From: Archaeoglobales archaeon
GTDB taxonomy: Archaea; Halobacteriota; Archaeoglobi; Archaeoglobales; Archaeoglobaceae
NCBI GenBank assembly: GCA_030055595.1
Contig: JASFYH010000002.1
Span: 1-64,000 of the forward strand
Reading direction: 5' to 3'
DNA length: 64,000 nucleotides
Shown here: positions 1 to 64,000 of the stretch, piece after piece
How the letters are laid out: each line of letters opens with the position of its first letter
Position numbering within the stretch: position 1 is the first letter of the stretch
Position numbers and translations under genes: made by a program
Notes under the pieces: generated by a model
The model's input: only the letters and a program-made list of their open reading frames with translations
Databases searched by the model: none
Told to the model about the DNA's origin: nothing

Positions 1-108
1 CACTTCGAATTCTTTGGAAATTATCTTCTCCAGCAATAGTTTCATCTCCTCGCTTTCTTTCTCTCTCAAAAACCACTTCACAACAGCGCTTGCGTCAAGG
101 ACAATCAT
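1..108 (-). CDS. vapC: VapC-type PIN-domain toxin, N-terminal part (cut by window edge)
   Basis: The first 36 residues are visible on the minus strand and the gene runs off the left edge. They begin MIVLDASAVVKWF, the classic start of a PIN-domain RNase, with the first catalytic Asp at residue 5. The ATG overlaps the stop of the upstream antitoxin gene by four bases (ATGA, 105-108), so the two are translationally coupled. VapC toxins of this family cleave RNA and are held inactive by VapB. The rest of the active site lies outside the window and cannot be checked. Confidence 0.8.
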   Translation of the reverse strand, partial: MIVLDASAVVKWFLREKESEEMKLLLEKIISKEFEV

Positions 109-326
109 CTTTTATCCCTGAATTCCCTGATGAGCTCTTCCGAAGGATTTTCTAGACTTGATTTCGATGAAATTTCCTCAATTTTTTTCTTTGCCCACTC
201 TATCTCTCTCTTTTTGATTTCTTCTTCCAGAGCTCTTCTTATCGTTTCGCTTACATTTATTCCGAGTTTTCTGGCTTTTTCCAAGAGCTCTCTTTTGACT
301 TTCGCCGACACTGTTATGTAGTTCAT
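105..326 (-). CDS. vapB: VapB-type antitoxin
   Basis: A 73-residue basic protein. Its N-terminal third (VSAKVKRELLEKARKLGINV, then SETIRRALEEE) looks like a ribbon-helix-helix DNA-binding domain, and the rest is a charged helix that would wrap the toxin. It precedes the PIN-domain gene with a 4-bp overlap, the usual VapBC order. By family knowledge it neutralises VapC and represses its own promoter. The RHH assignment is by pattern only. Confidence 0.8.
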   Translation of the reverse strand: MNYITVSAKVKRELLEKARKLGINVSETIRRALEEEIKKREIEWAKKKIEEISSKSSLENPSEELIREFRDKR

Positions 327-430
327 ATTTTTAACTACAAATTTTGGAGTATATAACTATTACTACTAACAATATTCCAACGGATACTTCGTTAATCCTA
401 TGGAGATTGAAGTGAAATGCTCTCCAAGTC

Positions 431-825
431 ATGGGGAGTGTTATCAGACTCAACAGCGTTGTCATATTTGACGAATTCAAAGATAAGAACAGCATAGATG
501 AGCTCAAGCTGAGATTTCTGGACGATGAGCTCTGGAAAAGCTTTGATAAGAATTTAAGAATATTTAGGAGGTTGATGTCACTTGGAATCGAGTAAAATTT
601 AAAGGTTCTCTGCGAGTAAGCTTGAAAGAATAAGGAAAAGAATTGGCGAGATGCAATACGAGATAAATGCATTCGAAGGTTGTAATGGGAACTGAGGTGA
701 TATTGGAGTTTTATACTGTGAGCGAATTCATTGAAAAAGCGGTCTACATGCACGAAGACATTTACGATGTTTTCAGAAGCAGAGAGAAGATCGTTGCGAG
801 TGGCGGGAGAGGGTATATCCTTTAA
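431..825 (+). pseudogene. Decayed coding region (three fragments), function unknown
   Basis: Between VapB and the next intact gene, about 535 bases lack a convincing intact ORF. The plus strand has protein-like fragments in different frames: 431-595 (54 residues, contains FLDDELWKSFDKNL), about 604-696 (contains SASKLERIRKRIGE), and 685-825 (46 residues, contains VSEFIEKAVYMHEDIYDVF). Their charged helical composition matches real archaeal proteins, and they would join into one chain of about 130 residues with two frameshifts. I infer a broken gene, perhaps another toxin-antitoxin component given the neighbouring VapBC. They could instead be separate tiny genes. Confidence 0.35.
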
Positions 826-861
826 TGCATCAGATAAGGACCTTAAAAACAACTATGAGTC

Positions 862-1359
862 TCACGCTTGCTCTTCTATAATTCTCCCTTCGAAAAACCA
901 TGCCATAATTAGCAAGACTCCAGCAAGAATCATCAATACAAATGCTGACCCCATATGAATCTCTACTACTGTGGAAGTCAAGAATTTGAGTTCAGGAGTA
1001 GAACCTGAAATTATTTCCGTGGATGCATATAAGGTTGCCAATGCACCCCAAGTAGAGACTATTGCCAAAGATGTTGCCCTTCCGGAAGCTGTTGAAAACG
1101 CTGAAACAATTGCAGAAGATATTGCGAAAAACGCTGAGATCACGAGTAGTGCTAAACCGAGCGCTACTTCGCCAGGAGTCTTAGGATCGCTGAAAGGGGT
1201 AGGCAGAGATCTCAAGTTCATTAAAATGTCTAAATAGCTTATTTTAGGCTCTATTTTAATCCAAAATGGACCTTCAACGATCCAAAGTGGGCTAAAAATA
1301 GCTAAAAAGACTAAAAAAGTAGCCAGACCTGAAAGGGCCTGAACCGCTTGTTTACTCAT
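862..1359 (-). CDS. Four-helix integral membrane protein, unknown function
   Basis: About 165 residues with four hydrophobic segments: near 7-27, 66-88, 95-115 and 130-152. A loop of about 40 residues lies between the first two, and the tail is charged (FEGRIIEEQA). I recognise no motif. The ATG at 1359 is preferred over the in-frame GTG at 1368; neither has a ribosome binding site, so the mRNA is probably leaderless. It stands alone between decayed sequence and an AT-rich intergenic stretch, so context gives no function. Confidence 0.6.
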   Translation of the reverse strand: MSKQAVQALSGLATFLVFLAIFSPLWIVEGPFWIKIEPKISYLDILMNLRSLPTPFSDPKTPGEVALGLALLVISAFFAISSAIVSAFSTASGRATSLAIVSTWGALATLYASTEIISGSTPELKFLTSTVVEIHMGSAFVLMILAGVLLIMAWFFEGRIIEEQA

Positions 1360-1655
1360 AAAACGCACTCTTAATATCCGGTTAAAAGTTTTTTGATTTT
1401 AAATGCTATGAATGATCTTTGAAAATTCGTCAAAAGTAGCGTAAAGGCTCAATAAATAGACAAAAAGCCTCATGAGGTTTCGTTGAATCGGTTAGCTCAG
1501 GCGAGATGAAATCCTAAGAGTAAAAGTTCGTTATCAAAGGTTTCGAGAAATTAACAATCGGTTTTTATGGAGGAACTTGGAGATCTTGAAACAACCGCTT
1601 CATTTAGAATTTTGAAAACACAAGGCTAATTAAATGCGTTGAGAAGGGTGTTTCG

Positions 1656-2369
1656 ATGATCGAAGAGACAATGAGAGAGATCGTCCGAAACAAGATCTTA
1701 AAGATCCTTGAAGCCAGACTTGGCAAAGAGCTTGCGATTGAAGTTGAAAAAAAGCTGAGCAATGAAGAAAGTGCGAGAATTCTGAAAGAATACGAGAAAA
1801 ATAGAATGCTTTCTGAAGAAACTTACGCTCTCATCCAGTCAAAATACTGCTTTAAGGATCTTACCTCCACTCTATTTGGAATCCCATCCGGTATCAAGGT
1901 TTATCCCGAGATCACAGAATCGATGATTGGGAGCGGAAAATCAGGTATAAAAGGGTTGAGAAAACATGTCAGAGAACTTGGCTACTCCGAGGACAAATTT
2001 GAGGAAATTCTTAATGCTGTCTATTTGGAAATCGAAAAGCTTGCAAGAGATCCAAAATACTCGGAGCTCCTCGCCACCGCCTCTCTTGAGCTCGGAGCTT
2101 ATTACCTTGAATTAGACCTCAAGAGAGCTGAAGATCACCTGATTGGAGCTTATGAGCTAAGATCGAGCCTCAATGAGCAAAAAATGATAAAAATTCTGGA
2201 TCTACTGGTTAAACTGTGTATGGTTTACACAAGAACAAAAAAGACTGAAAAAGCGAAGATCGTCTTTGAAAAAGCTCTTGGAATTATGAAAGAGCTAAAT
2301 GAATCCTCTATAAAGACTGAAACGACTAATGCGTTGAAAGAGCTCGAAAAACTGCTTGGTAAGATCTGA
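1656..2369 (+). CDS. Hypothetical alpha-helical (TPR-like) protein
   Basis: A 237-residue, charged, almost entirely helical protein with no membrane segment. The C-terminal half (about 135-235) has helix pairs resembling degenerate tetratricopeptide repeats (ASLELGAYYLELDLKRAEDH; VYTRTKKTEKAKIVFEKAL), which suggests protein-protein contact. GAAGGG lies upstream of the ATG. The 287 bases before it hold only a possible 20-codon reading frame at 1568. I do not recognise a family, and it has no operon partner. Confidence 0.6.
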   Translation: MIEETMREIVRNKILKILEARLGKELAIEVEKKLSNEESARILKEYEKNRMLSEETYALIQSKYCFKDLTSTLFGIPSGIKVYPEITESMIGSGKSGIKGLRKHVRELGYSEDKFEEILNAVYLEIEKLARDPKYSELLATASLELGAYYLELDLKRAEDHLIGAYELRSSLNEQKMIKILDLLVKLCMVYTRTKKTEKAKIVFEKALGIMKELNESSIKTETTNALKELEKLLGKI

Positions 2370-2470
2370 ATGGCAAATCCATATAAGAAGGGGGTATGCA
2401 TAAAGAATGCTCTTGAATTCTTATTGGGCTTGACAACACCCCGTAGATCTCACCGCAAAGCTCAGAGAAT

Positions 2471-2602
2471 GTGAAGAAGTCTAAACTTGCTAAGCGGTTT
2501 TTCGACGATCGAGATCCCATCAAAGACTTTAATGTGGACTTCGCTGAAAGTCCAGAGGATCTTTTGAAGATCTCTGAGGAGCTCGGAATTATAAAGCTTT
2601 AA
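2471..2602 (+). CDS. Small ORF or gene remnant, 43 residues, GTG start
   Basis: A short open frame starting at GTG, basic at the N-terminus and acidic-helical at the C-terminus (contains DDRDPIKDFNVDFAES, then PEDLLKISEELGII). The composition is protein-like, but there is no clear ribosome binding site. It reads like the C-terminal tail of a longer protein, so it may be a remnant of the kind seen at 431-825. The remaining bases between 2370 and 2686 show nothing else except the promoter of the next gene. Confidence 0.25.
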   Translation: MKKSKLAKRFFDDRDPIKDFNVDFAESPEDLLKISEELGIIKL

Positions 2603-2686
2603 ACGCTGAATTATGGGATAATGAAGGAAAATTTTATAATATAGCAAAATAGGAAAATATATTAACACTAATCACATACAAAAAAC

Positions 2687-3349
2687 ATGGATTTAGCTAA
2701 ATTATTAATAAAAGCAAAAGATTTTCACGGACATATTTGTCCTTTCGTTGCTTTAGGGGTAAGAATTTCAGCGATTGCAATGGGGGAATTGGGGATCAAA
2801 AGGGATGAAAAAGCAAGCATTGGCGAAGAAATTCTTGCGATCGTTGAATGTAACAATTGCTTAACCGACGGCGTCCAGATTGCAACAGGTTGCACTCTTG
2901 GGAATAACAGCCTGATCTATCTTGATCTCGGTAAAAATGCTCTAACACTTGTAAAGAGAAGCGACTGGATTGGTGTTAGGGTTTATGTGGATGCTGAAAA
3001 GCTGAGAGAGAAATACTTCGACAAAGAAGCTCTGGAACTATTCGAGAAGGTTATAGTAAGAAGGCAAGGCTGTGAAGAGGACTATAAAAAGATCTCAATT
3101 CTATGGGAGCAAATTGGCTGGAAAATGCTCGAAATCCCGAAAGAGGAATTTAAAATTGAAAGAGTTAAGGTTGAGCCAATTGAAAGAGCTCCGATCTTTG
3201 AGAGTGTGAAATGCAAAGGCTGTGGGGAGCAAGCGATGGCAACGAGGATTAAAGATGGTCTCTGTATGAAATGTGCGGGAGATTACTATGCGGTTGTTGG
3301 TAGAGGTATTGTAAGGTTTGAAAACGGAAAAATGGGTGAATTGGTATGA
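2687..3349 (+). CDS. FmdE-family metal-binding protein
   Basis: A 220-residue protein. Residues 10-130 match the FmdE domain: FHGHICPF (His14, His16, Cys18), Cys55/Cys58 in ECNNC, and Cys69 in ATGCTLGN. The C-terminus carries a zinc ribbon (Cys176, Cys179, Cys193, Cys196). FmdE was named from formylmethanofuran dehydrogenase operons but is not a catalytic subunit; related proteins bind metals and often lie beside metal-chelate importers. Its stop overlaps the start of the lipoprotein gene by 4 bp, tying it to the ABC transporter downstream. A TATA-like AAAATATATT about 30 bp before the ATG suggests a leaderless mRNA. I infer a role in handling an imported metal complex, possibly Mo or W. Confidence 0.85.
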   Translation: MDLAKLLIKAKDFHGHICPFVALGVRISAIAMGELGIKRDEKASIGEEILAIVECNNCLTDGVQIATGCTLGNNSLIYLDLGKNALTLVKRSDWIGVRVYVDAEKLREKYFDKEALELFEKVIVRRQGCEEDYKKISILWEQIGWKMLEIPKEEFKIERVKVEPIERAPIFESVKCKGCGEQAMATRIKDGLCMKCAGDYYAVVGRGIVRFENGKMGELV

Positions 3350-4446
3350 AGAAACTGCTGTTTCTGTCTTTAATCCTAATATGCTCATTAATGTTTGGTT
3401 GCGTTCAGCAGAGCCAAGAGCAGAGCGTTGAAGGGAAATTAAAGATCACTGATCCCGCGGGAAGAAGTGTGGAAGTGCCAAAAAATGTAAGCAAGGTTGT
3501 CGCTATTGGTCCAGGAGCTTTAAGGCTCGTAGTTTATTTGCAGGCGGTCGATAAGGTTGTTGGAGTTGAAAACGCTGAGAAGAGTTGGGAAGTCTACACC
3601 CGCCCATACAGGCTTGCAAATCCACAGCTTTCAGAATTGCCAACCATCGGTGTTGGCGGACCTGACGATCCACAGCCGAATGTAGAAGAGATCATGAAGT
3701 TAAAACCAGATGTGATCTTTGCAACAGTTAACGCTCGCTATGCGGACAATCTGCAGGAGAAGACGGGAATTCCAGTGATCGTCGTAGATTACGGCACCCT
3801 TGGCAACTTCCGAACAACCCAGCTCTTTGAGTCGATCAGAGTTATGGGTAAAGTTCTCGGAAAGGAGAAGAGAGCTGAAGAGGTCATAGTGTTCATTGAA
3901 AAAGTTGTTAAAGATCTTGAAACCAGAGCTAAGGATTCTGAAAAGCCATCAAAAGTATATGTTGGAGCTCTTGGTTTTAAAGGACAGCACGGCATAACTT
4001 CAACGACTTGCAGATTCCCACCGTTTGAGGTTAACAACATCACAAGCGAGAACATAGCTTGTAAGGTCAACATGACCGCTCATGTATTTATTGATAAGGA
4101 ATTCTTGCTAAAAGAACAGCCAGAAGTCATTTTCTTGGATCTCGGAAATCTATTCCTCGTTAAAGAGGATTACACAAAAGACAAGAGCTTCTACCAGTCG
4201 CTAAATGCATTCAAAAATGGCAAGGTTTACGGCATTTACTCCTTCAACTTCTACAATACAAACGTGGAACAGGCTTTAGTTGACAGCTACTGGGTTGGAA
4301 AAGTGCTTTATCCGGAGAAGTTTGCCGATCTGGACATAAATAAGAAAGCAAATGAAATATACGAATTCTTTGTTGGCAAGCCTGTTTACGAACAGATCTC
4401 CGCAAGATATGGAGAACTTGGGGCTATAGATGTCGGTAGCTGGTGA
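3346..4446 (+). CDS. Metal-chelate ABC transporter substrate-binding lipoprotein
   Basis: A 366-residue secreted binding protein of the BtuF/FecB/MolA fold. The N-terminus is a lipoprotein signal ending SLMFGC, with Cys19 as the likely lipidated residue. Then come the typical DPAGRSVEVPKNVSKVVAIG start and LKPDVIFA, followed by a long helix and a C-terminal lobe. This fold binds iron-siderophore, haem, corrinoid or oxyanion complexes. The specificity is not evident from sequence; the FmdE neighbour makes Mo/W or iron complexes plausible. The gene overlaps its neighbours on both sides (4 bp and 17 bp), indicating one operon. Confidence 0.88.
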   Translation: MKKLLFLSLILICSLMFGCVQQSQEQSVEGKLKITDPAGRSVEVPKNVSKVVAIGPGALRLVVYLQAVDKVVGVENAEKSWEVYTRPYRLANPQLSELPTIGVGGPDDPQPNVEEIMKLKPDVIFATVNARYADNLQEKTGIPVIVVDYGTLGNFRTTQLFESIRVMGKVLGKEKRAEEVIVFIEKVVKDLETRAKDSEKPSKVYVGALGFKGQHGITSTTCRFPPFEVNNITSENIACKVNMTAHVFIDKEFLLKEQPEVIFLDLGNLFLVKEDYTKDKSFYQSLNAFKNGKVYGIYSFNFYNTNVEQALVDSYWVGKVLYPEKFADLDINKKANEIYEFFVGKPVYEQISARYGELGAIDVGSW

Positions 4447-5473
4447 ATACAAAAGGTTAATTTGGAAAAGGATTTCTTTCGGAATTTTTCTTATTTTTCT
4501 CCTTATTTTGCTCTCCGCATTGGCTCTTGGACTCGGAGCTTATCAAATGTCAATTGCAGAGCTATTCAGAGCAATTTTAGATGGAAATCCAGTCCTGTGG
4601 AATGTTCGAATTCCAAGGATCATTACTGCGATTTTTGTTGGAGCGAGCCTCGCAATAGCGGGAGCGGTGATGCAGTGCATTCTCAAAAATCCGCTCGCCT
4701 CGCCTTTTACACTCGGAATATCGCAGGGAGCAGCTTTTGGGGCTGCGATAGCCATAGTCTACTTCGGCGCGGGACAGATGCACAGAGTTGGCGAGGCTTT
4801 GACGATCTTCAATCCCTACGTTGTGCCAATATTCGCATTTTCTGGCTCTCTAATTAGCGCATTCGTGATCTTAGCTCTTGCAAAACTTCGCGATTTGAGT
4901 CCTGAGGCAATAGTTCTTGCGGGAGTTGCGATGTCCGCTTTGTTCCAAGCGGGAGTCATGCTTATTCAATACTTCGCCACCGATGTGCAAGTTGCTTCGA
5001 TCGTTTTCTGGACTTTCGGCGATGTGGCGAGGGCGAGATGGATTGAGATCTATCTTATAATTGCGGTCTTTGCACTCTGCTTCATTTACTTCTTCTATCG
5101 CAGATGGGACTACAACTCGTTGCTTGCGGGCGACGAAACCGCAATCTCGCTTGGGGTTAAACCGCAAAGAATAAGGCTTGAAGGAATGCTTCTTTCTTCA
5201 TTCTTGACCGCTGTTTGCGTTTCTTTTACTGGAATCATAGGCTTCATCGGTTTAGTGGCTCCGCACATCGTAAGACTAACGATTGGTGGAGATTACAGGT
5301 TTTTGATTCCTTCGACTGCACTTGTTGGAGCTTTAGTTCTTCTTGCATCCGATACGGTTGGAAGAACCGTGATCTCGCCTGTAATAATCCCAGTCGGAAT
5401 TATAACCTCGATCGTTGGTGCCCCCATGTTCATATACCTGCTTTTAAGGGGTGGTAAAAGTGTTAGAGGCTGA
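4430..5473 (+). CDS. FecCD/BtuC-type ABC transporter permease
   Basis: A 347-residue, very hydrophobic protein with about ten membrane helices and family hallmarks: RIPRIITAIFVGASLAIAG near the N-terminus, NPLASPFTLGISQGAAFGAA, and the C-terminal coupling region GFIGLVAPHIVRLTIGGDYR. It is the membrane channel through which the bound chelate enters the cytoplasm. It overlaps the binding-protein gene by 17 bp and the ATPase gene by about 14 bp, so the three are translated as a unit. Confidence 0.92.
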   Translation: MSVAGEYKRLIWKRISFGIFLIFLLILLSALALGLGAYQMSIAELFRAILDGNPVLWNVRIPRIITAIFVGASLAIAGAVMQCILKNPLASPFTLGISQGAAFGAAIAIVYFGAGQMHRVGEALTIFNPYVVPIFAFSGSLISAFVILALAKLRDLSPEAIVLAGVAMSALFQAGVMLIQYFATDVQVASIVFWTFGDVARARWIEIYLIIAVFALCFIYFFYRRWDYNSLLAGDETAISLGVKPQRIRLEGMLLSSFLTAVCVSFTGIIGFIGLVAPHIVRLTIGGDYRFLIPSTALVGALVLLASDTVGRTVISPVIIPVGIITSIVGAPMFIYLLLRGGKSVRG

Positions 5474-6209
5474 AAGCCTGACTTATTCCTATGGAAAAAG
5501 AGACGTGCTAAAGGATATCGCTTTCTCGCTTGAAAGAGGGGAAATGCTCTTTATAATTGGTCCAAATGGTAGCGGTAAAACAACACTTCTGAAGTGTCTG
5601 AATGGGATTTTAAAGCCAAAAGGTTCAGTTTATGTTGAAAAAATTAATTTAAACAAGCTAAATCCACTGGAAATTGCGAAAAAAATGGGCTATGTTCCTC
5701 AGAGAGGAGAAATAAGTTTTCTTACGGTCTTTGATGCAATTTTACTCGGAAGAAAGCCCTACATAAAATGGGAAGTTAGTGAGAAAGACGTTAAGATTGT
5801 AGAGGAAACAATAAAAATGCTAAAAATTGAGCATTTAGCTCTAAGAAAACTCAACGAGCTAAGCGGTGGAGAACTACAGCTTGTTTTGATAGCGAGGGCT
5901 CTTGCACAACAGCCAAGGTATTTGCTCCTTGATGAGCCAACAAACAACCTTGACATTAAAAACCAGATAGAAGTCATGAGATTGGTCAAAACTGCTGTGG
6001 AAGATAAGGGCATTTCTGCAATCGTAACGGTGCATGACATAAATCTTGCTCTCAATTACGCTGAAAAAGTCCTCGTGCTTAAGGAGGGTAAAATTTTTGC
6101 CTTTGGTGGCAGAGAAGTGGTCAATGAAGAACTGCTATGTGCGGTTTACGGCATTAAAGCGGAAATCGTGAAGTATGATGGAAGAGTTTTTGTAATTCCT
6201 GAACTTTGA
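5460..6209 (+). CDS. FecE/BtuD-type ABC transporter ATP-binding protein
   Basis: About 249 residues with Walker A GPNGSGKTTLL, the LSGGELQLVLIARAL signature, Walker B YLLLDEPTNNLD and the switch histidine in VTVHDINLAL. It powers the importer formed with the preceding permease and lipoprotein. I chose GTG 5460 because GGGGTGG lies about 5 bases upstream; the in-frame GTG at 5451 has no spacing to a ribosome binding site. This is the last gene of the FmdE-transporter operon. Confidence 0.9.
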   Translation: MLEAESLTYSYGKRDVLKDIAFSLERGEMLFIIGPNGSGKTTLLKCLNGILKPKGSVYVEKINLNKLNPLEIAKKMGYVPQRGEISFLTVFDAILLGRKPYIKWEVSEKDVKIVEETIKMLKIEHLALRKLNELSGGELQLVLIARALAQQPRYLLLDEPTNNLDIKNQIEVMRLVKTAVEDKGISAIVTVHDINLALNYAEKVLVLKEGKIFAFGGREVVNEELLCAVYGIKAEIVKYDGRVFVIPEL

Positions 6210-6249
6210 ACTGAAACAAGGAAAACATAATAAAGATCAAAAATCACAA

Positions 6250-6813
6250 TTGATCGTGGTGCACATTAGGTTGTCTGAAGAAGCGGAGCAATTGGTGAGA
6301 AAGGACCTTAAGACTGAAAAGCAAAAGAAATACAATTTCGACTTCTTTATAGATGAGGAGAAATATATAAGATGGGAAGACGTTGAGATCGGAATGGAAG
6401 CTTGGAGCGAGAAGGAATTTGAGGTAAAAGAAGAAGACATAAAGGCTTATTTAGAGGCGACGGATAACTACAACCCGGTTTTCTGGGAAGAAGGTGTAGC
6501 TCCTCCAATGTTTCTAACAACCATTGCTTTCTGGCTAATTGGCGACTCTTTTGTTGGAAGCTGGATAAAAACACCCGGAGCAATAAATCCGGGACAAAAG
6601 ATCGAATTCTACGAGCCTATAAAAGTTGGAGATGTGATCAGAGTTAAAATGAGGGCTCATGATAAGTTCATAAAGAGGGAAAAGAGGTATCTGACGTATT
6701 ACAACGAATTCGTAAATCAAAGAGGCGAGATCGTTGCAAAGTGGTGGGGGACGCTAATTCTTCCGATCTCGAAGAGCAAGGAAGAACATAAGATCGAAGG
6801 TGTGCGGAGGTGA
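6250..6813 (+). CDS. MaoC-like dehydratase (FAS1-like N-terminal half)
   Basis: A 187-residue hot-dog fold protein resembling the FAS1-type dehydratase domain: YLEATDNYNPVFWEE in place of the usual catalytic D-x4-H segment, followed by GQKIEFYEPIKVGDVIRVK. The canonical hydratase His is missing, so it is probably the non-catalytic half of a two-subunit enoyl-CoA hydratase. The catalytic half is encoded immediately downstream. The start is uncertain: TTG 6250 and GTG 6256/6259 are all possible and none has a clear ribosome binding site. Confidence 0.78.
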   Translation: MIVVHIRLSEEAEQLVRKDLKTEKQKKYNFDFFIDEEKYIRWEDVEIGMEAWSEKEFEVKEEDIKAYLEATDNYNPVFWEEGVAPPMFLTTIAFWLIGDSFVGSWIKTPGAINPGQKIEFYEPIKVGDVIRVKMRAHDKFIKREKRYLTYYNEFVNQRGEIVAKWWGTLILPISKSKEEHKIEGVRR

Positions 6814-6817
6814 TCGA

Positions 6818-7240
6818 ATGAGATTCGAAGATCTTGAGTTAGAACAGCTTTTACCAACAATTGAAGTTAAAGTGACACAGGAAATGATCACGAGATTTGC
6901 CTGCGCCTCTCTTGATTTCAATCCCATCCATATTGACCCCGTATGGGCTAAAAAGATAAATCTATTAGGCTATGGAAAAACGATCGCCCATGGACAGTGG
7001 ACGATCGATAAGTTGACGCAAGTTGTTACGAATTGGTGCTACGCTGAAGGAGGAAAGCTGAAGTCAATTGACATAAAGCTCATTCACCCGATCTTTGCGG
7101 GAGACACGATCAAATTCAATGGCAAGGTTGTAGCGAAACATCCTCGAAGAGAGGACAGCTTTTGCGAGATAGAGCTATGGGCCGAGAACCAGAATGGAGA
7201 AAAAGTTGCAGTGGGGGTGGCTGAAGTATTTATAAAATAG
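6818..7240 (+). CDS. MaoC-like (R)-specific enoyl-CoA hydratase, catalytic subunit
   Basis: A 140-residue MaoC hot-dog protein with the hydratase signature DFNPIHID (Asp and His separated by four residues) and the following GYGKTIAHGQW loop. By family knowledge it hydrates 2-enoyl-CoA or acts in 3-hydroxyacyl-CoA turnover. ATG 6818 is preceded by GGAGGTGATC, which decides it over the in-frame GTG at 6800. It lies four bases after the companion MaoC gene and likely forms a heteromer with it. Confidence 0.85.
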   Translation: MRFEDLELEQLLPTIEVKVTQEMITRFACASLDFNPIHIDPVWAKKINLLGYGKTIAHGQWTIDKLTQVVTNWCYAEGGKLKSIDIKLIHPIFAGDTIKFNGKVVAKHPRREDSFCEIELWAENQNGEKVAVGVAEVFIK

Positions 7241-7258
7241 TAAAAATAGATATTTAAA

Positions 7259-8029
7259 CTATCTACCCTTGAACTCAGGCTTTCTCTTGCTGAAAAAGGC
7301 ATTTATGCCCTCAGCAACGTCCTGAGTAGTTGTTGCAACTCCAAAAGCGAGCTCTTCCATAAACTTACCGAGCTCACTCGGAAGATCCGAACCGAAGTTG
7401 ATCGCATACTTCACAGCCCGTAGACTAATAGGTGGCATCTCAGCAAGTTGTTTTGCAAGATCCATGACTTCTTTTTCGAAATTCTCTGGATCTACAGCCT
7501 TCGCAAGTCCGATCTTTTCCGCTTCGTCCGCTGTAATTCTCTTTGCAAGCATGATCATTTCCTTTGCCTTTGCAATGCCAACGATTTTAGGCAATCTCTG
7601 CGTCCCTCCCCAGCCCGGAATAAGCCCTAAGCTAACTTCTGTGAGACCGATCTTAGCTCCTCTTTTCATTATTCGGAAATCACACGCTAAAGCTAATTCA
7701 CAGCCACCACCAAATGCATAGCCATTTATAGCAGCGATCACAGGCTTAGGGAACTTTTCGATCTGCGAGAAAACTTCGTTGCCTTTGCTTGTGATCCAGA
7801 GCATCTTTGCATGTGAGAAGTCGAAATTCGCCTGCAGATCAAAACCCGCTGAGAACGCCTTATCCCCCGCACCTGTTATTACAAGCACTCTAACTTCATC
7901 AGAAGTTTCAAGCTCTTTTAAAGCGGTCGAGAGCTCTTCCAAGGTTTCCATATCGAGAGAGTTTAGCTTCTGAGGTCGATTTATGGTGATCTTTGCCACC
8001 AATCCTTTCTCAACCAGAATGTTTTTCAT
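7259..8029 (-). CDS. Enoyl-CoA hydratase/isomerase (crotonase family)
   Basis: A 256-residue crotonase-fold protein. It has the oxyanion-hole segments AFSAGFDL and NGYAFGGGCELALACDFR and the catalytic region GLTEVSLGLIPGWGGTQRLP, with Glu in both usual active-site positions (GGGCE and LTEV). The likely reaction is (S)-specific 2-enoyl-CoA hydration in fatty-acid beta-oxidation. ATG 8029 follows GGGTGAGG and is preferred over the in-frame GTG at 8038. It is convergent with the MaoC pair, and the 18-bp gap suggests functional grouping but separate transcription. Confidence 0.9.
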   Translation of the reverse strand: MKNILVEKGLVAKITINRPQKLNSLDMETLEELSTALKELETSDEVRVLVITGAGDKAFSAGFDLQANFDFSHAKMLWITSKGNEVFSQIEKFPKPVIAAINGYAFGGGCELALACDFRIMKRGAKIGLTEVSLGLIPGWGGTQRLPKIVGIAKAKEMIMLAKRITADEAEKIGLAKAVDPENFEKEVMDLAKQLAEMPPISLRAVKYAINFGSDLPSELGKFMEELAFGVATTTQDVAEGINAFFSKRKPEFKGR

Positions 8030-8295
8030 TTCCCTCACCCTTTTGCAAATTGTATAGGGTATAATAAATCATTTTCTCTTTTAAACCGCTAAACTTTTTC
8101 GATCTAAGGGCTTCTTGGAGGACTTGATTAGCCAATTTCGATGTTTTCTCTCCGGAATGCATTTTGGGATTAAAAGCGAGTTTAAAAGATACCCTGAGTC
8201 AGGCTACTGGACTGATCCAATATTTAAATTTGGTTAATTTTTTAAATCGTGTCGCTCCAAAAATCTATTAAGTCCAGAAGTAACAACTAACTCGA

Positions 8296-8368
8296 GCCGC
8301 CGTAGCTCAGCTGGTGGAGCGGTGGCCTGTTAAGCCATTGGTCGCAGGTTCGAACCCTGCCGGCGGCG
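8296..8368 (+). tRNA. tRNA-Asn (GTT)
   Basis: A complete cloverleaf of 73 nt: acceptor GCCGCCG/CGGCGGC, D stem GCTC/GAGC, anticodon stem GTGGC/GCCAT with loop CTGTTAA (anticodon GTT), and T arm GCAGG-TTCGAAC-CCTGC. The discriminator is G and CCA is not encoded. There is no intron. The rest of the 8040-8534 interval is AT-rich and shows no gene. Confidence 0.97.
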
Positions 8369-8480
8369 TATTTTTTGAGAAAATACCAAATACTGGCTGA
8401 AATTGTATTTGACACTTTTTATGAACTGTTCGATGAAAGCAGTCCATAGAGAAAATAGAACTGAGAAAATACCTACAATA

Positions 8481-8514
8481 GAGACTTTTTTAGATTTTTA
8501 TCATTGAGACTTTT
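8481..8514 (+). promoter_or_regulatory. Direct repeat GAGACTTTT upstream of the HTH regulator
   Basis: GAGACTTTT occurs at 8481-8489 and again at 8506-8514, 25 bp apart start to start (about two and a half helical turns). Both copies lie 20-55 bp before the ATG of the HTH_10 regulator. This is a plausible tandem binding site, perhaps for autoregulation. The sequence is AT-rich, so chance is possible. Confidence 0.25.
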
Positions 8515-8534
8515 ACTAACCCAAAAGCTATTTA

Positions 8535-9158
8535 ATGGTAGCCGAGAAATCGTTATGGATGCTGAAAATTGAAATAAAAACACCATTAATGGCGGAGTGT
8601 GCGCTTGTTGGAATAAAAGAATTGGCTAAGTCTTTTGAGATAAGCGTGGAAACTTTGGCGAATCTTGACGACTCTGTCAAGGCAATTTTGGAAATGAAAG
8701 TCGAAAATGCGGAGAATTTGATACAAAAACTCCCTGAATTATGTATTGGTTTTAAAATTTCGAAAACTACAGCAAAAGTCCTTTTGAAAGAGCACCCATG
8801 CTTAATAGCTCCTGTTTTCCTTAGATCAGGCGCATTAATAACAAAAATGCGTGTTGAAGATTCAGAACTTATCTGGAGTATCGTATGCGATGATGAAAGC
8901 TTTTTGAAGCTCATGGAAGCTCTTGAAAGTGCTGAAATTGAATACGAGATCATTTATAAAGGTAGGCTTGAGTCTGAGGACACAATTACGCTGAGAGAAG
9001 AGGAAATTCTCAAAATTGCCCTCCAAAAAGGATTCTTCGATTATCCAAGGAAAATAAGGCTTGAAGAGCTTGCAAAGCAATTGGGAATGGCTCCTTCAAC
9101 GCTTTCGGAGATCATGAGGAGGGGACAAAAAAAGATCCTGCAAAAGTTTTTCGAGTGA
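8535..9158 (+). CDS. HTH_10 (Bat-like) transcriptional regulator
   Basis: A 207-residue protein. The last 55 residues (REEEILKIALQKGFFDYPRK, then LEELAKQLGMAPSTLSEIMR) are the HTH_10 domain of the bacterio-opsin-activator family. The N-terminal 150 residues are the sensor-like region typical of that family and show no recognisable ligand motif. It ends 46 bp before the CooS-like gene and reads the same way, so it is the obvious candidate regulator of that cluster. The ATG lies just after a TATTTAATG stretch with no ribosome binding site. Confidence 0.85.
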   Translation: MVAEKSLWMLKIEIKTPLMAECALVGIKELAKSFEISVETLANLDDSVKAILEMKVENAENLIQKLPELCIGFKISKTTAKVLLKEHPCLIAPVFLRSGALITKMRVEDSELIWSIVCDDESFLKLMEALESAEIEYEIIYKGRLESEDTITLREEEILKIALQKGFFDYPRKIRLEELAKQLGMAPSTLSEIMRRGQKKILQKFFE

Positions 9159-9204
9159 AGAATTTCGGGAAAAATGTTATGTTCTTTCATTTTGTATTTA
9201 CCCC

Positions 9205-11061
9205 ATGAAACTCGAAAAACCAAGTTACCACGAAAGCATAAACCAGATGTATGAAAAAGTGAAGAACGAGACTACAAATGTCGTGGACAGATTTAACGAG
9301 CAGGAAAAGACTCGCTGTCCATTCTGCACTCGTGGCCTAAGCTGTCAGCTTTGTAGCATGGGTCCTTGCAGAATAAGCGAAAAGAACCCGTATGGAGCTT
9401 GCGGAATAGATGCTGCGGGAATGGTGATAAGAAACTTTGTCCACAAAAACATGTTAGGCACAGAAGCTTATACCTATCATGCAATCGAAGCTTTGAAAAC
9501 GTTAAAGGCTACAGCGGAAGGAAAAACACCATTTGAAATTAAAGAGCCTGAAAAGCTTAGATGGCTTGCTAATCTGCTTGGAATTGATGGTAGCAATATT
9601 AAAGAAATCGCAATAAGATTAGCGGATTTTGCAATTGCGGATCTTAGCTCTGCAGATAAAAGCAGAGTTGTGAAAATTATTGCTCCAGAGAAGAGAAAAG
9701 AAGTCTGGAAAAGTATTGAAATTATTCCTGAGGGAATTTTTGGAGAGCTTTTAACTGTTGGAACTTCAGCAATGACTAACGTGGACTCAAATTACGTTTC
9801 ATTGGTCAAGAAAAGCATGTCGATGAGTATCACAACATGCATCGCTGCGCAGTTTGTGCTGGAAATGGTTCAGGACATCCTTTTTGGCACTCCAATGCCA
9901 CATGAAAGCTTTGCAGACCTTGGAATTCTCGAAAAAGATTACGTGAACATTGCAGTTGATGGGCATGAGCCATTTGTTGGAATGGCATTGATAAAACTTG
10001 CGGAAAAGGAAGAAGTGCAAGAAATGGCAAGAAAAGCGGGTGCAAAGGGTTTGCGAATCATAGGTTTTATAGAAACTGGGCAGGAAATTTTACAACGCAT
10101 TAGTAGCCCTGTATTCGTTGGATTAGTTGGCAACTGGATCGTTCAGGAATTTGCTCTTGCAACAGGTTGCGTTGATGTATTCGCTGCAGATATGAACTGC
10201 GCTCTGCCTTCTTTACCAGAGTATCAAAAATACGGTGTGAAAATAGTCCCAGTGAGCAGGCTTGTAAGGTTCAGAGGCATCGATGTCGGACTTGAATATA
10301 AGCCTGAAGAGGCTGAGAAAATAGCGAAAAAGCTAATAGAGATTGCTATAGAGAACTTCAGGAAGAGAGATAAAAGTAAAGCGGTAAGAATAGACAAAAA
10401 GCAAAAAATCGTCGTTGGTTTTTCCATCGAAGCGATAGAAAAGCTCGTGGGCTTTGAAACGCTTTTGAATGCAATAAAAGGCGGAAAAATAAAGGGTGTT
10501 GTCGCGCTGGTTAGTTGCACAACTCTGAAGAATGGTCCTCATGATGCGAACACAATTGCAATTGCCAAGGAACTCATAAAGAGAGACATACTTGTGCTCT
10601 CTATGGGCTGTGGAAATGCTGCATTGCAGGTTGCGGGGCTTACGAGCTTAGAAGCCAAGGAATTTGCAGGGGATAAGCTCAAAGCGGTTTGTGAAGCCTT
10701 AAAGATTCCTCCAGTGCTTAGCTTTGGAACCTGCACTGATGTTGGTAGAGCAGGTTATTTGTTAAGATTGCTCGCTGAAAAACTCGGAGTTGATGTTTCA
10801 CAGCTTCCAGTAGCGGTTACGGCTCCAGAATACATGGAACAGAAGGCAACAATAGATGCGGTTTTCGCAATTGCTTATGGACTTGCAACTCATGTTTCCC
10901 CGATTCCTCCAATCACGGGAAGTGATAAAGTTGTAAAATTGCTCACCGAAGACGTGAAAAAGCTTACCGGAGGGAAAGTGATCGTCGAGGAGGATCCAGC
11001 CAAAGCGGTAGATCTGCTTGAAAAAGTGATCTTAGACAAGAGAAAAGCTCTTGGGATCTAA
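9205..11061 (+). CDS. cooS: CooS-family protein (CODH scaffold) with altered C-cluster, CooS-V-like
   Basis: A 618-residue homologue of the Ni-Fe carbon monoxide dehydrogenase catalytic subunit, full length. The N-terminal FeS region has Cys38 and Cys41 (CxxC, D-cluster) and Cys47, Cys50, Cys55, Cys66 (B-cluster). C-cluster ligands matched to Carboxydothermus CODH-II are His254, Cys332, Cys438, Cys469 and Cys510. The sixth, equivalent to Cys295 in GICCTGNE, is Glu290 in GFIETGQE. The acid-base Lys is kept (Lys547). CooS proteins lacking this Cys (CooS-V) hold an Fe/S/O hybrid cluster and do not oxidise CO, so standard CODH activity is doubtful. There is no signal peptide, so it is cytoplasmic. 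No CooF, CooC or acetyl-CoA synthase gene is nearby. Confidence 0.9.
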   Translation: MKLEKPSYHESINQMYEKVKNETTNVVDRFNEQEKTRCPFCTRGLSCQLCSMGPCRISEKNPYGACGIDAAGMVIRNFVHKNMLGTEAYTYHAIEALKTLKATAEGKTPFEIKEPEKLRWLANLLGIDGSNIKEIAIRLADFAIADLSSADKSRVVKIIAPEKRKEVWKSIEIIPEGIFGELLTVGTSAMTNVDSNYVSLVKKSMSMSITTCIAAQFVLEMVQDILFGTPMPHESFADLGILEKDYVNIAVDGHEPFVGMALIKLAEKEEVQEMARKAGAKGLRIIGFIETGQEILQRISSPVFVGLVGNWIVQEFALATGCVDVFAADMNCALPSLPEYQKYGVKIVPVSRLVRFRGIDVGLEYKPEEAEKIAKKLIEIAIENFRKRDKSKAVRIDKKQKIVVGFSIEAIEKLVGFETLLNAIKGGKIKGVVALVSCTTLKNGPHDANTIAIAKELIKRDILVLSMGCGNAALQVAGLTSLEAKEFAGDKLKAVCEALKIPPVLSFGTCTDVGRAGYLLRLLAEKLGVDVSQLPVAVTAPEYMEQKATIDAVFAIAYGLATHVSPIPPITGSDKVVKLLTEDVKKLTGGKVIVEEDPAKAVDLLEKVILDKRKALGI

Positions 11062-11096
11062 CTTTTTAGTTCATTTTTATCTCTTGATTTTTTGGA
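11062..11096 (+). terminator. T-rich terminator candidate after the cooS-like gene
   Basis: Directly after the stop codon there are three T runs (CTTTTTAG, CATTTTTATC, GATTTTTTGG) with no hairpin, the usual form of an archaeal intrinsic terminator. The following gene has its own strong ribosome binding site, so some read-through or a separate promoter is expected. Confidence 0.35.
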
Positions 11097-11158
11097 AATT
11101 GGTGTTAAATTAGAAAAACTTAAAAAGCTAAAACTTGAGCAAAGGAGGAGGTGGGATC

Positions 11159-12424
11159 TTGAGGCTAACCGAGATCATTTTCGTTTCAGCGATGCTCGCT
11201 CTGATCGCTTTGGGGTTCCTTGGAGCATACCAGATCCATTTCGAGAGTCTAATGCCTGTTGAACACTTCGAGTCTGCATTGGGTATTCCATGGAGAACTC
11301 TTGTTGCTCTTTACGTTTTCTTGGTCCTTATCGGAACTGCAGTGATTGCCTCAGCTGCAGAGATCTTGCATATAAGGGAGCTTGAGAGTATTGTAAAAGA
11401 CGCTATAGTAATTGCAGTGCTTTCAATAGCTGTCGGACTTTTAACGATCGCGATTGACTTGGAAAGAGTTGAGAGAGGTGCTTTTGCCCTTTTGGGACAT
11501 GCAAATCCAATGAGCGTGATGTATTGGATGATCATGTTTTACGTTCTCGAAGTTGTTTTTCTGATCTTTGAGGGCTGGTTTTACTTCCGTGCGGATCTTT
11601 TGGCTCAGTCCAAGCTGAAGAACTTCAAGGGTTTTGTTGGCAAACTTTTATCTTTGCGTTTCATTGGGGATCTCTTGTTGAGAATCGAGATCGTCGACTC
11701 TCCTAAGCTTCGTCGAATAGGGAAATTCTTTGTTACTCCCAACAGAGAACTTGACATGAGTTTTGCGAAACCCATCGGCGTAGTAGCCCTAATTACTGCA
11801 ATTTTGGCATATAGCAACCTTGGAGCCCTGTTTGGGGTGACTTATATTCCCCTATGGCATGATGCAACAACTCCGATCTACTTTATCATTTCAGCAATTA
11901 TTGGGGGCTCCGCAGTGCTGATCTTCACCGTCATATTAATTTCGTGGCTTACAGGCTCAGATCAGAAACTGTCCGCCTTGAGAACTTTAAAGAATTTGCT
12001 TGCATTTTCTTTGATCGTTGCAATTTTGTTCAATGCTTGGAAATTCATATTGGTTGGATATCCCGCAGTGAATCAGCAAGCTGTGATCTCGATCAATAAC
12101 CTGCTTTTCGGAGAATACGCTTTGAGATACTGGACATTTGAAGTCCTGATCGGAATGATCGTTCCCTTGGTCTTTCTCGTGATCGCGGGAAACAAGATCA
12201 AGGCTCTTTTCACTTCAGCCTTCTTCGTGATCCTTGGGCTATTTGTATTCAGAATCGACTTCGTATTTGCGGGACAAGTAATAAAGACGATCTCAGGAGT
12301 TTCGATTCCCACGCAGATCCATCCATTCGAGGCAATGTTCGTAACGGGAGCATTGGCATTGGCAGTCTTTGCCTATTATCTCGTTTACAAGCTCTTGCCA
12401 ATGGAGGTGGAGCATGAAGCGTAG
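11159..12424 (+). CDS. NrfD/PsrC-type membrane subunit
   Basis: About 421 residues with roughly ten membrane helices, resembling the NrfD/PsrC/DsrP quinol-interacting subunit (YWMIMFYVLEVVFLIFEGWF; a conserved-looking segment YPAVNQQ between helices). Such subunits exchange electrons between menaquinone and an exported ferredoxin-like partner. TTG 11159 is preferred because GGAGGAGGTGGGATC lies immediately upstream; TTG 11135 has none. The stop overlaps the ferredoxin start, so the two are coupled. Confidence 0.82.
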   Translation: MRLTEIIFVSAMLALIALGFLGAYQIHFESLMPVEHFESALGIPWRTLVALYVFLVLIGTAVIASAAEILHIRELESIVKDAIVIAVLSIAVGLLTIAIDLERVERGAFALLGHANPMSVMYWMIMFYVLEVVFLIFEGWFYFRADLLAQSKLKNFKGFVGKLLSLRFIGDLLLRIEIVDSPKLRRIGKFFVTPNRELDMSFAKPIGVVALITAILAYSNLGALFGVTYIPLWHDATTPIYFIISAIIGGSAVLIFTVILISWLTGSDQKLSALRTLKNLLAFSLIVAILFNAWKFILVGYPAVNQQAVISINNLLFGEYALRYWTFEVLIGMIVPLVFLVIAGNKIKALFTSAFFVILGLFVFRIDFVFAGQVIKTISGVSIPTQIHPFEAMFVTGALALAVFAYYLVYKLLPMEVEHEA

Positions 12425-13097
12425 AGAATTTCTAAAGAGTCTAATTGCTATTCCTATAATACCCACAATTGCTACGCCCTCGAATTCAAAGGAGACGAAG
12501 GAATACGCAATGGTTGTCGATGTTGAGAAGTGCATTGGTTGTGGAAAATGCGTAGTTGCTTGCAAGATCGAGAACCATGTGCCAATGGATCTGCCGATCT
12601 CGAGAACTTGGATCGAGGGTTATCTTGACGGAAAAAAGGTTGTCATGAACACAAAAGAGAACCCCTTCTTGAAGTCAAAGGCTAAAAGTGGCTTCTATGT
12701 GCCAAAGCTGTGCAATCACTGTGCAAATGCTCCTTGCGTAATAGTTTGTCCAGTTTATGCAAGATTTCACACAAAAGAAGGTGTTGTGCTCGTTGATAAG
12801 GACACGTGTATTGGGTGCAAATACTGTATTACCGCTTGCCCCTACGGAGCCACTTTTGTTCATCCGGAAGAGAAGGCTACAGACAAGTGCACCTTCTGCT
12901 ATCACCGACTTATAAGGGGTCTGACGCCCGCATGCGTTGTTGTATGTCCAACTGGTGCAAGAAAATTTGGAACTTTGGAGCAAGGAAGCGAGATCTACGA
13001 AGTGCTGAAGAAGAGTAGAGCAAAAGTTCTCAAACCCGAAGCGGGAACTTTGCCAAGAGTTTTCTACCTCAACCTTGATGCGGTGGTGGAGCTATGA
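12414..13097 (+). CDS. Tat-exported four-cluster ferredoxin subunit (NrfC/PsrB type)
   Basis: A 227-residue protein with a twin-arginine signal at the very N-terminus (KRREFLKSL followed by a hydrophobic stretch). Sixteen cysteines form four [4Fe-4S] motifs: 40/43/46/50, 100/103/108/112, 132/135/138/142 and 159/162/174/178. This is the electron-transfer subunit that pairs with NrfD-type proteins on the outer face of the membrane. ATG 12414 follows GGAGGTGG and overlaps the upstream stop; its own stop overlaps the cytochrome start by 4 bp. Direct contact with the cytoplasmic CooS-like protein would therefore need the membrane subunit or other carriers. Confidence 0.92.
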   Translation: MKRREFLKSLIAIPIIPTIATPSNSKETKEYAMVVDVEKCIGCGKCVVACKIENHVPMDLPISRTWIEGYLDGKKVVMNTKENPFLKSKAKSGFYVPKLCNHCANAPCVIVCPVYARFHTKEGVVLVDKDTCIGCKYCITACPYGATFVHPEEKATDKCTFCYHRLIRGLTPACVVVCPTGARKFGTLEQGSEIYEVLKKSRAKVLKPEAGTLPRVFYLNLDAVVEL

Positions 13098-13519
13098 AGC
13101 CCGCTTTAGTTGTTCTAATTTTAGCGGTGGTCATTTACGGTGTTGTTCTTGCCTACACCTTCGGTTATTCGCCATTGGTAAAGCAGAGCAGTATTGAAAA
13201 TTGGCTGGAAAAAGAAGCCAGCAAGAAACCAAGCTACGTGCAAAGCGATGTTTGCAAGCAATGCCATCTCGAGACCTTTACGACGCTATCGCTTGGCAAT
13301 CACTCAACTGTGGAATGTGCAAGCTGTCATGGAGCGGGCAATGAACATGCCAAGCTAAGAACTGCGGAAAGCATAGTGGTTGAAGACACAAGAGATGCAT
13401 GCATGGTTTGCCACAAGAACATTGCTGGAAGGAATATTGCAGTCGTCGAGGACAACCACGGAAGTGGCGTAAGATGCTCCTACTGCCATGAACCGCATTC
13501 TGCAAACATCCCACAATGA
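13094..13519 (+). CDS. Membrane-anchored tetraheme cytochrome c
   Basis: A 141-residue protein. Residues 4-24 form an uncleaved-looking signal anchor. Four CxxCH haem sites follow at 54-58 (CKQCH), 75-79 (CASCH), 103-107 (CMVCH) and 128-132 (CSYCH), so the haem domain faces outside the cell. The size and spacing resemble small NrfH-like or cytochrome c3/c7-like carriers. It is translationally coupled to the ferredoxin gene and would accept from or donate to the NrfD/FeS module. Multihaem cytochromes are abundant in Fe(III)-reducing Archaeoglobales. Its stop overlaps trmJ by 4 bp. Confidence 0.92.
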   Translation: MKPALVVLILAVVIYGVVLAYTFGYSPLVKQSSIENWLEKEASKKPSYVQSDVCKQCHLETFTTLSLGNHSTVECASCHGAGNEHAKLRTAESIVVEDTRDACMVCHKNIAGRNIAVVEDNHGSGVRCSYCHEPHSANIPQ

Positions 13520-14217
13520 TCCATGTCGTGCTTGTTGAGCTCAAAATTCCCGAAAACATCGGTTTCATTGCCAGACTTGTTAAGAATTTCGGATTTGAAA
13601 AGCTTTACCTATATAAATGCAATGTAACCGAAGAGAGCTTTAAAACCTCCGCACATGCAAGAACCGTGCTCGAAAATGCGGTAGTCGTGGAAGATCTGTT
13701 TTCTTTTCTTTCAAAATTCAACCTGATCGTCGGCACCACAGGGATCTCTGGAGGAGACTATCGTTTCCTTAGAAAGCCATTGTTAACTCCGGAAGAGCTG
13801 ATGGATTACATTGAAGGCGAAGTCGCGGTTCTATTCGGTAGGGAAGACTTTGGATTGCTCAATGAAGAGCTTGAGAGATGCCATATACTTGTGAAGATTC
13901 CAACGAGCGAAGAATACCCAGTAATGAATGTAAGCCACGCAGCAGCAATTCTGCTTTACTTTCTGAGCAAAAAGAAGACTGAAAGTGTGGAGAATCTGGC
14001 AAAAGCTGAAGAGCTCGAGATCTTAATTAAGAAAGTTGCTGAACTCCTTGAGCATGTGAGCTTTCCGAAGCAGAGAGAAAGAAGAGAGCTTGTAACTCTG
14101 AGAAGGGTGCTTGGGAGGGCAAGGCTAAGAGACTATGAGCTTCAGACCCTCTTCGGCATATTTGGCAGAGCTCTGAGCACGATCGAGCGACTGAAGAAAA
14201 ATATTAATACTAAATAG
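13516..14217 (+). CDS. trmJ: TrmJ-like tRNA (Nm32) 2'-O-methyltransferase
   Basis: A 233-residue SPOUT-class protein with the SpoU motifs: IPENIGFIARLVKNFGF (motif 1 with Asn), LFGREDFGL (motif 2) and MNVSHAAAILLYF (motif 3). The C-terminal helical extension is typical of TrmJ, which methylates the ribose of position 32 in tRNA. The start overlaps the cytochrome stop (ATGA), so it is transcribed with the redox cluster although the functions look unrelated. Confidence 0.88.
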   Translation: MIHVVLVELKIPENIGFIARLVKNFGFEKLYLYKCNVTEESFKTSAHARTVLENAVVVEDLFSFLSKFNLIVGTTGISGGDYRFLRKPLLTPEELMDYIEGEVAVLFGREDFGLLNEELERCHILVKIPTSEEYPVMNVSHAAAILLYFLSKKKTESVENLAKAEELEILIKKVAELLEHVSFPKQRERRELVTLRRVLGRARLRDYELQTLFGIFGRALSTIERLKKNINTK

Positions 14218-14226
14218 ATTTTAATT

Positions 14227-15582
14227 GTGAAAACTTTGATCCTTGCTGGCGGTAAGGGAACAAGGCTCTGGCCTTTAAGCAGAGAGTTGATGCCGAAGCA
14301 GTTCATAAAGCTCTTCGATAACTCGACCCTTTTTCAGAAGACCGTTGAAAGAGCTCTACTCTTTTCCAAACCTGAAGAGATATTTATAGTCGCAAATAAG
14401 GAGTATAAATTCAGGATTCTCGACGATCTTGCGGATTTAAGCGTTGAGATTCCTATGGAGAACATATTTTTGGAGCCTAAGGCGAAAAGCACCCTTCCAG
14501 CGATCTTCTGGGTCCTAAAAGCCAATTCCGGAAAATTCGCAGTTTTGCCTTCAGATCATCTGATCGAGGTCAACGAGGATTACAAGAGGGCTTTTAGGTC
14601 TGCAGAGAAGCTTTCTGATGATTACTTGGTCACATTCGGGATTAAGCCAACAAGAGCGCACACGGGCTACGGCTACATAAAACCCGGAAATGAAGCTGGA
14701 GATGGCTTTATCGTAGACGAATTCAAGGAAAAACCAGATCTTGAGACTGCAAAGCAATACGTGCAGAGTGGCTACTACTGGAACAGCGGAATGTTCCTTT
14801 TCGACTCAGTCCTTTTTGTAGAAGAGGTAAAAAAATTGGCTCCAGAGGTTTTCAGAGCGTTTGAGAACTCGAATAGTCCGGAAGAGATCTACGAGAAGTT
14901 TCCAGAGATCTCTGTGGACTACGGAATACTTGAAAAGTCCAAAAAAGTAGCGGTTGTTCCGCTTGCGACGAAATGGAGCGATCTGGGAAGCTTTGACTCT
15001 CTTTACGAAGTGCTGAGTAAAGATGAGCATGGAAATGTTAGCATTGGAGAAAAACCGCTTGCCTTGAACTCAAAAAAGAACCTTGTTGTTAGTCAGAAGC
15101 TAACAGCAATGATCTGCGTTGAAGATCTGATCGTTGTGGATACAGAAGACGCTTTGCTGATTTCTAAATTGGGCGAATCCGAAAAAGTCAAAGAACTGCA
15201 CAAGGTTCTTTCTGCAAAGGGCGATAAGAGGATCGTTGTTCACAGAACCGCTTACAGACCATGGGGTTCCTATACTTTGCTTGAAGAGGGGGAACGTTAT
15301 AAGATCAAGAGGATCACGATCAAGCCCGGAAAAAGGCTAAGTCTGCAGAGACATTATCATAGGAGCGAGCACTGGGTAGTCGTTAAAGGCACCGCAAGAG
15401 TGCTTTTCGACAACAAGGAAATTCTTCTTCGCCCCGGAGAGAGCACTTTCATACCTGCGGGCGTTTTGCACAGGCTTGAAAATCCCGGCAAGGTGGATCT
15501 TGAAGTTATAGAGACGCAGATCGGAGAATACCTTGAAGAAGACGACATAGAAAGAATTGAAGATGACTTTGGCAGAGAGTAG
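14227..15582 (+). CDS. manC: Mannose-1-phosphate guanylyltransferase / mannose-6-phosphate isomerase
   Basis: A 451-residue bifunctional enzyme. The N-terminal nucleotidyltransferase starts with LILAGGKGTRLWPLSRELMP, and residues 345-440 form a cupin type II phosphomannose isomerase domain (LQRHYHRSEHWVVVKGTARV). It interconverts fructose-6-P and mannose-6-P and makes GDP-mannose for glycans. The start is GTG 14227. It abuts, tail to tail, the gene on the opposite strand with no spacer. Confidence 0.93.
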   Translation: MKTLILAGGKGTRLWPLSRELMPKQFIKLFDNSTLFQKTVERALLFSKPEEIFIVANKEYKFRILDDLADLSVEIPMENIFLEPKAKSTLPAIFWVLKANSGKFAVLPSDHLIEVNEDYKRAFRSAEKLSDDYLVTFGIKPTRAHTGYGYIKPGNEAGDGFIVDEFKEKPDLETAKQYVQSGYYWNSGMFLFDSVLFVEEVKKLAPEVFRAFENSNSPEEIYEKFPEISVDYGILEKSKKVAVVPLATKWSDLGSFDSLYEVLSKDEHGNVSIGEKPLALNSKKNLVVSQKLTAMICVEDLIVVDTEDALLISKLGESEKVKELHKVLSAKGDKRIVVHRTAYRPWGSYTLLEEGERYKIKRITIKPGKRLSLQRHYHRSEHWVVVKGTARVLFDNKEILLRPGESTFIPAGVLHRLENPGKVDLEVIETQIGEYLEEDDIERIEDDFGRE

Positions 15583-16218
15583 TCAGCCTTTAGAGCTGAG
15601 CAATGAGATCAGTATTGATTCAACTTCCCCAAGGTTCTTGGAGATTTTTCTGATCTCCTCAACGCTCAACTCCCCTTTTTTGTCCGCTACCGAGTCTACA
15701 AACATTCCCCTGCTAACAATTTCGCCAAATTTCCTTGGAGGCAGAAGAGCAACAACTCTTCTACCCGAGGTTAGTGCTTCAGAATTCGTTATAACTTCGA
15801 GCTTGAAGCCACAATCGACGAGGCAAAGCCACAGGCGGTCAAGCTTTCGTTTCGAGATCACATCACCAGCAAAGAATCTAACCGCTTCGTAGATCTTCGC
15901 GATCTCACCCCTCTTCATGAGCTCTGGAAGCTTTTCAATATATTCAAGCCAGTAGTCTGCTGTTATCCCAGCAAAATCGCTCTGCTGGATCTCCTTCCTT
16001 AATTTTGATGCCAGATCTGAGATCTTTTTAAGTTCTTCCAGCTTCGCAACCTCTTCTGCGGGCATGTAGCTGAACTTTACGATCTGCAATGCACTTGCTA
16101 TTTCTTCGATCTTCGCCGTGAACTCCTTCCTTTTTGGAATTCTCAGAGAATTAGAGAGTCTTTTTATTTCTTCAATACCTTTCTCAGCTAGCTGAATTCT
16201 GTAATCCTTCGGTTCCAT
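15583..16218 (-). CDS. Predicted RNA-binding protein with C-terminal EMAP-like domain
   Basis: A 211-residue archaeal protein. The first 130 residues are helical. The C-terminal part (RRVVALLPPRKFGEIVSRGM, then FVDS) resembles the EMAP/Trbp111 tRNA-binding OB fold found at the end of MetRS and in CsaA. It matches my recollection of an archaeal family annotated as predicted RNA-binding with a C-terminal EMAP domain. The function is unknown; binding to tRNA is inferred. Confidence 0.65.
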   Translation of the reverse strand: MEPKDYRIQLAEKGIEEIKRLSNSLRIPKRKEFTAKIEEIASALQIVKFSYMPAEEVAKLEELKKISDLASKLRKEIQQSDFAGITADYWLEYIEKLPELMKRGEIAKIYEAVRFFAGDVISKRKLDRLWLCLVDCGFKLEVITNSEALTSGRRVVALLPPRKFGEIVSRGMFVDSVADKKGELSVEEIRKISKNLGEVESILISLLSSKG

Positions 16219-16303
16219 TTGCTATGCTCGCTAATTCAGGATATGAATTTTTTGATTAAATTGCTTGGGCAATCTATTTTATTCCCATTTCGGACACTTA
16301 AAC

Positions 16304-16741
16304 ATGCAGATTGGTGTAATTGGCAGTGGATCTTGCGATGAAGAAACCTATAAACTTGCTTACAGCGTTGGTGAGCTTATTGCAGAGAAGGGTTGTATTT
16401 TGATCAACGGCGGGCTTGGCGGTGTTATGGAAGCAAGTGCCAAGGGGGCAAAGAGTAAAGGCGGAATAACGGTCGGAGTGCTCCCGAGGGGAGTTGAGGA
16501 GGCGAACCCATACATTGACATAAAGATTGCGACGAACATGGGGCATTCGAGGAATATGATCATCGTGCATTCAAGCGACGCCTTAATTTCGATTGGTGGA
16601 GAATACGGAACGATTTCTGAGCTTGCAATAGCCCTGAAAGAGCGAAAGCGTGTCGCATCTTTAAAGCCTCCAGTGATTCTGAGAGGGATGAAGATCTTTG
16701 AGAATGCAGAAGAGGCTGTGGACTACTTGGTAAGCGATTAA
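16304..16741 (+). CDS. LOG/TIGR00725-type Rossmann-fold protein
   Basis: A 145-residue protein with NGGLGGVMEASAKGAKSKGG and SIGGEYGTISELAIAL, which correspond to the GGGxxGLMG and PGGxGTxxE motifs of the LOG (lysine decarboxylase-like) superfamily. The Arg of the phosphoribohydrolase motif is seen in GHSRNMI. The exact substrate is unknown; relatives cleave nucleoside monophosphate ribosides. ATG 16304 gives the natural start of the Rossmann strand (MQIGVIGSGS). Confidence 0.78.
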   Translation: MQIGVIGSGSCDEETYKLAYSVGELIAEKGCILINGGLGGVMEASAKGAKSKGGITVGVLPRGVEEANPYIDIKIATNMGHSRNMIIVHSSDALISIGGEYGTISELAIALKERKRVASLKPPVILRGMKIFENAEEAVDYLVSD

Positions 16742-16762
16742 AATTTTATGCTTTAAAAGTAT

Positions 16763-17245
16763 TCATTCGAGCTTATCTTGAATCTTACTAAGGCTCACAG
16801 CAAACAGCATCATTATAGAACCAGCGATCCCTGAGATGAATCCTATACCTGCTTCGAGCATCGGGGATATAACAATTTCTATCGGATTCCATGAGATAAC
16901 CCTAAACCACATATACGAGACTACAAAAGATATGAAAGAGTAGGCTAGCCCTGCAATGCCTCCGTGATAAACAGATTTTGTTTCCCATTTGAGTAGCCCC
17001 CTAATTCCCATTCCTATTCCCGCAAGATAACAGATTAATGCCATTAAAGCCATGAGCAGAAGCGTGAAAGAAAGAAAATTCGGTGAATTCGCGAAATATC
17101 CGCAAAAGTCTATTAGTAGGGTTAGCGGTGAAAGAAATGAAATCTTTACAGTCCCAGCACTTATCCCAAGATTCGGCAAAAAACCAGAAATTATCAGAAA
17201 AGTGACTCCAATCCAACCAATTGGATTCCAAAATTTTTCAATCAT
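16763..17245 (-). CDS. Four-helix membrane protein, unknown
   Basis: A 160-residue protein with four hydrophobic segments near 8-26, 55-80, 97-115 and 128-150. It has an archaeal-type short charged C-terminus (SLSKIQDKLE). No motif is recognised. It is similar in size and topology to the protein at 862-1359, but I see no clear sequence identity. Confidence 0.6.
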   Translation of the reverse strand: MIEKFWNPIGWIGVTFLIISGFLPNLGISAGTVKISFLSPLTLLIDFCGYFANSPNFLSFTLLLMALMALICYLAGIGMGIRGLLKWETKSVYHGGIAGLAYSFISFVVSYMWFRVISWNPIEIVISPMLEAGIGFISGIAGSIMMLFAVSLSKIQDKLE

Positions 17246-17302
17246 AAATTAAACATACATCCAAAATTTAAATAATTTTTCTTTGGGATTTAGAGTACAT
17301 GA

Positions 17303-17438
17303 TGGGGTCGGTGGGATTTGAACCCACGACTTGCGGGTCTCTTCGGGTCAGCGCTCCAATGGGTCATCACCGCTCAGCAGACCCACAATTCATCACACCA
17401 CTGGAGCCCGCCGCGCTTCCTGACTACGCCACGACCCC
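17303..17438 (-). tRNA. tRNA-Trp (CCA) with a 62-nt intron
   Basis: On the minus strand, acceptor GGGGTCG/CGACCCC, T arm GTGGG-TTCAAAT-CCCAC and anticodon stem GCGGG/CCCGC give a 74-nt mature tRNA with anticodon CCA (17404-17402) and discriminator A. Exon 1 ends at G37 (17401) and exon 2 begins at A38 (17338), the canonical archaeal 37/38 position cut by the splicing endonuclease. The intervening 62 nt carry a complete box C/D guide RNA, listed separately. Confidence 0.93.
17339..17400 (-). ncRNA. Box C/D guide RNA within the tRNA-Trp intron
   Basis: The intron reads, in order, box C GTGATGA, guide ATTGTGGGTCTG, box D' CTGA, GCG, box C' GTGATGA, guide CCCATTGGAGCG, box D CTGA. By the fifth-base rule the D guide pairs across CUCCA of exon 1 and selects C34. 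The D' guide pairs with AGACCC of exon 2 and selects C39. This is the arrangement known from Haloferax volcanii pre-tRNA-Trp, which directs 2'-O-methylation at 34 and 39. The pairings were made by hand, with one G-U wobble in each. Confidence 0.9.
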
Positions 17439-17537
17439 TCTGAAATTCATTGATGAGCAGAAATATAACTATTTTGGTTTGCCTATAATGTAAAGATCAG
17501 CGAAAAATTTCATAAAAGTTTCTCCTGAGAATTTCTG

Positions 17538-18071
17538 ATGAAGATCGCTGGCATCGATGTTGGCATTAGGACTTGCAAACTTGCGATCATCGAAGAACAG
17601 CTCGTCTACGTTGGCGATTACGAGAGGGAGAAATTAAAGGGAGTTGTTGCGGTTGGAATTGATGCTCCGCTCTCTTTTCCAAAAGTAGGAACGCTTAGAG
17701 AATGCGAGAAAAAATTGCTAAAGCTTGGCATCAGGCTTTTCCCTTCTGGAGCAAAATTTTTTAGAGATATAGCTCTCAAAGGTATAAAGATCGCTGAGGA
17801 GCTGAGAAAAGAAGGAATAGCGGTATTCGAAGTCTATCCTTTTGCTTCGAGGGTCATGATGAAAATAGCACCAAAATCGAAGAAAAGAAGAAAAGAAGGT
17901 CTTTCTGAGATTATATGTGAGCTTCAAAGATTCATAGAGCTCCCTGAGCTTACGCATGACGAGGTTGATGCGGTGATCTCCGCTTTAACCGTTAGAGAGT
18001 TCTTGCAAGGTAGAGGTTTTATTTTGAGCGGAGAAGACGGAGAAATAATTCTGCCAACAGAAAGGAATTAA
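17538..18071 (+). CDS. DUF429 family protein (predicted RNase H-fold nuclease)
   Basis: A 177-residue protein beginning MKIAGIDVGIRTCKLAI, the RNase H-like first strand with a catalytic-type Asp. It continues with GIDAPLSFP and the C-terminal THDEVDAVISALTVREFL, all DUF429 hallmarks. Biochemical function is not established for the family. ATG is preceded by CTGAGAATTTCTG, with no strong ribosome binding site. Confidence 0.82.
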   Translation: MKIAGIDVGIRTCKLAIIEEQLVYVGDYEREKLKGVVAVGIDAPLSFPKVGTLRECEKKLLKLGIRLFPSGAKFFRDIALKGIKIAEELRKEGIAVFEVYPFASRVMMKIAPKSKKRRKEGLSEIICELQRFIELPELTHDEVDAVISALTVREFLQGRGFILSGEDGEIILPTERN

Positions 18072-18095
18072 TATCGTGAGGCGAAAAGTGAGTAA

Positions 18096-18665
18096 ATGAA
18101 TGAACGTGGACTGGTAGATCTTTTTGCTGCGATGAACTCTCTTTCAGGCTCCGCTTATGAGTGCAAATACTACCCGTGCCATTTCGAGGGGCAGGATTGT
18201 TCTCTCTGCTTTTGCATCTTTTACCCCTGTTTGCTTTACAGATTTGGCGAGATCGTTATCTCTCAGTCTGGAAAGCCTGTCTGGAGCTGTAAGGATTGTT
18301 TCTGGATCCATAAAAAAGAGAACGTTGAGGAAGTTGTAACATACTTCTCTGCTTTTCCAAGACAGGTTTTGGTTGAGGCGGACTGGCATTTCTTCAGCAA
18401 AGCTTTTCAGGAGATCCTATTTGGCAAAGAGCTTGGCTATAAAATTGGCAAGGCATACAATCTCATGCCAGCGAACTTTTACGGACTTAACTGTAGAAGG
18501 GCAGAAAACGGATTATTTTTGGCTGTGAAGATCGAGGAGGGATTTTTAGATCTTCGTGAAGTTAAAAACTTTGATAATTTGAGAGACGAGATTTTAATTC
18601 CGCATAAGTCCGCTAATGTCCTTAGGGGGTTTGATGAAGCAAGATATATAGAATGCGAGCTATGA
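18096..18665 (+). CDS. Cysteine-rich small-domain protein (zinc-finger-like)
   Basis: A 189-residue protein. Residues 20-70 carry a dense Cys cluster (ECKYYPCHFEGQDCSLCFC, IFYPC, SCKDC) matching the archaeal cysteine-rich small domain. The C-terminal 110 residues are not recognised. In other archaea this domain occurs with cobamide salvage or translation-related genes, so no role is assigned. It overlaps the Brix-like gene by 4 bp (ATGA), giving a two-gene unit. Confidence 0.7.
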   Translation: MNERGLVDLFAAMNSLSGSAYECKYYPCHFEGQDCSLCFCIFYPCLLYRFGEIVISQSGKPVWSCKDCFWIHKKENVEEVVTYFSAFPRQVLVEADWHFFSKAFQEILFGKELGYKIGKAYNLMPANFYGLNCRRAENGLFLAVKIEEGFLDLREVKNFDNLRDEILIPHKSANVLRGFDEARYIECEL

Positions 18666-19108
18666 TCTTAACAACTTCAAGAAAGCCGAGCAGAAAAACA
18701 AGAAGCTTTGCAAAGGCTCTTTCAAGATTTTTAAACTGGCAATATGTTCATAGAGGCAAAATAAGCCTGAAGGAATTTGAAAATAAACGTATTTGCGTAA
18801 TCTCCGAAATTAAGGGAAATCCTGCTTTTTTAAACTTCTACGATGGGGATAGGAAGCTAATTGAGATCTTTCTGTCAGTTAGCAACGTAAAAAAGACGGA
18901 AATCGACAGAGGCGAAGTTGTTTACTTTGGGGATAAATATAACTTCTTCGAAGCTTTGCCTGCGAAATTGCTCGAAAAATTTGACAAAAGACCCCATTTT
19001 CTAAAAAAGATTGTCGAAAATGGCAATGAGCTTCTTTTCTACATTGGAGAAGATTTAATTTTTAAAATAAGGGTGCTTGGAGTTAGGAGATTTGACCAAA
19101 GTCTATAA
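18662..19108 (+). CDS. Brix-domain (Imp4-like) ribosome biogenesis protein
   Basis: A 148-residue protein starting MILTTSRKPSRKTRSFAKAL, the archaeal Brix/Imp4 start, with the following hydrophobic strands and basic patches. Archaeal single-domain Brix proteins are thought to bind rRNA during ribosome assembly. ATG 18662 is preferred because homologues start at this TTSRKPS strand; ATG 18653 is also in frame. The last 26 bases overlap the convergent gene at 19083. Confidence 0.8.
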   Translation: MILTTSRKPSRKTRSFAKALSRFLNWQYVHRGKISLKEFENKRICVISEIKGNPAFLNFYDGDRKLIEIFLSVSNVKKTEIDRGEVVYFGDKYNFFEALPAKLLEKFDKRPHFLKKIVENGNELLFYIGEDLIFKIRVLGVRRFDQSL

Positions 19109-19520
19109 AACCTTCTGGAACATTATCCAATCCCGCTTCATCGAGAACTTTTGGATCTACAAAGATCGGACAAGGAATTCTTAGAGCGATCGCAATTCCA
19201 TCGCTTGGTCTGGCGTCGATCTCAAGCTCTTTGTCATTTTGCTTTAAAATAATCCTTGCATAGAAAGTTGTGTCTATTAGATCGTCTATGATGACTTTTT
19301 CAACCTTTCCGCTGAGTTTTGAGACAATGTCGACAAGAAGGTCATGGGTCATGGGTCTCGGTGGTAGATAGCGGTTCATTGCGGAGTAAATTGAAGCTGC
19401 TTCCGCAAAACCTATGTAGATCGGAAGAACTCTTCCGTCTTCCGCTCTAAGAACTACCACTGGCGAGGATGCGAATTGTGTTTTTGCTATGAACACTCCA
19501 AACACTTCTGCGACAAGCAC
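19083..19520 (-). CDS. Bifunctional nuclease family (BFN/DUF151) protein
   Basis: A 145-residue protein with VVLRAEDGRVLPIYIGFAEA, RPMTHDLLVDIV and the signature ARPSDGIAIALRI of the BFN domain. The family is widespread; in plants a member degrades nucleic acids, but the archaeal role is unknown. It overlaps the end of the Brix-like gene in convergent orientation. Confidence 0.88.
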   Translation of the reverse strand: MLVAEVFGVFIAKTQFASSPVVVLRAEDGRVLPIYIGFAEAASIYSAMNRYLPPRPMTHDLLVDIVSKLSGKVEKVIIDDLIDTTFYARIILKQNDKELEIDARPSDGIAIALRIPCPIFVDPKVLDEAGLDNVPEGFIDFGQIS

Positions 19521-19544
19521 GAATAAAAGTTTGTTTTAGTTGTA

Positions 19545-20183
19545 TTAAAGCTTTGTGATAAGTTCTAAGAAGTGCTTGTTAGTTAATCCGAAGCATAAGT
19601 AGTCTAAACCGAAATATAGAACAATAGAACCGAGTAAAACCAGCAAAAGTCTGTAAGCTCTTAGTTTCAGACCTTTGAAAGAAGTTACATAAGCTAAAAA
19701 GCTTAGGAAGGCAAAATCGATCCATATATGTGAAGCAAAAAGAACCGCAATGCCTAAGATGCCAAAAAGGAGAATGGCTTCGCTAATAAGCGTGCTCCCA
19801 ACTCCCGCCCACCAAGCAATGAAGAATGGATTAAAAGCGGTCAAGGCAACACCTGTTAGAAACGGAGATAACTCCTTTTCTTTACTTGAGATCTCATCTA
19901 TCTCAAAGGCACTTTTCAAGGTTAAGTAGCCGAATAGCAAAAGAAAAAGCCCGCCAATTAGTGCCAATGGATTTAAAAACTCCTCTATATGTCCAGAAGT
20001 GGAAATAAAGAATGCTATTATGACAACAAGAGGTAACTCGACCAAAAAGTGCCCACTACTAACCATGAAACCCCCTTTCCAGCCCTTCTTTGTTCCTATC
20101 GCTGCGGTAGCTGCGCTCAGTGGTCCGGGTGCTAATGCACCAGAACTGCTTATTACTATCACTTTCAGGATGTAATCGAACAC
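19545..20183 (-). CDS. LysE family membrane transporter
   Basis: A 212-residue protein with about six helices and the family start SSSGALAPGPLSAATAAIGTK, followed by GWKGGFMVSSGHFLVELPL and TAFNPFFIAWWAGVG. LysE/RhtB proteins export amino acids or related small molecules; the substrate here is unknown. It is the last gene in a minus-strand group with the next three genes. Confidence 0.85.
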   Translation of the reverse strand: MFDYILKVIVISSSGALAPGPLSAATAAIGTKKGWKGGFMVSSGHFLVELPLVVIIAFFISTSGHIEEFLNPLALIGGLFLLLFGYLTLKSAFEIDEISSKEKELSPFLTGVALTAFNPFFIAWWAGVGSTLISEAILLFGILGIAVLFASHIWIDFAFLSFLAYVTSFKGLKLRAYRLLLVLLGSIVLYFGLDYLCFGLTNKHFLELITKL

Positions 20184-20217
20184 CAGGAATTCTTAAGGCT
20201 GAGAAATAAAAGTTTTT

Positions 20218-20481
20218 TTAATATTTCCTTAGCGAGTAAACAAATAAGAATCGACCACGCCCACCTTTAAAGCCGAGGCTTTCTGTGCTCATTCTCGTTT
20301 CAAATCGAAATTCTCTTCGCAATTTCGAAATAAACCTTCTTGCGTTCTCCACGTCTTCAAACACCAGATCAGTTCCGTTCTCTACTTTAAAGACCTCAGC
20401 TTTGAATTCTTCAGCTTTTTTTAGCACTTTCGAAATCTCAGCTTCGCTAAAACCTCTAATTTGAATCTTAGCGGGATGCAT
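20218..20481 (-). CDS. Small conserved-looking archaeal protein, unknown
   Basis: An 87-residue basic protein with alternating strands and helices (KIQIRGFSEAEISKVLKKA; VFEDVENARRFISKLRREF). The layout suggests a ferredoxin-like fold, possibly RNA-binding. It overlaps the mptE gene by 14 bp and so is co-translated. I do not recognise a family. Confidence 0.6.
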   Translation of the reverse strand: MHPAKIQIRGFSEAEISKVLKKAEEFKAEVFKVENGTDLVFEDVENARRFISKLRREFRFETRMSTESLGFKGGRGRFLFVYSLRKY

Positions 20482-21073
20482 TCAAAATCCCTTCAATTTC
20501 AAGGATCTTTTTAGCCCATTTCAGCTTTTTCAATTTTAAACCCTCCCCCTTCTCAAAATCAAAGCCATACAGTGAAATTTTTTTGGCTCCAAATTTCTTT
20601 GCAATCAGCACCGCCCTATCGCCATCTGTAAAACCACCGAAGTTGTAAACTTTATCGAAAGGCTCGCATTGCGTCGTCGCAATGAATTTACCAACATAAG
20701 GCACGATCTCACGGATTCGGTCCATATTGTCGCCATGAGCATGGAGAACGAGAATACACCCAGATTTTTGAAGTGCAAGAATTATTTCTAAGCTTTCTTC
20801 CAAATCCGTTACGTGAATATCTGGCTTAAAATCCACCTTTTCAACCGCTTTGCCCGCTGTGATGATAAAATCCTCTTTTATTGTCTCTCCATGGTAAGCA
20901 CCGCCAACAACTGCAACTTCTCTACCCCTTATGCACTCCAGCACTTTGGAATCGAGAAGCTTTCCTTTGCCAAGCTTTGCAATTAGTTTTGCGGATTCCT
21001 CGTCCTTTGCTCTCGAAAAATTGAAATCCAAGAGAATCTGCTCGTAGATCTTCAGCCAATCCCTTAGATCCAT
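20468..21073 (-). CDS. mptE: 6-hydroxymethyl-7,8-dihydropterin pyrophosphokinase, MptE-type
   Basis: A 201-residue DUF115-family protein with VVGGAYHGETI, PDIHVTDLEES, LVLHAHGDNMDRI and NFGGFTDGDRA, the archaeal MptE motifs. It transfers pyrophosphate to 6-hydroxymethyldihydropterin in tetrahydromethanopterin and folate-like cofactor synthesis. It overlaps ileS by 10 bp and lies directly downstream of it in the same operon. Confidence 0.88.
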   Translation of the reverse strand: MDLRDWLKIYEQILLDFNFSRAKDEESAKLIAKLGKGKLLDSKVLECIRGREVAVVGGAYHGETIKEDFIITAGKAVEKVDFKPDIHVTDLEESLEIILALQKSGCILVLHAHGDNMDRIREIVPYVGKFIATTQCEPFDKVYNFGGFTDGDRAVLIAKKFGAKKISLYGFDFEKGEGLKLKKLKWAKKILEIEGILNASR

Positions 21074-24000
21074 CTTCTTATACCTATTCTAATTTTGAGA
21101 TCCTCGATCTCCCATTCCTTCACATAACCTTCTGCATTGGCGAATTTTAGCTCTCTGGATCGTGTTTCATTCTTAACATATTCGATCCATCCCTCAAGAA
21201 GCTTTGGATCGATCTCGACGTAGCTGACAATAAACTCCTCGACATTCAGATTCATCTCTTTCCTCATCTGCTGAATTCTACGGACAACTTCTCTTGCATA
21301 AGCCTCTCTGAGAAGGTTTTCATCAAGTTGGGTATTTATGTAAACTCTTCCTCCAGAGAACTCAGCAAACTCATAACCTTCAGGAATTCTTTCTTCGACG
21401 ATCAGGCAATCTTTTCCAAGCTTAACGCCCTCAAACTCCATTTCCTCAGGCACTTCTTTTAGCTTTGAGACAAACTCCGCAAACTCCTTTGCTTTGCCCT
21501 TTAGTATCGGACCGATCTTCTTGAAATCAGGCTTTATAATAAGCTCTTTTTGGAAATTTTCGACGAACTTCACTTCTTTAACGTTGCTTTGCTTTAAAAT
21601 CACGTCCAAAATTACTTCAAGTCCTTTTATTTTTGTTTCAACGATCATCTCTCTCAACGGCCATCTGAGCTTAATTCTTGCCTTACTCCTTGCACTATTT
21701 CCCGCTTCAACGATCGCTTTTGCGATCTTCATCTTGTCTTCAAGTTCTTCATTGATCAGATCTTCGTCCGCTTTGGGATATTCCTCCATGAAAATGCTCT
21801 CTTTTGTGTCCCTGAAGCTCTTGACAAAGTTCTGATAAAGCCACTCAGCAAGAACTGGAGCGAATGGAGCGATAATGCGGAGCGATTTATCTAAAACTCG
21901 GAACATGGTCTCATAAGCGGACAACTTTCGTTTTGATTCCGCTTCTTCCCATACTCTTGATCGGATCAGCGGGATATACCACCTGCTGAAGTCTTCAATT
22001 ATGAATTCAAAGAAGGCTTTAACGACCCTATGGAGCTGATACCTTTCCATTGCGGAAACCGCTTCTTTATTGAATCTTTCAAGCCTCGAAAGGATCCACC
22101 GATCTTCGAGGCTCAGATCAACTTCCTTTCCCGCTTTAAACCTGTCAATGCTCATGTATGTGTGAGCAAACCTGATCGTGTTCCAAAGAATGTTTATGTT
22201 CCTTAGAACATTCCTTGCTTCCTCCCAGCTGAACTTCAGATCTTCCCAGACCGCAGAGCTCAGCACATAAAGTCTGAAACAGTCTATTCCGATCTGGCTT
22301 ATGACCTCTTCTGGCTCAACAACGTTGCCAAGGCTCTTGCTCATCTTTCTTCCTTGTTCGTCCAAAGTAAAGCCATGCATCAAAACCGCTTTGTATGGAG
22401 CCTTATCGAAGCAAATGAGCGAAGCACCGAGCTGAGAATAGAACCACCCCCTCGTCTGATCATGCCCTTCCGTGATGAAATCCGCAGGCCAAAGATCGAA
22501 TTTTTCGCTCTTGAGAGGATATCCGATGCTTCCCCAGCTCGCAACACCGCTGTCAAACCAGACGTCAAATACGTCCTTGACTCTGCCCATCACTCCTCCG
22601 CAATCGCAATTGAATTTCACGGCGTCTATTCTTGGTCGATGCAAATCGAGATCGTCTTTCCACTCGACCTCAGTTATACTTCCAACTACTTTCATCTTAC
22701 CGCACTTCTCGCAGATCCAGATCGGCAGTGGAATACCCCAATAACGTTGTCTGCTAATGCACCAGTCCTTTGCATTGCTTATCCAGTCTCTAAACCTTGC
22801 ACTTCCCGCCCACTCAGGGATCCATTGCACCTTTTCGATCTCTTCGAGCATCTTCTCTTTCAGTTCAGTGATCCGAATAAACCATTGTTCAGTCGCTCTG
22901 AAAATAATTGGGGTTTTACACCTCCAGCAATGCCCATAACGGTGAAAGATCTTCTCTTCAGCGATTAACAGGTCTTTCTTCAGAAGATCTTCTATGATCA
23001 CTTCGTTAGCTTCTCTGACATTGAGTCCCGCATACTTCCCCGCCTGTTCGGTAAATATACCCCTGTCGTCGACCGGGTTGAAAACCTCGAGATCGTATTT
23101 CAAGCCGAGTTCAAAGTCTTCAACGCCGTGAGCGGTAGCAACGTGAACACAGCCTGTGTTCTCAGCAGAAACAAAGTCTGCAAGCACAATTCTGTGCCTT
23201 ATATTTGCCTGATAGGGGATCTCTTCAGCCAAAGGATGTTCGTATTCAATTCCTTCAAGTTCTTTACCCAAGAAAGTCTCTAAGACTTCCCAAGTCTCAT
23301 AACCCTTAGCAAGAACGTCTAAAAGACTTTCTGCAAGAATAAGAACCTCTGGAGACCCATTTCTGAAAGCTCTAACCTTTGCATATTTTAAATTCGGATT
23401 AACTGCTACTGCAATGTTCGCAGGAATTGTCCAAGGAGTTGTTGTCCAAACAAGAACGAAACCGCCATTTTTGAGCCTGAACTTTACGTAAATTGAAGGA
23501 TCTTCTCTGTCCGCATATTCCACTTCCGCTTCAGCTAGAGCGGTCTCGCAACGGGGGCACCAGTTCACAACCATCTTCTTTCTTTCGAGCAAGCCCTTTT
23601 CGTGAGCCTTTTTAATTGCAAACCATGCAGAGTTCATGTATTCTGCTTTTATAGTCATGTATGGCTTTTCCCAGTCCATCCAGACCGCTAAAGCTTTGAA
23701 CTGTTCTGTCATCATGTCCTTATTTCGCAGTGCATAATCCATGCACTTCTGAACGAACTTCTCAACTCCAAAGCTCTCTATGTCTCTCTTGCTCTTAAAT
23801 CCGAGTTCCTGTTCAACTTTTACCTCTATTGGCAATCCATGCATGTCCCATCCAGGAGTGTCTGTTGGCGAAAAGCCCCTCATTCTCAGAGATCTGAGAA
23901 TCGTGTCCTTGATTACTTTGTTCCAAGCGGTGCCAAGATGAATTCTTCCAGTTGTGTATGGAGGACCATCTACAAAGTAAAATTTCTTTCCTTTTCTTTC

Positions 24001-24087
24001 TTTTAGCTTTTCATAAATCCTATTATCCCTCCACAATCTAAAAACATCATTTTCGATTTCTTTCGGTGAATACACTGGGGGAAGCAT
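21064..24087 (-). CDS. ileS: Isoleucyl-tRNA synthetase
   Basis: A 1007-residue class I synthetase, full length. It has the HIGH-type motif GRIHLGTAWN near the N-terminus, the editing-domain segment WTTTPWTIPANIAVAV, the zinc-binding and tRNA-contact segments, and KMSKSLGNVV. The C-terminal anticodon-binding region contains FSRWYIPLIR. The ATG has no ribosome binding site and is probably near-leaderless. It heads a minus-strand operon with mptE, the small gene at 20218 and perhaps lysE. Confidence 0.97.
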   Translation of the reverse strand: MLPPVYSPKEIENDVFRLWRDNRIYEKLKERKGKKFYFVDGPPYTTGRIHLGTAWNKVIKDTILRSLRMRGFSPTDTPGWDMHGLPIEVKVEQELGFKSKRDIESFGVEKFVQKCMDYALRNKDMMTEQFKALAVWMDWEKPYMTIKAEYMNSAWFAIKKAHEKGLLERKKMVVNWCPRCETALAEAEVEYADREDPSIYVKFRLKNGGFVLVWTTTPWTIPANIAVAVNPNLKYAKVRAFRNGSPEVLILAESLLDVLAKGYETWEVLETFLGKELEGIEYEHPLAEEIPYQANIRHRIVLADFVSAENTGCVHVATAHGVEDFELGLKYDLEVFNPVDDRGIFTEQAGKYAGLNVREANEVIIEDLLKKDLLIAEEKIFHRYGHCWRCKTPIIFRATEQWFIRITELKEKMLEEIEKVQWIPEWAGSARFRDWISNAKDWCISRQRYWGIPLPIWICEKCGKMKVVGSITEVEWKDDLDLHRPRIDAVKFNCDCGGVMGRVKDVFDVWFDSGVASWGSIGYPLKSEKFDLWPADFITEGHDQTRGWFYSQLGASLICFDKAPYKAVLMHGFTLDEQGRKMSKSLGNVVEPEEVISQIGIDCFRLYVLSSAVWEDLKFSWEEARNVLRNINILWNTIRFAHTYMSIDRFKAGKEVDLSLEDRWILSRLERFNKEAVSAMERYQLHRVVKAFFEFIIEDFSRWYIPLIRSRVWEEAESKRKLSAYETMFRVLDKSLRIIAPFAPVLAEWLYQNFVKSFRDTKESIFMEEYPKADEDLINEELEDKMKIAKAIVEAGNSARSKARIKLRWPLREMIVETKIKGLEVILDVILKQSNVKEVKFVENFQKELIIKPDFKKIGPILKGKAKEFAEFVSKLKEVPEEMEFEGVKLGKDCLIVEERIPEGYEFAEFSGGRVYINTQLDENLLREAYAREVVRRIQQMRKEMNLNVEEFIVSYVEIDPKLLEGWIEYVKNETRSRELKFANAEGYVKEWEIEDLKIRIGIRRWI

Positions 24088-24191
24088 AGCTCTAAATCTT
24101 GATTAGATTAAAAAATTTATTCGATTAAGAACTGAAATGGGAAAATTTATATCTTAAATATGCATGGTAATAATTGTAAGGGGGAGAGATT

Positions 24192-24764
24192 ATGGATGCC
24201 GATGTGAGGAAGATTATAGATGAGAAGGATAAAAAGATCGAGGAATTGCAAGCGAAAGTGAAAGAATTGGAGAAAAAAGTAAGGTATTACGAAATCAAGG
24301 AGATCTACCGAGACATACTTCCCGAAGATTTTCTACAGAGACTTGTAGAACTACCACCAGAAGTGATGATCATCGAACTCGGGAGATACTTGAGGGGGGC
24401 GAGTGCAGAAAAAGCAAAAACTGGGGCTGAGAAGAGCTATAAAGAAAAAGAGGAGGTAACTAGAGCAACGGAGATTAAAGAAGCTGTAACGCCCAAATCA
24501 ACTGGATTCAAGGCAAAAGTTGGGTTAGATCTGAATTTTACACAAAGATACGATTTCAGCGGAAGTGATGTCGCATTTCTTGGAGAAGATCTAATGAAAT
24601 CTCTTGGAGCCTCTGAGGGAGACTATATTGTAGTTCAAAAAGAGGGTAGTGTAAATCTAAGAGTCCTCCCTTACACAAAGCCAGGATTTATTGTAGTCCC
24701 GACATGGGTTAGAGATAAGATCGGGGCGAAAATAAACGACTTTGTGGAGGTGATTAAGAGATGA
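24192..24764 (+). CDS. Coiled-coil protein with C-terminal AbrB-like barrel, unknown
   Basis: A 190-residue protein. Residues 8-40 form a strong coiled coil, 40-75 are helical, and a charged linker runs to about 110. The last 70 residues (DVAFLGEDLMKSLGASEGDY, then VVQKEGSVNLRVLPYTKPGF) look like a double-psi or AbrB-type beta barrel. GGGGGAGAG precedes the ATG and the stop overlaps the HAMP-protein start by 4 bp. The function is unknown; coupling to a membrane sensor suggests a cytoplasmic signalling partner. Confidence 0.6.
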   Translation: MDADVRKIIDEKDKKIEELQAKVKELEKKVRYYEIKEIYRDILPEDFLQRLVELPPEVMIIELGRYLRGASAEKAKTGAEKSYKEKEEVTRATEIKEAVTPKSTGFKAKVGLDLNFTQRYDFSGSDVAFLGEDLMKSLGASEGDYIVVQKEGSVNLRVLPYTKPGFIVVPTWVRDKIGAKINDFVEVIKR

Positions 24765-25759
24765 AACTTACTCCAAAAATAATTTTGATCGTTTTAATCG
24801 CAAGTGTCGTTCCATTGCTCGTTTTGGCACAATTGACATTAATGGGTGTTGCACAGTCTGGAGAGAGTGCGAGAGCAGGAGTTGTGAATGTTAGTCAGAT
24901 CTATATTGAAAAAGCCGGACAAGAAGCTGTTAAAATGAAAACTGAGGACCTTGCGAAGAAGATAGAGCTATATCTGAGGCAAAAATTAAGAGAGAACCCG
25001 AATTTGACCACCGTTGATCTTATGAACGATCCAGATTTCCGTGAACTTTCTGCAAGAAAATGGGGTATGGGTGAATATACATGGGTCCTCGGTGGAGCTG
25101 TGATTGGCAAAGAATACAAAATCGTGACGGTGATCTATCCGACACTACCACAAAGTCAGTGGGGGAAAGAAATAAAGAGCGACTTGGGCTGGGACAAGAG
25201 TATGCCTGAACTTTATAATCTCACAGTTGGTTCTTTCGGTAGTTTCACATACCTAACATGTGGATATTACACATGGATAGAACCAGATACATTAAAGGAG
25301 ACCCGGAAATATCTTTGCCAGTTCCCTGTCTCTTTAAGCTTGAGGGTTTACGATCCGACGCTCAAAACAAACGTTGTTTTAATTGCCGGAACAGGAGCTT
25401 ACATCGATGGATACTTCCAGTATTTAACAAAGAATCCCGCTAATCCCGCTGAGAACATCGCAGGAGAAGTTACAAAGAGTATTGAAAAAGCGAGTGAGCA
25501 GATCTACGTGAATCTCGGTATAGCATTTGCAATAGCGGTAGTATTCATTTTAATAATCGCCTATTTCACAATTTCAAGCATTGCAAATCCGATCGTGGAG
25601 CTGAGCAGGAGTGCGGACAAGATCAGTGCGGGAGAAGTTGACACAGAGATCCCCTTCAAGGAAAGAGCGGACGAAATAGGAATACTTTCAAACAGTATCG
25701 AGAGATTGAAGAGAAGCTTAAAAGTAGCCATGCAGAGCCTCGAAGAAGCTTTGAAATGA
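24761..25759 (+). CDS. Membrane sensor: extracellular domain plus HAMP, no output domain
   Basis: A 332-residue protein with TM1 at 7-27, an extracellular domain of about 220 residues resembling Cache-type sensors (WVLGGAVIGKEYKIVTVIYP), TM2 near 252-272 and a HAMP domain 272-325 (IANPIVELSRSADKIS, EIGILSNSIERLKRS). It stops shortly after HAMP, so no methyl-accepting, kinase or cyclase domain is present. The signal must pass to another protein, most simply the coupled coiled-coil protein. It resembles a truncated chemoreceptor, but the codon frame is intact and the C-terminus ends cleanly. Confidence 0.82.
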   Translation: MKLTPKIILIVLIASVVPLLVLAQLTLMGVAQSGESARAGVVNVSQIYIEKAGQEAVKMKTEDLAKKIELYLRQKLRENPNLTTVDLMNDPDFRELSARKWGMGEYTWVLGGAVIGKEYKIVTVIYPTLPQSQWGKEIKSDLGWDKSMPELYNLTVGSFGSFTYLTCGYYTWIEPDTLKETRKYLCQFPVSLSLRVYDPTLKTNVVLIAGTGAYIDGYFQYLTKNPANPAENIAGEVTKSIEKASEQIYVNLGIAFAIAVVFILIIAYFTISSIANPIVELSRSADKISAGEVDTEIPFKERADEIGILSNSIERLKRSLKVAMQSLEEALK

Positions 25760-25875
25760 AGCTTTCTCTTATTATTTTTTATTCCCCCAAAAAGCGATAA
25801 GTTTTTAAAAAGAAGTTTTTAAGTGAGATCTAATGAGGATTAATTACGTCAAAAATCTGTGGAGGGGTTTTTAGC

Positions 25876-26082
25876 ATGATCACATACCAAGTGCTTTTGG
25901 ATGAGTTAAAAAAGGAAGTTGGACCAATAGCGAAGCTCTTTCTCGATAAGGCTATGAGCTCTCTCGGTATAACCGAGATCAACAACAGCAACTACCAAGA
26001 CGTGCTTGAAGTTCTTAAAATGAATAAAGAACTCCGAGATTATATCTCAGAAGTTGAAAAGAAGCTTGAAAAGCTCAAGTGA
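25876..26082 (+). CDS. Small helical protein, unknown
   Basis: A 68-residue protein of two or three helices ending in a charged coil (YISEVEKKLEKLK). GGAGGGG lies eight bases before the ATG, so translation is likely, and a TTTTTAAAAAG promoter-like element lies near 25815. It overlaps the last bases of the convergent DUF2226-type gene. It belongs to the signalling neighbourhood by position only. Confidence 0.6.
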   Translation: MITYQVLLDELKKEVGPIAKLFLDKAMSSLGITEINNSNYQDVLEVLKMNKELRDYISEVEKKLEKLK

Positions 26083-26881
26083 GTTTTCTACCAATTTTTT
26101 GCTCGATCTTGGTAATGACTCCATCTATCTTATCTTTTGGAATAAACATGATAAGCGTCCTTAGAGCCTTATCGATCTCTGCCCCCTTCTTTATAAGGTC
26201 TTCATAGCTAACGCAAGACTCTATAATGCTCACCGCCTTTTTGGAAGGTTTTCCGATCTCTGAGTAGAGCAGATCCACAATTTCTTTCCTCAAATTACCA
26301 AAGTCAACAGCGGTTTGTGCCCCTTGAATTTCTTCTGCTTCGAGATCCCCCAAAGCATTGGAAATCAAATAGTCCACTTCCTCTTCGCTTGGCTTCGTTA
26401 TACCATATTTACGCATAACTTTCTCTTTTTCGATCTCAAAAGCTAACTCCGAATTTCCGACTGACTCCGTTATTGCTTGTTCTATCTCCTTCTCGTCTGG
26501 CTTAGGAATTCCATACTTCTCAATGATCTTCGATCTTTCAACGATCATCATTCCCCTTTCCGTAACAAAGGCACTCTTGTTCAATTCGATAGCTTTTTTG
26601 ACCTGATCTGCATTTAGAACGTAGATCTCGACAACTGAGTTGTCCAGATCTGAGATCGCTGAGATCGCTTCATCCCCATAAATGCTTGTCTTACTCCTTA
26701 CCCTTATTACCTCTGCAGCCACGATCTTTCCCCCATCCAACAAAACTTCTGCTGAACAAAGTTCGTCTCTCTTGAAACCCACTTTGATATACCCGCTAAA
26801 CTTGGAAAGCGAGAGATTTTCCAAGATCTTCTCCACCTTTCCCTTCTCAATTTTCGTAAGAGACGTTTTTGGGAGGATCAT
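26075..26881 (-). CDS. DUF2226-like archaeal protein
   Basis: A 268-residue protein. The N-terminal 110 residues (FSGYIKVGFKRDELCSAEVL; YGDEAISAISDLDNSVVEIY) resemble the archaeal DUF2226 family. The middle contains an internal duplication: EKYGIPKPDEKEIEQAI at about 130-146 and RKYGITKPSEEEVDYLI at about 165-181. The C-terminus is helical. It lies two bases downstream of the roadblock gene, so they form an operon. The family is uncharacterised; linkage to roadblock suggests membrane or GTPase signalling. Confidence 0.68.
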   Translation of the reverse strand: MILPKTSLTKIEKGKVEKILENLSLSKFSGYIKVGFKRDELCSAEVLLDGGKIVAAEVIRVRSKTSIYGDEAISAISDLDNSVVEIYVLNADQVKKAIELNKSAFVTERGMMIVERSKIIEKYGIPKPDEKEIEQAITESVGNSELAFEIEKEKVMRKYGITKPSEEEVDYLISNALGDLEAEEIQGAQTAVDFGNLRKEIVDLLYSEIGKPSKKAVSIIESCVSYEDLIKKGAEIDKALRTLIMFIPKDKIDGVITKIEQKIGRKLT

Positions 26882-26883
26882 AA

Positions 26884-27228
26884 CTACACCATCATAGTCA
26901 TTTTATCTACTGCCTTTTTCATCTCTATTTTCAGCAAACCATAATTAGCTTTTATGTCCGCAACTATGCCCAGAACAAAATTTCCCGCTTTCGAGACTAT
27001 TACTCTCTCCTTCTTTCCCTCTACCGTTATTAAGTCCGGAGCGTCAGATGAGAGTTTTTGCGTTATCTCCGAGGCTTTGTTGAACAGATCTACGATTAAA
27101 GCTGCGCACATCTCCTCATTCGCTAACCCGACGGATTCAGATTCGATCAGAGTTCCCTCGGAGTCTGCAATGTATACGCCTTTCACTCCACCAACCCCAA
27201 GGAGGTCTGCAATAACATTTTCGAACAT
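26884..27228 (-). CDS. Roadblock/LC7 domain protein
   Basis: A 114-residue protein with the roadblock fold: VGGVKGVYIADSEGTLIESE, a central helix, and strands RVIVSKAGNFVLGIVAD. Roadblock proteins act as activators or scaffolds for small Ras/MglA-type GTPases. No GTPase is encoded within the window, so the partner must be elsewhere. GGGAGG lies immediately before the ATG. It is the first gene of a two-gene minus-strand operon with the DUF2226-like gene. Confidence 0.85.
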   Translation of the reverse strand: MFENVIADLLGVGGVKGVYIADSEGTLIESESVGLANEEMCAALIVDLFNKASEITQKLSSDAPDLITVEGKKERVIVSKAGNFVLGIVADIKANYGLLKIEMKKAVDKMTMMV

Positions 27229-27299
27229 ATGCCTCCCCTCATCATTATTGTGTTTAAATGAGTATATAATACTTATGATGCAAAATCTAATATTAATTA

Positions 27300-27944
27300 T
27301 TATAAAAATTTTGAAGCAAAAGTCTCTGGCGTGCTTTTACAATCTCCAGCAAAACTACAGCTCTTACAGTAATTTGTTTCATTTCTCTCTGGTAAAAAAC
27401 CCTTTTTAATCATTTTAAGTCTCTCCACGAGTTTTAATGCCTTTCTTCGAACTCCAATGTCTGCCTCTACTTCCCTGAGCTGTCCTGAATACGCATAATA
27501 GATCAAGCTCTTGTTCATCTTCGTTATCAAAGCTGTGACTCCTGACTTTATTCGATCTGGAAACCAGACTCCCTCACGGGGAGCCTTGAGGGAGACAAAC
27601 AGTGGAAATCTCTCTCCATTAAATTCCACAATTTCATCAACTACTAAAGCCACATCGAGCTCTTGAGAAGTAAAAACAACGTCCCAGTCCAAGCTCTTGA
27701 ACTCTTCCAAACATTCGCTCAAAATGAACTTCTCTAAAGCACCATTATAAACTTCCTCCTCAAAGTATTCGTTCATTGCTAAGATTCTCTGTTTGGCCCA
27801 TTCAACTCCAAAACCTCTCCTGAGGCTTAAATAGATCTCTCTAACCACCTGTTTCTCAGAAAATCGCTTTTCTCCGAAGTGGTATCTGTAGTAAGCAAGT
27901 CTCGGACACGTGAGATAGCTCGTGATATGACTGAGCTTGATCAT
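27300..27944 (-). CDS. Cas4-like protein with altered nuclease motif
   Basis: A 214-residue protein with the Cas4/DUF83 layout. Cys13 (YLTCPRLAYY) and Cys193, Cys196, Cys202 (NYCKSCSFAGDC) are the four FeS ligands, and Asp103 sits in VVDEIVEF. Where the PD-(D/E)xK nuclease has ExK, this protein reads SLK at 118-120, so the catalytic Glu is missing. No cas1, cas2 or CRISPR array is present, so it is a stand-alone Cas4-like protein, perhaps without nuclease activity. Confidence 0.75.
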   Translation of the reverse strand: MIKLSHITSYLTCPRLAYYRYHFGEKRFSEKQVVREIYLSLRRGFGVEWAKQRILAMNEYFEEEVYNGALEKFILSECLEEFKSLDWDVVFTSQELDVALVVDEIVEFNGERFPLFVSLKAPREGVWFPDRIKSGVTALITKMNKSLIYYAYSGQLREVEADIGVRRKALKLVERLKMIKKGFLPERNETNYCKSCSFAGDCKSTPETFASKFL

Positions 27945-27999
27945 AGCTGAATTTCACGGGAAAGGATAAAAATTTTATTTTGAACAACTAATCTAAGTG

Positions 28000-28539
28000 A
28001 TGAGAATCATAGCTGTTGCGGACACACACCTTCAAGAATGGCAAGTCCCCAAAAAATTGATTGAACTAATGGAGTCTGCAGATCTTATTGTCCATGCTGG
28101 AGATTTTGTAAGTCAAGAAATTTATGAAAAATTCTCTGATTTTGATCTTGTAGCGGTAAAAGGAGACAACGATGATCTAAAACTTTTGGAGAGACTTCCA
28201 GAGGTTGCAAAATTTTCAGTAGGAGATCTGAAGATCGGAGTGGTGCATAATGGCAATTACTTAAACCTTTTCGATGATCTGATCTATAGAGCCATGGAGC
28301 TCGACGTCGATTTGCTTATTTTTGGACACATACACAGATTTGTTTTTGAAAAACTAAAAAATAAAGCGATTCTATGCCCCGGAAGCCCCACAGAGCCAAG
28401 AATGTCCTTTGCAAGTTGTGCTGAGATTTTTATTGACGGGAAAGAGGTAGAGGTTAAATGTCATTTAGTTCAGCCGATTTTTTGTTCCTTTGGAGGTGAA
28501 AGCCTTGAAAATACTGGTTGGAGAAAAAAGTGTTTATGA
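28000..28539 (+). CDS. YfcE/MJ0936-type metallophosphoesterase
   Basis: A 179-residue calcineurin-like phosphodiesterase with VADTHL (Asp, His), HAGDF, KGDNDD, VHNGNY and GHIHRF, which supply the two-metal site. Relatives hydrolyse phosphodiesters such as bis-pNPP or cyclic nucleotides; the natural substrate is unknown. ATG 28000 is used; a GTG three bases earlier is also in frame. It overlaps the MoaE-fusion gene by 35 bp. Confidence 0.87.
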   Translation: MRIIAVADTHLQEWQVPKKLIELMESADLIVHAGDFVSQEIYEKFSDFDLVAVKGDNDDLKLLERLPEVAKFSVGDLKIGVVHNGNYLNLFDDLIYRAMELDVDLLIFGHIHRFVFEKLKNKAILCPGSPTEPRMSFASCAEIFIDGKEVEVKCHLVQPIFCSFGGESLENTGWRKKCL

Positions 28540-29167
28540 AAAGCTCAAGAATTTGGGAAAAGCTGTTTTCGTAAAAAGAGACCGAGAATTGATCGTAGAG
28601 TCTGATGAAGTTAAAATGTCCACAAATTTCGAGCTTGAAAGATTGCTCGAATTTCTTACAGACTTAAGTTATGATTTTGCGGTTCTAAAAGGTTTCAGAG
28701 AGGAGATAACAAAAGTTGAAGAGCGATACGGTTTTAAGATCCCTGTAATCGAAGATCCCATAGATCTTTGGAATGCTCCAGAAATTAAGAGCTTGAGATC
28801 AATCGTCGAGGAATTAAAAAAAGGTTCTGAAAGGTGTGGAGCCATTGGGATCTTCGTAGGCTTTGTTCGAAAGCTTGAAGGAGATAAAGTAGTGAAAAGA
28901 CTTGAATATGAGTCTTTCAAGGAAATGCTTGCTGAAAAAATTGCTGAAATTGAGACAAAGACAAAGAATTATCCTAAAGTCGCGGGTGCGAGAATTTACC
29001 ATAAGCTCGGCAAGCTTTCGCCTGGAGAAGACATAGTATATATCGCTGTAGTTGGAGAGCACAGAATAGACATCTGGGAACCGTTAAGAAATGCTGTCGA
29101 ACTAATGAAGAATGAATTGCCAATATGGAAAAAAGAAGTGTTCGAAAATGGTGAAAGGTGGGTTTAA
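28505..29167 (+). CDS. moaE: MoaE (molybdopterin synthase) with degenerate MobB-like N-terminal domain
   Basis: About 220 residues. Residues 97-220 are MoaE: GAIGIFVGFVRK, LEYESFKEM, ARIYHKLGKLSPGED and the catalytic-Lys segment LPIWKKEVFENGERWV. With MoaD it inserts the dithiolene sulfurs of molybdopterin. The first 90 residues resemble MobB (YDFAVLKGFREEITKVE), as in archaeal MobB-MoaE fusions, but the P-loop is absent. TTG 28505 follows GGAGGTG by six bases; TTG 28490 is possible. It is followed directly by argH. Confidence 0.85.
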   Translation: MKILVGEKSVYEKLKNLGKAVFVKRDRELIVESDEVKMSTNFELERLLEFLTDLSYDFAVLKGFREEITKVEERYGFKIPVIEDPIDLWNAPEIKSLRSIVEELKKGSERCGAIGIFVGFVRKLEGDKVVKRLEYESFKEMLAEKIAEIETKTKNYPKVAGARIYHKLGKLSPGEDIVYIAVVGEHRIDIWEPLRNAVELMKNELPIWKKEVFENGERWV

Positions 29168-30619
29168 ATGCTCCGAGAGGGGAGGTTTGGCGGAAAGATG
29201 GATCCAAAAGCATTGAAATTTTCAAGCTCGATCGAGCACGATCGGAACATATTCCACTACGATGTCCTTGTGGATCTCGCTCACACACTTAATCTCTTTA
29301 AAGGCGGTTATTTAAGCAGAGAAGAGGCATTGGAAATTATTGAAGCCCTCAAAGAAGTCCTAAGTAAGGGAGACGAAAATTGGAAGGACTATGAAGATAT
29401 CCACGAAGCGATCGAAGCCGAGATAACTAAGAGAACACCAGCAGGAAAGAAACTTCACACCGGGAGGTCAAGAAACGACGAGGTTGCAACATGCCTGAGA
29501 CTTTTCGCAAGAGATCGAATGCTCGAAGTGGCTGAAAAACTCCTCGCTTTGCAAGAAGTCGTCTTAAAAATTTCTGAAGAAGATGCAATAATGCCTGGCT
29601 TCACCCATTTCCAGTTTGCACAGCCTACAAGACTTTCTCATCACATACTAATGTTCTTTGACTTATTCGAGCGAGATCTTCAACGTGCTTTGGAAACTTT
29701 CAAGAGAGTCAATAAATGTCCCTTAGGCTCTTCAGCGTTTGCAGGCACAAGCTATAAGCTCGATAGAACTTATGTATCAAAGATCTTAGGTTTTGATGAC
29801 TTTTTAGAGCACAGCGAAGATTCTGTTGCGTCGAGAGACTTTATAATTGAGTCTGTGTTTGTTTGCGTGTCCGTGCTTTTAAATATAAGCAGGATCTGCG
29901 AAGAGATCATTCTGTTTGCCACTCTTGGCTTCATTGAACTTCCAGATGCTTACTCTTCAACATCCTCGATAATGCCTCAAAAGAAAAATCCTGATATTGC
30001 AGAGCTTTTAAGAGCAAAATGCGGAAAATTAATTGGACTTCTAACTTCAGCTATGACGATCTACAAAGCATTGCCATTCAGTTACAACAGAGACTTTCAG
30101 GAGATGAACCAAATTTTGTATTCTGCTCTAAAAGAAGCTATTGAGGCATTAGAAGTTTTCTGTGGGATGCTTTCCAAGGTAAAATTCAAAAAGGAAGTAA
30201 TGAGAGAAAGGGCTCTTGAAGGTTTTACCTTCGCTACAGAACTTGCTGATATGCTTGTTAGAGATTTCAAGGTTCCATTTAGAGATGCCCATAGAATAAT
30301 CGCCAAACTCGCCTCAGAAGAAAACTACGATCCATCTCCCGAAGATCTCGAGAAAAATGCTTTGGAACTTGGTTATACCCTAAAGATCCCAGAAGAAAAG
30401 ATTTCAGAAGCCAAAGATCTTGATAAACTGCTGGAGAGGAGAAAAACGATCGGGGCAACCGCCAAGGAAGAAGTCGAGAGAATGAGATCCATGCGAAGAG
30501 AAAGGATCATGAAGCGAAGAAGAGAATTGAAGAGAATAAAGAATAGAGTTGAGAACGGTCTTGAGCTTTTATTTGCTGAGATTAAAAAAATTGGAGGTAA
30601 TTTCGATGCTAATAGGTAA
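29168..30619 (+). CDS. argH: Argininosuccinate lyase
   Basis: A 483-residue fumarase/aspartase superfamily enzyme with the signature SSIMPQKKNPDIAELLR and the upstream catalytic segments HTGRSRNDEVAT and GFTHFQFAQPTRLSHH. It splits argininosuccinate to arginine and fumarate in arginine synthesis. The start is one base after the moaE stop. The last 14 bases overlap gatD. Confidence 0.95.
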   Translation: MLREGRFGGKMDPKALKFSSSIEHDRNIFHYDVLVDLAHTLNLFKGGYLSREEALEIIEALKEVLSKGDENWKDYEDIHEAIEAEITKRTPAGKKLHTGRSRNDEVATCLRLFARDRMLEVAEKLLALQEVVLKISEEDAIMPGFTHFQFAQPTRLSHHILMFFDLFERDLQRALETFKRVNKCPLGSSAFAGTSYKLDRTYVSKILGFDDFLEHSEDSVASRDFIIESVFVCVSVLLNISRICEEIILFATLGFIELPDAYSSTSSIMPQKKNPDIAELLRAKCGKLIGLLTSAMTIYKALPFSYNRDFQEMNQILYSALKEAIEALEVFCGMLSKVKFKKEVMRERALEGFTFATELADMLVRDFKVPFRDAHRIIAKLASEENYDPSPEDLEKNALELGYTLKIPEEKISEAKDLDKLLERRKTIGATAKEEVERMRSMRRERIMKRRRELKRIKNRVENGLELLFAEIKKIGGNFDANR

Positions 30620-31823
30620 AAGAGTCAAGATAAGGGCAAAAGGAAAGATCTTCGAAGGCATAGTAATGCCAAGCTTCACTGGGAGCTTGGTTTTGAAACT
30701 TGACAGTGGATACAATGCGGGATTTAGAGAATATGAGCTCTTAGAAGTGTTGGAAGATTTCAAAGGTCAACCAAAGAAGATTGAAATTTCAAAACAGGAA
30801 GGCTTGCCAGACGTGAAGATCATTTCTACAGGCGGAACAATTGCAAGCAGAGTTGATTATAGAACCGGAGCGGTCACGAGCCAGTTCACCGCTAATGAGA
30901 TCATCTCCGATGTCCCGGAGATCGCAGAGATCTGCAATGTCGATGCTGAGCTCCTATACAACATTCTTAGCGAGAATATGAAGCCAAACAATTGGATCGA
31001 GCTTGCGAGGAGAATTTACGACTCTTTGAAGAGATCTGAAGGCGTCATAATCACACATGGCACAGACACGATGCATTATTCCGCCTCAGCAATTGCATTC
31101 ATGCTCTCTACACCTAAGCCCGTGGTTTTCGTCGGAGCCCAGAGGAGTAGCGACAGACCAAGTAGCGACGCAGTGATGAATTTGCTCTGCTCTGCAAAGC
31201 TCAGCGTAAGCGATGTCGGTGAAGTTTTGGTATGCATGCATGGCTCAACAAGTGATGAATTTTGCTACGCTCACAGAGGTGTCAAGGTAAGAAAAATGCA
31301 CACATCAAGAAGAGATGCTTTCCAGTCTATAAATGCCAAACCCGTTGCAAAAATAGACTATCCTTCGCTTAACCTCGAATGGCTCTCTTGGAGGTTCAGA
31401 AGAGGGGAAAGAGAGCTAAAGCTTCTTGACAAACTCGAAGAAAAAGTTGTGCTCATAAAGTTCTTCCCGGGACTTAAGAGCGATATAATCGACTATTATC
31501 ACTCCAAAGGCTATCGAGGCTTTATTATTGAAGGCACTGGGTTAGGTCATGTTTCTACAGACTGGATTGAGACTTTAAAAAGAGTATGCGAGGATTCTGT
31601 AGTAGTCATGAGCTCCCAGTGCCTTTATGGAAGAATTTGCGACCGTGTCTACGACACAGGCAGAGATCTGCTAAAAGCGGGCGTAATTGAAGGCGAAGAT
31701 ATGCTTCCAGAAGTTGCTTTGATAAAGCTTATGTTCTTGCTTGGAAACTACAAAATTGAGGAAGCCAAGAAGCTGATTAATAAAAACTTAGTTGGCGAAA
31801 TCGAACTGAGGAGCGGTTATTGA
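30606..31823 (+). CDS. gatD: Glutamyl-tRNA(Gln) amidotransferase subunit D
   Basis: A 405-residue protein. It has an N-terminal SH3-like domain (KIFEGIVMPSFTGSLVLKL) and the asparaginase-type catalytic region with ISTGGTIASR (first catalytic Thr) and THGTDTMHYSASAIAFML (second Thr, Asp), which releases ammonia from glutamine. The partner GatE, needed to form Gln-tRNA(Gln) from Glu-tRNA(Gln), is not in this window. ATG 30606 follows GGAGGT and lies inside the end of argH. Confidence 0.94.
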   Translation: MLIGKRVKIRAKGKIFEGIVMPSFTGSLVLKLDSGYNAGFREYELLEVLEDFKGQPKKIEISKQEGLPDVKIISTGGTIASRVDYRTGAVTSQFTANEIISDVPEIAEICNVDAELLYNILSENMKPNNWIELARRIYDSLKRSEGVIITHGTDTMHYSASAIAFMLSTPKPVVFVGAQRSSDRPSSDAVMNLLCSAKLSVSDVGEVLVCMHGSTSDEFCYAHRGVKVRKMHTSRRDAFQSINAKPVAKIDYPSLNLEWLSWRFRRGERELKLLDKLEEKVVLIKFFPGLKSDIIDYYHSKGYRGFIIEGTGLGHVSTDWIETLKRVCEDSVVVMSSQCLYGRICDRVYDTGRDLLKAGVIEGEDMLPEVALIKLMFLLGNYKIEEAKKLINKNLVGEIELRSGY

Positions 31824-31943
31824 ACCTTTAATTCCCAGAGTCTATCTCATTTTATTATTGATCCCTATTTGGTTTTCTATTTATTTATAAACATAGCAAT
31901 AGGTAGAAAAGTTTAAAATCATCCACTTGAAAATGGATCTGAG

Positions 31944-33122
31944 ATGCCTAAAACAGTAAAGGATTTACTCGTAGAGATAAGGAATACGAGTGAATTGATA
32001 ATAGATCTCGCTTATTCCTCTGTTTTATACGATGTCGAAGATGTTGCTGAAGAAGTGCTTGAACTTGAAGCCAAATTCGTAGAGCTCATCAAAGAGATCA
32101 GAAAAAAGGCAACACTATCAGTTAGGCATATAAGAGAAGCTGAGAAGGTTGCTTCGGTTCTGCAGATCGCAAGTGCGGGATACAAGATGAGCAGTGCCGC
32201 TGGAGATATTTCTTCGCTTGTGCTAAGAGGCTACAAATTGCCGAAGAGTATAGTTAATCTGATCCTCACACACTCCGAGGAGACAATAGTGAAGGTAACA
32301 GTGCCAGAAAATTCGCATGTGGCTGGAAAGACGCTCGGAGAGGTTAAGTTCCAGAAAGTAACAGGAATGAGAGTGATAGCGATAAAGAGAGATCTGCAGT
32401 GGATCTTTGATGTGGATAGAGATACGAAAGTTATGAAGGGGGACGTTCTCTTTGTCCGCGGGGATCCGAACAGCGTTTCAAGGCTTTATGAGTTCGTTTT
32501 GCATGAAATGAAGGAAATGAGCATAGCAACAGAACTCGAGATCCCGGAGCTCGATAGGGCGGTTGATCTTCTAATTGAGATGAAAAATCTATCTGAGCTT
32601 GCGGTTGATTTAGCATATTCTTCTCTGATCTATGGAAACGAGGAGGTTGCTTTGGAAGTTGTCTATATTGAAAACGTTCTCGACAATATGAAGTTCGAAG
32701 TGGAGAAGCTAATACTTGGTGCAAGCAAAAAATTCGAAGATCCATCAATTCTCATTCCGATCATCGAGATCGTTCACTGTTCTGAGCAGATCGCAGATAG
32801 TGCGAGAGAAATTGCAGAAGTTCTGCTTAACAAAATGGAACTGCCAGAGGTCTTCAAGGACGCGATGAAAAAGACCGGAGAGATCTTAGTGATGGTTACA
32901 GTTGACAAGGATTCTCCGCTTCACAATAAAACACTGAAAGAGACAAGAGTGGAAAGCCATACTGGTATGCACATAATAGCAATAAAAAGAAAGAGAGAAT
33001 GGGTCACAAGACCAACTGCGGGCACTGCGATCTATGCTGGAGACATACTAATAGCCAAAGGGCCACGAGAAGCTGAATCGGAATTGCTAAACCTCTGCTG
33101 TTCCACTAAATTCGCATCTTAA
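31944..33122 (+). CDS. Tandem PhoU-like / RCK_C (TrkA-C) protein
   Basis: A 392-residue protein made of two homologous halves (about 1-196 and 197-392). Each half has a PhoU-like helical bundle (SELIIDLAYSSVLYDVEDVA and SELAVDLAYSSLIYGNEEVA) followed by an RCK_C domain (TGMRVIAIKRDLQWIFDVDR and TGMHIIAIKRKREWVTRPTA). RCK_C domains bind small ligands such as c-di-AMP and gate K+ channels or transporters. No channel gene is adjacent. It overlaps mfnB by 17 bp at the convergent end. Confidence 0.85.
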   Translation: MPKTVKDLLVEIRNTSELIIDLAYSSVLYDVEDVAEEVLELEAKFVELIKEIRKKATLSVRHIREAEKVASVLQIASAGYKMSSAAGDISSLVLRGYKLPKSIVNLILTHSEETIVKVTVPENSHVAGKTLGEVKFQKVTGMRVIAIKRDLQWIFDVDRDTKVMKGDVLFVRGDPNSVSRLYEFVLHEMKEMSIATELEIPELDRAVDLLIEMKNLSELAVDLAYSSLIYGNEEVALEVVYIENVLDNMKFEVEKLILGASKKFEDPSILIPIIEIVHCSEQIADSAREIAEVLLNKMELPEVFKDAMKKTGEILVMVTVDKDSPLHNKTLKETRVESHTGMHIIAIKRKREWVTRPTAGTAIYAGDILIAKGPREAESELLNLCCSTKFAS

Positions 33123-33807
33123 GCTTTCTAACGAGTTCCTTTTTTATTTGGGACTCTCTTCCTTTTTCACAAACGATCGTTCTAACTCCTATAATGTCCG
33201 GCGAGAGTTTTTTGAGAACTTCCAAATGCCCCCAGCCTAAATTGCCCGCAATTGCACAGAGCAACCCGTTTTCTCTTGCACTTGAAACGAACCCTTGCAG
33301 AGCTTCAAAGCTCATATGATCAAAGATCGAGCTACCATCCTTAATTGCGGTGTCAACCATGACAACATCCGCACCACATTCTGCAGTAATCTCTGGAAGC
33401 TTTAGTGGAGAGATAGCATTAATTCTATAATGATCTCCATATCCAGCGATTACAACCTTTTTGCTTTCATCATAGTCTTTTACAGCCTTTACAACCCCAG
33501 ATATAATATCTCTCGCCTCGAATTCATTTCTAATCCCATATAAACCCACTTTAACGTAGTCCGCTCCCGCAACTGCTGCTCCCAATGCTGCCAAACTTGC
33601 AGTTCCGGGCTTGTATGGCATGTCTCCAGTTGTTGCACTAACTTCTTTGCCATGCTTTTTTGCAAGCTTTGCGACTTCGCTTATTACCCACGGAAAATTT
33701 GCCCCCAAAGAGCCCTCAGCGGGATTTTTAACGTCTATAATGTCCGCACCCCCTTCAATGGCTTCGATAGCTTCGCTTAAATTCTTTGGGCTGACAAGGA
33801 CAAGCAT
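33106..33807 (-). CDS. mfnB: (5-formylfuran-3-yl)methyl phosphate synthase
   Basis: A 233-residue TIM-barrel protein of the MfnB family: LVSPKNLSEA, DIIDVKNPAEGSLGANFPWV with the Schiff-base lysine, KVGLYG, MVDTAIKDGSSIFDHM and AIAGNLGWGHLEVL. It condenses two glyceraldehyde-3-phosphate molecules to the furan precursor of methanofuran. Methanofuran serves one-carbon metabolism in methanogens and Archaeoglobales. Confidence 0.93.
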   Translation of the reverse strand: MLVLVSPKNLSEAIEAIEGGADIIDVKNPAEGSLGANFPWVISEVAKLAKKHGKEVSATTGDMPYKPGTASLAALGAAVAGADYVKVGLYGIRNEFEARDIISGVVKAVKDYDESKKVVIAGYGDHYRINAISPLKLPEITAECGADVVMVDTAIKDGSSIFDHMSFEALQGFVSSARENGLLCAIAGNLGWGHLEVLKKLSPDIIGVRTIVCEKGRESQIKKELVRKLKMRI

Positions 33808-33878
33808 TAGATCTTCCTTTGTTCTCTTGTATTTATGTTTTTTGAAACTTTTTAAAACTCTCTGGCACTGATCTATTC

Positions 33879-34763
33879 ATGAAAATAGAGCCTCTCAAAG
33901 TTGAAAAAGGGATCAGAGTTTCTGAACTTGTGGAAAAATTCTCTTACACCGCCCTAAATGCTCGAAGGCTTGGAGAATCGGGAAAGATCTGGAAAGAAAT
34001 GGTTAAAGAGGATGCTTTTATATTTCTGACGCTTGCTGGAGCGATGATCCCCGCGGGAATGAGAGACATTATAAAGGATTTGTTGGAAAACAGATTTGCT
34101 CATAGCCTTGTGCTAACCGGAGCGAATGTTGTTCACGAAGTCTGCGAAGCTCTTGGCTTTCCCCACCTTTCTGGCTCGCCCTTAGCTAATGATGTTGAGC
34201 TTGCAAATAAGGGAGTTAGCAGAATATACGACGTTTTCATGGAAACTCCCGCATTCGAAGGTGTGGAGCGGTTTTTCATGGAGACGTTTAAAGAACTTTC
34301 TGGCGTATTTTCGAGCTATGAGATCCTATGGGAGATCGGCAAAAGACTTCAGAATTCCTTTCTGAGCCTTGCATTCGAAAATAAGATCCCAGTCTTCTGC
34401 CCAACGCTACACGACTCCATAGCAGGGCTTCATTTAATGCTCTACGGCAAAAATGCAGTGCTTAATTACTCCAAAGACGCCAAAATGCTCCTTGATCTTT
34501 GCTCTCAGAAAAGAAAAATGGGCATCGTGATCATTGGCGGAGGTGTGCCCAAAAACTTTGCCCTGCAGGCAATGCTCCTTGCTGAGGGCTTCGACTACGC
34601 TATTCAGATCACTACAGACACTCCGCAATACGGTGGGCTCAGCGGGGCAACACTTGAAGAGGCAAAAAGCTGGTGCAAACTCAAAGGCGATGCAAAGGCG
34701 GTAACAGTTTACTGCGATGCAACAATAGCCTTGCCATTGCTCTATGCTTATCTAATTGATTAG
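33879..34763 (+). CDS. dys: Deoxyhypusine synthase
   Basis: A 294-residue deoxyhypusine synthase. It has the NAD-binding segments LTLAGAMIPAGMRDII and TGANVVHEVCE, the IPVFCPTLHDS region, Lys225 in IIGGGVPKNFALQ at the catalytic-lysine position, and QITTDTPQYGGLSGA. It modifies aIF5A with aminobutyl from spermidine. The stop codon lies over the 3' end of a box C/D RNA on the other strand. Confidence 0.93.
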   Translation: MKIEPLKVEKGIRVSELVEKFSYTALNARRLGESGKIWKEMVKEDAFIFLTLAGAMIPAGMRDIIKDLLENRFAHSLVLTGANVVHEVCEALGFPHLSGSPLANDVELANKGVSRIYDVFMETPAFEGVERFFMETFKELSGVFSSYEILWEIGKRLQNSFLSLAFENKIPVFCPTLHDSIAGLHLMLYGKNAVLNYSKDAKMLLDLCSQKRKMGIVIIGGGVPKNFALQAMLLAEGFDYAIQITTDTPQYGGLSGATLEEAKSWCKLKGDAKAVTVYCDATIALPLLYAYLID

Positions 34764-34817
34764 GCTCAGAACTCAAAACCCTCATCACCGCTCAGAGGGG
34801 TCCTTTCATCATCGCCT
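34762..34817 (-). ncRNA. Box C/D sRNA
   Basis: On the minus strand a compact 56-nt guide RNA is complete: terminal stem AGGC/GCCT, box C ATGATGA, guide AAGGACCCCT, box D' CTGA, spacer GCG, box C' GTGATGA, guide GGGTTTTGAGTT, box D CTGA. The predicted targets are AGGGGUCCUU (methylated at the last G of the run) and AACUCAAAACCC (at the second C) by the fifth-base rule. The target RNAs were not identified here. Its 3' end overlaps the dys stop codon by two bases. Confidence 0.85.
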
Positions 34818-34985
34818 GTTAAAGGTTACTCCTTTTTTTAAAATTTTTCCCATTGTATTATAGTTCTTCTAATGCTCTTCTTATTGCTCAACTCTTTTGC
34901 ATGTCCAGAGTTGATTGAAAATAATCGATTTTACCCTTTTTACGAGTTTAATAATTGATCTCTATTAGCAGAGAAGTGATTATAA

Positions 34986-35000
34986 TAACAATTATTGTTA
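34986..35000. promoter_or_regulatory. Palindrome TAACAAT-T-ATTGTTA upstream of the lipase gene
   Basis: A perfect 7+7 inverted repeat with a one-base centre. It lies about 20 bp upstream of the TATA-like AATTTAAATA (35018-35027) that precedes the lipase ATG. The position suits a regulator-binding site. The surrounding 230 bases are AT-rich, which raises the chance of accidental symmetry. Nothing else is seen between 34818 and 34980. Confidence 0.35.
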
Positions 35001-35048
35001 AATAATAAAAATGATAAAATTTAAATACAGTCAATTAGAGAAAAGATC

Positions 35049-36440
35049 ATGGTCGCGAGGTTGTTGATTGGGGTGGTTTTAGTCTTAGCATTGGTTTCTG
35101 TTGCAACCGCAAACACGTTTGAGCAATTTGGAGAGATTCATACAGTGAAAACAGCGGATGGCGTCTCGATCAAGCTTTTGCATTACTGCTACAAAGGTGT
35201 TTGCAACAAAGGAGCTCAGCCGATCATTCTGTTCTCGGGTCTAATGGCTAACATGAACGAGTATCTGGCACACACTCCTGCTGAACTAAAGAGCAAATAT
35301 GCCCCCTATTACCCGCAAATGGCAATTGCAAGCTGGGCTCAGAATGATCCAAATGTTAAAGCGGATCCATTACTCCAGCACAGCCTTGCTTACTATCTGT
35401 GGAAGAAAGGCTACGATGTTTGGCTTGTGAACTACCGTGGAACTGGTTATGACACGATGAAAAGCCAAAAAGGTTCTGTTTACGTCAGCCTTGACGTATG
35501 GGCAATGTATGATACGCCCGCAGCGATTAACTACGTTTACTCAAAGACTGGAAAGAACCCGATCATTGGAGGACACAGCACTGGTGGTCTGGTTAGCTAT
35601 GTATACTTGCAGGGAACAAAATTCCAGAGCACAGTCTCGTGTCTCACCGGAGATCCTTGGTGCAAGAAGGTTGCCTCTTATGACAGCCTTGTAAAGGAGA
35701 GGAACGGAATAACCAAAGGAGCGCAGACGGTGCTTGGTGTTATAGCTCTCGATCCAGCTATGATCCCACCATTGCCCCAGATCATAGACACAAAAGTCGG
35801 CTGGGCTTTGCTCGATATCCCAATCTACATGGATCTGAGAAGCCTATTAGAATCAATAGCCAAAAGCAGATTGCTCTGGAATACAACCCTATTGGCGATG
35901 AATTTCCTGTATACAGTAATTGAAGAAGCATATTACCAGTATGGCGACAGGTGTGAGCTCATAAAAGCTTTAGCCATGTATGCTACAGAAGACATGAATG
36001 ATCCTCTCGGCGACTTCTCGGTTAGATACATCATGGACAGTATTTACACACCAACATTGGTGCAGTATGCAGACTTTGGGTTAAGGCTTACCGCCAGAGA
36101 ATACTTTGAAAATGGAGGAAAAAGCTACCTGATCTCACCACCTAATCCGAAGCCCGGCTTGGATGGATACTATTACTACATATACAACATGAAAAAAGTG
36201 CAAGTCCCATTCATAACGATCCTCTCAGAACTCCCGGGGCTTGTTGAAGCGGAGCAGATCGAAAAAGACTTGATGGGAAGAAAGACCCCACATCCGCTCG
36301 ACGAAACTTGGCTAATTAAAGGCACAGGTCACCTTGAGCTACCATTCGGCTTAAAAGCTCCGAGTGAGATCTTTCCAAAAATTGGCAACTGGCTTGACAA
36401 AATGCAAGCTCTCCATGGCTATCCAACAACACCAAGGTAA
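35049..36440 (+). CDS. Secreted alpha/beta-hydrolase lipase
   Basis: A 463-residue protein with a Sec signal peptide (about residues 1-21, VSVATA at the end). The fold resembles the gastric/lysosomal acid lipase type: QHSLAYYLWKKGYDVWLVNY, nucleophile Ser177 in GGHSTGG, and the probable catalytic His in KGTGHLELPFG near the C-terminus. Several extracytoplasmic Cys (C47, C52 and another pair near 199-207) could form disulfides. Archaeoglobus fulgidus secretes a comparable lipase. It has its own promoter and stands alone. Confidence 0.85.
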   Translation: MVARLLIGVVLVLALVSVATANTFEQFGEIHTVKTADGVSIKLLHYCYKGVCNKGAQPIILFSGLMANMNEYLAHTPAELKSKYAPYYPQMAIASWAQNDPNVKADPLLQHSLAYYLWKKGYDVWLVNYRGTGYDTMKSQKGSVYVSLDVWAMYDTPAAINYVYSKTGKNPIIGGHSTGGLVSYVYLQGTKFQSTVSCLTGDPWCKKVASYDSLVKERNGITKGAQTVLGVIALDPAMIPPLPQIIDTKVGWALLDIPIYMDLRSLLESIAKSRLLWNTTLLAMNFLYTVIEEAYYQYGDRCELIKALAMYATEDMNDPLGDFSVRYIMDSIYTPTLVQYADFGLRLTAREYFENGGKSYLISPPNPKPGLDGYYYYIYNMKKVQVPFITILSELPGLVEAEQIEKDLMGRKTPHPLDETWLIKGTGHLELPFGLKAPSEIFPKIGNWLDKMQALHGYPTTPR

Positions 36441-36463
36441 AATTTTTGATTTTTTACAAATTC

Positions 36464-37294
36464 TTATTCTTTTTCACCCAAATACTCAAGATCAACAACA
36501 TATCTGTTCACATAGGGTGCAAAGCTCCCGCATCTCCGCATGAATTTCGCCTTTGCAATTATTCCGTTGCTTAAAAAAATATCTTCAACCTTTTTAGCAA
36601 GCATGCTTTCATTATTCTCGCTTTCAAACGTGTAGTAATGAACAAAGCCACCAGCCTTAACCTTGCCCTTAACCAGCCCAACAAAGCTCTCCGCAGAATA
36701 TGGGGCGGGCATTAAAATGCGATCGAATTTGCCCTCAAGCTTCGGAACAACTTCAGCAACATCGCCCTCGATTACAACGACATTGTTGACTTTGTTGAGC
36801 TTAACATTCCTTCTAAAATACTCCACCGCAATCCTGTTCAGCTCAACTCCTACGACTTCTTTAGCCTTTGAAAGCCTTGCGATGACAATTGCATAAGGTC
36901 CAACGCCAGCAAACATTACCAAAACCCTCTCGCCTTCCTTTACAAGCCTTGCAATCCTTTCACGCTCGGTTGAGAGCTTTGAGGAATAGTAAACCTTCGT
37001 TGGATCCACGAGAAATCTACAGCCATGCTCCTTAGCGATCGACTCTGTCTCTTCTCCATAGATCTTCTCGTATTTCGCAACCCTGAAAACGCCATTAACT
37101 TCACCCACTTTTCTTAAAATTGTCTTCAAATGCCTATGCTTTTTGAGTATTGCATCCGCAATGAGCTCCTTCTTGCTGATTAGCTCATCTGGGATCTCTA
37201 TTATTGCAATATCTCCAATTATCTCGAAGCTTCTTCGCAAGATTTTCAGCTCTTCTTCGCTGAGCTGATCTTTGAGCATTTCCTTGAGGGACAC
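36464..37294 (-). CDS. trm5: Trm5-type tRNA (guanine37-N1)-methyltransferase
   Basis: A 276-residue class I SAM methyltransferase with the Trm5 middle domain (EIIGDIAIIEIP; HGCRFLVDPTKVYYSSKLST) and a Rossmann domain (VLVMFAGVGPYAIVIARL; VVGVELNRIAVEYFRRN; ILMPAPYSAESF). The product m1G37 is the substrate of Taw1, encoded 0.6 kb away. A Taw2-type aminocarboxypropyl transferase shares the fold and is the main alternative. GTG 37294 gives the usual SLKEMLK start; TTG 37297 is also in frame. Confidence 0.82.
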   Translation of the reverse strand: MSLKEMLKDQLSEEELKILRRSFEIIGDIAIIEIPDELISKKELIADAILKKHRHLKTILRKVGEVNGVFRVAKYEKIYGEETESIAKEHGCRFLVDPTKVYYSSKLSTERERIARLVKEGERVLVMFAGVGPYAIVIARLSKAKEVVGVELNRIAVEYFRRNVKLNKVNNVVVIEGDVAEVVPKLEGKFDRILMPAPYSAESFVGLVKGKVKAGGFVHYYTFESENNESMLAKKVEDIFLSNGIIAKAKFMRRCGSFAPYVNRYVVDLEYLGEKE

Positions 37295-37330
37295 CAAAGT
37301 GATTTATGCAGACTGCAATAAATATTTACG

Positions 37331-37933
37331 ATGCTTAAAGGGGTTTACTTCATCACGGACTCAAAGTTTGGAAGTCATGAGGAGTTAGCAAAAAAAGCTC
37401 TCGAGTTAGGTGTTAGGCTAATTCAGTTAAGAGAAAAGAAAATGAAGGATCGGGAATTGCTTAAGGTAGCAAAAAAATTAAGGGAAGTCACAGAAAGTTA
37501 TGACGCACTGCTAATTATAAACGACCGCATTGATCTTGCTTTGGCCTGCGAAGCTGACGGTGTGCATTTGGGTCAGGAGGATCTGCCCTTAGAAGTTGCA
37601 AGAGAATTGTTCGACGGGCTCATCGGCATTTCAGTTCACAGTGCTGAAGAAGCAAGAGAAGCAAAAAAGGCGGATTATCTTGGCGCTGGTCCAGTTTTTG
37701 CGACAACTACGAAGGAAGATGCAAAAGCACCAATTGGAGTTGATGGACTGAAAAAAATCATCTCAGCCACTAATTTGCCCGTTTTTGCAATTGGAAGAAT
37801 AAAGCTTGAGAATGTTAAAAGTGTGCTCGATTGCAAAGTTGCTGGCGTTGCAATTGTTTCCGCAATAGCGGGCGAAAGCGGAGAGGGGGCAAAGGATTTT
37901 ATTGAGTTTGTGAACAAATATTTGGGCTTATGA
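37331..37933 (+). CDS. thiE: Thiamine-phosphate synthase
   Basis: A 200-residue TIM barrel with VRLIQLREKKMKDRELL, LIINDRIDLALACEADGVHLGQEDLP, ISVHSAEEA, ADYLGAGPVFATTTKED and PVFAIGRI, the ThiE motifs. It joins HMP-pyrophosphate and the thiazole phosphate. It overlaps taw1 by 4 bp, so the two are co-translated. Confidence 0.95.
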   Translation: MLKGVYFITDSKFGSHEELAKKALELGVRLIQLREKKMKDRELLKVAKKLREVTESYDALLIINDRIDLALACEADGVHLGQEDLPLEVARELFDGLIGISVHSAEEAREAKKADYLGAGPVFATTTKEDAKAPIGVDGLKKIISATNLPVFAIGRIKLENVKSVLDCKVAGVAIVSAIAGESGEGAKDFIEFVNKYLGL

Positions 37934-38805
37934 AACCGCTCTCAGACCTAAAGGGCTATCAGATCTTCAACCATTCCGCAGTGAAGACATGCTTGTGGCT
38001 CAAAAAATCGCTTAGAGACGAAGGAGTGTGCTACAAGCAGAAGTTCTATGGAATTCAGTCCCACCGATGCCTTCAGATGACTCCCGCTTTGCTATGCAAC
38101 CAGGCTTGTATTCACTGCTGGCGTCCTTTGGAGCTTCTAAAGGACTTTAAAGGCTGGAATGATCCTGAAAGGATCGTTGAAGAGAGCCTAAAGGCTCAAA
38201 AAAGACTGCTTAGTGGATTCTACGGCACAGAAGGAATCAACAGAGTTAAGCTTAAAGAAGCGGAAAAGCCGAATCAGGTTGCAATAAGCCTACTTGGAGA
38301 GCCAACCCTTTATCCTTACCTTCCGGAGCTAATTGAATGCTATAAAAAACGCGGATTCACAACCTTCTTAGTCACAAACGGCACAAATCCAGAGATGGTT
38401 GAGAAAGTGAAGCCGACACAGCTTTACATTAGCCTCACTGCCTACAGCGAAGAAAGTCATTTGACCCTTAACCGCCCAAGCAGTAATTTTTGGGCTCAAA
38501 TTATGGAGAGCTTGAAGAGAATGAAGGATTCACGCTCAAAGAAAGTTATAAGGCTAACGCTGATCAAGGGAATCAACATGGACGAAAAAGCGGTAGAGGG
38601 ATTCGACAGGCTAATAAGGATTGCTGAGCCAGACTACGTGGAGGCAAAAGCTTACATGTTCCTTGGATACTCAAGGCGAAGGCTAAAGCTTGAGAACATG
38701 CCCGAGCACAGAGATGTGGTTGAGTTTAGCAAATTGCTGTGCAAAAAGGGCTATGAAATCGTTGACGAGTCTGAGCAGAGTAGAGTTTGCCTTCTGAGCC
38801 TATGA
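37930..38805 (+). CDS. taw1: 4-demethylwyosine synthase (radical SAM)
   Basis: A 291-residue Taw1. The radical SAM cluster ligands are Cys56, Cys60 and Cys63 (LLCNQACIHCWRP). Cys21, Cys34 and Cys47 form the second [4Fe-4S] site characteristic of the family. It condenses pyruvate carbons with m1G37 of tRNA-Phe to make imidazopurine wyosine derivatives. It overlaps both neighbours by 4 bp (ATGA). Confidence 0.94.
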   Translation: MKPLSDLKGYQIFNHSAVKTCLWLKKSLRDEGVCYKQKFYGIQSHRCLQMTPALLCNQACIHCWRPLELLKDFKGWNDPERIVEESLKAQKRLLSGFYGTEGINRVKLKEAEKPNQVAISLLGEPTLYPYLPELIECYKKRGFTTFLVTNGTNPEMVEKVKPTQLYISLTAYSEESHLTLNRPSSNFWAQIMESLKRMKDSRSKKVIRLTLIKGINMDEKAVEGFDRLIRIAEPDYVEAKAYMFLGYSRRRLKLENMPEHRDVVEFSKLLCKKGYEIVDESEQSRVCLLSL

Positions 38806-39386
38806 GACTCGAAGACTGTCGTATTAGACTTGAGGAGCTCGAAAAGGCTCGTGAAGAGCTTTTAAAGCTTACAAGAGAACTCAGAATTCTGGCTTCGAAG
38901 TCAATCGTAGCGGTGCACTCTGGAAATATGGAGCTCGCAGAGGAGAGCATCTCTAAAGGGCTGAAAATTCTTGAAAAGATCAAGGAATTCCAGAATTGTC
39001 CCGAGATTTACTATTCGATTACAAACGAGGCTATGCAGGAGATTGCTGAAGCGGTATTGTTCACAAAGGCTGTGAAGGGTGATTTCGATTTATCGATTGA
39101 CTTCGAAGTCTCCCATTCAGCATTCATCACAGGCTTGGCTGATGCCATTGGAGAGCTTCGCAGATTTGCGCTTTCAAGGATGATCTCGGGCGAGTTTGAA
39201 AAAGCTGAGAAAATTGTCGAAATTATGGAGAAGATCTATTCAGAACTCATTTCTTTCGCGTCCTTCCCCGACAGACTTGTGCCAAATCTTAGGCAGAAGC
39301 TCGATGTTGCAAGAGCGGGAATTGAGAGAACGAAGTCTGATCTGCTTACAGCAAGGCTCTATGCGGTTCTGGATCGGGATAGATGA
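38802..39386 (+). CDS. Translin-family RNA-binding protein
   Basis: A 194-residue all-helical protein resembling archaeal translin (LRILASKSIVAVHSGNMELA; EIAEAVLFTKAVKGDFDLSI; DAIGELRRFALSRMISGEF). Eukaryotic translin/TRAX (C3PO) binds and cleaves RNA, and archaeal forms can process RNA. ATG 38802 overlaps the taw1 stop, and the last 26 bases overlap tiaS. The placement suggests a role in tRNA or RNA processing. Confidence 0.82.
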   Translation: MRLEDCRIRLEELEKAREELLKLTRELRILASKSIVAVHSGNMELAEESISKGLKILEKIKEFQNCPEIYYSITNEAMQEIAEAVLFTKAVKGDFDLSIDFEVSHSAFITGLADAIGELRRFALSRMISGEFEKAEKIVEIMEKIYSELISFASFPDRLVPNLRQKLDVARAGIERTKSDLLTARLYAVLDRDR

Positions 39387-40611
39387 CACGGACAGCAGAA
39401 AAGGAATGTGCACAACTTATCTTGCAGTGCTCTTAATGGAAGAAATAAAAAAAATTGGCAAAGTGATTGGATTTCCAAGGCTTATAAGGCTAAATCCAAC
39501 GATTCCCTTTAAAACAAGGGGAAATGGAGCGGTTAGCTTTCTTGCAGAGATTGAAGATCTTGATCAGGCTCTGGAAATTACTGAGAGACTCGTTAAAAAA
39601 TACGCTGAGCTTGAAGATGAGAACACAAATCCCGGAGTTGTTTTCGTTGAAGAAGAAAAAGCTCCTTTGTTAAGAGAATTTTCAGAAAAGGCGATAAAAG
39701 ACGTTTTGAGGATTGAAGACGCTCTTGAGCTAATAGAAAAGAATCGCATTGATCACCTTAAGTTCAAGAATGGTCGCGGGCTCATTGGAGCGCTTGCTTC
39801 AGTTGGGGCACAGCTTAATGATATTGTCTACGAGCTCATTGCTTACCGCATGCCTGAAAAAATTGGAAAACCTCGGGAATACGATAAGGAGAGCTTTTAC
39901 GATCTTGACTTCGAATTCTATCCAAAGATCTTTGACACAGTTGACTGGTGCAACGACGTTGTAATGGCGGTTCCCGGAACTCCTTGCCCTGTGCTATTTG
40001 GCTTAAGGGGAGAAGAGCCAGAAATTCTAAAAAAAGCTCTCAATTACGTTAAAACAGAGCCATGGGAAAGGTGGCAGATCTTTATAACAAACCACGCCAC
40101 AGACATGCACATTATCAACAGCGAAAAGGTCGAGGATTTTCACTCCTACAGGCTAATCAGCAGAGTTGTTAAAAAGCCGTATGAGATCGTTGGTGGTCAT
40201 GTTTTCTTTGAAGTCAAAACGAATTCTGGAACTTTGAAATGCTCAGCATTTGAGCCGACCAAGCAATTCAGAAACATTGTCCGAGCTCTTATTCCGGGAG
40301 ACGTTGTAGAACTCTATGGTTCGGTTAAGAACAACACTTTAAATCTCGAAAAGCTTCGAATTGTAGAGCTTGCGAAAAAATATGTTGAGCTGAACCCGCT
40401 ATGCCCAGGATGTGGAAAAAGAATGGAGTCCGCTGGTAAAGAACAGGGTTTCAGATGCAGAAACTGCAAAACCAAAGCCACCGAAAAAATAAAAATTGAA
40501 GTCCCAAGAAGACTTGAGCCCGGATTCTACGAAGTCCCGCCGTGTGCAAGAAGGCATTTAACGAAGCCTTTGATCAGAATAAACGCCTCAGGAAGGCATA
40601 TTTTCAGATAA
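39361..40611 (+). CDS. tiaS: tRNA(Ile2) 2-agmatinylcytidine synthetase
   Basis: A 416-residue TiaS. It begins FWIGIDDTDSRKGMCTTYLA (the ATP-binding DDTDS motif), followed by RLNPTIPFKTRGNGAVS, an OB-like domain near 290-340, and a C-terminal zinc ribbon (CPGCGKRM...CRNC). It attaches agmatine to C34 of tRNA-Ile(CAU) so that AUA is read as Ile. ATG 39361 is 26 bp inside the translin gene. Confidence 0.95.
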   Translation: MRFWIGIDDTDSRKGMCTTYLAVLLMEEIKKIGKVIGFPRLIRLNPTIPFKTRGNGAVSFLAEIEDLDQALEITERLVKKYAELEDENTNPGVVFVEEEKAPLLREFSEKAIKDVLRIEDALELIEKNRIDHLKFKNGRGLIGALASVGAQLNDIVYELIAYRMPEKIGKPREYDKESFYDLDFEFYPKIFDTVDWCNDVVMAVPGTPCPVLFGLRGEEPEILKKALNYVKTEPWERWQIFITNHATDMHIINSEKVEDFHSYRLISRVVKKPYEIVGGHVFFEVKTNSGTLKCSAFEPTKQFRNIVRALIPGDVVELYGSVKNNTLNLEKLRIVELAKKYVELNPLCPGCGKRMESAGKEQGFRCRNCKTKATEKIKIEVPRRLEPGFYEVPPCARRHLTKPLIRINASGRHIFR

Positions 40612-41370
40612 AACGTCGAGCATGCTGTAAATTCCCGGCTTTTCAACTCCTGCAATCCACTTCACAGCCATTATTGCTCCCTTTGCAAAGCTGTCTCTGC
40701 TCGTGGCTCTGTGCGTAATCTCCACCCGTTCCCCCTCGCTAAAGAATAGGACTGTATGCTCTCCAACTACATCGCCCCCACGGATGCCAAACACGCCAAT
40801 CTCGTTGCCCCTCTTTCCTTCTCTGCAAAACTTTAATTCCAATTCTTTGCCCTTTTTAGCCAAAACTTCCCTTATGATCTCAGCGGTCTTTATTGCGGTC
40901 CCGCTCGGAGCATCCTTCTTCATCTTGTGGTGAATTTCGAAGATCTCGATGTCGTAGCTATGGAGCAGTGAAGATGCGAATTCCACGATCTTGAAAAATG
41001 CATTAACACCAATGCTGAAATTTGGCGATATTACAGCTGGAACCTTTTTGCAATAGCTCTCAAGTTCCTTCCTTTGCTCCTCACTGAAGCCAGTGGTGCC
41101 AATCACGAGTTTTACCCCTTTCTGCGAAGCGATCCTTGCATTCTTTATGCAGGCTTCAGGATTAGTAAAGTCCACGAGAACGTCGGCGTTAAGCTTTGTA
41201 ATATCATTCTCGACCAAAACGCCGATTTTTCCAACTCCAGCGAGCTCTCCCGCATCTTTTCCAACTTCAACAACATCGAAAGCCTGAGAAACTTTCAAGC
41301 CCTCATTAATTGCGTGCTTCACGACAAGCCTTCCCATTCTACCTGCTGCTCCAGCAATTGCGAGCTTCAT
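40588..41370 (-). CDS. dapB: 4-hydroxy-tetrahydrodipicolinate reductase
   Basis: A 260-residue DapB with an N-terminal NAD(P) fold (IAGAAGRMGRLVVKHA), VDFTNPEA, VIGTTGFSEEQ, SPNFSIGVNAFFKI, the catalytic EIFEIHHKMKKDAPSGTA and GEHTVLFFSEGERVEITHRA. It acts in diaminopimelate/lysine synthesis downstream of Asd, which is encoded at 47238. The end overlaps tiaS by 24 bp. Confidence 0.95.
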   Translation of the reverse strand: MKLAIAGAAGRMGRLVVKHAINEGLKVSQAFDVVEVGKDAGELAGVGKIGVLVENDITKLNADVLVDFTNPEACIKNARIASQKGVKLVIGTTGFSEEQRKELESYCKKVPAVISPNFSIGVNAFFKIVEFASSLLHSYDIEIFEIHHKMKKDAPSGTAIKTAEIIREVLAKKGKELELKFCREGKRGNEIGVFGIRGGDVVGEHTVLFFSEGERVEITHRATSRDSFAKGAIMAVKWIAGVEKPGIYSMLDVLSENMPS

Positions 41371-41437
41371 GAAGTTAATCTTGCTTAATGTTAAAAATGT
41401 TTGTAGGACTAGCTGGAAAAATTTAGGATTTTATAAA

Positions 41438-42427
41438 TTAGCTGGTTTGAGATCCTCCACTTAATCTTCTAAATTTCTCCCTCGCTTTGTCGATCGTGGC
41501 GTTTAGATATCTCGCTACAGCCTTTTTAAGATCCAGTGGGTGCAAAGCTCCGCTCTTGAAGTCCTCTACCATAGCTTCAAAGTTTTCATACTCTATGTCT
41601 CCACCAAACTTGGAGTCCCGCTCGATCTTAACTCTTCCAAATGCTGGAAAAACGTAATGCTTTGCGAGGTCTATAACCGGGTTTCCTTCGACAACTTTTG
41701 GTGGACAAAAGGCTTTCATGATCTTTCTTTCAACCTCCTCTGCGGAATCACTTATCGAGATGTAATTTCCCTTGGACTTGCTCATCTTCTCACCATCAAG
41801 CCCAGAAATGATCGGCGTATGGATGCAGATCGGAGCTTTATAGCCAAGAACAGGCAAATTCTCTCTTGCAAGCATATGGATCTTCCTCTGATCTATTCCT
41901 CCAACCGCAACGTCGATACCCAAGTAGGCTATGTCTAAAGATTGCATTAACGGGTAGATCATCTGAGAAACCATTGGATCTTCTTTCCTCCTACTGACTT
42001 CATCCATGCTCCTTTTCGCTCTGTTTAGTGTTGTAATTCTCGCCAATTTCAGAATTTCGAGCGTGTAGTCTTTGTTCAGCTGATAGTCACTGCCAAGAAT
42101 GAACTTCGCGCTTTTTTCTTCGAGTCCAAAGGATATGAATGTCTTCATGTTTCTCTCTGCGAGCTTTCTTATTTCCTCAAAAGAACCCTTTTCATTTAGG
42201 TAAGCGTGAATGTCTGCAAGCAAAACAACGATCTCAAAGCCTATGCTCTGCAGATCCTTGAGCTTGTTTACGGTGATCAGATGACCCAAGTGGATCTCTC
42301 CACTTGGCTCGTAGCCGACATAGGCTCTTGGGTGCTCTTTGGTCTCAAGCAAAGCTTTAAGCTCTTCCACAGACACAACTTCTTCGGTGTTTCTCGTTGC
42401 GAGAGCGAGTTTCTCTTCAAGATCCAT
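41438..42427 (-). CDS. tyrS: Tyrosyl-tRNA synthetase
   Basis: A 329-residue archaeal-type TyrRS with the HIGH-type PSGEIHLGHLITV, LADIHAYLNEKG, the tyrosine-binding YPLMQSLDIAYLGIDVAVGG and KMSKSKGNYI. The length is typical of archaeal enzymes, without the bacterial C-terminal S4 domain. Confidence 0.95.
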   Translation of the reverse strand: MDLEEKLALATRNTEEVVSVEELKALLETKEHPRAYVGYEPSGEIHLGHLITVNKLKDLQSIGFEIVVLLADIHAYLNEKGSFEEIRKLAERNMKTFISFGLEEKSAKFILGSDYQLNKDYTLEILKLARITTLNRAKRSMDEVSRRKEDPMVSQMIYPLMQSLDIAYLGIDVAVGGIDQRKIHMLARENLPVLGYKAPICIHTPIISGLDGEKMSKSKGNYISISDSAEEVERKIMKAFCPPKVVEGNPVIDLAKHYVFPAFGRVKIERDSKFGGDIEYENFEAMVEDFKSGALHPLDLKKAVARYLNATIDKAREKFRRLSGGSQTS

Positions 42428-42581
42428 AGCTTAAATTTGCATTCGATTTTTAAACTTCTTGGCAGAATATACATAATTTTTACCTTTATATATAGTAATT
42501 TACTCTTAATACGTATTTTTGAGCAAAAAACTTATATTTCCAATTTAGATATGTATAACATAAGAACTTAGGGTGAGAAGT

Positions 42582-43880
42582 ATGAATGAAGTTTGTAGCC
42601 TTCATAGAAAGTATGCGGGAAAGATCGAGATCCTCCCAAAATGTCCTGTCAGGTCTCTGAATGACTTTAGCTACTGGTATACACCCGGGGTTGCTGAGCC
42701 GAGCAAAGAGATCGCAAAAAATCCAGAAAAAGCCTATGAATATACAAGCAAATGGAACACAGTTGCGATCATTACCGACGGCTCAAGAGTTCTTGGGCTC
42801 GGCGATATCGGTGCTTTAGCTTCACTTCCGGTTATGGAAGGAAAAGCCATGATCTTTAAGCTTCTCGGAGGTGTTGATGCGTTTCCCATTCCAATTGATG
42901 AACATGAGCCCGATAAATTCGTTGAAATTGTTAAAAAGATCACACCAAGCTTCGGTGGAATAAATCTTGAAGACATTGCAACACCAAAGTGTTTTTATAT
43001 ACTTGAAAGACTGCAAAAAGAGCTTGAAATTCCTGTCTGGCATGATGATCAGCTGGGAACCGCTACCGCAACGCTTGCAGGTCTAATAAACGCTTTAAAG
43101 CTCGTTGGGAAGTCCATTAACGAGATCGAAATAGCTGTAATAGGTGCGGGAGCTGCGAATGTTGCAACCATAAAATTGCTTGCAAAGGCGGGAGCAAATT
43201 TGAAGAAGATGTTTGTTGTCGACAGTAAGGGCATTTTGAGCATGCAAAGAAGGGATCTTGATAAGCTAAGAGTTGAAAACCCAGAAAAATTCTGGATCTG
43301 CAAAGAAACGAATGCTGAAGAGAGAATGGGCGGAATTGCTGAGGCGATGAAAGGCGTTGATGTGGTGATCGCTGCAAGCACTGCGGGAGTTATAAAGAAG
43401 GAATTCGTGAAAGCTATGGCTGATGATCCAATTGTATTTGCACTATCAAATCCGATCCCAGAGATCTATCCCCAAGAAGCCAAAGAAGCGGGAGCGAGGA
43501 TCGTTGGCACAGGCAGAAGTGACTTTCCAAATCAGATAAACAATTCCCTCGTTTTCCCAGGAGTCTTCAGAGGCGTGTTAAGTGTCAGAGCGAAGAAGAT
43601 CACGGAAGAAATGTGCATAACCGCTGCGAATACATTGGCAAGATTGGCTGAAAACAGACTCAGCGAAGATTACATAATTCCAAAGATGACTGAAACCCAT
43701 GTTTTTCCAGAAGTTGCAACCGCAGTTGGCATGAAAGCAATAGATCTTGGACTTGCAAGACGATTTTTCACGCCTGCCGAATTATACGAGCATGCAACAA
43801 AACTAATATTCGGAACACACGAGAAAGTAAGAAAATTGCTTGAATTAGGATACGCTGAGCGAATCTCATCTGTTCTCTAA
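42582..43880 (+). CDS. NAD(P)-dependent malic enzyme
   Basis: A 432-residue malic enzyme with [54 protein letters not shown], the NAD(P)-binding [20 protein letters not shown] and ALSNPIPEI. It decarboxylates malate to pyruvate. ATG 42582 follows GGGTGAG; GTG 42573 is in frame but lies within that site. An upstream AAAACTTATATTT is a likely TATA element. Confidence 0.93.
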
Positions 43881-44959
43881 ATTATTCCCATTTCTCCAAG
43901 TTTTTCAGGTAAATAGACATCTGTGACATAATCCAAGCCATATTTCGCTAAAGCTTGCTGTTCTGACTTCTTGTTCAGCTCCAACTGGAGTTTAACTTCT
44001 TTTTTCCAGAAATCACTTTCAAACCTCGGATCGGTAAGAATCGCATTCAGAGCCTTTATGTCCTCGTCAGTGAGCTTGTCAGAAGGCAGATCGTATCGAA
44101 CGATGTCGGAAGGCGTTACTCCAAGGAACTTTGCTTCAGGTGTTGCCAAATACTCTGAAAGATGTGCGGACTTTATACTCCCGTATGCAACGCTTGCATA
44201 TATACGATAGCTCCATGGGTCCCCATCTGTAAAAACAACCACAGGAATCTTTAGCTCTGTATTCAACCTCCTTAGAAGCCTTCTTGTGCTCCTCGCTGGC
44301 TGTCCCTTTAGGTGAACAATTATTGCATTGAACTTCTCGTCAAATCCGTTTTCCACAAGCCTATCCCTCATACCTCCAGTTTCTATGGCTATTGCAAACT
44401 TTGCATCGTGCTCCAAGAACTGCAATCTGTCAACGTTCACTGGGATCTGGTAGCCCCCTTCGCCAACGTCATCCTGGCAGTGGATCTCCTTTACACCTCT
44501 CCTTGTTTCCTCTCTGATCCTTATTGGTCCGACAATTGTCGCCCCGTCCTCTTCAGGACGAATATGAAATTGCTCTCTTTGATAACTGGAAAGGATCTCG
44601 AGATCCTCTATAAGCCGATCACTTTCATCTTGTTCTTCGAATTTTGCATAACCCCAGCCTTCAGTTATGTAGTAAAGCTCTCTCAGTGTCGAGGATTTGT
44701 TCACCGCGAGCTGTTCCTTCAAAAATCCAACCACATATGCCATTCTAAGGATCTTCAGGGCTCCTTTTATCGTCTTTGCAGAAGTTAAGGATTTTCGGTC
44801 TCCATAAACCCATACTCCAGATTCTTCGTTAAATTCAATGTTAAATTTCGTTCTTGTCGAGATCTCCAATTCTGGAATGTTTCCAGATTTCATCTGCTCA
44901 TAAACATTCTCAACAATTCCGAGCAATGCTGAGAGGCACTTCTTCTCAACTTCATTCAT
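43877..44959 (-). CDS. top6A: DNA topoisomerase VI subunit A
   Basis: A 360-residue Spo11/Top6A protein. Tyr96-Tyr97 in [12 protein letters not shown] contains the cleavage tyrosine, and the Toprim domain has [11 protein letters not shown] and [12 protein letters not shown] (Asp-x-Asp metal site). With Top6B it passes duplexes to relax and decatenate DNA. The B subunit, often adjacent in archaea, is not in the window. It overlaps the convergent malic enzyme gene by 4 bp. Confidence 0.95.
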
Positions 44960-45030
44960 AAGTTAAATTCAACTCAAAATTAAAAACATTTTTCTAAAAG
45001 AATTTATAGTCTGAAGTCTTTGATCGAAAG

Positions 45031-45801
45031 ATGATTCTGCTAACCAACGATGACGGTATTTACTCTCCGGGCTTAAGATCCGCTTACAACACACTAAGTG
45101 AACTCGATGAAGTCGTTGTAGTTGCTCCAATCACGCAGATGAGTGGAGTGGGGAGAAGCATATCCATAATGCGTCCTGTTAGATTTTTTGAAATTGAAAT
45201 AGATGGTATGAAAGTCTTTGCAATCGATGGAACACCAACGGATGCGGTGATCATCGGGATCTACGAGATCTTGGAGCGAGTTCCAGATCTAACAGTTTGT
45301 GGTATAAATCTTGGTGAGAATTTGTCCACAGAAGCGGTAACTACCTCTGGCACAGTTTGTGCTGCTCTTGAAGCTGCGACTCATGGAAGTAAGGCTCTTG
45401 CAATTTCTGTTGAGATGCATGAGCTTCTAAAATTCGAGCTAACTTGTAGCTATGACTTTGGAGTTGCGGAAAAAGTTCTTAAATGGACTGCGAAAAAATT
45501 GCTCGATAAAGAACTGCCTAAAAGTGTTGACGTTTTGAATGTTAATGTTCCAAGAAACTTTAACGGAAAGGTAGCCATAACAACACTTGCGAGGAAGATG
45601 TATAAGACACAGGTTGATAAAAGGTTAGATCCAAGGGGAAGAGAGTATTACTGGATTCACGGTGTTGAAGTTGAGAATGCCGAAGTTGGAACTGACATCT
45701 ACGCTTTAAGAAACGGCTTCGTTTCTATTACACCGATATCCTTAAATGCAACCTCGGACTGCGAAGCTTTAAGGGGTTGGGCAGATGAATGGGAAATATA
45801 A
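45031..45801 (+). CDS. surE: 5'-nucleotidase SurE
   Basis: A 256-residue SurE with the N-terminal LLTNDDGIYSPGL metal site, PITQMSGVGRSISI, the CGINLGENL loop and TSGTVCAALEA. It dephosphorylates nucleoside monophosphates. It is translationally coupled to rpiA by a 17-bp overlap, linking nucleotide breakdown to ribose phosphate metabolism. Confidence 0.93.
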   Translation: MILLTNDDGIYSPGLRSAYNTLSELDEVVVVAPITQMSGVGRSISIMRPVRFFEIEIDGMKVFAIDGTPTDAVIIGIYEILERVPDLTVCGINLGENLSTEAVTTSGTVCAALEAATHGSKALAISVEMHELLKFELTCSYDFGVAEKVLKWTAKKLLDKELPKSVDVLNVNVPRNFNGKVAITTLARKMYKTQVDKRLDPRGREYYWIHGVEVENAEVGTDIYALRNGFVSITPISLNATSDCEALRGWADEWEI

Positions 45802-46453
45802 CGCCTCAAAGTTAGCCCTTAGCTTTGTAAAAGATGAGATGACAATTGGAATTGGAAGTGGAAGCACAGTTGAAGTTTTTCTTAACCTCTTAGGCGATAG
45901 AATAAAAAATGAAGGGCTCAGGATTTATGGAATCCCAAGTTCTTATCAGGCGATGATCGCCGGGGCAAAGAACGGTATTATAATAACAGACCTACTTGAC
46001 AAAGAACCAGATCTTTGCATTGATGGAGCGGATCAGGTTGATTCAAGACTGAATTGCATCAAAGGAGGGGGAGCTGCACTAACGAGAGAGAAGATCTTGG
46101 CTTTTGCGAGCAAAAAGGTTATAATATTGGTGGACGAGACGAAGCTCGTTGAAAAACTTTCAATGCCAGTTCCAGTTGAAGTTCTGCCATTTGCCTATGG
46201 ATACGTGATGAAGAGACTTTCTTCGATCTGTAAGCCAAATCTCCGAGAGGGTAAGGGGAAAGTGGGTCCAATAATAACAGATAATGGCAATTTCATCCTC
46301 GACTGCGACTTTGGCATCGTTGAGAATCCAGAAGGAGTAGATAAAGAACTAAAAGTGATTTCAGGTATTGTTGAGAATGGAATATTTTCCTCTAAGCTGA
46401 TAAGTGCCGTTATCGTTGGCAACAACTCTTCAGCGAAACTCTTGAAACATTGA
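45785..46453 (+). CDS. rpiA: Ribose-5-phosphate isomerase A
   Basis: A 222-residue RpiA with GIGSGSTVEVFLNLL, IDGADQVDSRLNCIKGGGAALTREK (catalytic Asp and Glu region) and VDETKLVEKL. It interconverts ribose-5-P and ribulose-5-P. ATG 45785 lies inside the end of surE. Confidence 0.94.
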   Translation: MNGKYNASKLALSFVKDEMTIGIGSGSTVEVFLNLLGDRIKNEGLRIYGIPSSYQAMIAGAKNGIIITDLLDKEPDLCIDGADQVDSRLNCIKGGGAALTREKILAFASKKVIILVDETKLVEKLSMPVPVEVLPFAYGYVMKRLSSICKPNLREGKGKVGPIITDNGNFILDCDFGIVENPEGVDKELKVISGIVENGIFSSKLISAVIVGNNSSAKLLKH

Positions 46454-46494
46454 TCTTTCGATAGGGTTATAAATATGAAGCTATTAGAAGTTTC

Positions 46495-46857
46495 ATGAAC
46501 AAAGAGGGAAAAAAGATCGTCCTTGTAGTGGAGGATGACTTGGCTTTACTCGAAGCTTTGGAGCTTATGCTTAAGGAGCATTACGATGTTGTAAAAGCTA
46601 CAAATGGAAAAGAGGCGGTTAAGTTATATCACACCGTAAAACCAGATCTCATTCTTACAGACATAGTAATGCCAGAAATGGACGGAATAAAAGCTACAGA
46701 AGAAATACTGAGTATAGATCCGAATGCAAAAATTGTAGGAATAACCGCCTACTATTTGAGTAAAGAAAGGGATCTGATTCAGGCGGGTGCAAAGGAGGTT
46801 CTCGAGAAGCCGTTCACGAGAAAGAAACTATTAGAGACGATCGCAAAGTATATTTAA
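46495..46857 (+). CDS. Stand-alone response regulator receiver protein
   Basis: A 120-residue CheY-like domain with the acidic pair at 14-15 (VVEDDLALL), phospho-acceptor Asp56 (LILTDIVMPEMDG), Thr84 and Lys105 (LEKPFT). It has no output domain. No histidine kinase is adjacent, so the partner is elsewhere; the HAMP sensor at 24.8 kb has no kinase domain either. Confidence 0.9.
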   Translation: MNKEGKKIVLVVEDDLALLEALELMLKEHYDVVKATNGKEAVKLYHTVKPDLILTDIVMPEMDGIKATEEILSIDPNAKIVGITAYYLSKERDLIQAGAKEVLEKPFTRKKLLETIAKYI

Positions 46858-46877
46858 TAGAGTGTATTCAAACTTCT

Positions 46878-46995
46878 TTTAGCCTTATAGGGAGAGGCTA
46901 AATTTACCAACGCATTCTTAAAGATCTGCGTTGAATTCTGAATGGCAAAGCTAAGACTCACAAAATCTCAGCATTGAACTCTAACAGAAGTTCAA
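46878..46995 (+). other. Three consecutive stem-loops in the gap before tRNA-Gly
   Basis: Three perfect 7-bp stems occur in 118 bases: TTTAGCC/GGCTAAA (46878-46902), CAACGCA/TGCGTTG (46908-46933) and TTGAACT/AGTTCAA (46974-46995). The first could serve as a terminator for the receiver gene, but three in a row suggest a structured transcript. Boxes C/D are absent. Strand is given as + only by convention, since hairpins form on both. Confidence 0.3.
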
Positions 46996-47033
46996 TAAAA
47001 TTCCAAAATTGCTGTTTGTTTATCTAAAAAAGA

Positions 47034-47104
47034 TGCGGTCGCCGGGATTTGAACCCGGGCAATGGGCTCGGGAAGCCCATGTCCTGCCACTAGACTACGA
47101 CCGC
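47034..47104 (-). tRNA. tRNA-Gly (CCC)
   Basis: A 71-nt cloverleaf on the minus strand: acceptor GCGGTCG/CGACCGC, anticodon stem TGGGC/GCCCA with loop TTCCCGA (anticodon CCC), and T arm CCGGG-TTCAAAT-CCCGG. The discriminator is A. No intron and no encoded CCA. Confidence 0.96.
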
Positions 47105-47237
47105 TAAGAGTTCTCTCATTAAAACTGCTTATAAAGTTTGCTTGAACTCCATTTAAATTTTCGATCGCCATTTTAATGCATATAAATACAAATACTAACA
47201 TTCGATAAATTTTTAACACCTGTGAGAGCCTGAGGGC

Positions 47238-48266
47238 ATGCACTACAGCGTCTGCGTTCTTGGAGCTACAGGAATGGTGGGGCAGAAGTTTGTTCAACTG
47301 CTTGAGAACCATCCTTGGTTCAAGGTAAAGAGCCTTGCAGCGTCGGAGAAAAGAATTGGAAAGAAATACGGGAGCGAAGTGGAATGGCTAATCTCTGCTA
47401 ATCTTCCTGATTACGCCAAGGACGTTGAAATGGTTCCGCTTGATCCAAAGCAAGTTGATGCGGACATTGTTTTCTCTGCGTTGCCTGCGGACATAGCAAA
47501 AGAGGTTGAGCCTAAATTCGCGGAAGCGGGTTTTGTTGTTTCAAGTAACGCCTCAGCTTTTAGAATGGAAGAAGACGTCCCGCTTGTAATTCCTGAAGTG
47601 AATGCGGATCATTTGAAACTTGTAGAAGTGCAGAAAAAGAGAAGAGGCTGGGATGGGTTCATAATAACGAATCCTAATTGCACGAGCACAATGTTTGTTC
47701 TTACTCTGAAGCCCTTAATGGATCTTGGACTGAAAAGCGTGAGAATAGCTTCGATGCAGGCTTTGAGCGGTGCTGGCTATCCAGGAGTTCCATCACTCGC
47801 AATCACAGACAACATAATTCCCTTCATAAAGAACGAAGAGGAGAAATGCGAGAGTGAGCCATTGAAGATGCTCGGAACGTTTAAGGGCGACAGAATCGAA
47901 TTTGCTAAGATAAGGGTCTCCGCCTCATGCCATCGTGTCCCAGTGATCGATGGTCATACCGAAGCGGTTTGGGTTGAATTTGAGAGGAATGTAAGCGTTG
48001 AGGAGGTCAAAGAAGCATTTAATTCATTGAAGCCATTAGATCTGCCCTCTTCGCCAGAAAAAGTAATCGTGATCAGAAACGAAATCGATCGACCACAACC
48101 AAGGCTTGATCGGGACGCGGGCAAAGGAATGAGCGTCGTTGTTGGCAGAATAAGAAAAGACGCTTGGGGCATAAAATACATCGTTCTTGGTCACAATACA
48201 GTCCGCGGAGCAGCGGGAGCCAGCATATTGAATGCAGAACTGCTCGTTAAAGAGAAAATGGTATAA
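47238..48266 (+). CDS. asd: Aspartate-semialdehyde dehydrogenase
   Basis: A 342-residue archaeal/fungal-type ASADH with [15 protein letters not shown] (NADP fold), catalytic Cys148 in [18 protein letters not shown] and the His in [18 protein letters not shown]. It makes aspartate semialdehyde for lysine, methionine and threonine, upstream of DapB. Confidence 0.95.
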
Positions 48267-48319
48267 AATTAGACCTTTCTCAATCCAAAAAATTTTAATA
48301 TTCTCAATCTATTTTCCCT

Positions 48320-49018
48320 ATGGAATACGAGTTCGGCGAGTTTCTTTTTAAAGCAGAAGTTAGAAAAGCGAGCGATCTAAAGCCCGTTTTAGCTTATCCT
48401 GATAAGCTTTCAAGGGATTTTGACGCTTATTACATGTTCAGAGATATTTACGAATGCGAGAAGCACAAAAAGATAATTATGGATGCAAGGCTTAGATACG
48501 ATTTCACGATCATTCCGCCCGCGGAAATCGGCGGAGAAGCTGTGAAGACATACGGACACTATCATCCTCAGAACTCTGTTGGGCTTACTTATCCCGAGAT
48601 CTATCAAGTTCTCGAGGGGAAGGCAATTTTTGTTATTCAGAAAAGAGAAGGAGACAAGCTGATAGACTGCATGGCTGTAGAAGCTGAAGAGGGGGATCTC
48701 GTTTTAGTCCCCCCTAATTGTGGGCATGTAACTATAAATCCGACTAAAAAAGTGCTTCTAACATCAAATTGGGTTTGCAGAGATTTTTCTTCAATTTACG
48801 AACCATACACAAAGCTCAGAGGAGCCTGCTATTACTACATTAACCACGAATGGATAAGAAATAATAACTACCAAGCCATTCCTGAATTGAGATTTGTTGA
48901 ACCGTTTGATAACCAAAAAGAAGAGATGTATTACTTTGTTGACAACATTGCGAAGTTGGAATTCTTAACCGCTCCAGAAAAGCACCTAAATTTATTCAAA
49001 AAATATTTAAAAAATTAG
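48320..49018 (+). CDS. pgiA: Glucose-6-phosphate isomerase, cupin type
   Basis: A 232-residue cupin PGI with the metal-binding TYGHYHPQNSVGLTYPEIYQ (His, His, Glu) and a second His in VPPNCGHVTINP. This metal-dependent isomerase is found in Thermococcales and Archaeoglobus and differs from the classical PGI fold. It interconverts glucose-6-P and fructose-6-P for gluconeogenesis. Confidence 0.94.
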   Translation: MEYEFGEFLFKAEVRKASDLKPVLAYPDKLSRDFDAYYMFRDIYECEKHKKIIMDARLRYDFTIIPPAEIGGEAVKTYGHYHPQNSVGLTYPEIYQVLEGKAIFVIQKREGDKLIDCMAVEAEEGDLVLVPPNCGHVTINPTKKVLLTSNWVCRDFSSIYEPYTKLRGACYYYINHEWIRNNNYQAIPELRFVEPFDNQKEEMYYFVDNIAKLEFLTAPEKHLNLFKKYLKN

Positions 49019-49043
49019 TAAAAATTTTAGTCCTCTATACTCT

Positions 49044-49247
49044 TTACATCGAGGTTGCGAGCTTTATGTCTTCTGCTGTGACTGTCTTTCTTCCAGAGTG
49101 CTTTGCAATGTCTACTGCTTTCTTCGCAACCTGAACTGCATAGTCTTCGAGGACTTCGACCATTTTTTCTACTGCATCCGCACTTACTCTTTCAGCACCA
49201 GCCTTCCTAATCAATCTATCTACTGGTGCCATAGGTAGTTCAGCCAT
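49044..49247 (-). CDS. Archaeal histone
   Basis: A 67-residue single histone fold ([36 protein letters not shown]), the HMf type that wraps DNA as dimers and oligomers. AAAGGAGGTGGG precedes the ATG and a strong BRE/TATA lies about 50 bp upstream, as expected for an abundant protein. Confidence 0.97.
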
Positions 49248-49292
49248 TCAACCCACCTCCTTTCTCCTTTCGCTATGAAATTTAGTATTAGG

Positions 49293-49311
49293 TATATATA
49301 TACTTTTCGGT
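49293..49311 (-). promoter_or_regulatory. Strong BRE/TATA promoter of the histone gene
   Basis: On the minus strand CCGAAAAG is followed directly by TATATATATA, a near-ideal archaeal BRE and TATA box. It sits about 46-65 bp from the histone ATG, which predicts a 5' leader of about 25 nt containing the AAAGGAGGTG ribosome binding site. The rest of the 244-bp gap up to rpl12 shows nothing else. Confidence 0.75.
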
Positions 49312-49491
49312 CGAAGTTCCACAGGAAACGATCTTTTGAACTTTTGAGCTTTAATTTTGTCCCAAGATTGAAGATAAGAAAACTTTGTTAGAGACATTGG
49401 GATGATGTTGTTTTAACGATTTATGGAAACGGAATATAAATATAAAATCTTAAATGAGAAAATTAATCTATCTAAAAAATTCTAAAAAATA

Positions 49492-49806
49492 TTAGCCAAA
49501 TAACGATGCGAGACCTTCGATAGCTTCCTCTTCCTTCTTCTCCTCTTCCTCCTTCTTCTTCTCTTCCTTCTTCTCCTCTTTCTTCTCTGCCGGTGCAGAA
49601 GGCTGAGCACTCACTGGAGCAACCATCGGCATTGCGGTCTTTTGCAAAGCCTCATTTATATTAACCCCTTCAAGTGCAGCAACCAATGCCTTAACTCTCG
49701 CGTCGTTCACAGCAACTCCTGCAGCTTCGAGAACCGCCTTTACGTTCTGTTCGTTTATTTCCTTCCCAGCAGAATGCAACAACAAAGCCGCATATATATA
49801 CTCCAT
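49492..49806 (-). CDS. rpl12: Ribosomal protein L12 (P1)
   Basis: A 104-residue archaeal P1/L12 starting [20 protein letters not shown]. It has a dimerising helical N-domain, an Ala-rich hinge, a Lys/Glu-rich segment and the conserved tail EGLASLFG that recruits translation factors. L10 ends in the same tail. ATG 49806 follows AGGAGGTG. Confidence 0.97.
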
Positions 49807-49818
49807 CTTCAACACCTC

Positions 49819-50820
49819 CTAACCAAACAACGAAGCAAGCCCTTCTATTGCCTCGTCTTCCTTTTTCTCTTCCTCTTTCTTCTCTTCTTTTTCTTCTTTC
49901 TTTTCTTCTACTTTTTCTACAGGCTTAATTTCTTCTCTCTTAACGAGAGCTTTTAACTCATCATCAAGAGCTTCAGGCGATAATACGGAAGCAAGAGATA
50001 ACATCTGAGCGTGAGCCTTCATCAACAGTTCTGGCATAACATCCTTTTCTAAGATTCCCGCATTTATTGCCAGAGTCTTAGCGTCCATGAATCCCTTTAT
50101 GAGCAGAATCTCTGCGGTCTCTTTTGTTACATAACCGCAGTTCACCGCTAAATTCATAGCAATTCTATATGCATTCTGGAAATCCTTAAGAATCGCTTCT
50201 TCGTCGATCTTCAGCAACTCAGGGGTAAGAACAACACCATCGTAAACCGCAATGGTTTCAAGACCGATTTTCAATGGCTTTATGTTCAGCTTTTCAAGTG
50301 CCTTGGCAACTTCTGGCTTTACAACGTCTCCCGCCTTCACAACAGTTGCTTTTGTCTTTATAACAACTTTACCCTTCTCAACCGCCGCAGGAATTCCCGC
50401 CATCTGCAATTCAGCCATCGCTGGACCCGGGGGCAAAGAAGTTGGTCCCTCGTTTACAACGACGTCTATTGGCGAGAGCTGATTTGGCTTCAATGGAGCG
50501 TCTATTTTTAATCCTTCGAGCCTCTTGTAGAGCTTAAAAGGATTTTCATTTGTCGCAATTATAGCCACTTGACCCTTAGCATAGTCTTTAAGCTTTTCGT
50601 AGCCCTTATCGAAGGACTCAAGAGCTATATTCAGGAGCGTTTTCTTTACAACTCTAACTTCTGCAGAGCCCTTTAGTTCTCTTTTTACTTTTTGCATCAA
50701 GCTCGCTGGAACTTTTTCGAAATTAGCTAAAGCCAAAACTCTGTGCGAAGAAATGATCTTCTTCAACTCCTCAACCTGGGTTATTTTCCACTGAGGTGGA
50801 ACTCCCTTTACAGCGGACAT
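49819..50820 (-). CDS. rpl10: Ribosomal protein L10 (P0)
   Basis: A 333-residue archaeal L10/P0. It has an rRNA-binding N-domain (PPQWKITQVEELKKIISSHR), an inserted second domain, helical spine segments that hold L12 dimers, and an acidic Lys/Glu tail ending [10 protein letters not shown]. It anchors the stalk. It lies in the L1-L10-L12 operon, one base from L1. Confidence 0.97.
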   Translation of the reverse strand: MSAVKGVPPQWKITQVEELKKIISSHRVLALANFEKVPASLMQKVKRELKGSAEVRVVKKTLLNIALESFDKGYEKLKDYAKGQVAIIATNENPFKLYKRLEGLKIDAPLKPNQLSPIDVVVNEGPTSLPPGPAMAELQMAGIPAAVEKGKVVIKTKATVVKAGDVVKPEVAKALEKLNIKPLKIGLETIAVYDGVVLTPELLKIDEEAILKDFQNAYRIAMNLAVNCGYVTKETAEILLIKGFMDAKTLAINAGILEKDVMPELLMKAHAQMLSLASVLSPEALDDELKALVKREEIKPVEKVEEKKEEKEEKKEEEKKEDEAIEGLASLFG

Positions 50821-51467
50821 TATACCACCCTCACTGCTGGACCCATTGTTGTTTTAACGTAAACAGATTTTAGCACAAGAGAAGGATTCTCGTATTTGTT
50901 CTCAACCACTTTCAGCACTTCGAGAGCGTTGTCTGCAATGTCTTCAGCCTTCATCTTCTTGATCCCTATAGGCACGTGAAATGTCATCTTGTCCCTCGTT
51001 CTGATCCTTACTGAATTTCTCAATCGATCTATAAATGGTTTCGGATCCGAAAGTGGGGGTATTGGCTGTGGTATTTTACCTCTTGGCCCAAGAATTGCAC
51101 CGAGTTTTTTGCCAATTTCTGGCATCAAAGGAGCTTCTGCAATGAAAAAATCAACGCTATTGACGACTTTTCTTGCTCTCCTTTTATCCTCAGAAAGGCT
51201 ATTTATTTCCTCTGGAGTTATAACAAGATCCGCCATTGCATTCTTTGCCTTGATAGCGGTCTCTCCCCTTGCAAAAACTCCAATCTTTCTCGGCTTTCCC
51301 AAGCCATTTGGTAGTGATACTATAGCATCAATTCTGTTTTCAGGCTTTTTCATGTCAATGTTTCTCAAATTTACCGCCATTTCCACAGTCTCGGTGAATT
51401 TTCTGTCCTTTGCCTTGGCTAAAGCTTCATTTATAGCATTTAACAACTCCGCTTTTTGAACGAGCAT
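50820..51467 (-). CDS. rpl1: Ribosomal protein L1
   Basis: A 215-residue L1 with MKKPENRIDAIVSLPNGLGK, GKKLGAILGPRGKIPQPIPP and the C-terminal VKTTMGPAVRV. It forms the mobile L1 stalk and in archaea represses its own operon by binding the leader. GGAGGG precedes the ATG and is part of the hairpin described at 51478. L11, often upstream in this operon, is absent here. Confidence 0.97.
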   Translation of the reverse strand: MLVQKAELLNAINEALAKAKDRKFTETVEMAVNLRNIDMKKPENRIDAIVSLPNGLGKPRKIGVFARGETAIKAKNAMADLVITPEEINSLSEDKRRARKVVNSVDFFIAEAPLMPEIGKKLGAILGPRGKIPQPIPPLSDPKPFIDRLRNSVRIRTRDKMTFHVPIGIKKMKAEDIADNALEVLKVVENKYENPSLVLKSVYVKTTMGPAVRVV

Positions 51468-51477
51468 TTTATCCCTC

Positions 51478-51509
51478 CCGTAGTGGAACGGCTTTTAAGC
51501 CTCCTACGG
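51478..51509 (-). promoter_or_regulatory. L1-binding autoregulatory hairpin in the L1 leader
   Basis: The minus-strand leader folds as outer stem CCGTAG/CTACGG, inner stem GGCTT/AAGCC, with GA and GTTCCA in the internal loop. GGAGGCU...AGCCG with the asymmetric loop resembles the L1 site of Methanococcus L1 mRNA and of 23S rRNA. The 3' strand of the stem runs straight into the ribosome binding site GGGAGGG, 11 bases from the ATG, so L1 binding would block translation of L1-L10-L12. Confidence 0.75.
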
Positions 51510-51548
51510 ATTTTAACCCTTTGTCTCAGGGTATTTTAAACTATCGCT

Positions 51549-51776
51549 TTAGCTCTTCTTCTTTCTAAGCTTTTGAACCTCGTATTTCTCCTTTTCTTCC
51601 TTAGTCTCCAATTCTTCCTTGCTCTTCTCTTTTGTCGCTTTTCCAAAGCCTGCAAAGACCCACTTCTGCGAGAAGCTCCTGCTCCTCCGATAGTAGGCTC
51701 CACAACCACATTCTTGTATGCTGAATTTCTCATCCACTGGGATCTTTTTTCCGCAAGACTTACACACGATCTCCAT
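51549..51776 (-). CDS. Small zinc-ribbon protein
   Basis: A 75-residue protein with Cys5, Cys8, Cys23 and Cys25 (CKSCGKK...CGCG), a likely zinc site. An aromatic-basic segment (YYRRSRSFSQKWVFAGFGKA) follows, then a highly charged helical tail. The function is unknown; the composition suggests nucleic-acid or ribosome binding. It starts 17 bp after the thioredoxin gene stop and lies upstream of the L1 operon. Confidence 0.68.
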   Translation of the reverse strand: MEIVCKSCGKKIPVDEKFSIQECGCGAYYRRSRSFSQKWVFAGFGKATKEKSKEELETKEEKEKYEVQKLRKKKS

Positions 51777-51792
51777 CGTCTCACCCCTTCTT

Positions 51793-52197
51793 TTAGGCTT
51801 TTTGAATGTTACTCTCGATCCATCTCTTGATCTCTTTTTTCGGCATCGCTCCAACGATCTGATCCATCGCCTTTCCATTTTTGAAGAATATAAGCGTAGG
51901 AATTGCAGATATTCCAAAACGAACCGCTATTTCCTGATTTTCATCTACATTAAGCTTACCAAAGACCACTTTACCTGCATATTCCTTTGCAAGCTCTTCT
52001 ATCAGGGGTGCAATATATCTGCAAGGCATACACCACTCCGCCCAGAAATCCACAACCACATTCTCATTTTTCTTCGTTAGATCATCAAAATTCTCCGAGT
52101 TTAACTTTACAGGTTCATTCAAACCGCTGGTCTTCTTTTCAGCCATCCTCACCAACTCCTCAAGCTTTCTTTTTCGTATCCTCTCGAGTTCATCCAT
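51793..52197 (-). CDS. Thioredoxin-like protein with N-terminal extension
   Basis: A 134-residue protein. Residues 35-134 are thioredoxin with the active site WCMPC (Cys56, Cys59), VVVDFWAEW and ISAIPTLIFFKNG. The first 30 residues form an extra charged helix not found in minimal thioredoxins. Probably a cytoplasmic disulfide reductase. Confidence 0.9.
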   Translation of the reverse strand: MDELERIRKRKLEELVRMAEKKTSGLNEPVKLNSENFDDLTKKNENVVVDFWAEWCMPCRYIAPLIEELAKEYAGKVVFGKLNVDENQEIAVRFGISAIPTLIFFKNGKAMDQIVGAMPKKEIKRWIESNIQKA

Positions 52198-52282
52198 GGT
52201 ATTTAGCCTTTGCCCTTTATTTTAAATTTTGCTCGCCTGAATGATCGAAAAAATTTTATAATGTTGATTTCCATGATCTCCT

Positions 52283-52729
52283 ATGGCATTTTGGTTATGC
52301 ATAACGACTGAAGAGAATTGGGAAGTCATAAAAGCCAAAAATATCTGGGGCGTTCCTGAGAGGCACAAAAACACAATTGCAAGGACTAAAAAGGGAGACA
52401 GACTCCTGATCTATCTCAAAAAAGAAAAAAAAGACGAAGAGATGAAAGAACCGAGAATAGTTGCAGAATACGAGGTTATTTCAGAAGTTTTTAAGGATCC
52501 TTCGAGAATCTTTAAATCTCCTAAAGGAATGGGTAACGAGAATTTTCCGCTCAGGGTCAAAATAAAGCCTATAGAGGTCTTCAAAACGCCCATCGAATTC
52601 AAACCACTAATTCCAAAGTTAGAGCTCATTAAAAACAAGAAAAAATGGACAGGCCATCTAATGGGTAAGGCGATGAGAGAAATAAACGAAAAAGATTACA
52701 AGCTGATCCTCCTGAGTAAGAAAAAATAA
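52283..52729 (+). CDS. EVE-domain protein
   Basis: A 148-residue protein starting [20 protein letters not shown], followed by [18 protein letters not shown] and the C-terminal [16 protein letters not shown], matching the PUA-like EVE domain. EVE domains bind modified nucleobases in RNA or DNA. No restriction partner is adjacent. It is 23 bp upstream of the UbiD gene. Confidence 0.85.
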
Positions 52730-52752
52730 ATTCTCATGCAAAAATTCTGAAT

Positions 52753-53982
52753 ATGAACCTTCGAACCGCGATCGAAGTAGTTAGACCTAAGGTCTTAAAA
52801 AAAGAGCTAAAACATTATGAGGTTCTTGAGACTTTAAAACAAAATGAACTTTTGGATAAACCTGTTATTTTAAACGTAGAAGGAAAAAAGGTTGTAAAGA
52901 ACTTGGTAAGCTCAAGAGAGCTACTTGCACGATACTTGGACACAGATCCAAAGATTCTTGCAATTGAACTGGCAAAAGCATATGAAAGAGAAGCTAAAGT
53001 CGTCTTCAAAGACTTTTCTGAACTTGAATTAAAAAACAGAGAAGTAAATTTATATGAATTGCCGATCATAAAATATTTTACGGGAGATAGAGCAAGATAC
53101 GTCACGGGAGGAGTTGTTATAGCCAAAAGAGAGCACTTCAATGCGAGTATACACAGAATGATGCTGCTCGACGATAGAAGCTTTGCAATTCGCCTCGTGG
53201 CTCCAAGACATACATATCTTATGTGGAGAGACGCGGTGGAAAATGGAGAGGATCTGAAGGTTGCGGTTTGCATCGGCGTTCACCCACTATTTTTGCTTGC
53301 CTCAGCTACAAGAGTTGGTGTTGGCGAGGAGTTCAGCTACGCTTCAAAGCTGATGAATGGTTTAACTCTATACCGAAAAGGAGATTTGCTTGTTCCAGAC
53401 TCCGAGATCGTTCTTTTCGGCAGAATTACAGCGGAAACCACTGATGAAGGACCCTTTGTAGACATAACTGGAACTTACGATGACGTTAGAAAAGAGCCTG
53501 TGCTCGTTGTTGACGAGTTTTATACCAAAGAAGACCCAATATACTACTCAATAACCCCCGGAGGCATGGAGCACCGCATTCTTATGGGGGTTCCCTATGA
53601 GCCTGTGATTTATCGCTTTGTTTCGAACGTTTGCAAGGTTAAAAATGTTGCCACAACAACTGGAAGCAGAAACTACTTCCATGCGGTTGTTCAGATTGAG
53701 AAAAAAACTGAGGGAGATGCAAAGAATGCAATCCTTGCAGCCTTGTCTGCAAATCCGAGCCTTAAAGGAGTTATAGTTGTTGACGAAGACATAGATCCTT
53801 TCAGCTATGAAGACCTCGATTACGCAATTGCCACGAGATTTCAGGCAGATCGGGATCTTGTAATCGTGAAGGGGGCAAGAGGTAGCAGTCTCGATCCATC
53901 CGCTGACGAGACCACAACAAAGTGGGGAATAGATGCGACAAAACCGCTGAAGAGGGCGAAAGAATTCGAAAGAGTGATCTGA
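52753..53982 (+). CDS. UbiD-family decarboxylase
   Basis: A 409-residue prFMN-dependent UbiD-type protein (ASIHRMMLLDDRSFAIRLV, HPLFLLASATRVG, DEGPFVDITGTYDD, PGGMEHRILMGVP). Archaea with the modified mevalonate pathway use such an enzyme as trans-anhydromevalonate phosphate decarboxylase to make isopentenyl phosphate, the likeliest role here. The first catalytic Glu is kept, and the second position reads Asp in GPFVD, which also occurs in the family. A UbiX partner is not in view. Confidence 0.86.
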   Translation: MNLRTAIEVVRPKVLKKELKHYEVLETLKQNELLDKPVILNVEGKKVVKNLVSSRELLARYLDTDPKILAIELAKAYEREAKVVFKDFSELELKNREVNLYELPIIKYFTGDRARYVTGGVVIAKREHFNASIHRMMLLDDRSFAIRLVAPRHTYLMWRDAVENGEDLKVAVCIGVHPLFLLASATRVGVGEEFSYASKLMNGLTLYRKGDLLVPDSEIVLFGRITAETTDEGPFVDITGTYDDVRKEPVLVVDEFYTKEDPIYYSITPGGMEHRILMGVPYEPVIYRFVSNVCKVKNVATTTGSRNYFHAVVQIEKKTEGDAKNAILAALSANPSLKGVIVVDEDIDPFSYEDLDYAIATRFQADRDLVIVKGARGSSLDPSADETTTKWGIDATKPLKRAKEFERVI

Positions 53983-54043
53983 TAGTATCATTGGAAAGTC
54001 CATATTCTTCGGGTATAAATTTTGTCCTCCGAATTCTCAGCTC

Positions 54044-55081
54044 TCATTCAAAGATGTGAATTGAGGTTGCTTTGAAACTAATGAATACCTCCTCGCCTTC
54101 TGAGAGGTTCATATCGACAAAAGAGGCTTTTGTTAAGTATGCTGATAGCAAGTTCTCTCCTATAGACAATTTAAGTTTAATTATGGCTCCAAGCTCTTCA
54201 ATTCCATGAATTATTGCCCTAAAATTGTTTCTCGCAGAAGTAACCAATGGATTTTTAGAGATCAATATGCTCTCTGGAGGAATTACGATCCTAATTTTTC
54301 CGCAAGCTTTTTGCGGTAGCTCAATTCTAATTCCATTTATATTCAAGCTTCTTCCATCAGCTACCCCTTCGAGAATGTTCTCATGCCCCAAAAATTTTGC
54401 AACATCCTCATTTTCTGGTTTGGAAAATACTTCTCTTATTTCCCCCACTTGCTTCATTTCTCCATTGATCAATATTCCAACTCGGTCACCTAAAACGATT
54501 GACTCTTCAAATGAGTGCGTTACATGGATTGCAGTGAATTCAAGCTCTTTTCGCCAATTCTTCATCTCTCTCATTAACCTTCCCTTTAAATTTGGATCGA
54601 GATTTGAAAAAGGTTCATCGAGAAGTAGAATTTTTGGTTTTACTGCCAGAGCCCTTGCAATTGCCACTCTTTGCTGTTCCCCACCGCTCAGCTTTTTTAC
54701 ATTCCTCCCAAGTAGATCGGAGATCTCAAGAATTCCCGCAATTTTTTCAACTTCCTCACGAATCTTCTCTCTTTGAAATTTCCTTAGCTTCAGCCCGAAC
54801 GCAATATTCTCGTAAGCAGTCATATGCATGAAAAGACCGTAATTTTGCGGAATGTATGCAATTCCTCTCCTTTCAGGTGGCTCATTTGTTATATCCCTAC
54901 CCTCAAGGAAGATCCTTCCGAGATCTGGTTTGAAAATTCCTGCTATTGTTTCAAGGAGTAGAGTCTTCCCCGCACCGCTTGGTCCGAGAATTATAAAATA
55001 TTCTCCACTTCCCACTTTGAAACTTACTTCCTTTAGCCTGAATTCCTTCCAGTTTTTTGACAAATTTTCAACTCTTAACAC
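54044..55081 (-). CDS. wtpC: Tungstate/molybdate ABC transporter ATP-binding protein
   Basis: A 345-residue ATPase with Walker [49 protein letters not shown] and a C-terminal TOBE-like domain (about 235-345) that may bind oxyanion for trans-inhibition. GTG 55081 has GGAGGG six bases upstream. It overlaps the permease gene and completes the wtpABC operon. Confidence 0.92.
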
Positions 55082-55805
55082 TCGCAACCCTCCGTAGAAT
55101 CAAAAACAATGTGAAACTCATTAAAATCAAAAGAACCGCGATTGGCCGTGCTGTGCTAAGGCCATAGTTGTTGAAGTAGTCCATTACAAGCACTTGTGCG
55201 GTCTTTGGGTAATATGCAACTATTAAAATGGCTCCAACCTCGCTAATAGCCCTTGCCCACGTCATTATGGCTCCAGTTAAAATTGAATGCATCGCAAGTG
55301 GCAATGTGATGGTAAAGAAGACCTTGCTCTTGGTAGCTCCGAGTGTTCTTGCAACGAATTCGACCTTCTCCTCCACAGCTATAAAGCCTTCTCTCGCTGA
55401 ATTTACTGTAAAAGATGCAGAAACAAAGAGCATCGCAGAAATGATCCCCAAATAGTTGTCTAAAATTGCTTCTGAATATGTAAATAAGAGCATAATTCCA
55501 ACTACAGAATGAGGAATGACAATTGGAAGATCAACAACTGATTGAACAAAATTTTTTCCAAAAAAGTTCTTTCTCGCAAGCAAATAACCTAAAGGGACGC
55601 CAAAAATTAGGGATAATAGCATCGTTGCTGTAGCGGTTGTGACTGAGTTTATGAGAGAGTTCAGAACTCGCTCATCTTTCAGTGCTTTGATGATCGAACC
55701 AAGATCGAGAATTTGGAAACTCAATATTAATGTTATTGGCAGTAAAATGTATAAGAACAGAAAAGATCCCACTAATGCCAAAAAAATCGAGAAGTAGTCT
55801 CTCAA
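55068..55805 (-). CDS. wtpB: Tungstate/molybdate ABC transporter permease
   Basis: A 245-residue permease with about six helices and the ModB/WtpB coupling loop [21 protein letters not shown]. It starts with TTG overlapping the wtpA stop (TTGA), with GAGGTG upstream. It pairs with WtpC to import the oxyanion delivered by WtpA. Confidence 0.93.
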
Positions 55806-56779
55806 CTCAGAACACCTCTCAACTCTTCAGGCACATCGTCAAAGCCTTTTGCAGGGATGAACTCGTGATAATTTCTCTCGAATATTCCTCTACCTTCTTC
55901 ACCGAGCATAAACTTTAAAAATTCCAACGCTAAACTTTTATTTGGTGCGTTTTTCAGCATCGCAACACCGTAAGTTATTGGTTCCATATCAATTTTCTGA
56001 GCTTTAATCAGAAATTTGATTTTGCTATACCGCTCTGCTTTCTCTGGATCTCCGAGATTGACCTCCGCTGGAAGCTCCACGTAGCTAAAATTATGCTGTT
56101 TTGCAATGCTTTTATATGTGAAAACGTAATCAATTGCTCTGCTTTCAAGTAATGCAGAAAGATCAACCTCCTTTGGTCTCAAAACAACCTTGGAGTTAGT
56201 TTGAATACTCTCTGGAACAAGGATCGTATTGTTTAGGGACCTGATGTTTGTGTTTCTCTCGATCAGTTCGTTAAAGATCTCTCTGCTATAGTAGTGATCC
56301 GCAAGCTTCAAAACCGCTAAGGCTCTGTAGCCACAAGGATCAGAATTTGGATCGCTTAAACCAAAAGACACGTCTCTATTCAGAATTTCATACCAGTTTT
56401 CGGAGTTTATTTCATTGGCATAACGAGTGCCATTGGAGTAAGCCAGAACGATCTCGTTCTTCGCAAAGATCACATAAAAGTCAACGTAATCCGGCATCAG
56501 CATTTTTGGAATCCAGTTATAATCCGCAACCGCTATTAGATCTGGCTTCTTACCTAACTCTACGATCTTTCTTATAACCTCTATACTTCCACTTGCTTCA
56601 GCTTGGATCTCAACTTTATGGGATCTTTTGAATCTCTCCGCAATCTCTGCAATAGGAACGCTTAAAGACCCCGCATGATATATTATGAGCTTTTCTTGTT
56701 CTCTATTTTGAAATAGCAAGCCCAGAGATAATAAAAATAGTATTAGAACCAAAAGCATGAACCCGGTGAGCCTATTCAT
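55802..56779 (-). CDS. wtpA: Tungstate/molybdate-binding protein
   Basis: A 325-residue binding protein with an N-terminal signal anchor (residues 5-25), [35 protein letters not shown] and [16 protein letters not shown]. These are WtpA/archaeal ModA motifs, a family that binds WO4 or MoO4 in an octahedral site with carboxylate ligands. ATG 56779 is used; the mRNA is probably near-leaderless. It is divergent from the ModE-type regulator. Confidence 0.93.
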
Positions 56780-56812
56780 AACCAAACTACATATTGTGAT
56801 AAAAAAAATTTT

Positions 56813-56834
56813 CGTTATCCTAAAACGAATAACG
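56813..56834. promoter_or_regulatory. ModE-type operator between wtpA and the regulator gene
   Basis: CGTTAT-N10-ATAACG, a perfect 6+6 inverted repeat in the 83-bp divergent region. It lies next to TTTTAAATC (56836-56844), the likely TATA of the regulator. The half-site agrees with the CGTTAT/ATAACG half-sites of bacterial ModE operators. Binding would control both the importer and the regulator. Confidence 0.7.
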
Positions 56835-56862
56835 CTTTTAAATCTTCTGAGAACCTAACTTC

Positions 56863-57912
56863 ATGGAGACTATTACAATTCGCTATGACGCCCTGATCGA
56901 GTATGAAGGCGAGATCATTGTTGACTCAAAGGTAGCAAGGATTTTGAGGGCTGTAAACGAGAACAGATCACTAATTTCAGCATCAAAAGCTCTTGGAATG
57001 TCCTATACAAAACTATGGAATACGATCAGTAAGCTCGAGCGTTTGACAGGCAAAAAGATCTTAGACACCAAGAAAGGGGGCATAGATAGAGGCAAGGCGG
57101 AATTGACTGAATTTGGTAAGAAACTACTTGAAATATATGAAAATTCGATTTCGAAACTTGAAGAAGCGGGAATTATTGGAAAAATGCAAAAGGTCTCGGA
57201 GGTGCCAGATCTTGTTGTAGCTCACAGTCATGATCCCGTTTTTTCTGCAATTCTTGAAAAATTAGGCGAGGAGTTCAGCGTTAAAAGCCTTTGTCTTGGC
57301 TCTGGACTGGCTTTAGCGATGCTTACCCTTGGCGAAGCAGACGTAGCTTGTATTCATCTTTACGATCCTGAATATGGCTATAATTCCAGCTTTCTCGAAA
57401 AACTATGGCTTAAAGATGGAGTTGAGAAAATCGGAGCTTTTGAAAGGGAGGTCGTGCTCGCCTATAGAAAAGAGCTGAATTTTGGGGGTCTGGAAGAGAT
57501 CATCGGTGAGATCCTAAGAGGGAATTTGAGATTTGCAAACAGAAATAGAGGCTCGGGAACAAGGCAATTCTTTGATCAGATTCTCTTGGACTATTCAAAA
57601 AAGCTTAAAATTGGATTAGGAAACATTCAGGGCTACGAGAGCGAATTTTATACCCATGATGAGGTTGCAAAGCAGATCTACTATTCAAATTTTGACGCTG
57701 GAGCAATGATTGGGTATTCAGCTAAAAAATTCAATTTAAAGTTCTTCCACTTAACTTGGGAGCCTTACGAATGCTTTGCATTGAAGAATAGAAAATCGAA
57801 AGCAATTGAACGCCTGAAAGATCTTCTGAACTCTGAATGGTTCAAAAGTCTAATCAACGTTACTCCGGGCTACAGATTGAGCCAGATCCCATGTTGTGGA
57901 AAAAAGGGATAG
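56863..57912 (+). CDS. modE: ModE-type regulator with periplasmic-binding-like sensor domain
   Basis: A 349-residue one-component regulator. Residues 1-105 are the ModE winged helix (ISASKALGMSYTKLWNTISK, LERLTGKKI). Residues 120-340 form a substrate-binding-like domain (LVVAHSHDPVFSAILEK, NRNRGSGTRQFFDQILLDY) like those fused to molybdopterin-related regulators, instead of the TOBE pair of bacterial ModE. The C-terminus has Cys-Cys in QIPCCGKK. It is divergent from wtpABC and probably senses oxyanion or a cofactor precursor. Confidence 0.85.
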   Translation: METITIRYDALIEYEGEIIVDSKVARILRAVNENRSLISASKALGMSYTKLWNTISKLERLTGKKILDTKKGGIDRGKAELTEFGKKLLEIYENSISKLEEAGIIGKMQKVSEVPDLVVAHSHDPVFSAILEKLGEEFSVKSLCLGSGLALAMLTLGEADVACIHLYDPEYGYNSSFLEKLWLKDGVEKIGAFEREVVLAYRKELNFGGLEEIIGEILRGNLRFANRNRGSGTRQFFDQILLDYSKKLKIGLGNIQGYESEFYTHDEVAKQIYYSNFDAGAMIGYSAKKFNLKFFHLTWEPYECFALKNRKSKAIERLKDLLNSEWFKSLINVTPGYRLSQIPCCGKKG

Positions 57913-57942
57913 GATAAAATTAATCTTCAACCAGTATTTTCT

Positions 57943-58491
57943 ATGGTGCAAAACGAGAAAGATTTTGCTGAAGAGGCTGTAAGAATTTCCGCATATTTAA
58001 TGGCAGAGTCCGCAAGAACCGCTCCGAAGTCAAAAGGCATTGACGACCTTGAGATCCTTTATTTTGGTAGAGAGGAGATTGAGAGAATTGCTAAGAAAAT
58101 GGAGGAGTTTGCCAGAGAAGATGAAAACTTTCTTAGAGATGCGGACAGTCTAAGAAAAGCCAAAGGGATTCTACTGATCGGTGTAAAAGGCGGAAAAGCT
58201 TTGGGAATAAACTGTGGAGCATGTGGGTTTAAAAGCTGTGCTGAATTCGAAAAAGCTAAAAGAGAGGAGTTGAAATTTAAAGGACCGAATTGTGCATTCA
58301 AGCTTGTTGATCTTGGAATTGCCCTTGGCTCTGCGGTTAAGCTTTCCGCAATGCTTGGGGTCGATACGAGGATCATGTATAGAATAGCCTTAGCTGTTAA
58401 AAAGCTTGGATTAACAGAAAGCGATGTTGCTTTTGCTATTCCAATGGCGGTAGAGGGCAAAAATCCGTTCTTCGACAGAACGAAAAAGTGA
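57943..58491 (+). CDS. DUF2148 ferredoxin-domain protein
   Basis: A 182-residue protein with Cys91, Cys94, Cys99 and Cys117 (NCGACGFKSCAEF...GPNCAFK), a likely [4Fe-4S] site, and the DUF2148 C-terminus (MLGVDTRIMYRIALAVKKLG). The role is unknown. It is 30 bp downstream of the ModE-type gene on the same strand, so it may belong to the Mo/W regulon. Confidence 0.8.
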   Translation: MVQNEKDFAEEAVRISAYLMAESARTAPKSKGIDDLEILYFGREEIERIAKKMEEFAREDENFLRDADSLRKAKGILLIGVKGGKALGINCGACGFKSCAEFEKAKREELKFKGPNCAFKLVDLGIALGSAVKLSAMLGVDTRIMYRIALAVKKLGLTESDVAFAIPMAVEGKNPFFDRTKK

Positions 58492-58554
58492 TCAAATTTT
58501 TATTTTATTCCATGAAGGCAAAAAGTTTAATTTGTTAGCGATCAATTTACGGCG

Positions 58555-59523
58555 ATGACTGAAGAGTTTGTTGATCTTGAAGAAATACCTGGCGTTGGTC
58601 CTGAGACTGCAAAAAAACTAAGAGAAGCGGGTTTCACGAGTATCGAGGCTATAGCAATAGCTTCTCCAGCAGAACTTGCTTCAATAGGTGGAATAAGCGA
58701 AGGAAATGCTCAGAAGATCATACAGCACGCAAGAAAGATGGCAAGCATCGGAGGTTTTGAAAGCGGAGACAAGGTGCTTGAAAAAAGGAAAAACGTTCGG
58801 AAGATCACGACTGGAAGCAAAGAGCTTGACAATCTCTTTGGTGGTGGAATTGAAACTCAGGCAATTACGGAGCTATTTGGAGAGTTCGGGAGCGGTAAAA
58901 CCCAGCTCTGCCATCAGCTTGCTGTTAACGTTCAGCTTCCAGAGGATCGGGGAGGCTTAGATGGCTGTGCTATTGTGATCGATACCGAGAACACTTTTAG
59001 ACCTGAAAGGATCATACAGATGGCAACCGCAAAGAACCTTGATCCAAACGAGGTGCTCAAGAAAATTTTTGTCGCCCAAGCATACAATTCAAATCACCAG
59101 ATGCTACTTATTGACAATGCAAAAGAGCTTGCAGAGAAATTGAAAAAAGAAGAAAAGCAGGTGAGACTGCTCATCGTTGATTCATTAACTTCTCACTTCC
59201 GAGCGGAATACGTTGGCAGAGGAACACTTGCGGATCGACAGCAAAAGCTTAATAGGCACATGCACGATCTCATGAAATTCGGAGAACTTTTCAACGCTGC
59301 TATTGTTGTAACAAATCAAGTAATGGCACGCCCAGATATAATGTTTGGAGATCCGACAAAGCCAGTTGGAGGACACATTGTTGCCCACACAGCCACCTAT
59401 AGAGTTTATTTGAAAAAGAGTAAAGGGGAGCTTAGAATTGCCCGGCTTGTTGACTCTCCACACCTTCCAGAGACAGAAGTAGTCTTTAAGATCAGCGAGC
59501 GGGGAGTTGAAGACTCGAAGTAG
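58555..59523 (+). CDS. radA: DNA repair and recombination protein RadA
   Basis: A 322-residue archaeal recombinase. It has an N-terminal HhH domain ([20 protein letters not shown]), Walker A GEFGSGKT (109-116), Walker [16 protein letters not shown], the L2-region [18 protein letters not shown], and intact ATP-cap residues. It forms filaments on ssDNA for strand exchange. Two small genes on the same strand follow with short gaps. Confidence 0.97.
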
Positions 59524-59556
59524 AAACCCTTATATTTTTCTCAAAAAATTTCTCGC

Positions 59557-60135
59557 ATGGATTTCTATCCAGAGTCAAGGTTGCAGAATTGGATAAATAA
59601 GATCGAAGAGAGCGAAGTTAGTGAAAATGATCCAAACTCCCTCTCTGTTTTTGATCAAATGCTTGAAGACGTGATCATTGCATGTTTCAGCATTCTTAAT
59701 GCGGTTAAAGATCGTGAGATCAAGAAGGCTGAAGCTTTAAGAGAATTGGAAAAGATCTCCGCTCTTTTCAGCAAGAATTATGCTTTCAACTCTGATCTTA
59801 AGGCGGACATTTTCATGCTAACAACAGAAGCGATAAAGATGAGCGTCGAATCATTTAAGTATTACCTTGAGGGAAAGTTCAGCAAGAAAAGCATTAAAGA
59901 TCTCATAAAAGAAGCGATTGAGAATGAAAAGAAGGGGGAATTAGATCTAGCATTTGATGCGATTGCAAGAGTGGGTGCAAAAGTCATAAAGGGTGAGAAG
60001 CTTCCAGATCTAAATTTGCCCGAGGACTTTCAAATCCTGAGCTGGCTCGACGGAATAGATGCCATCAATATGGTTGTCGAGCTTTCAAAGATCGACGTTA
60101 GCGAAGAAACGCAGGAAGATGAAGTTAGCGAGTGA
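59557..60135 (+). CDS. DUF2150-like archaeal protein
   Basis: A 192-residue acidic helical protein (FYPESRLQNWINKIEESEVS; FDQMLEDVIIACFSILNAV; FQILSWLDGIDAINMVVEL), resembling the euryarchaeal DUF2150 family. The function is unknown. A TATATTTTTC element precedes it. The last 17 bases overlap the SWIM gene, so the two are coupled and both follow radA. Confidence 0.7.
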   Translation: MDFYPESRLQNWINKIEESEVSENDPNSLSVFDQMLEDVIIACFSILNAVKDREIKKAEALRELEKISALFSKNYAFNSDLKADIFMLTTEAIKMSVESFKYYLEGKFSKKSIKDLIKEAIENEKKGELDLAFDAIARVGAKVIKGEKLPDLNLPEDFQILSWLDGIDAINMVVELSKIDVSEETQEDEVSE

Positions 60136-60445
60136 AGTTATTTACGCTTTGCAGAAAGGTTTGGGCTACGAGCTATACAAGGCTTTATTTCTAAGCTACG
60201 GGAAGAGGGGTGAAAAAGCCTACTTTTACCTATCGCAGAATAGAGTAAAGAAATATCGGGACTTCTTCGTTGTAGTTGGCACAAACGAGTATATTGTTGA
60301 TGAGTCCTTTTGTTCTTGCCCAGATTTTCAGCTCAAGCTTAAGGGAAAAGAGCCCTGTGCTCATATAATCGCGGTAGAGGTTGCAAAATTGCTAAAGCAT
60401 TATGACGAGATCGATGCTTACTACACCGACTACCAAAAGCCCTAA
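60119..60445 (+). CDS. SWIM zinc-finger protein, possible RadA accessory factor
   Basis: A 108-residue protein with the SWIM motif Cys65-x-Cys67 ... Cys80-x-His82 (FCSCPDF, PCAHII). SWIM proteins of the SWS1/Shu2 family are conserved Rad51 mediators, and archaeal members are known. Its place two genes after radA supports a similar role. ATG 60119 lies in the end of the DUF2150-like gene. It meets abce1 tail to tail. Confidence 0.78.
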   Translation: MKLASEVIYALQKGLGYELYKALFLSYGKRGEKAYFYLSQNRVKKYRDFFVVVGTNEYIVDESFCSCPDFQLKLKGKEPCAHIIAVEVAKLLKHYDEIDAYYTDYQKP

Positions 60446-62200
60446 TTAAAGGTAGTAATAATACTCTCCCGCCCTTTTCTGCTCTCTGTCGAGCCTTGAG
60501 TCAAGCTTGTTAACTCTCGGTCTCTTTGTCTCTTCGTCTCTTCTGAAGGTAATCCCAAGCTTTGAAAGAAACGCGTTCATTCCTTCTCTCATCCCTCTTG
60601 CCCTTCTTGCAAATCCCTCCTTCCCTGGCTCTCCTTCAAAGAGCATGAGCCTATCGCTTACCATGTCAATGAAGTATATGTCATGATCTACAACGAGCAC
60701 ACTCTTAGAATTGTTGAGAGCAAATCTCCTTATCAAACGAGCGGTCTCGCTTCTCTGCTCAACATCCAAGTGGGCGGTAGGCTCATCAAGCAGATAAAGA
60801 TCCGCCTCTCTCAGCAAGCACGCAACGATTGCCACTCTTTGCAGTTCCCCTCCACTGAGATCTTGCAGATTTCTGTCCATCAGTTCTTCAATAGCCATTG
60901 GTTTCAAGAATTCCGTTTTAACGTAAGAAGAATATATGCTCTGGTTAATTTTCCTAAGAAAAATCTCTACAGTCTCGTCAAGGTCTGCTTTTATATACTG
61001 AGGTTTATAGCTGACTTTAACATTAAGACTGAGCTTTTTATCGTCATCCTCCAAAACTCCCGCAAGAACTTTAACAAATGTGGATTTACCAGTTGCATTT
61101 GCCCCAACAACTCCGAGGACTTCTCCAATCCTTATATCGCCTTTTTCAGCGGTCAATGTAAAGCCATTTAGGGTCTTTCTGAAGTTTGGATACTCTAAGA
61201 GAACTTTCTCCGAAACGCTCTCTCTCGGCTGTAGGATCTCGAATTCTATTCTCTTCTCCCTGATCCTTATGTTCTCTTCAGCCAAATAGCCACTTAGATA
61301 CTGATTTATACCGACTCTCGCAGATTTCGGACTGGTAACCACTCCATATACTCCCGGAAAACCGTAGGTTACGTGGACAAAGTCCGCAAGCATGTCGAGT
61401 ATTGCAAGATCGTGCTCGACGATCATAACAGTCTTGTCTTTAGAGAGCTCTCTGATCACATTAGCCACGGTTTTTCGCTGATATATGTCCAAATAAGGCG
61501 TGACCTCGTCAAAGAAGTAGAAATCCGCATCTCTCATGTAGCAAACAGCAATTGCAACCCTCTGCAATTCACCACCGCTGAGATCCTTTAGTTCTCTATT
61601 CAAAGAAGCTCCAAGGTTCAATTTTTCAACTACCTCCTCTAAAATTCCTCTTTCGTCGAATTTTTCAAGCAAGTCCTTGGTTCTACCAGCAAATACCTTT
61701 GGGATCGTCTCAATATACTGTGGCTTTATGCTTGCTCTGATCTTCCCGTCTCTAAGCTTTTTTAGATAATCTAAAAGCTCTGTTCCTGAAAAACGCTCGA
61801 ATATTTCTCCCCATTCAGCTTTTTCTTTGCCGAGATTTGGTTTCAACTGCCCGGAGAGGATCTTAACAGCGGTGCTTTTTCCAGTTCCATTTGCTCCAAG
61901 AATTCCGACAACCGCTCCACTTCTTGGCACTGGCAAATTGTAAAGAACAAATCCGTTTTCACCATAGCGGTGAACTTCTCTGCCTTCAAGTCTCTCTGGT
62001 AGCCCAACGATCTGTATAGCCTTCATTGGGCACTTCTTTATGCATATTCCACAGCCAACGCATAGCTTCTCTGAGATCATTGCCTTCTCTGCAATCACAA
62101 CTGTCTCGTCTCCACTTCTAACCTTTGGGCAATACTTCAAGCACTCCTGCCCGCATTTCTTTGGCTGGCATCTTTCTTTATCGATGACCGCTATGCGCAT
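60446..62200 (-). CDS. abce1: ABCE1 / Rli1 ribosome recycling ATPase
   Basis: A 584-residue ABCE1. The N-terminal FeS domain has Cys11, Cys16, Cys20, Cys24 and Cys47, Cys50, Cys53, Cys57. Two ATPase domains follow (GANGTGKSTAVKILSG and GANATGKSTFVKVLAG; two LSGGELQRVAI signatures; DEVTPYLD and DEPTAHLD). It splits ribosomes after termination. ATG 62200 gives the conserved RIAVIDKERC start; GTG/TTG codons upstream only extend it into the divergent promoter. Confidence 0.96.
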   Translation of the reverse strand: MRIAVIDKERCQPKKCGQECLKYCPKVRSGDETVVIAEKAMISEKLCVGCGICIKKCPMKAIQIVGLPERLEGREVHRYGENGFVLYNLPVPRSGAVVGILGANGTGKSTAVKILSGQLKPNLGKEKAEWGEIFERFSGTELLDYLKKLRDGKIRASIKPQYIETIPKVFAGRTKDLLEKFDERGILEEVVEKLNLGASLNRELKDLSGGELQRVAIAVCYMRDADFYFFDEVTPYLDIYQRKTVANVIRELSKDKTVMIVEHDLAILDMLADFVHVTYGFPGVYGVVTSPKSARVGINQYLSGYLAEENIRIREKRIEFEILQPRESVSEKVLLEYPNFRKTLNGFTLTAEKGDIRIGEVLGVVGANATGKSTFVKVLAGVLEDDDKKLSLNVKVSYKPQYIKADLDETVEIFLRKINQSIYSSYVKTEFLKPMAIEELMDRNLQDLSGGELQRVAIVACLLREADLYLLDEPTAHLDVEQRSETARLIRRFALNNSKSVLVVDHDIYFIDMVSDRLMLFEGEPGKEGFARRARGMREGMNAFLSKLGITFRRDEETKRPRVNKLDSRLDREQKRAGEYYYYL

Positions 62201-62262
62201 CCCTAATGCGGGCGTTGACTGAGTATAAGAATATTTATATCTCCTCATTCATTCTGCAATCC

Positions 62263-63402
62263 ATGGAGAGTCTCATAGAACAGCTTAAAGCGGGAAAATT
62301 CGTAATAGTTTATGAAGAAGATAAAAGCTTCCTCTGTATTCCCGCCGAGATCGTTAATTCCGACTCTCTTAACTTTATTATGAAGAACTGCGATGAAATA
62401 CGCCTTTCACTGCCATGGAGTCGAATTTCGTCACTCGGACTCAACAAGTTCTTCTTCAATGGCAATGTGATCCCGATCGATCCAAAGCTTGAAAGGGTTT
62501 CAGCTGAAGATCGAGCTAATTTTATAAAAAAGCTTGTTTTTGAAGACCTAAATCCGACGGAAATAAAGTTCCCCGGAAGGATCTTCGTAGAAGAAACGAA
62601 AGAAATGGGAATTCTTGAGCGACCGGGGATTGCTGAAGCTTGCTCAGATCTTGCAAGGCTCGCTGGATTTAAAGCATGTGCGGTTTATGCTCCAATTCTC
62701 ACACCAGAAGGCAATGTTGCGGGAAGAGATTATGCAGAGAAATTCTCCAGAATTCATTCAATACCCGTAATAAGCATAAAGGAGCTCATAGAATTCAGGC
62801 TTAAAAATGAGAAGATCGTTGAGAGACTTGTTGAGGCAACTCTGCCCACGAAGTTTTACGGCACTTTCAAGGCTATTGGCTACAAAAGCCCGATCGGAGA
62901 GATCATTGCTCTCGTTAGAGGAGACGTCTCCAAAGGAGACGTGCTCGTGAGAATTCACTCTGAATGCCTTACCGGGGATGTTCTCCACTCATTGCGTTGT
63001 GACTGCGGAGAACAGCTCGAGAGTGCCTTGAAGATGATCGATCGAGAAAGCAAAGGTGTGCTGATCTACATGCGCGGACAGGAAGGCAGAGGAATTGGAC
63101 TTATAAACAAGCTTTTAGCCTACAGACTTCAGGAAAACGGCATAGACACGGTTGATGCGAACATAAAACTCGGTTTTCCACCAGACATGAGGAGCTATGG
63201 AATTTCTGCACAGATCCTTATGGATCTTGGTGTTAAGAGTGTCAGACTGCTCACCAACAACCCGCTAAAGATCGAGGAGCTCGCAAAGTATGGTTTTAAA
63301 GTTAAAAGAGAAGCGATCGAAGTAGAGCCTACAGATCTGAACTTAAGCTACCTCAAAACGAAAAGGGACAAAATGGGGCATTTTCTATGCATAAACGATT
63401 AA
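62263..63402 (+). CDS. ribA: GTP cyclohydrolase II with degenerate DHBP synthase domain
   Basis: A 379-residue RibB-RibA-like fusion. The C-terminal half is intact GTP cyclohydrolase II: zinc Cys235, Cys246, Cys248 (HSECLTGDVLHSLRCDCGEQ), RGQEGRGIGL and TNNPLKIEEL. The N-terminal half has the DHBP synthase fold (RVSAEDRANFIKKL; DLARLAGFKACAVYAPILTP) but lacks its active site: the DDEDRENEGD acidic loop is reduced to YEEDKSF, and GHTEA reads PGIAEA. It probably makes the pyrimidine precursor only, with an inert N-domain. Bacterial-type ancestry is likely. ATG 62263 is chosen because the protein aligns from there. Confidence 0.9.
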   Translation: MESLIEQLKAGKFVIVYEEDKSFLCIPAEIVNSDSLNFIMKNCDEIRLSLPWSRISSLGLNKFFFNGNVIPIDPKLERVSAEDRANFIKKLVFEDLNPTEIKFPGRIFVEETKEMGILERPGIAEACSDLARLAGFKACAVYAPILTPEGNVAGRDYAEKFSRIHSIPVISIKELIEFRLKNEKIVERLVEATLPTKFYGTFKAIGYKSPIGEIIALVRGDVSKGDVLVRIHSECLTGDVLHSLRCDCGEQLESALKMIDRESKGVLIYMRGQEGRGIGLINKLLAYRLQENGIDTVDANIKLGFPPDMRSYGISAQILMDLGVKSVRLLTNNPLKIEELAKYGFKVKREAIEVEPTDLNLSYLKTKRDKMGHFLCIND

Positions 63403-63457
63403 GATCACTACGCTTTGAGAAAGTTTTAAAAACATTCCCTATGGCTATATAAAAGCT

Positions 63458-63532
63458 GGGCCCGTGGCTCAGCCAGGACAGAGCGCCGGCCTTCTAAGCC
63501 GGAAATCGCGGGTTCAAATCCCGCCGGGTCCG
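63458..63532 (+). tRNA. tRNA-Arg (TCT)
   Basis: A 75-nt cloverleaf: acceptor GGGCCCG/CGGGTCC (one G-T pair), anticodon stem CCGGC/GCCGG with loop CTTCTAA (anticodon TCT), and T arm GCGGG-TTCAAAT-CCCGC. The discriminator is G. A TATATAAAA stretch ends just before it. No intron. Confidence 0.96.
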
Positions 63533-63533
63533 C

Positions 63534-64000
63534 TCAAAACTTTAGCATCCTTCTTATGTCTTTAAGCTCAAAACCATTGTTTAAAAGCACGTAAACCGCC
63601 AAAGTATACTTTGAGCCCAAATATGGCGGTGGATAGTTCACATCTTCCTGCAATGCGATCCATTTGAGAGTTGACAAAAAGACCGTTACTTTTCTTTTCA
63701 AACGCTCCTCAAGCTCTTCAAAGTTTTTCATGATCTCCCGCATGCCTTGCCTTTCTCGAACGAGTCTGAAGATCGAATTCGTTACTAACTCCCCCAAATT
63801 CTCCTTCTTTAATTCCAAAAACATTTCACCAAGATCTACGTGCGTGGGGATCTTCAACTCGGGACTTAAGGCTTTAGAGTGTCGCCAGACAATAAAATCA
63901 AATTCGCTCTTTTTTCCCGGAAACTCTATAAAAACTCTGTAGTCCCCAAGCTCTTCTACGAGGATCAACCTGTGGTCTTTATTCAAAACCCGAAATCTAT
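63534..64000 (-). CDS. Unknown protein, C-terminal part (cut by window edge)
   Basis: At least 155 residues on the minus strand. The frame stays open to the window edge past the first possible start (TTG 63986), and the upstream residues continue the same strand pattern, so the true start probably lies outside. The visible part has beta strands (RLILVEELGDYRVFIEFPGK), a helical middle and a conserved-looking end (NYPPPYLGSKYTLAVYVLLN, then NGFELKDIRRMLKF). I do not recognise the family. It ends one base after tRNA-Arg. Confidence 0.65.
   Translation of the reverse strand, partial: RFRVLNKDHRLILVEELGDYRVFIEFPGKKSEFDFIVWRHSKALSPELKIPTHVDLGEMFLELKKENLGELVTNSIFRLVRERQGMREIMKNFEELEERLKRKVTVFLSTLKWIALQEDVNYPPPYLGSKYTLAVYVLLNNGFELKDIRRMLKF

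Follow-up and report, generated by a model that had tools for sequence, protein, structure and literature searches.

Within a 64,000-nucleotide stretch of contig JASFYH010000002.1 from an Archaeoglobales archaeon (hereafter, the window), we analysed a run of genes and signals that all lie on the forward strand. An HTH_10 regulator gene (8559..9158; PF04967, E 5e-20; the longest open reading frame begins at 8535), the product of which has an N-terminal domain with Cys and His residues and a C-terminal HTH_10 domain, is followed by a gene for a CooS protein of 618 amino acids with Glu290 at the first C-cluster position (9205..11061). The end of the regulator gene overlaps an operator-like inverted repeat, TGAAGAATTTCGGG (9156..9169), that was recognized from motif counts in the clade (consensus CGAAnATnTTmGGG); the first base of this copy, which has 2 mismatches, is 49 nt before the CooS start. 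T-tracts behind the CooS stop (11062..11095) may, from their sequence, act as an archaeal terminator. A BRE/TATA-like promoter block, AAATTAGAAAAACTTAAAAAGCT (11107..11129), conserved in a comparison of five genomes, then precedes genes for an NrfD membrane subunit (11159..12424; PF03916, E 9e-32), a Tat-type FeS protein (12414..13097; PF13247) and a tetraheme cytochrome c (13094..13519; four CXXCH motifs). Genes for a TrmJ family methyltransferase (13516..14217; TIGR00050) and a mannose-1-P guanylyltransferase (14227..15582; TIGR01479) follow, both identified by scores above the cut-off and by synteny.

The components named in a preliminary description of this locus, that is, the HTH_10 regulator upstream and the NrfD subunit, FeS protein with 16 Cys residues and four-CXXCH cytochrome downstream, are all real. 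In line with its statement that cooC, cooF and ACS genes are lacking nearby, none was recognized among the frames scanned, which were some of those at about 4.4–20 kb of the window. NrfD most likely starts at the TTG at 11159, behind GGAGGTG, rather than at 11135, and the FeS protein most likely starts at 12414; its 16 Cys residues are counted from the RRxFLK start. The best models for the FeS protein are of the TtrB, DsrO and NrfC types, with every score under the cut-off. The region 8559–11061 is best explained as a two-gene unit that encodes the HTH_10 regulator and a CooS-V-type protein.

A CooS-V-type protein with a glutamate ligand position

The CooS protein matches the CO_DH_cata family (TIGR01702) with 848 bits. 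Its best match among solved structures (663 bits) is 7b7q, which is CooS-V of Carboxydothermus hydrogenoformans (PMC9311411); the runner-up, a Ni-CODH, scores 420 bits. Identity to 7b7q is 52% over 627 positions, and CooS-V is the top structural match (TM 0.97, r.m.s.d. 1.6 Å) of an AlphaFold model (pLDDT 92.5) that is without cofactor, so that the Glu290 site is read from the alignment. The C-cluster positions are occupied by H254, E290, C332, C438, C469 and C510, which bears out the earlier reading that five of the six ligands are kept and that Glu290 stands at the position of Cys295. C38 and C41 (Cys41 serves the bridging [2Fe-2S] D-cluster) are present, E545 is the equivalent of Glu556, and no signal peptide was found in the protein. 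The fold, the Cys-to-Glu change, the cluster ligands and the D-cluster Cys pair are common to Carboxydothermus CooS-V (7b7q, 7b9a), whereas the HTH_10 regulator and operator belong to the neighbourhood in the window.

Carboxydothermus CooS-V had been described as lacking a ligand Cys; the Cys is indeed absent, but the description was incomplete because the same Glu occurs there (GSIESGQE, Glu295). This change from Cys295 of CODH-II is stated to be synapomorphic for the CooS-V subclade (PMC9311411) and corresponds to structural group D-1 of Inoue et al. (PMC6344411). The Cys-to-Glu change is the hallmark of this known CooS-V group (clade D, group D-1) and not new, and the window enzyme is almost certainly of the CooS-V type, a known kind. 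If a different residue took the place of the missing Cys, the protein could be an active Ni-CODH, which would suit both the annotation as a CODH and the TIGR01702 score. We put the chance of this close to nil: a different Cys as sixth ligand was sought in the alignment and there is no substitute, which also excludes a canonical Ni,Fe-CODH (five Cys, one His), and the ligand set is identical to that of Carboxydothermus CooS-V, which contains no Ni, has a [4Fe-3S-nO] cluster and does not oxidize CO (PMC9311411). Furthermore, the C295E variant of CODH-II is Ni-deficient and inactive (PMC9311411). The score of the window protein against TIGR01703 (HCP, hybrid cluster protein) is 41.9 bits, below the cut-off of 360.8 bits, so the protein is not a member of the HCP family, which is a separate branch of the superfamily; it may work like an HCP.

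Scanning 84,980 species genomes together with the family and phylum of the window yielded 121 distinct Glu-type sequences, 7b7q included. All 121 share H254, E290, N331, C332, C438, C469, C510, E545 and K547, and the D-cluster Cys41 is kept in 120. The window protein and 7b7q fall within one 91-tip clade (support 0.989), and the window protein belongs to a subclade of 33 tips, mostly from thermophilic archaea (support 0.961); the node that unites all Glu-types is weak (support 0.36). A CooS-V-like match is present in 98 of the 394 genomes of the phylum. AF1849, the CooS of Archaeoglobus fulgidus (G001), is Glu-type, 78% identical to the window protein and has an operator site in front; it differs in having no NrfD module behind it and in that the regulator gene of A. 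fulgidus is in pieces. AF1849 is not differentially expressed with CO (PMC4543118). Clade D ‘CODHs’ are common and are labelled as CO dehydrogenases, and the one that has been studied cannot oxidize CO; caution is needed in counting CooS-V-type genes as evidence of CO metabolism.

The neighbouring NrfD module

The preliminary description linked CooS to the membrane module and took the latter to be its respiratory partner, so that CooS-V would be the catalytic subunit of a system running from quinol to NrfD, the FeS protein and the tetraheme cytochrome. The adjacency is genuine: the genes are on the same strand with a gap of 74–97 bp between CooS and NrfD, CooS-V also directly precedes the module in G050, and in G052 the two are about 4 kb apart, with CooS-V on the opposite side of the block. 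In addition, an FrdX-like protein found near other CooS-V genes (see below) is absent from the window’s own genome (G000) and from G052 and is broken in G050, which also speaks for this model. The linkage itself, however, did not stand. The T-tracts follow the CooS stop, and the promoter block before NrfD hardly varies among five genomes, of which three have no CooS-V ahead of it; both features speak against a common transcription unit. NrfD orthologues occur in 17 of the 55 family genomes and 21 of the 394 phylum genomes, compared with the far wider occurrence of CooS-V; G046, G047 and other genera have the module but no CooS-V match, and CooS-V stands without it in most genomes, including the Geoglobus-like genomes G025–G029 and several g2 genomes. 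Conserved linkage to the membrane genes, the absence of which had been named beforehand as evidence against the proposal, was looked for in relatives and is absent, as direct adjacency is confined to G000 and G050.

The sister species G053, with a CooS that is 97% identical, carries CooS-V and the module on separate contigs. Its DNA matches the window at 96.6% across 8485–11061, homology stops exactly at the CooS stop codon, where an MBL-fold gene follows in G053, and it restarts at 11106 on another contig at 84.8%. Moreover, the FeS protein, with its Tat motif, and the cytochrome, which belongs to an exported type, look exported, whereas CooS is cytosolic. On the basis of distribution, the separate contigs, the promoter, the T-tracts and this difference in location, we reject a functional complex; NrfD–CooS coupling was examined through family and phylum searches, synteny, sister-species DNA, gene trees and promoter alignment, and was rejected. 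That the module is unrelated to CooS-V is well supported and the respiratory-subunit model highly improbable, with a small residual chance of a functional complex in the group of G000, G050 and G052. The NrfD, FeS protein and cytochrome genes would instead form an independent electron-transfer complex that was brought beside CooS-V by rearrangement. The module resembles complexes of the DsrMKJOP, Tmc, Hmc and NrfCD/TtrBC types; unlike these it has no catalytic subunit, and no functional tie to CooS-V was found. Its usual downstream neighbours in the genus of the window are TrmJ and, often, the mannose-1-P guanylyltransferase, and in other genera tri- and pentaheme cytochromes and an HdrD/DsrK-like protein continue the module (L165–L168).

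The HTH_10 regulator and its putative operator

The conserved partner of CooS-V is the upstream HTH_10 regulator, not the membrane module. An HTH_10 gene adjoins CooS-V in 12 distinct loci, on the same strand or divergently, and among the 55 family genomes a regulator orthologue is present in 23 of the 25 with CooS-V (three copies broken) compared with 7 of the other 30 (p 3e-7, uncorrected for relatedness, related sequences not being independent events). Four Cys residues and one His in the N-terminal domain are invariant in all 24 orthologues examined. This domain has no Pfam or PDB match, the model of the regulator (pLDDT 75) has no PDB match at E 0.001, and our search of the literature on HTH_10/NarO yielded nothing usable.

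The near-palindrome CGAAnATnTTmGGG lies before CooS-V genes just ahead of the presumed BRE/TATA, its first base usually 47–56 nt from the start codon. With one mismatch or fewer it occurs in 24 of the 32 upstream regions of the window clade (0.02 expected from dinucleotide shuffles), and with two or fewer in 28 of the 32 (0.29 expected); the consensus was derived from those same 32 sequences, and the excess is far above that bias. Genomes with an unlinked HTH_10 gene keep it as well (G049, G014, G023, G025, G026 and G032). The HTH_10 regulator would bind this operator, which, like the regulator, is unrelated to the CRP/FNR-type HcpR and its palindrome.

A family-wide scan placed exact copies before the gene for a 140-amino-acid ‘WPVKI’ protein (G001, G003, G033, G050 and G054), before an HAO-like octaheme cytochrome gene (G025, G026 and G027), and in front of a few more genes, among them that for HTH_10 in G041. 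We take G001, G026, G027 and G383 to be A. fulgidus, G. acetivorans, G. ahangari and M. acetivorans, respectively. Each of the 16 WPVKI genes that were scored carries the operator 46–60 nt upstream with three mismatches or fewer; a small ferredoxin gene comes next in several genomes, and this WPVKI/ferredoxin operon is unlinked to CooS-V. Matches at NapH-like, Mo-enzyme and cytochrome c genes amount to one or two sites each. Exact matches in the 55 genomes total 46, compared with about 40 for a reversed control pattern, which argues against a large regulon; because that total is hardly above the control, we trust only sites directly upstream of repeated gene families. No second site above control was found in the window’s own genome.

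Partners shared with hybrid cluster proteins

A ferredoxin-fusion protein shares homology with the WPVKI protein over its C-terminal half (30–36% identity, E down to 3e-22). Such fusions with a WPVKI domain are near CooS-V in 17 other loci. They also accompany hcp in 10 genomes, at a distance of up to about 1.3 kb in 12 loci, in two of which the fusion is 41 bp downstream. Ferredoxin-like genes linked to hcp have been called frdX (PMC1274295, PMC12915319); we apply the name on the basis of size, domain and hcp linkage, no reference sequence having been found for direct comparison. NO co-induces frdX and hcp about 200-fold in Clostridium difficile, where knockdown of either leads to NO sensitivity (PMC12915319). 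Cupin and ferredoxin:thioredoxin reductase (FTR) genes, in 17 and 10 of 30 HCP loci, respectively, also occur in 11 and 10 of 120 CooS-V loci, so that FrdX-like, cupin and FTR neighbours are common to HCP loci and the CooS-V loci of relatives. Other CooS-V genes lie beside genes for flavodiiron protein, rubrerythrin, HAO-like cytochrome and Crp/Fnr or Rrf2 regulators. The HCP matches include no genome of Archaeoglobaceae. CooS-V as a replacement for HCP fits this family; over the phylum as a whole, the frequency with which both are present is close to the chance expectation, and we do not adopt it as a general rule.

We consider it probable that CooS-V carries out a reduction like that of HCP, on an N-oxide or in response to stress, and that it belongs to a regulon under HTH_10 control, which would be the archaeal equivalent of the HcpR regulon. 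With its invariant Cys residues the regulator would sense a signal, either redox or N-oxide, and then bind the operator before CooS-V. The cytosolic CooS-V, fed by a low-potential ferredoxin, would reduce a small toxic oxidant (NO, hydroxylamine or related) at a [4Fe-3S-nO] cluster, and would play a part similar to that of HCP in a family that yielded no HCP. As in HCP acting with FrdX under HcpR (Desulfovibrio, Clostridium), a hybrid Fe/S/O cluster is expected for the window protein. The ligands invariant in 121 sequences, 7b7q as nearest relative, the conserved regulator and operator, the partners common to HCP loci with the role of frdX and hcp in NO protection, the flavodiiron, rubrerythrin, HAO-like and Fnr/Rrf2 neighbours, the unresponsiveness of AF1849 to CO and the lack of HCP matches in the family all point this way. 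The earlier proposal of a CODH-scaffold hybrid-cluster enzyme, possibly acting on an N-oxide, gains support from the full conservation of CooS-V ligands and the neighbours shared with HCP. Counting against the HCP-like reading, purified CooS-V turns over hydroxylamine at only 0.13 per second with undetectable NO reduction (PMC9311411), the window’s genome has neither an FrdX-like protein nor a second operator, and the surroundings of Glu-type cooS genes are highly variable; a 2026 survey saw no clear pattern in clade D neighbourhoods (PMC13056359).

Taken further, CooS-V may be a second, CODH-derived solution to the job of HCP. With a ferredoxin/WPVKI protein it would be the core of an undescribed nitrosative-stress regulon of the Archaeoglobi and of neighbouring lineages of archaea, in which a Cys-rich HTH_10 protein exerts control through CGAAnATnTTmGGG; this broader proposal falls a little short of being probable. 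We found no description in the literature of a regulon that joins HTH_10, this operator and CooS-V. Through the regulator, the operator and the partners in common with HCP, the physiological role of CooS-V is open to direct tests.

Rubrerythrin, flavodiiron, FTR and Fnr/Rrf2 neighbours suit O2 as well as NO, and HCP also reduces peroxide (PMC9311411), so CooS-V could act mainly against oxygen or peroxide in a general oxidative-stress response of anaerobes. This appears unlikely, as the HAO-like cytochrome and frdX-type partners indicate N-oxides and C. difficile hcpR protects against nitrosative, not oxidative, stress (PMC12915319). The very low turnover of CooS-V would fit a role in redox sensing or regulation with no physiological catalysis; redox-sensing or regulatory roles have been suggested for clade D (eLife 2026); with an active site fully conserved across archaea and bacteria, a redox-gated substrate channel (PMC9311411) and ferredoxin partner genes, this seems very unlikely. 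The HAO-like gene beside cooS of Methanoperedens BLZ2 has already been drawn (PMC13079737).

Possible exchange around the CooS-V locus

The regulator gene and the gene for CooS-V, a CODH-like protein with Glu at the first C-cluster Cys position, together (8485–11061) share 96.6% DNA identity with locus L113 of the sister species (G053), compared with 90% and 85% for the sequences that flank this block, and the 3′ edge of the block falls exactly at the CooS stop codon. On the basis of these identities and of the position of the edge, the pair may move as one unit.

The NrfD module on the 3′ side (11135–13519) appears to have undergone an internal gene replacement, because NrfD places the sister species (L158) with G046 and not with the genome of the window, whereas TrmJ places the sister species and the genome of the window as sisters.

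Further upstream, a tRNA-Asn gene (8296–8368) adjoins a MaoC/FAS1-dehydratase pair and an enoyl-CoA hydratase gene (6250–8038). DNA comparison with the sister species revealed no match to these genes at the corresponding place; their insertion at the tRNA gene is possible.

Predicted operator motif and probable regulator decay

The predicted CooS-V operator also occurs around 50 nt before the start of HAO-like octaheme cytochromes in Geoglobus-type genomes (L233, L235 and L261). At methanogen/ANME-type loci (L194, L082, L084 and L090), at which no HTH_10 gene was seen near CooS-V, a related motif, TGATAATATTCGGGAATCC, lies 51 nt before CooS-V.

The HTH_10 gene that adjoins CooS in the genome taken as Archaeoglobus fulgidus (G001; L117, about 7500–8000) is split into pieces, and the copies of G050 and G052 contain stop codons; the regulator has thus probably decayed repeatedly.

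An Asp-bearing CooS relative

Alignment places Asp (MDTGQE) at the Glu/Cys position in a CooS relative (L198 of G080, 5510–7399), apparently a third ligand type at this site. This protein is nearest to the Glu-type clade, yet falls outside it.
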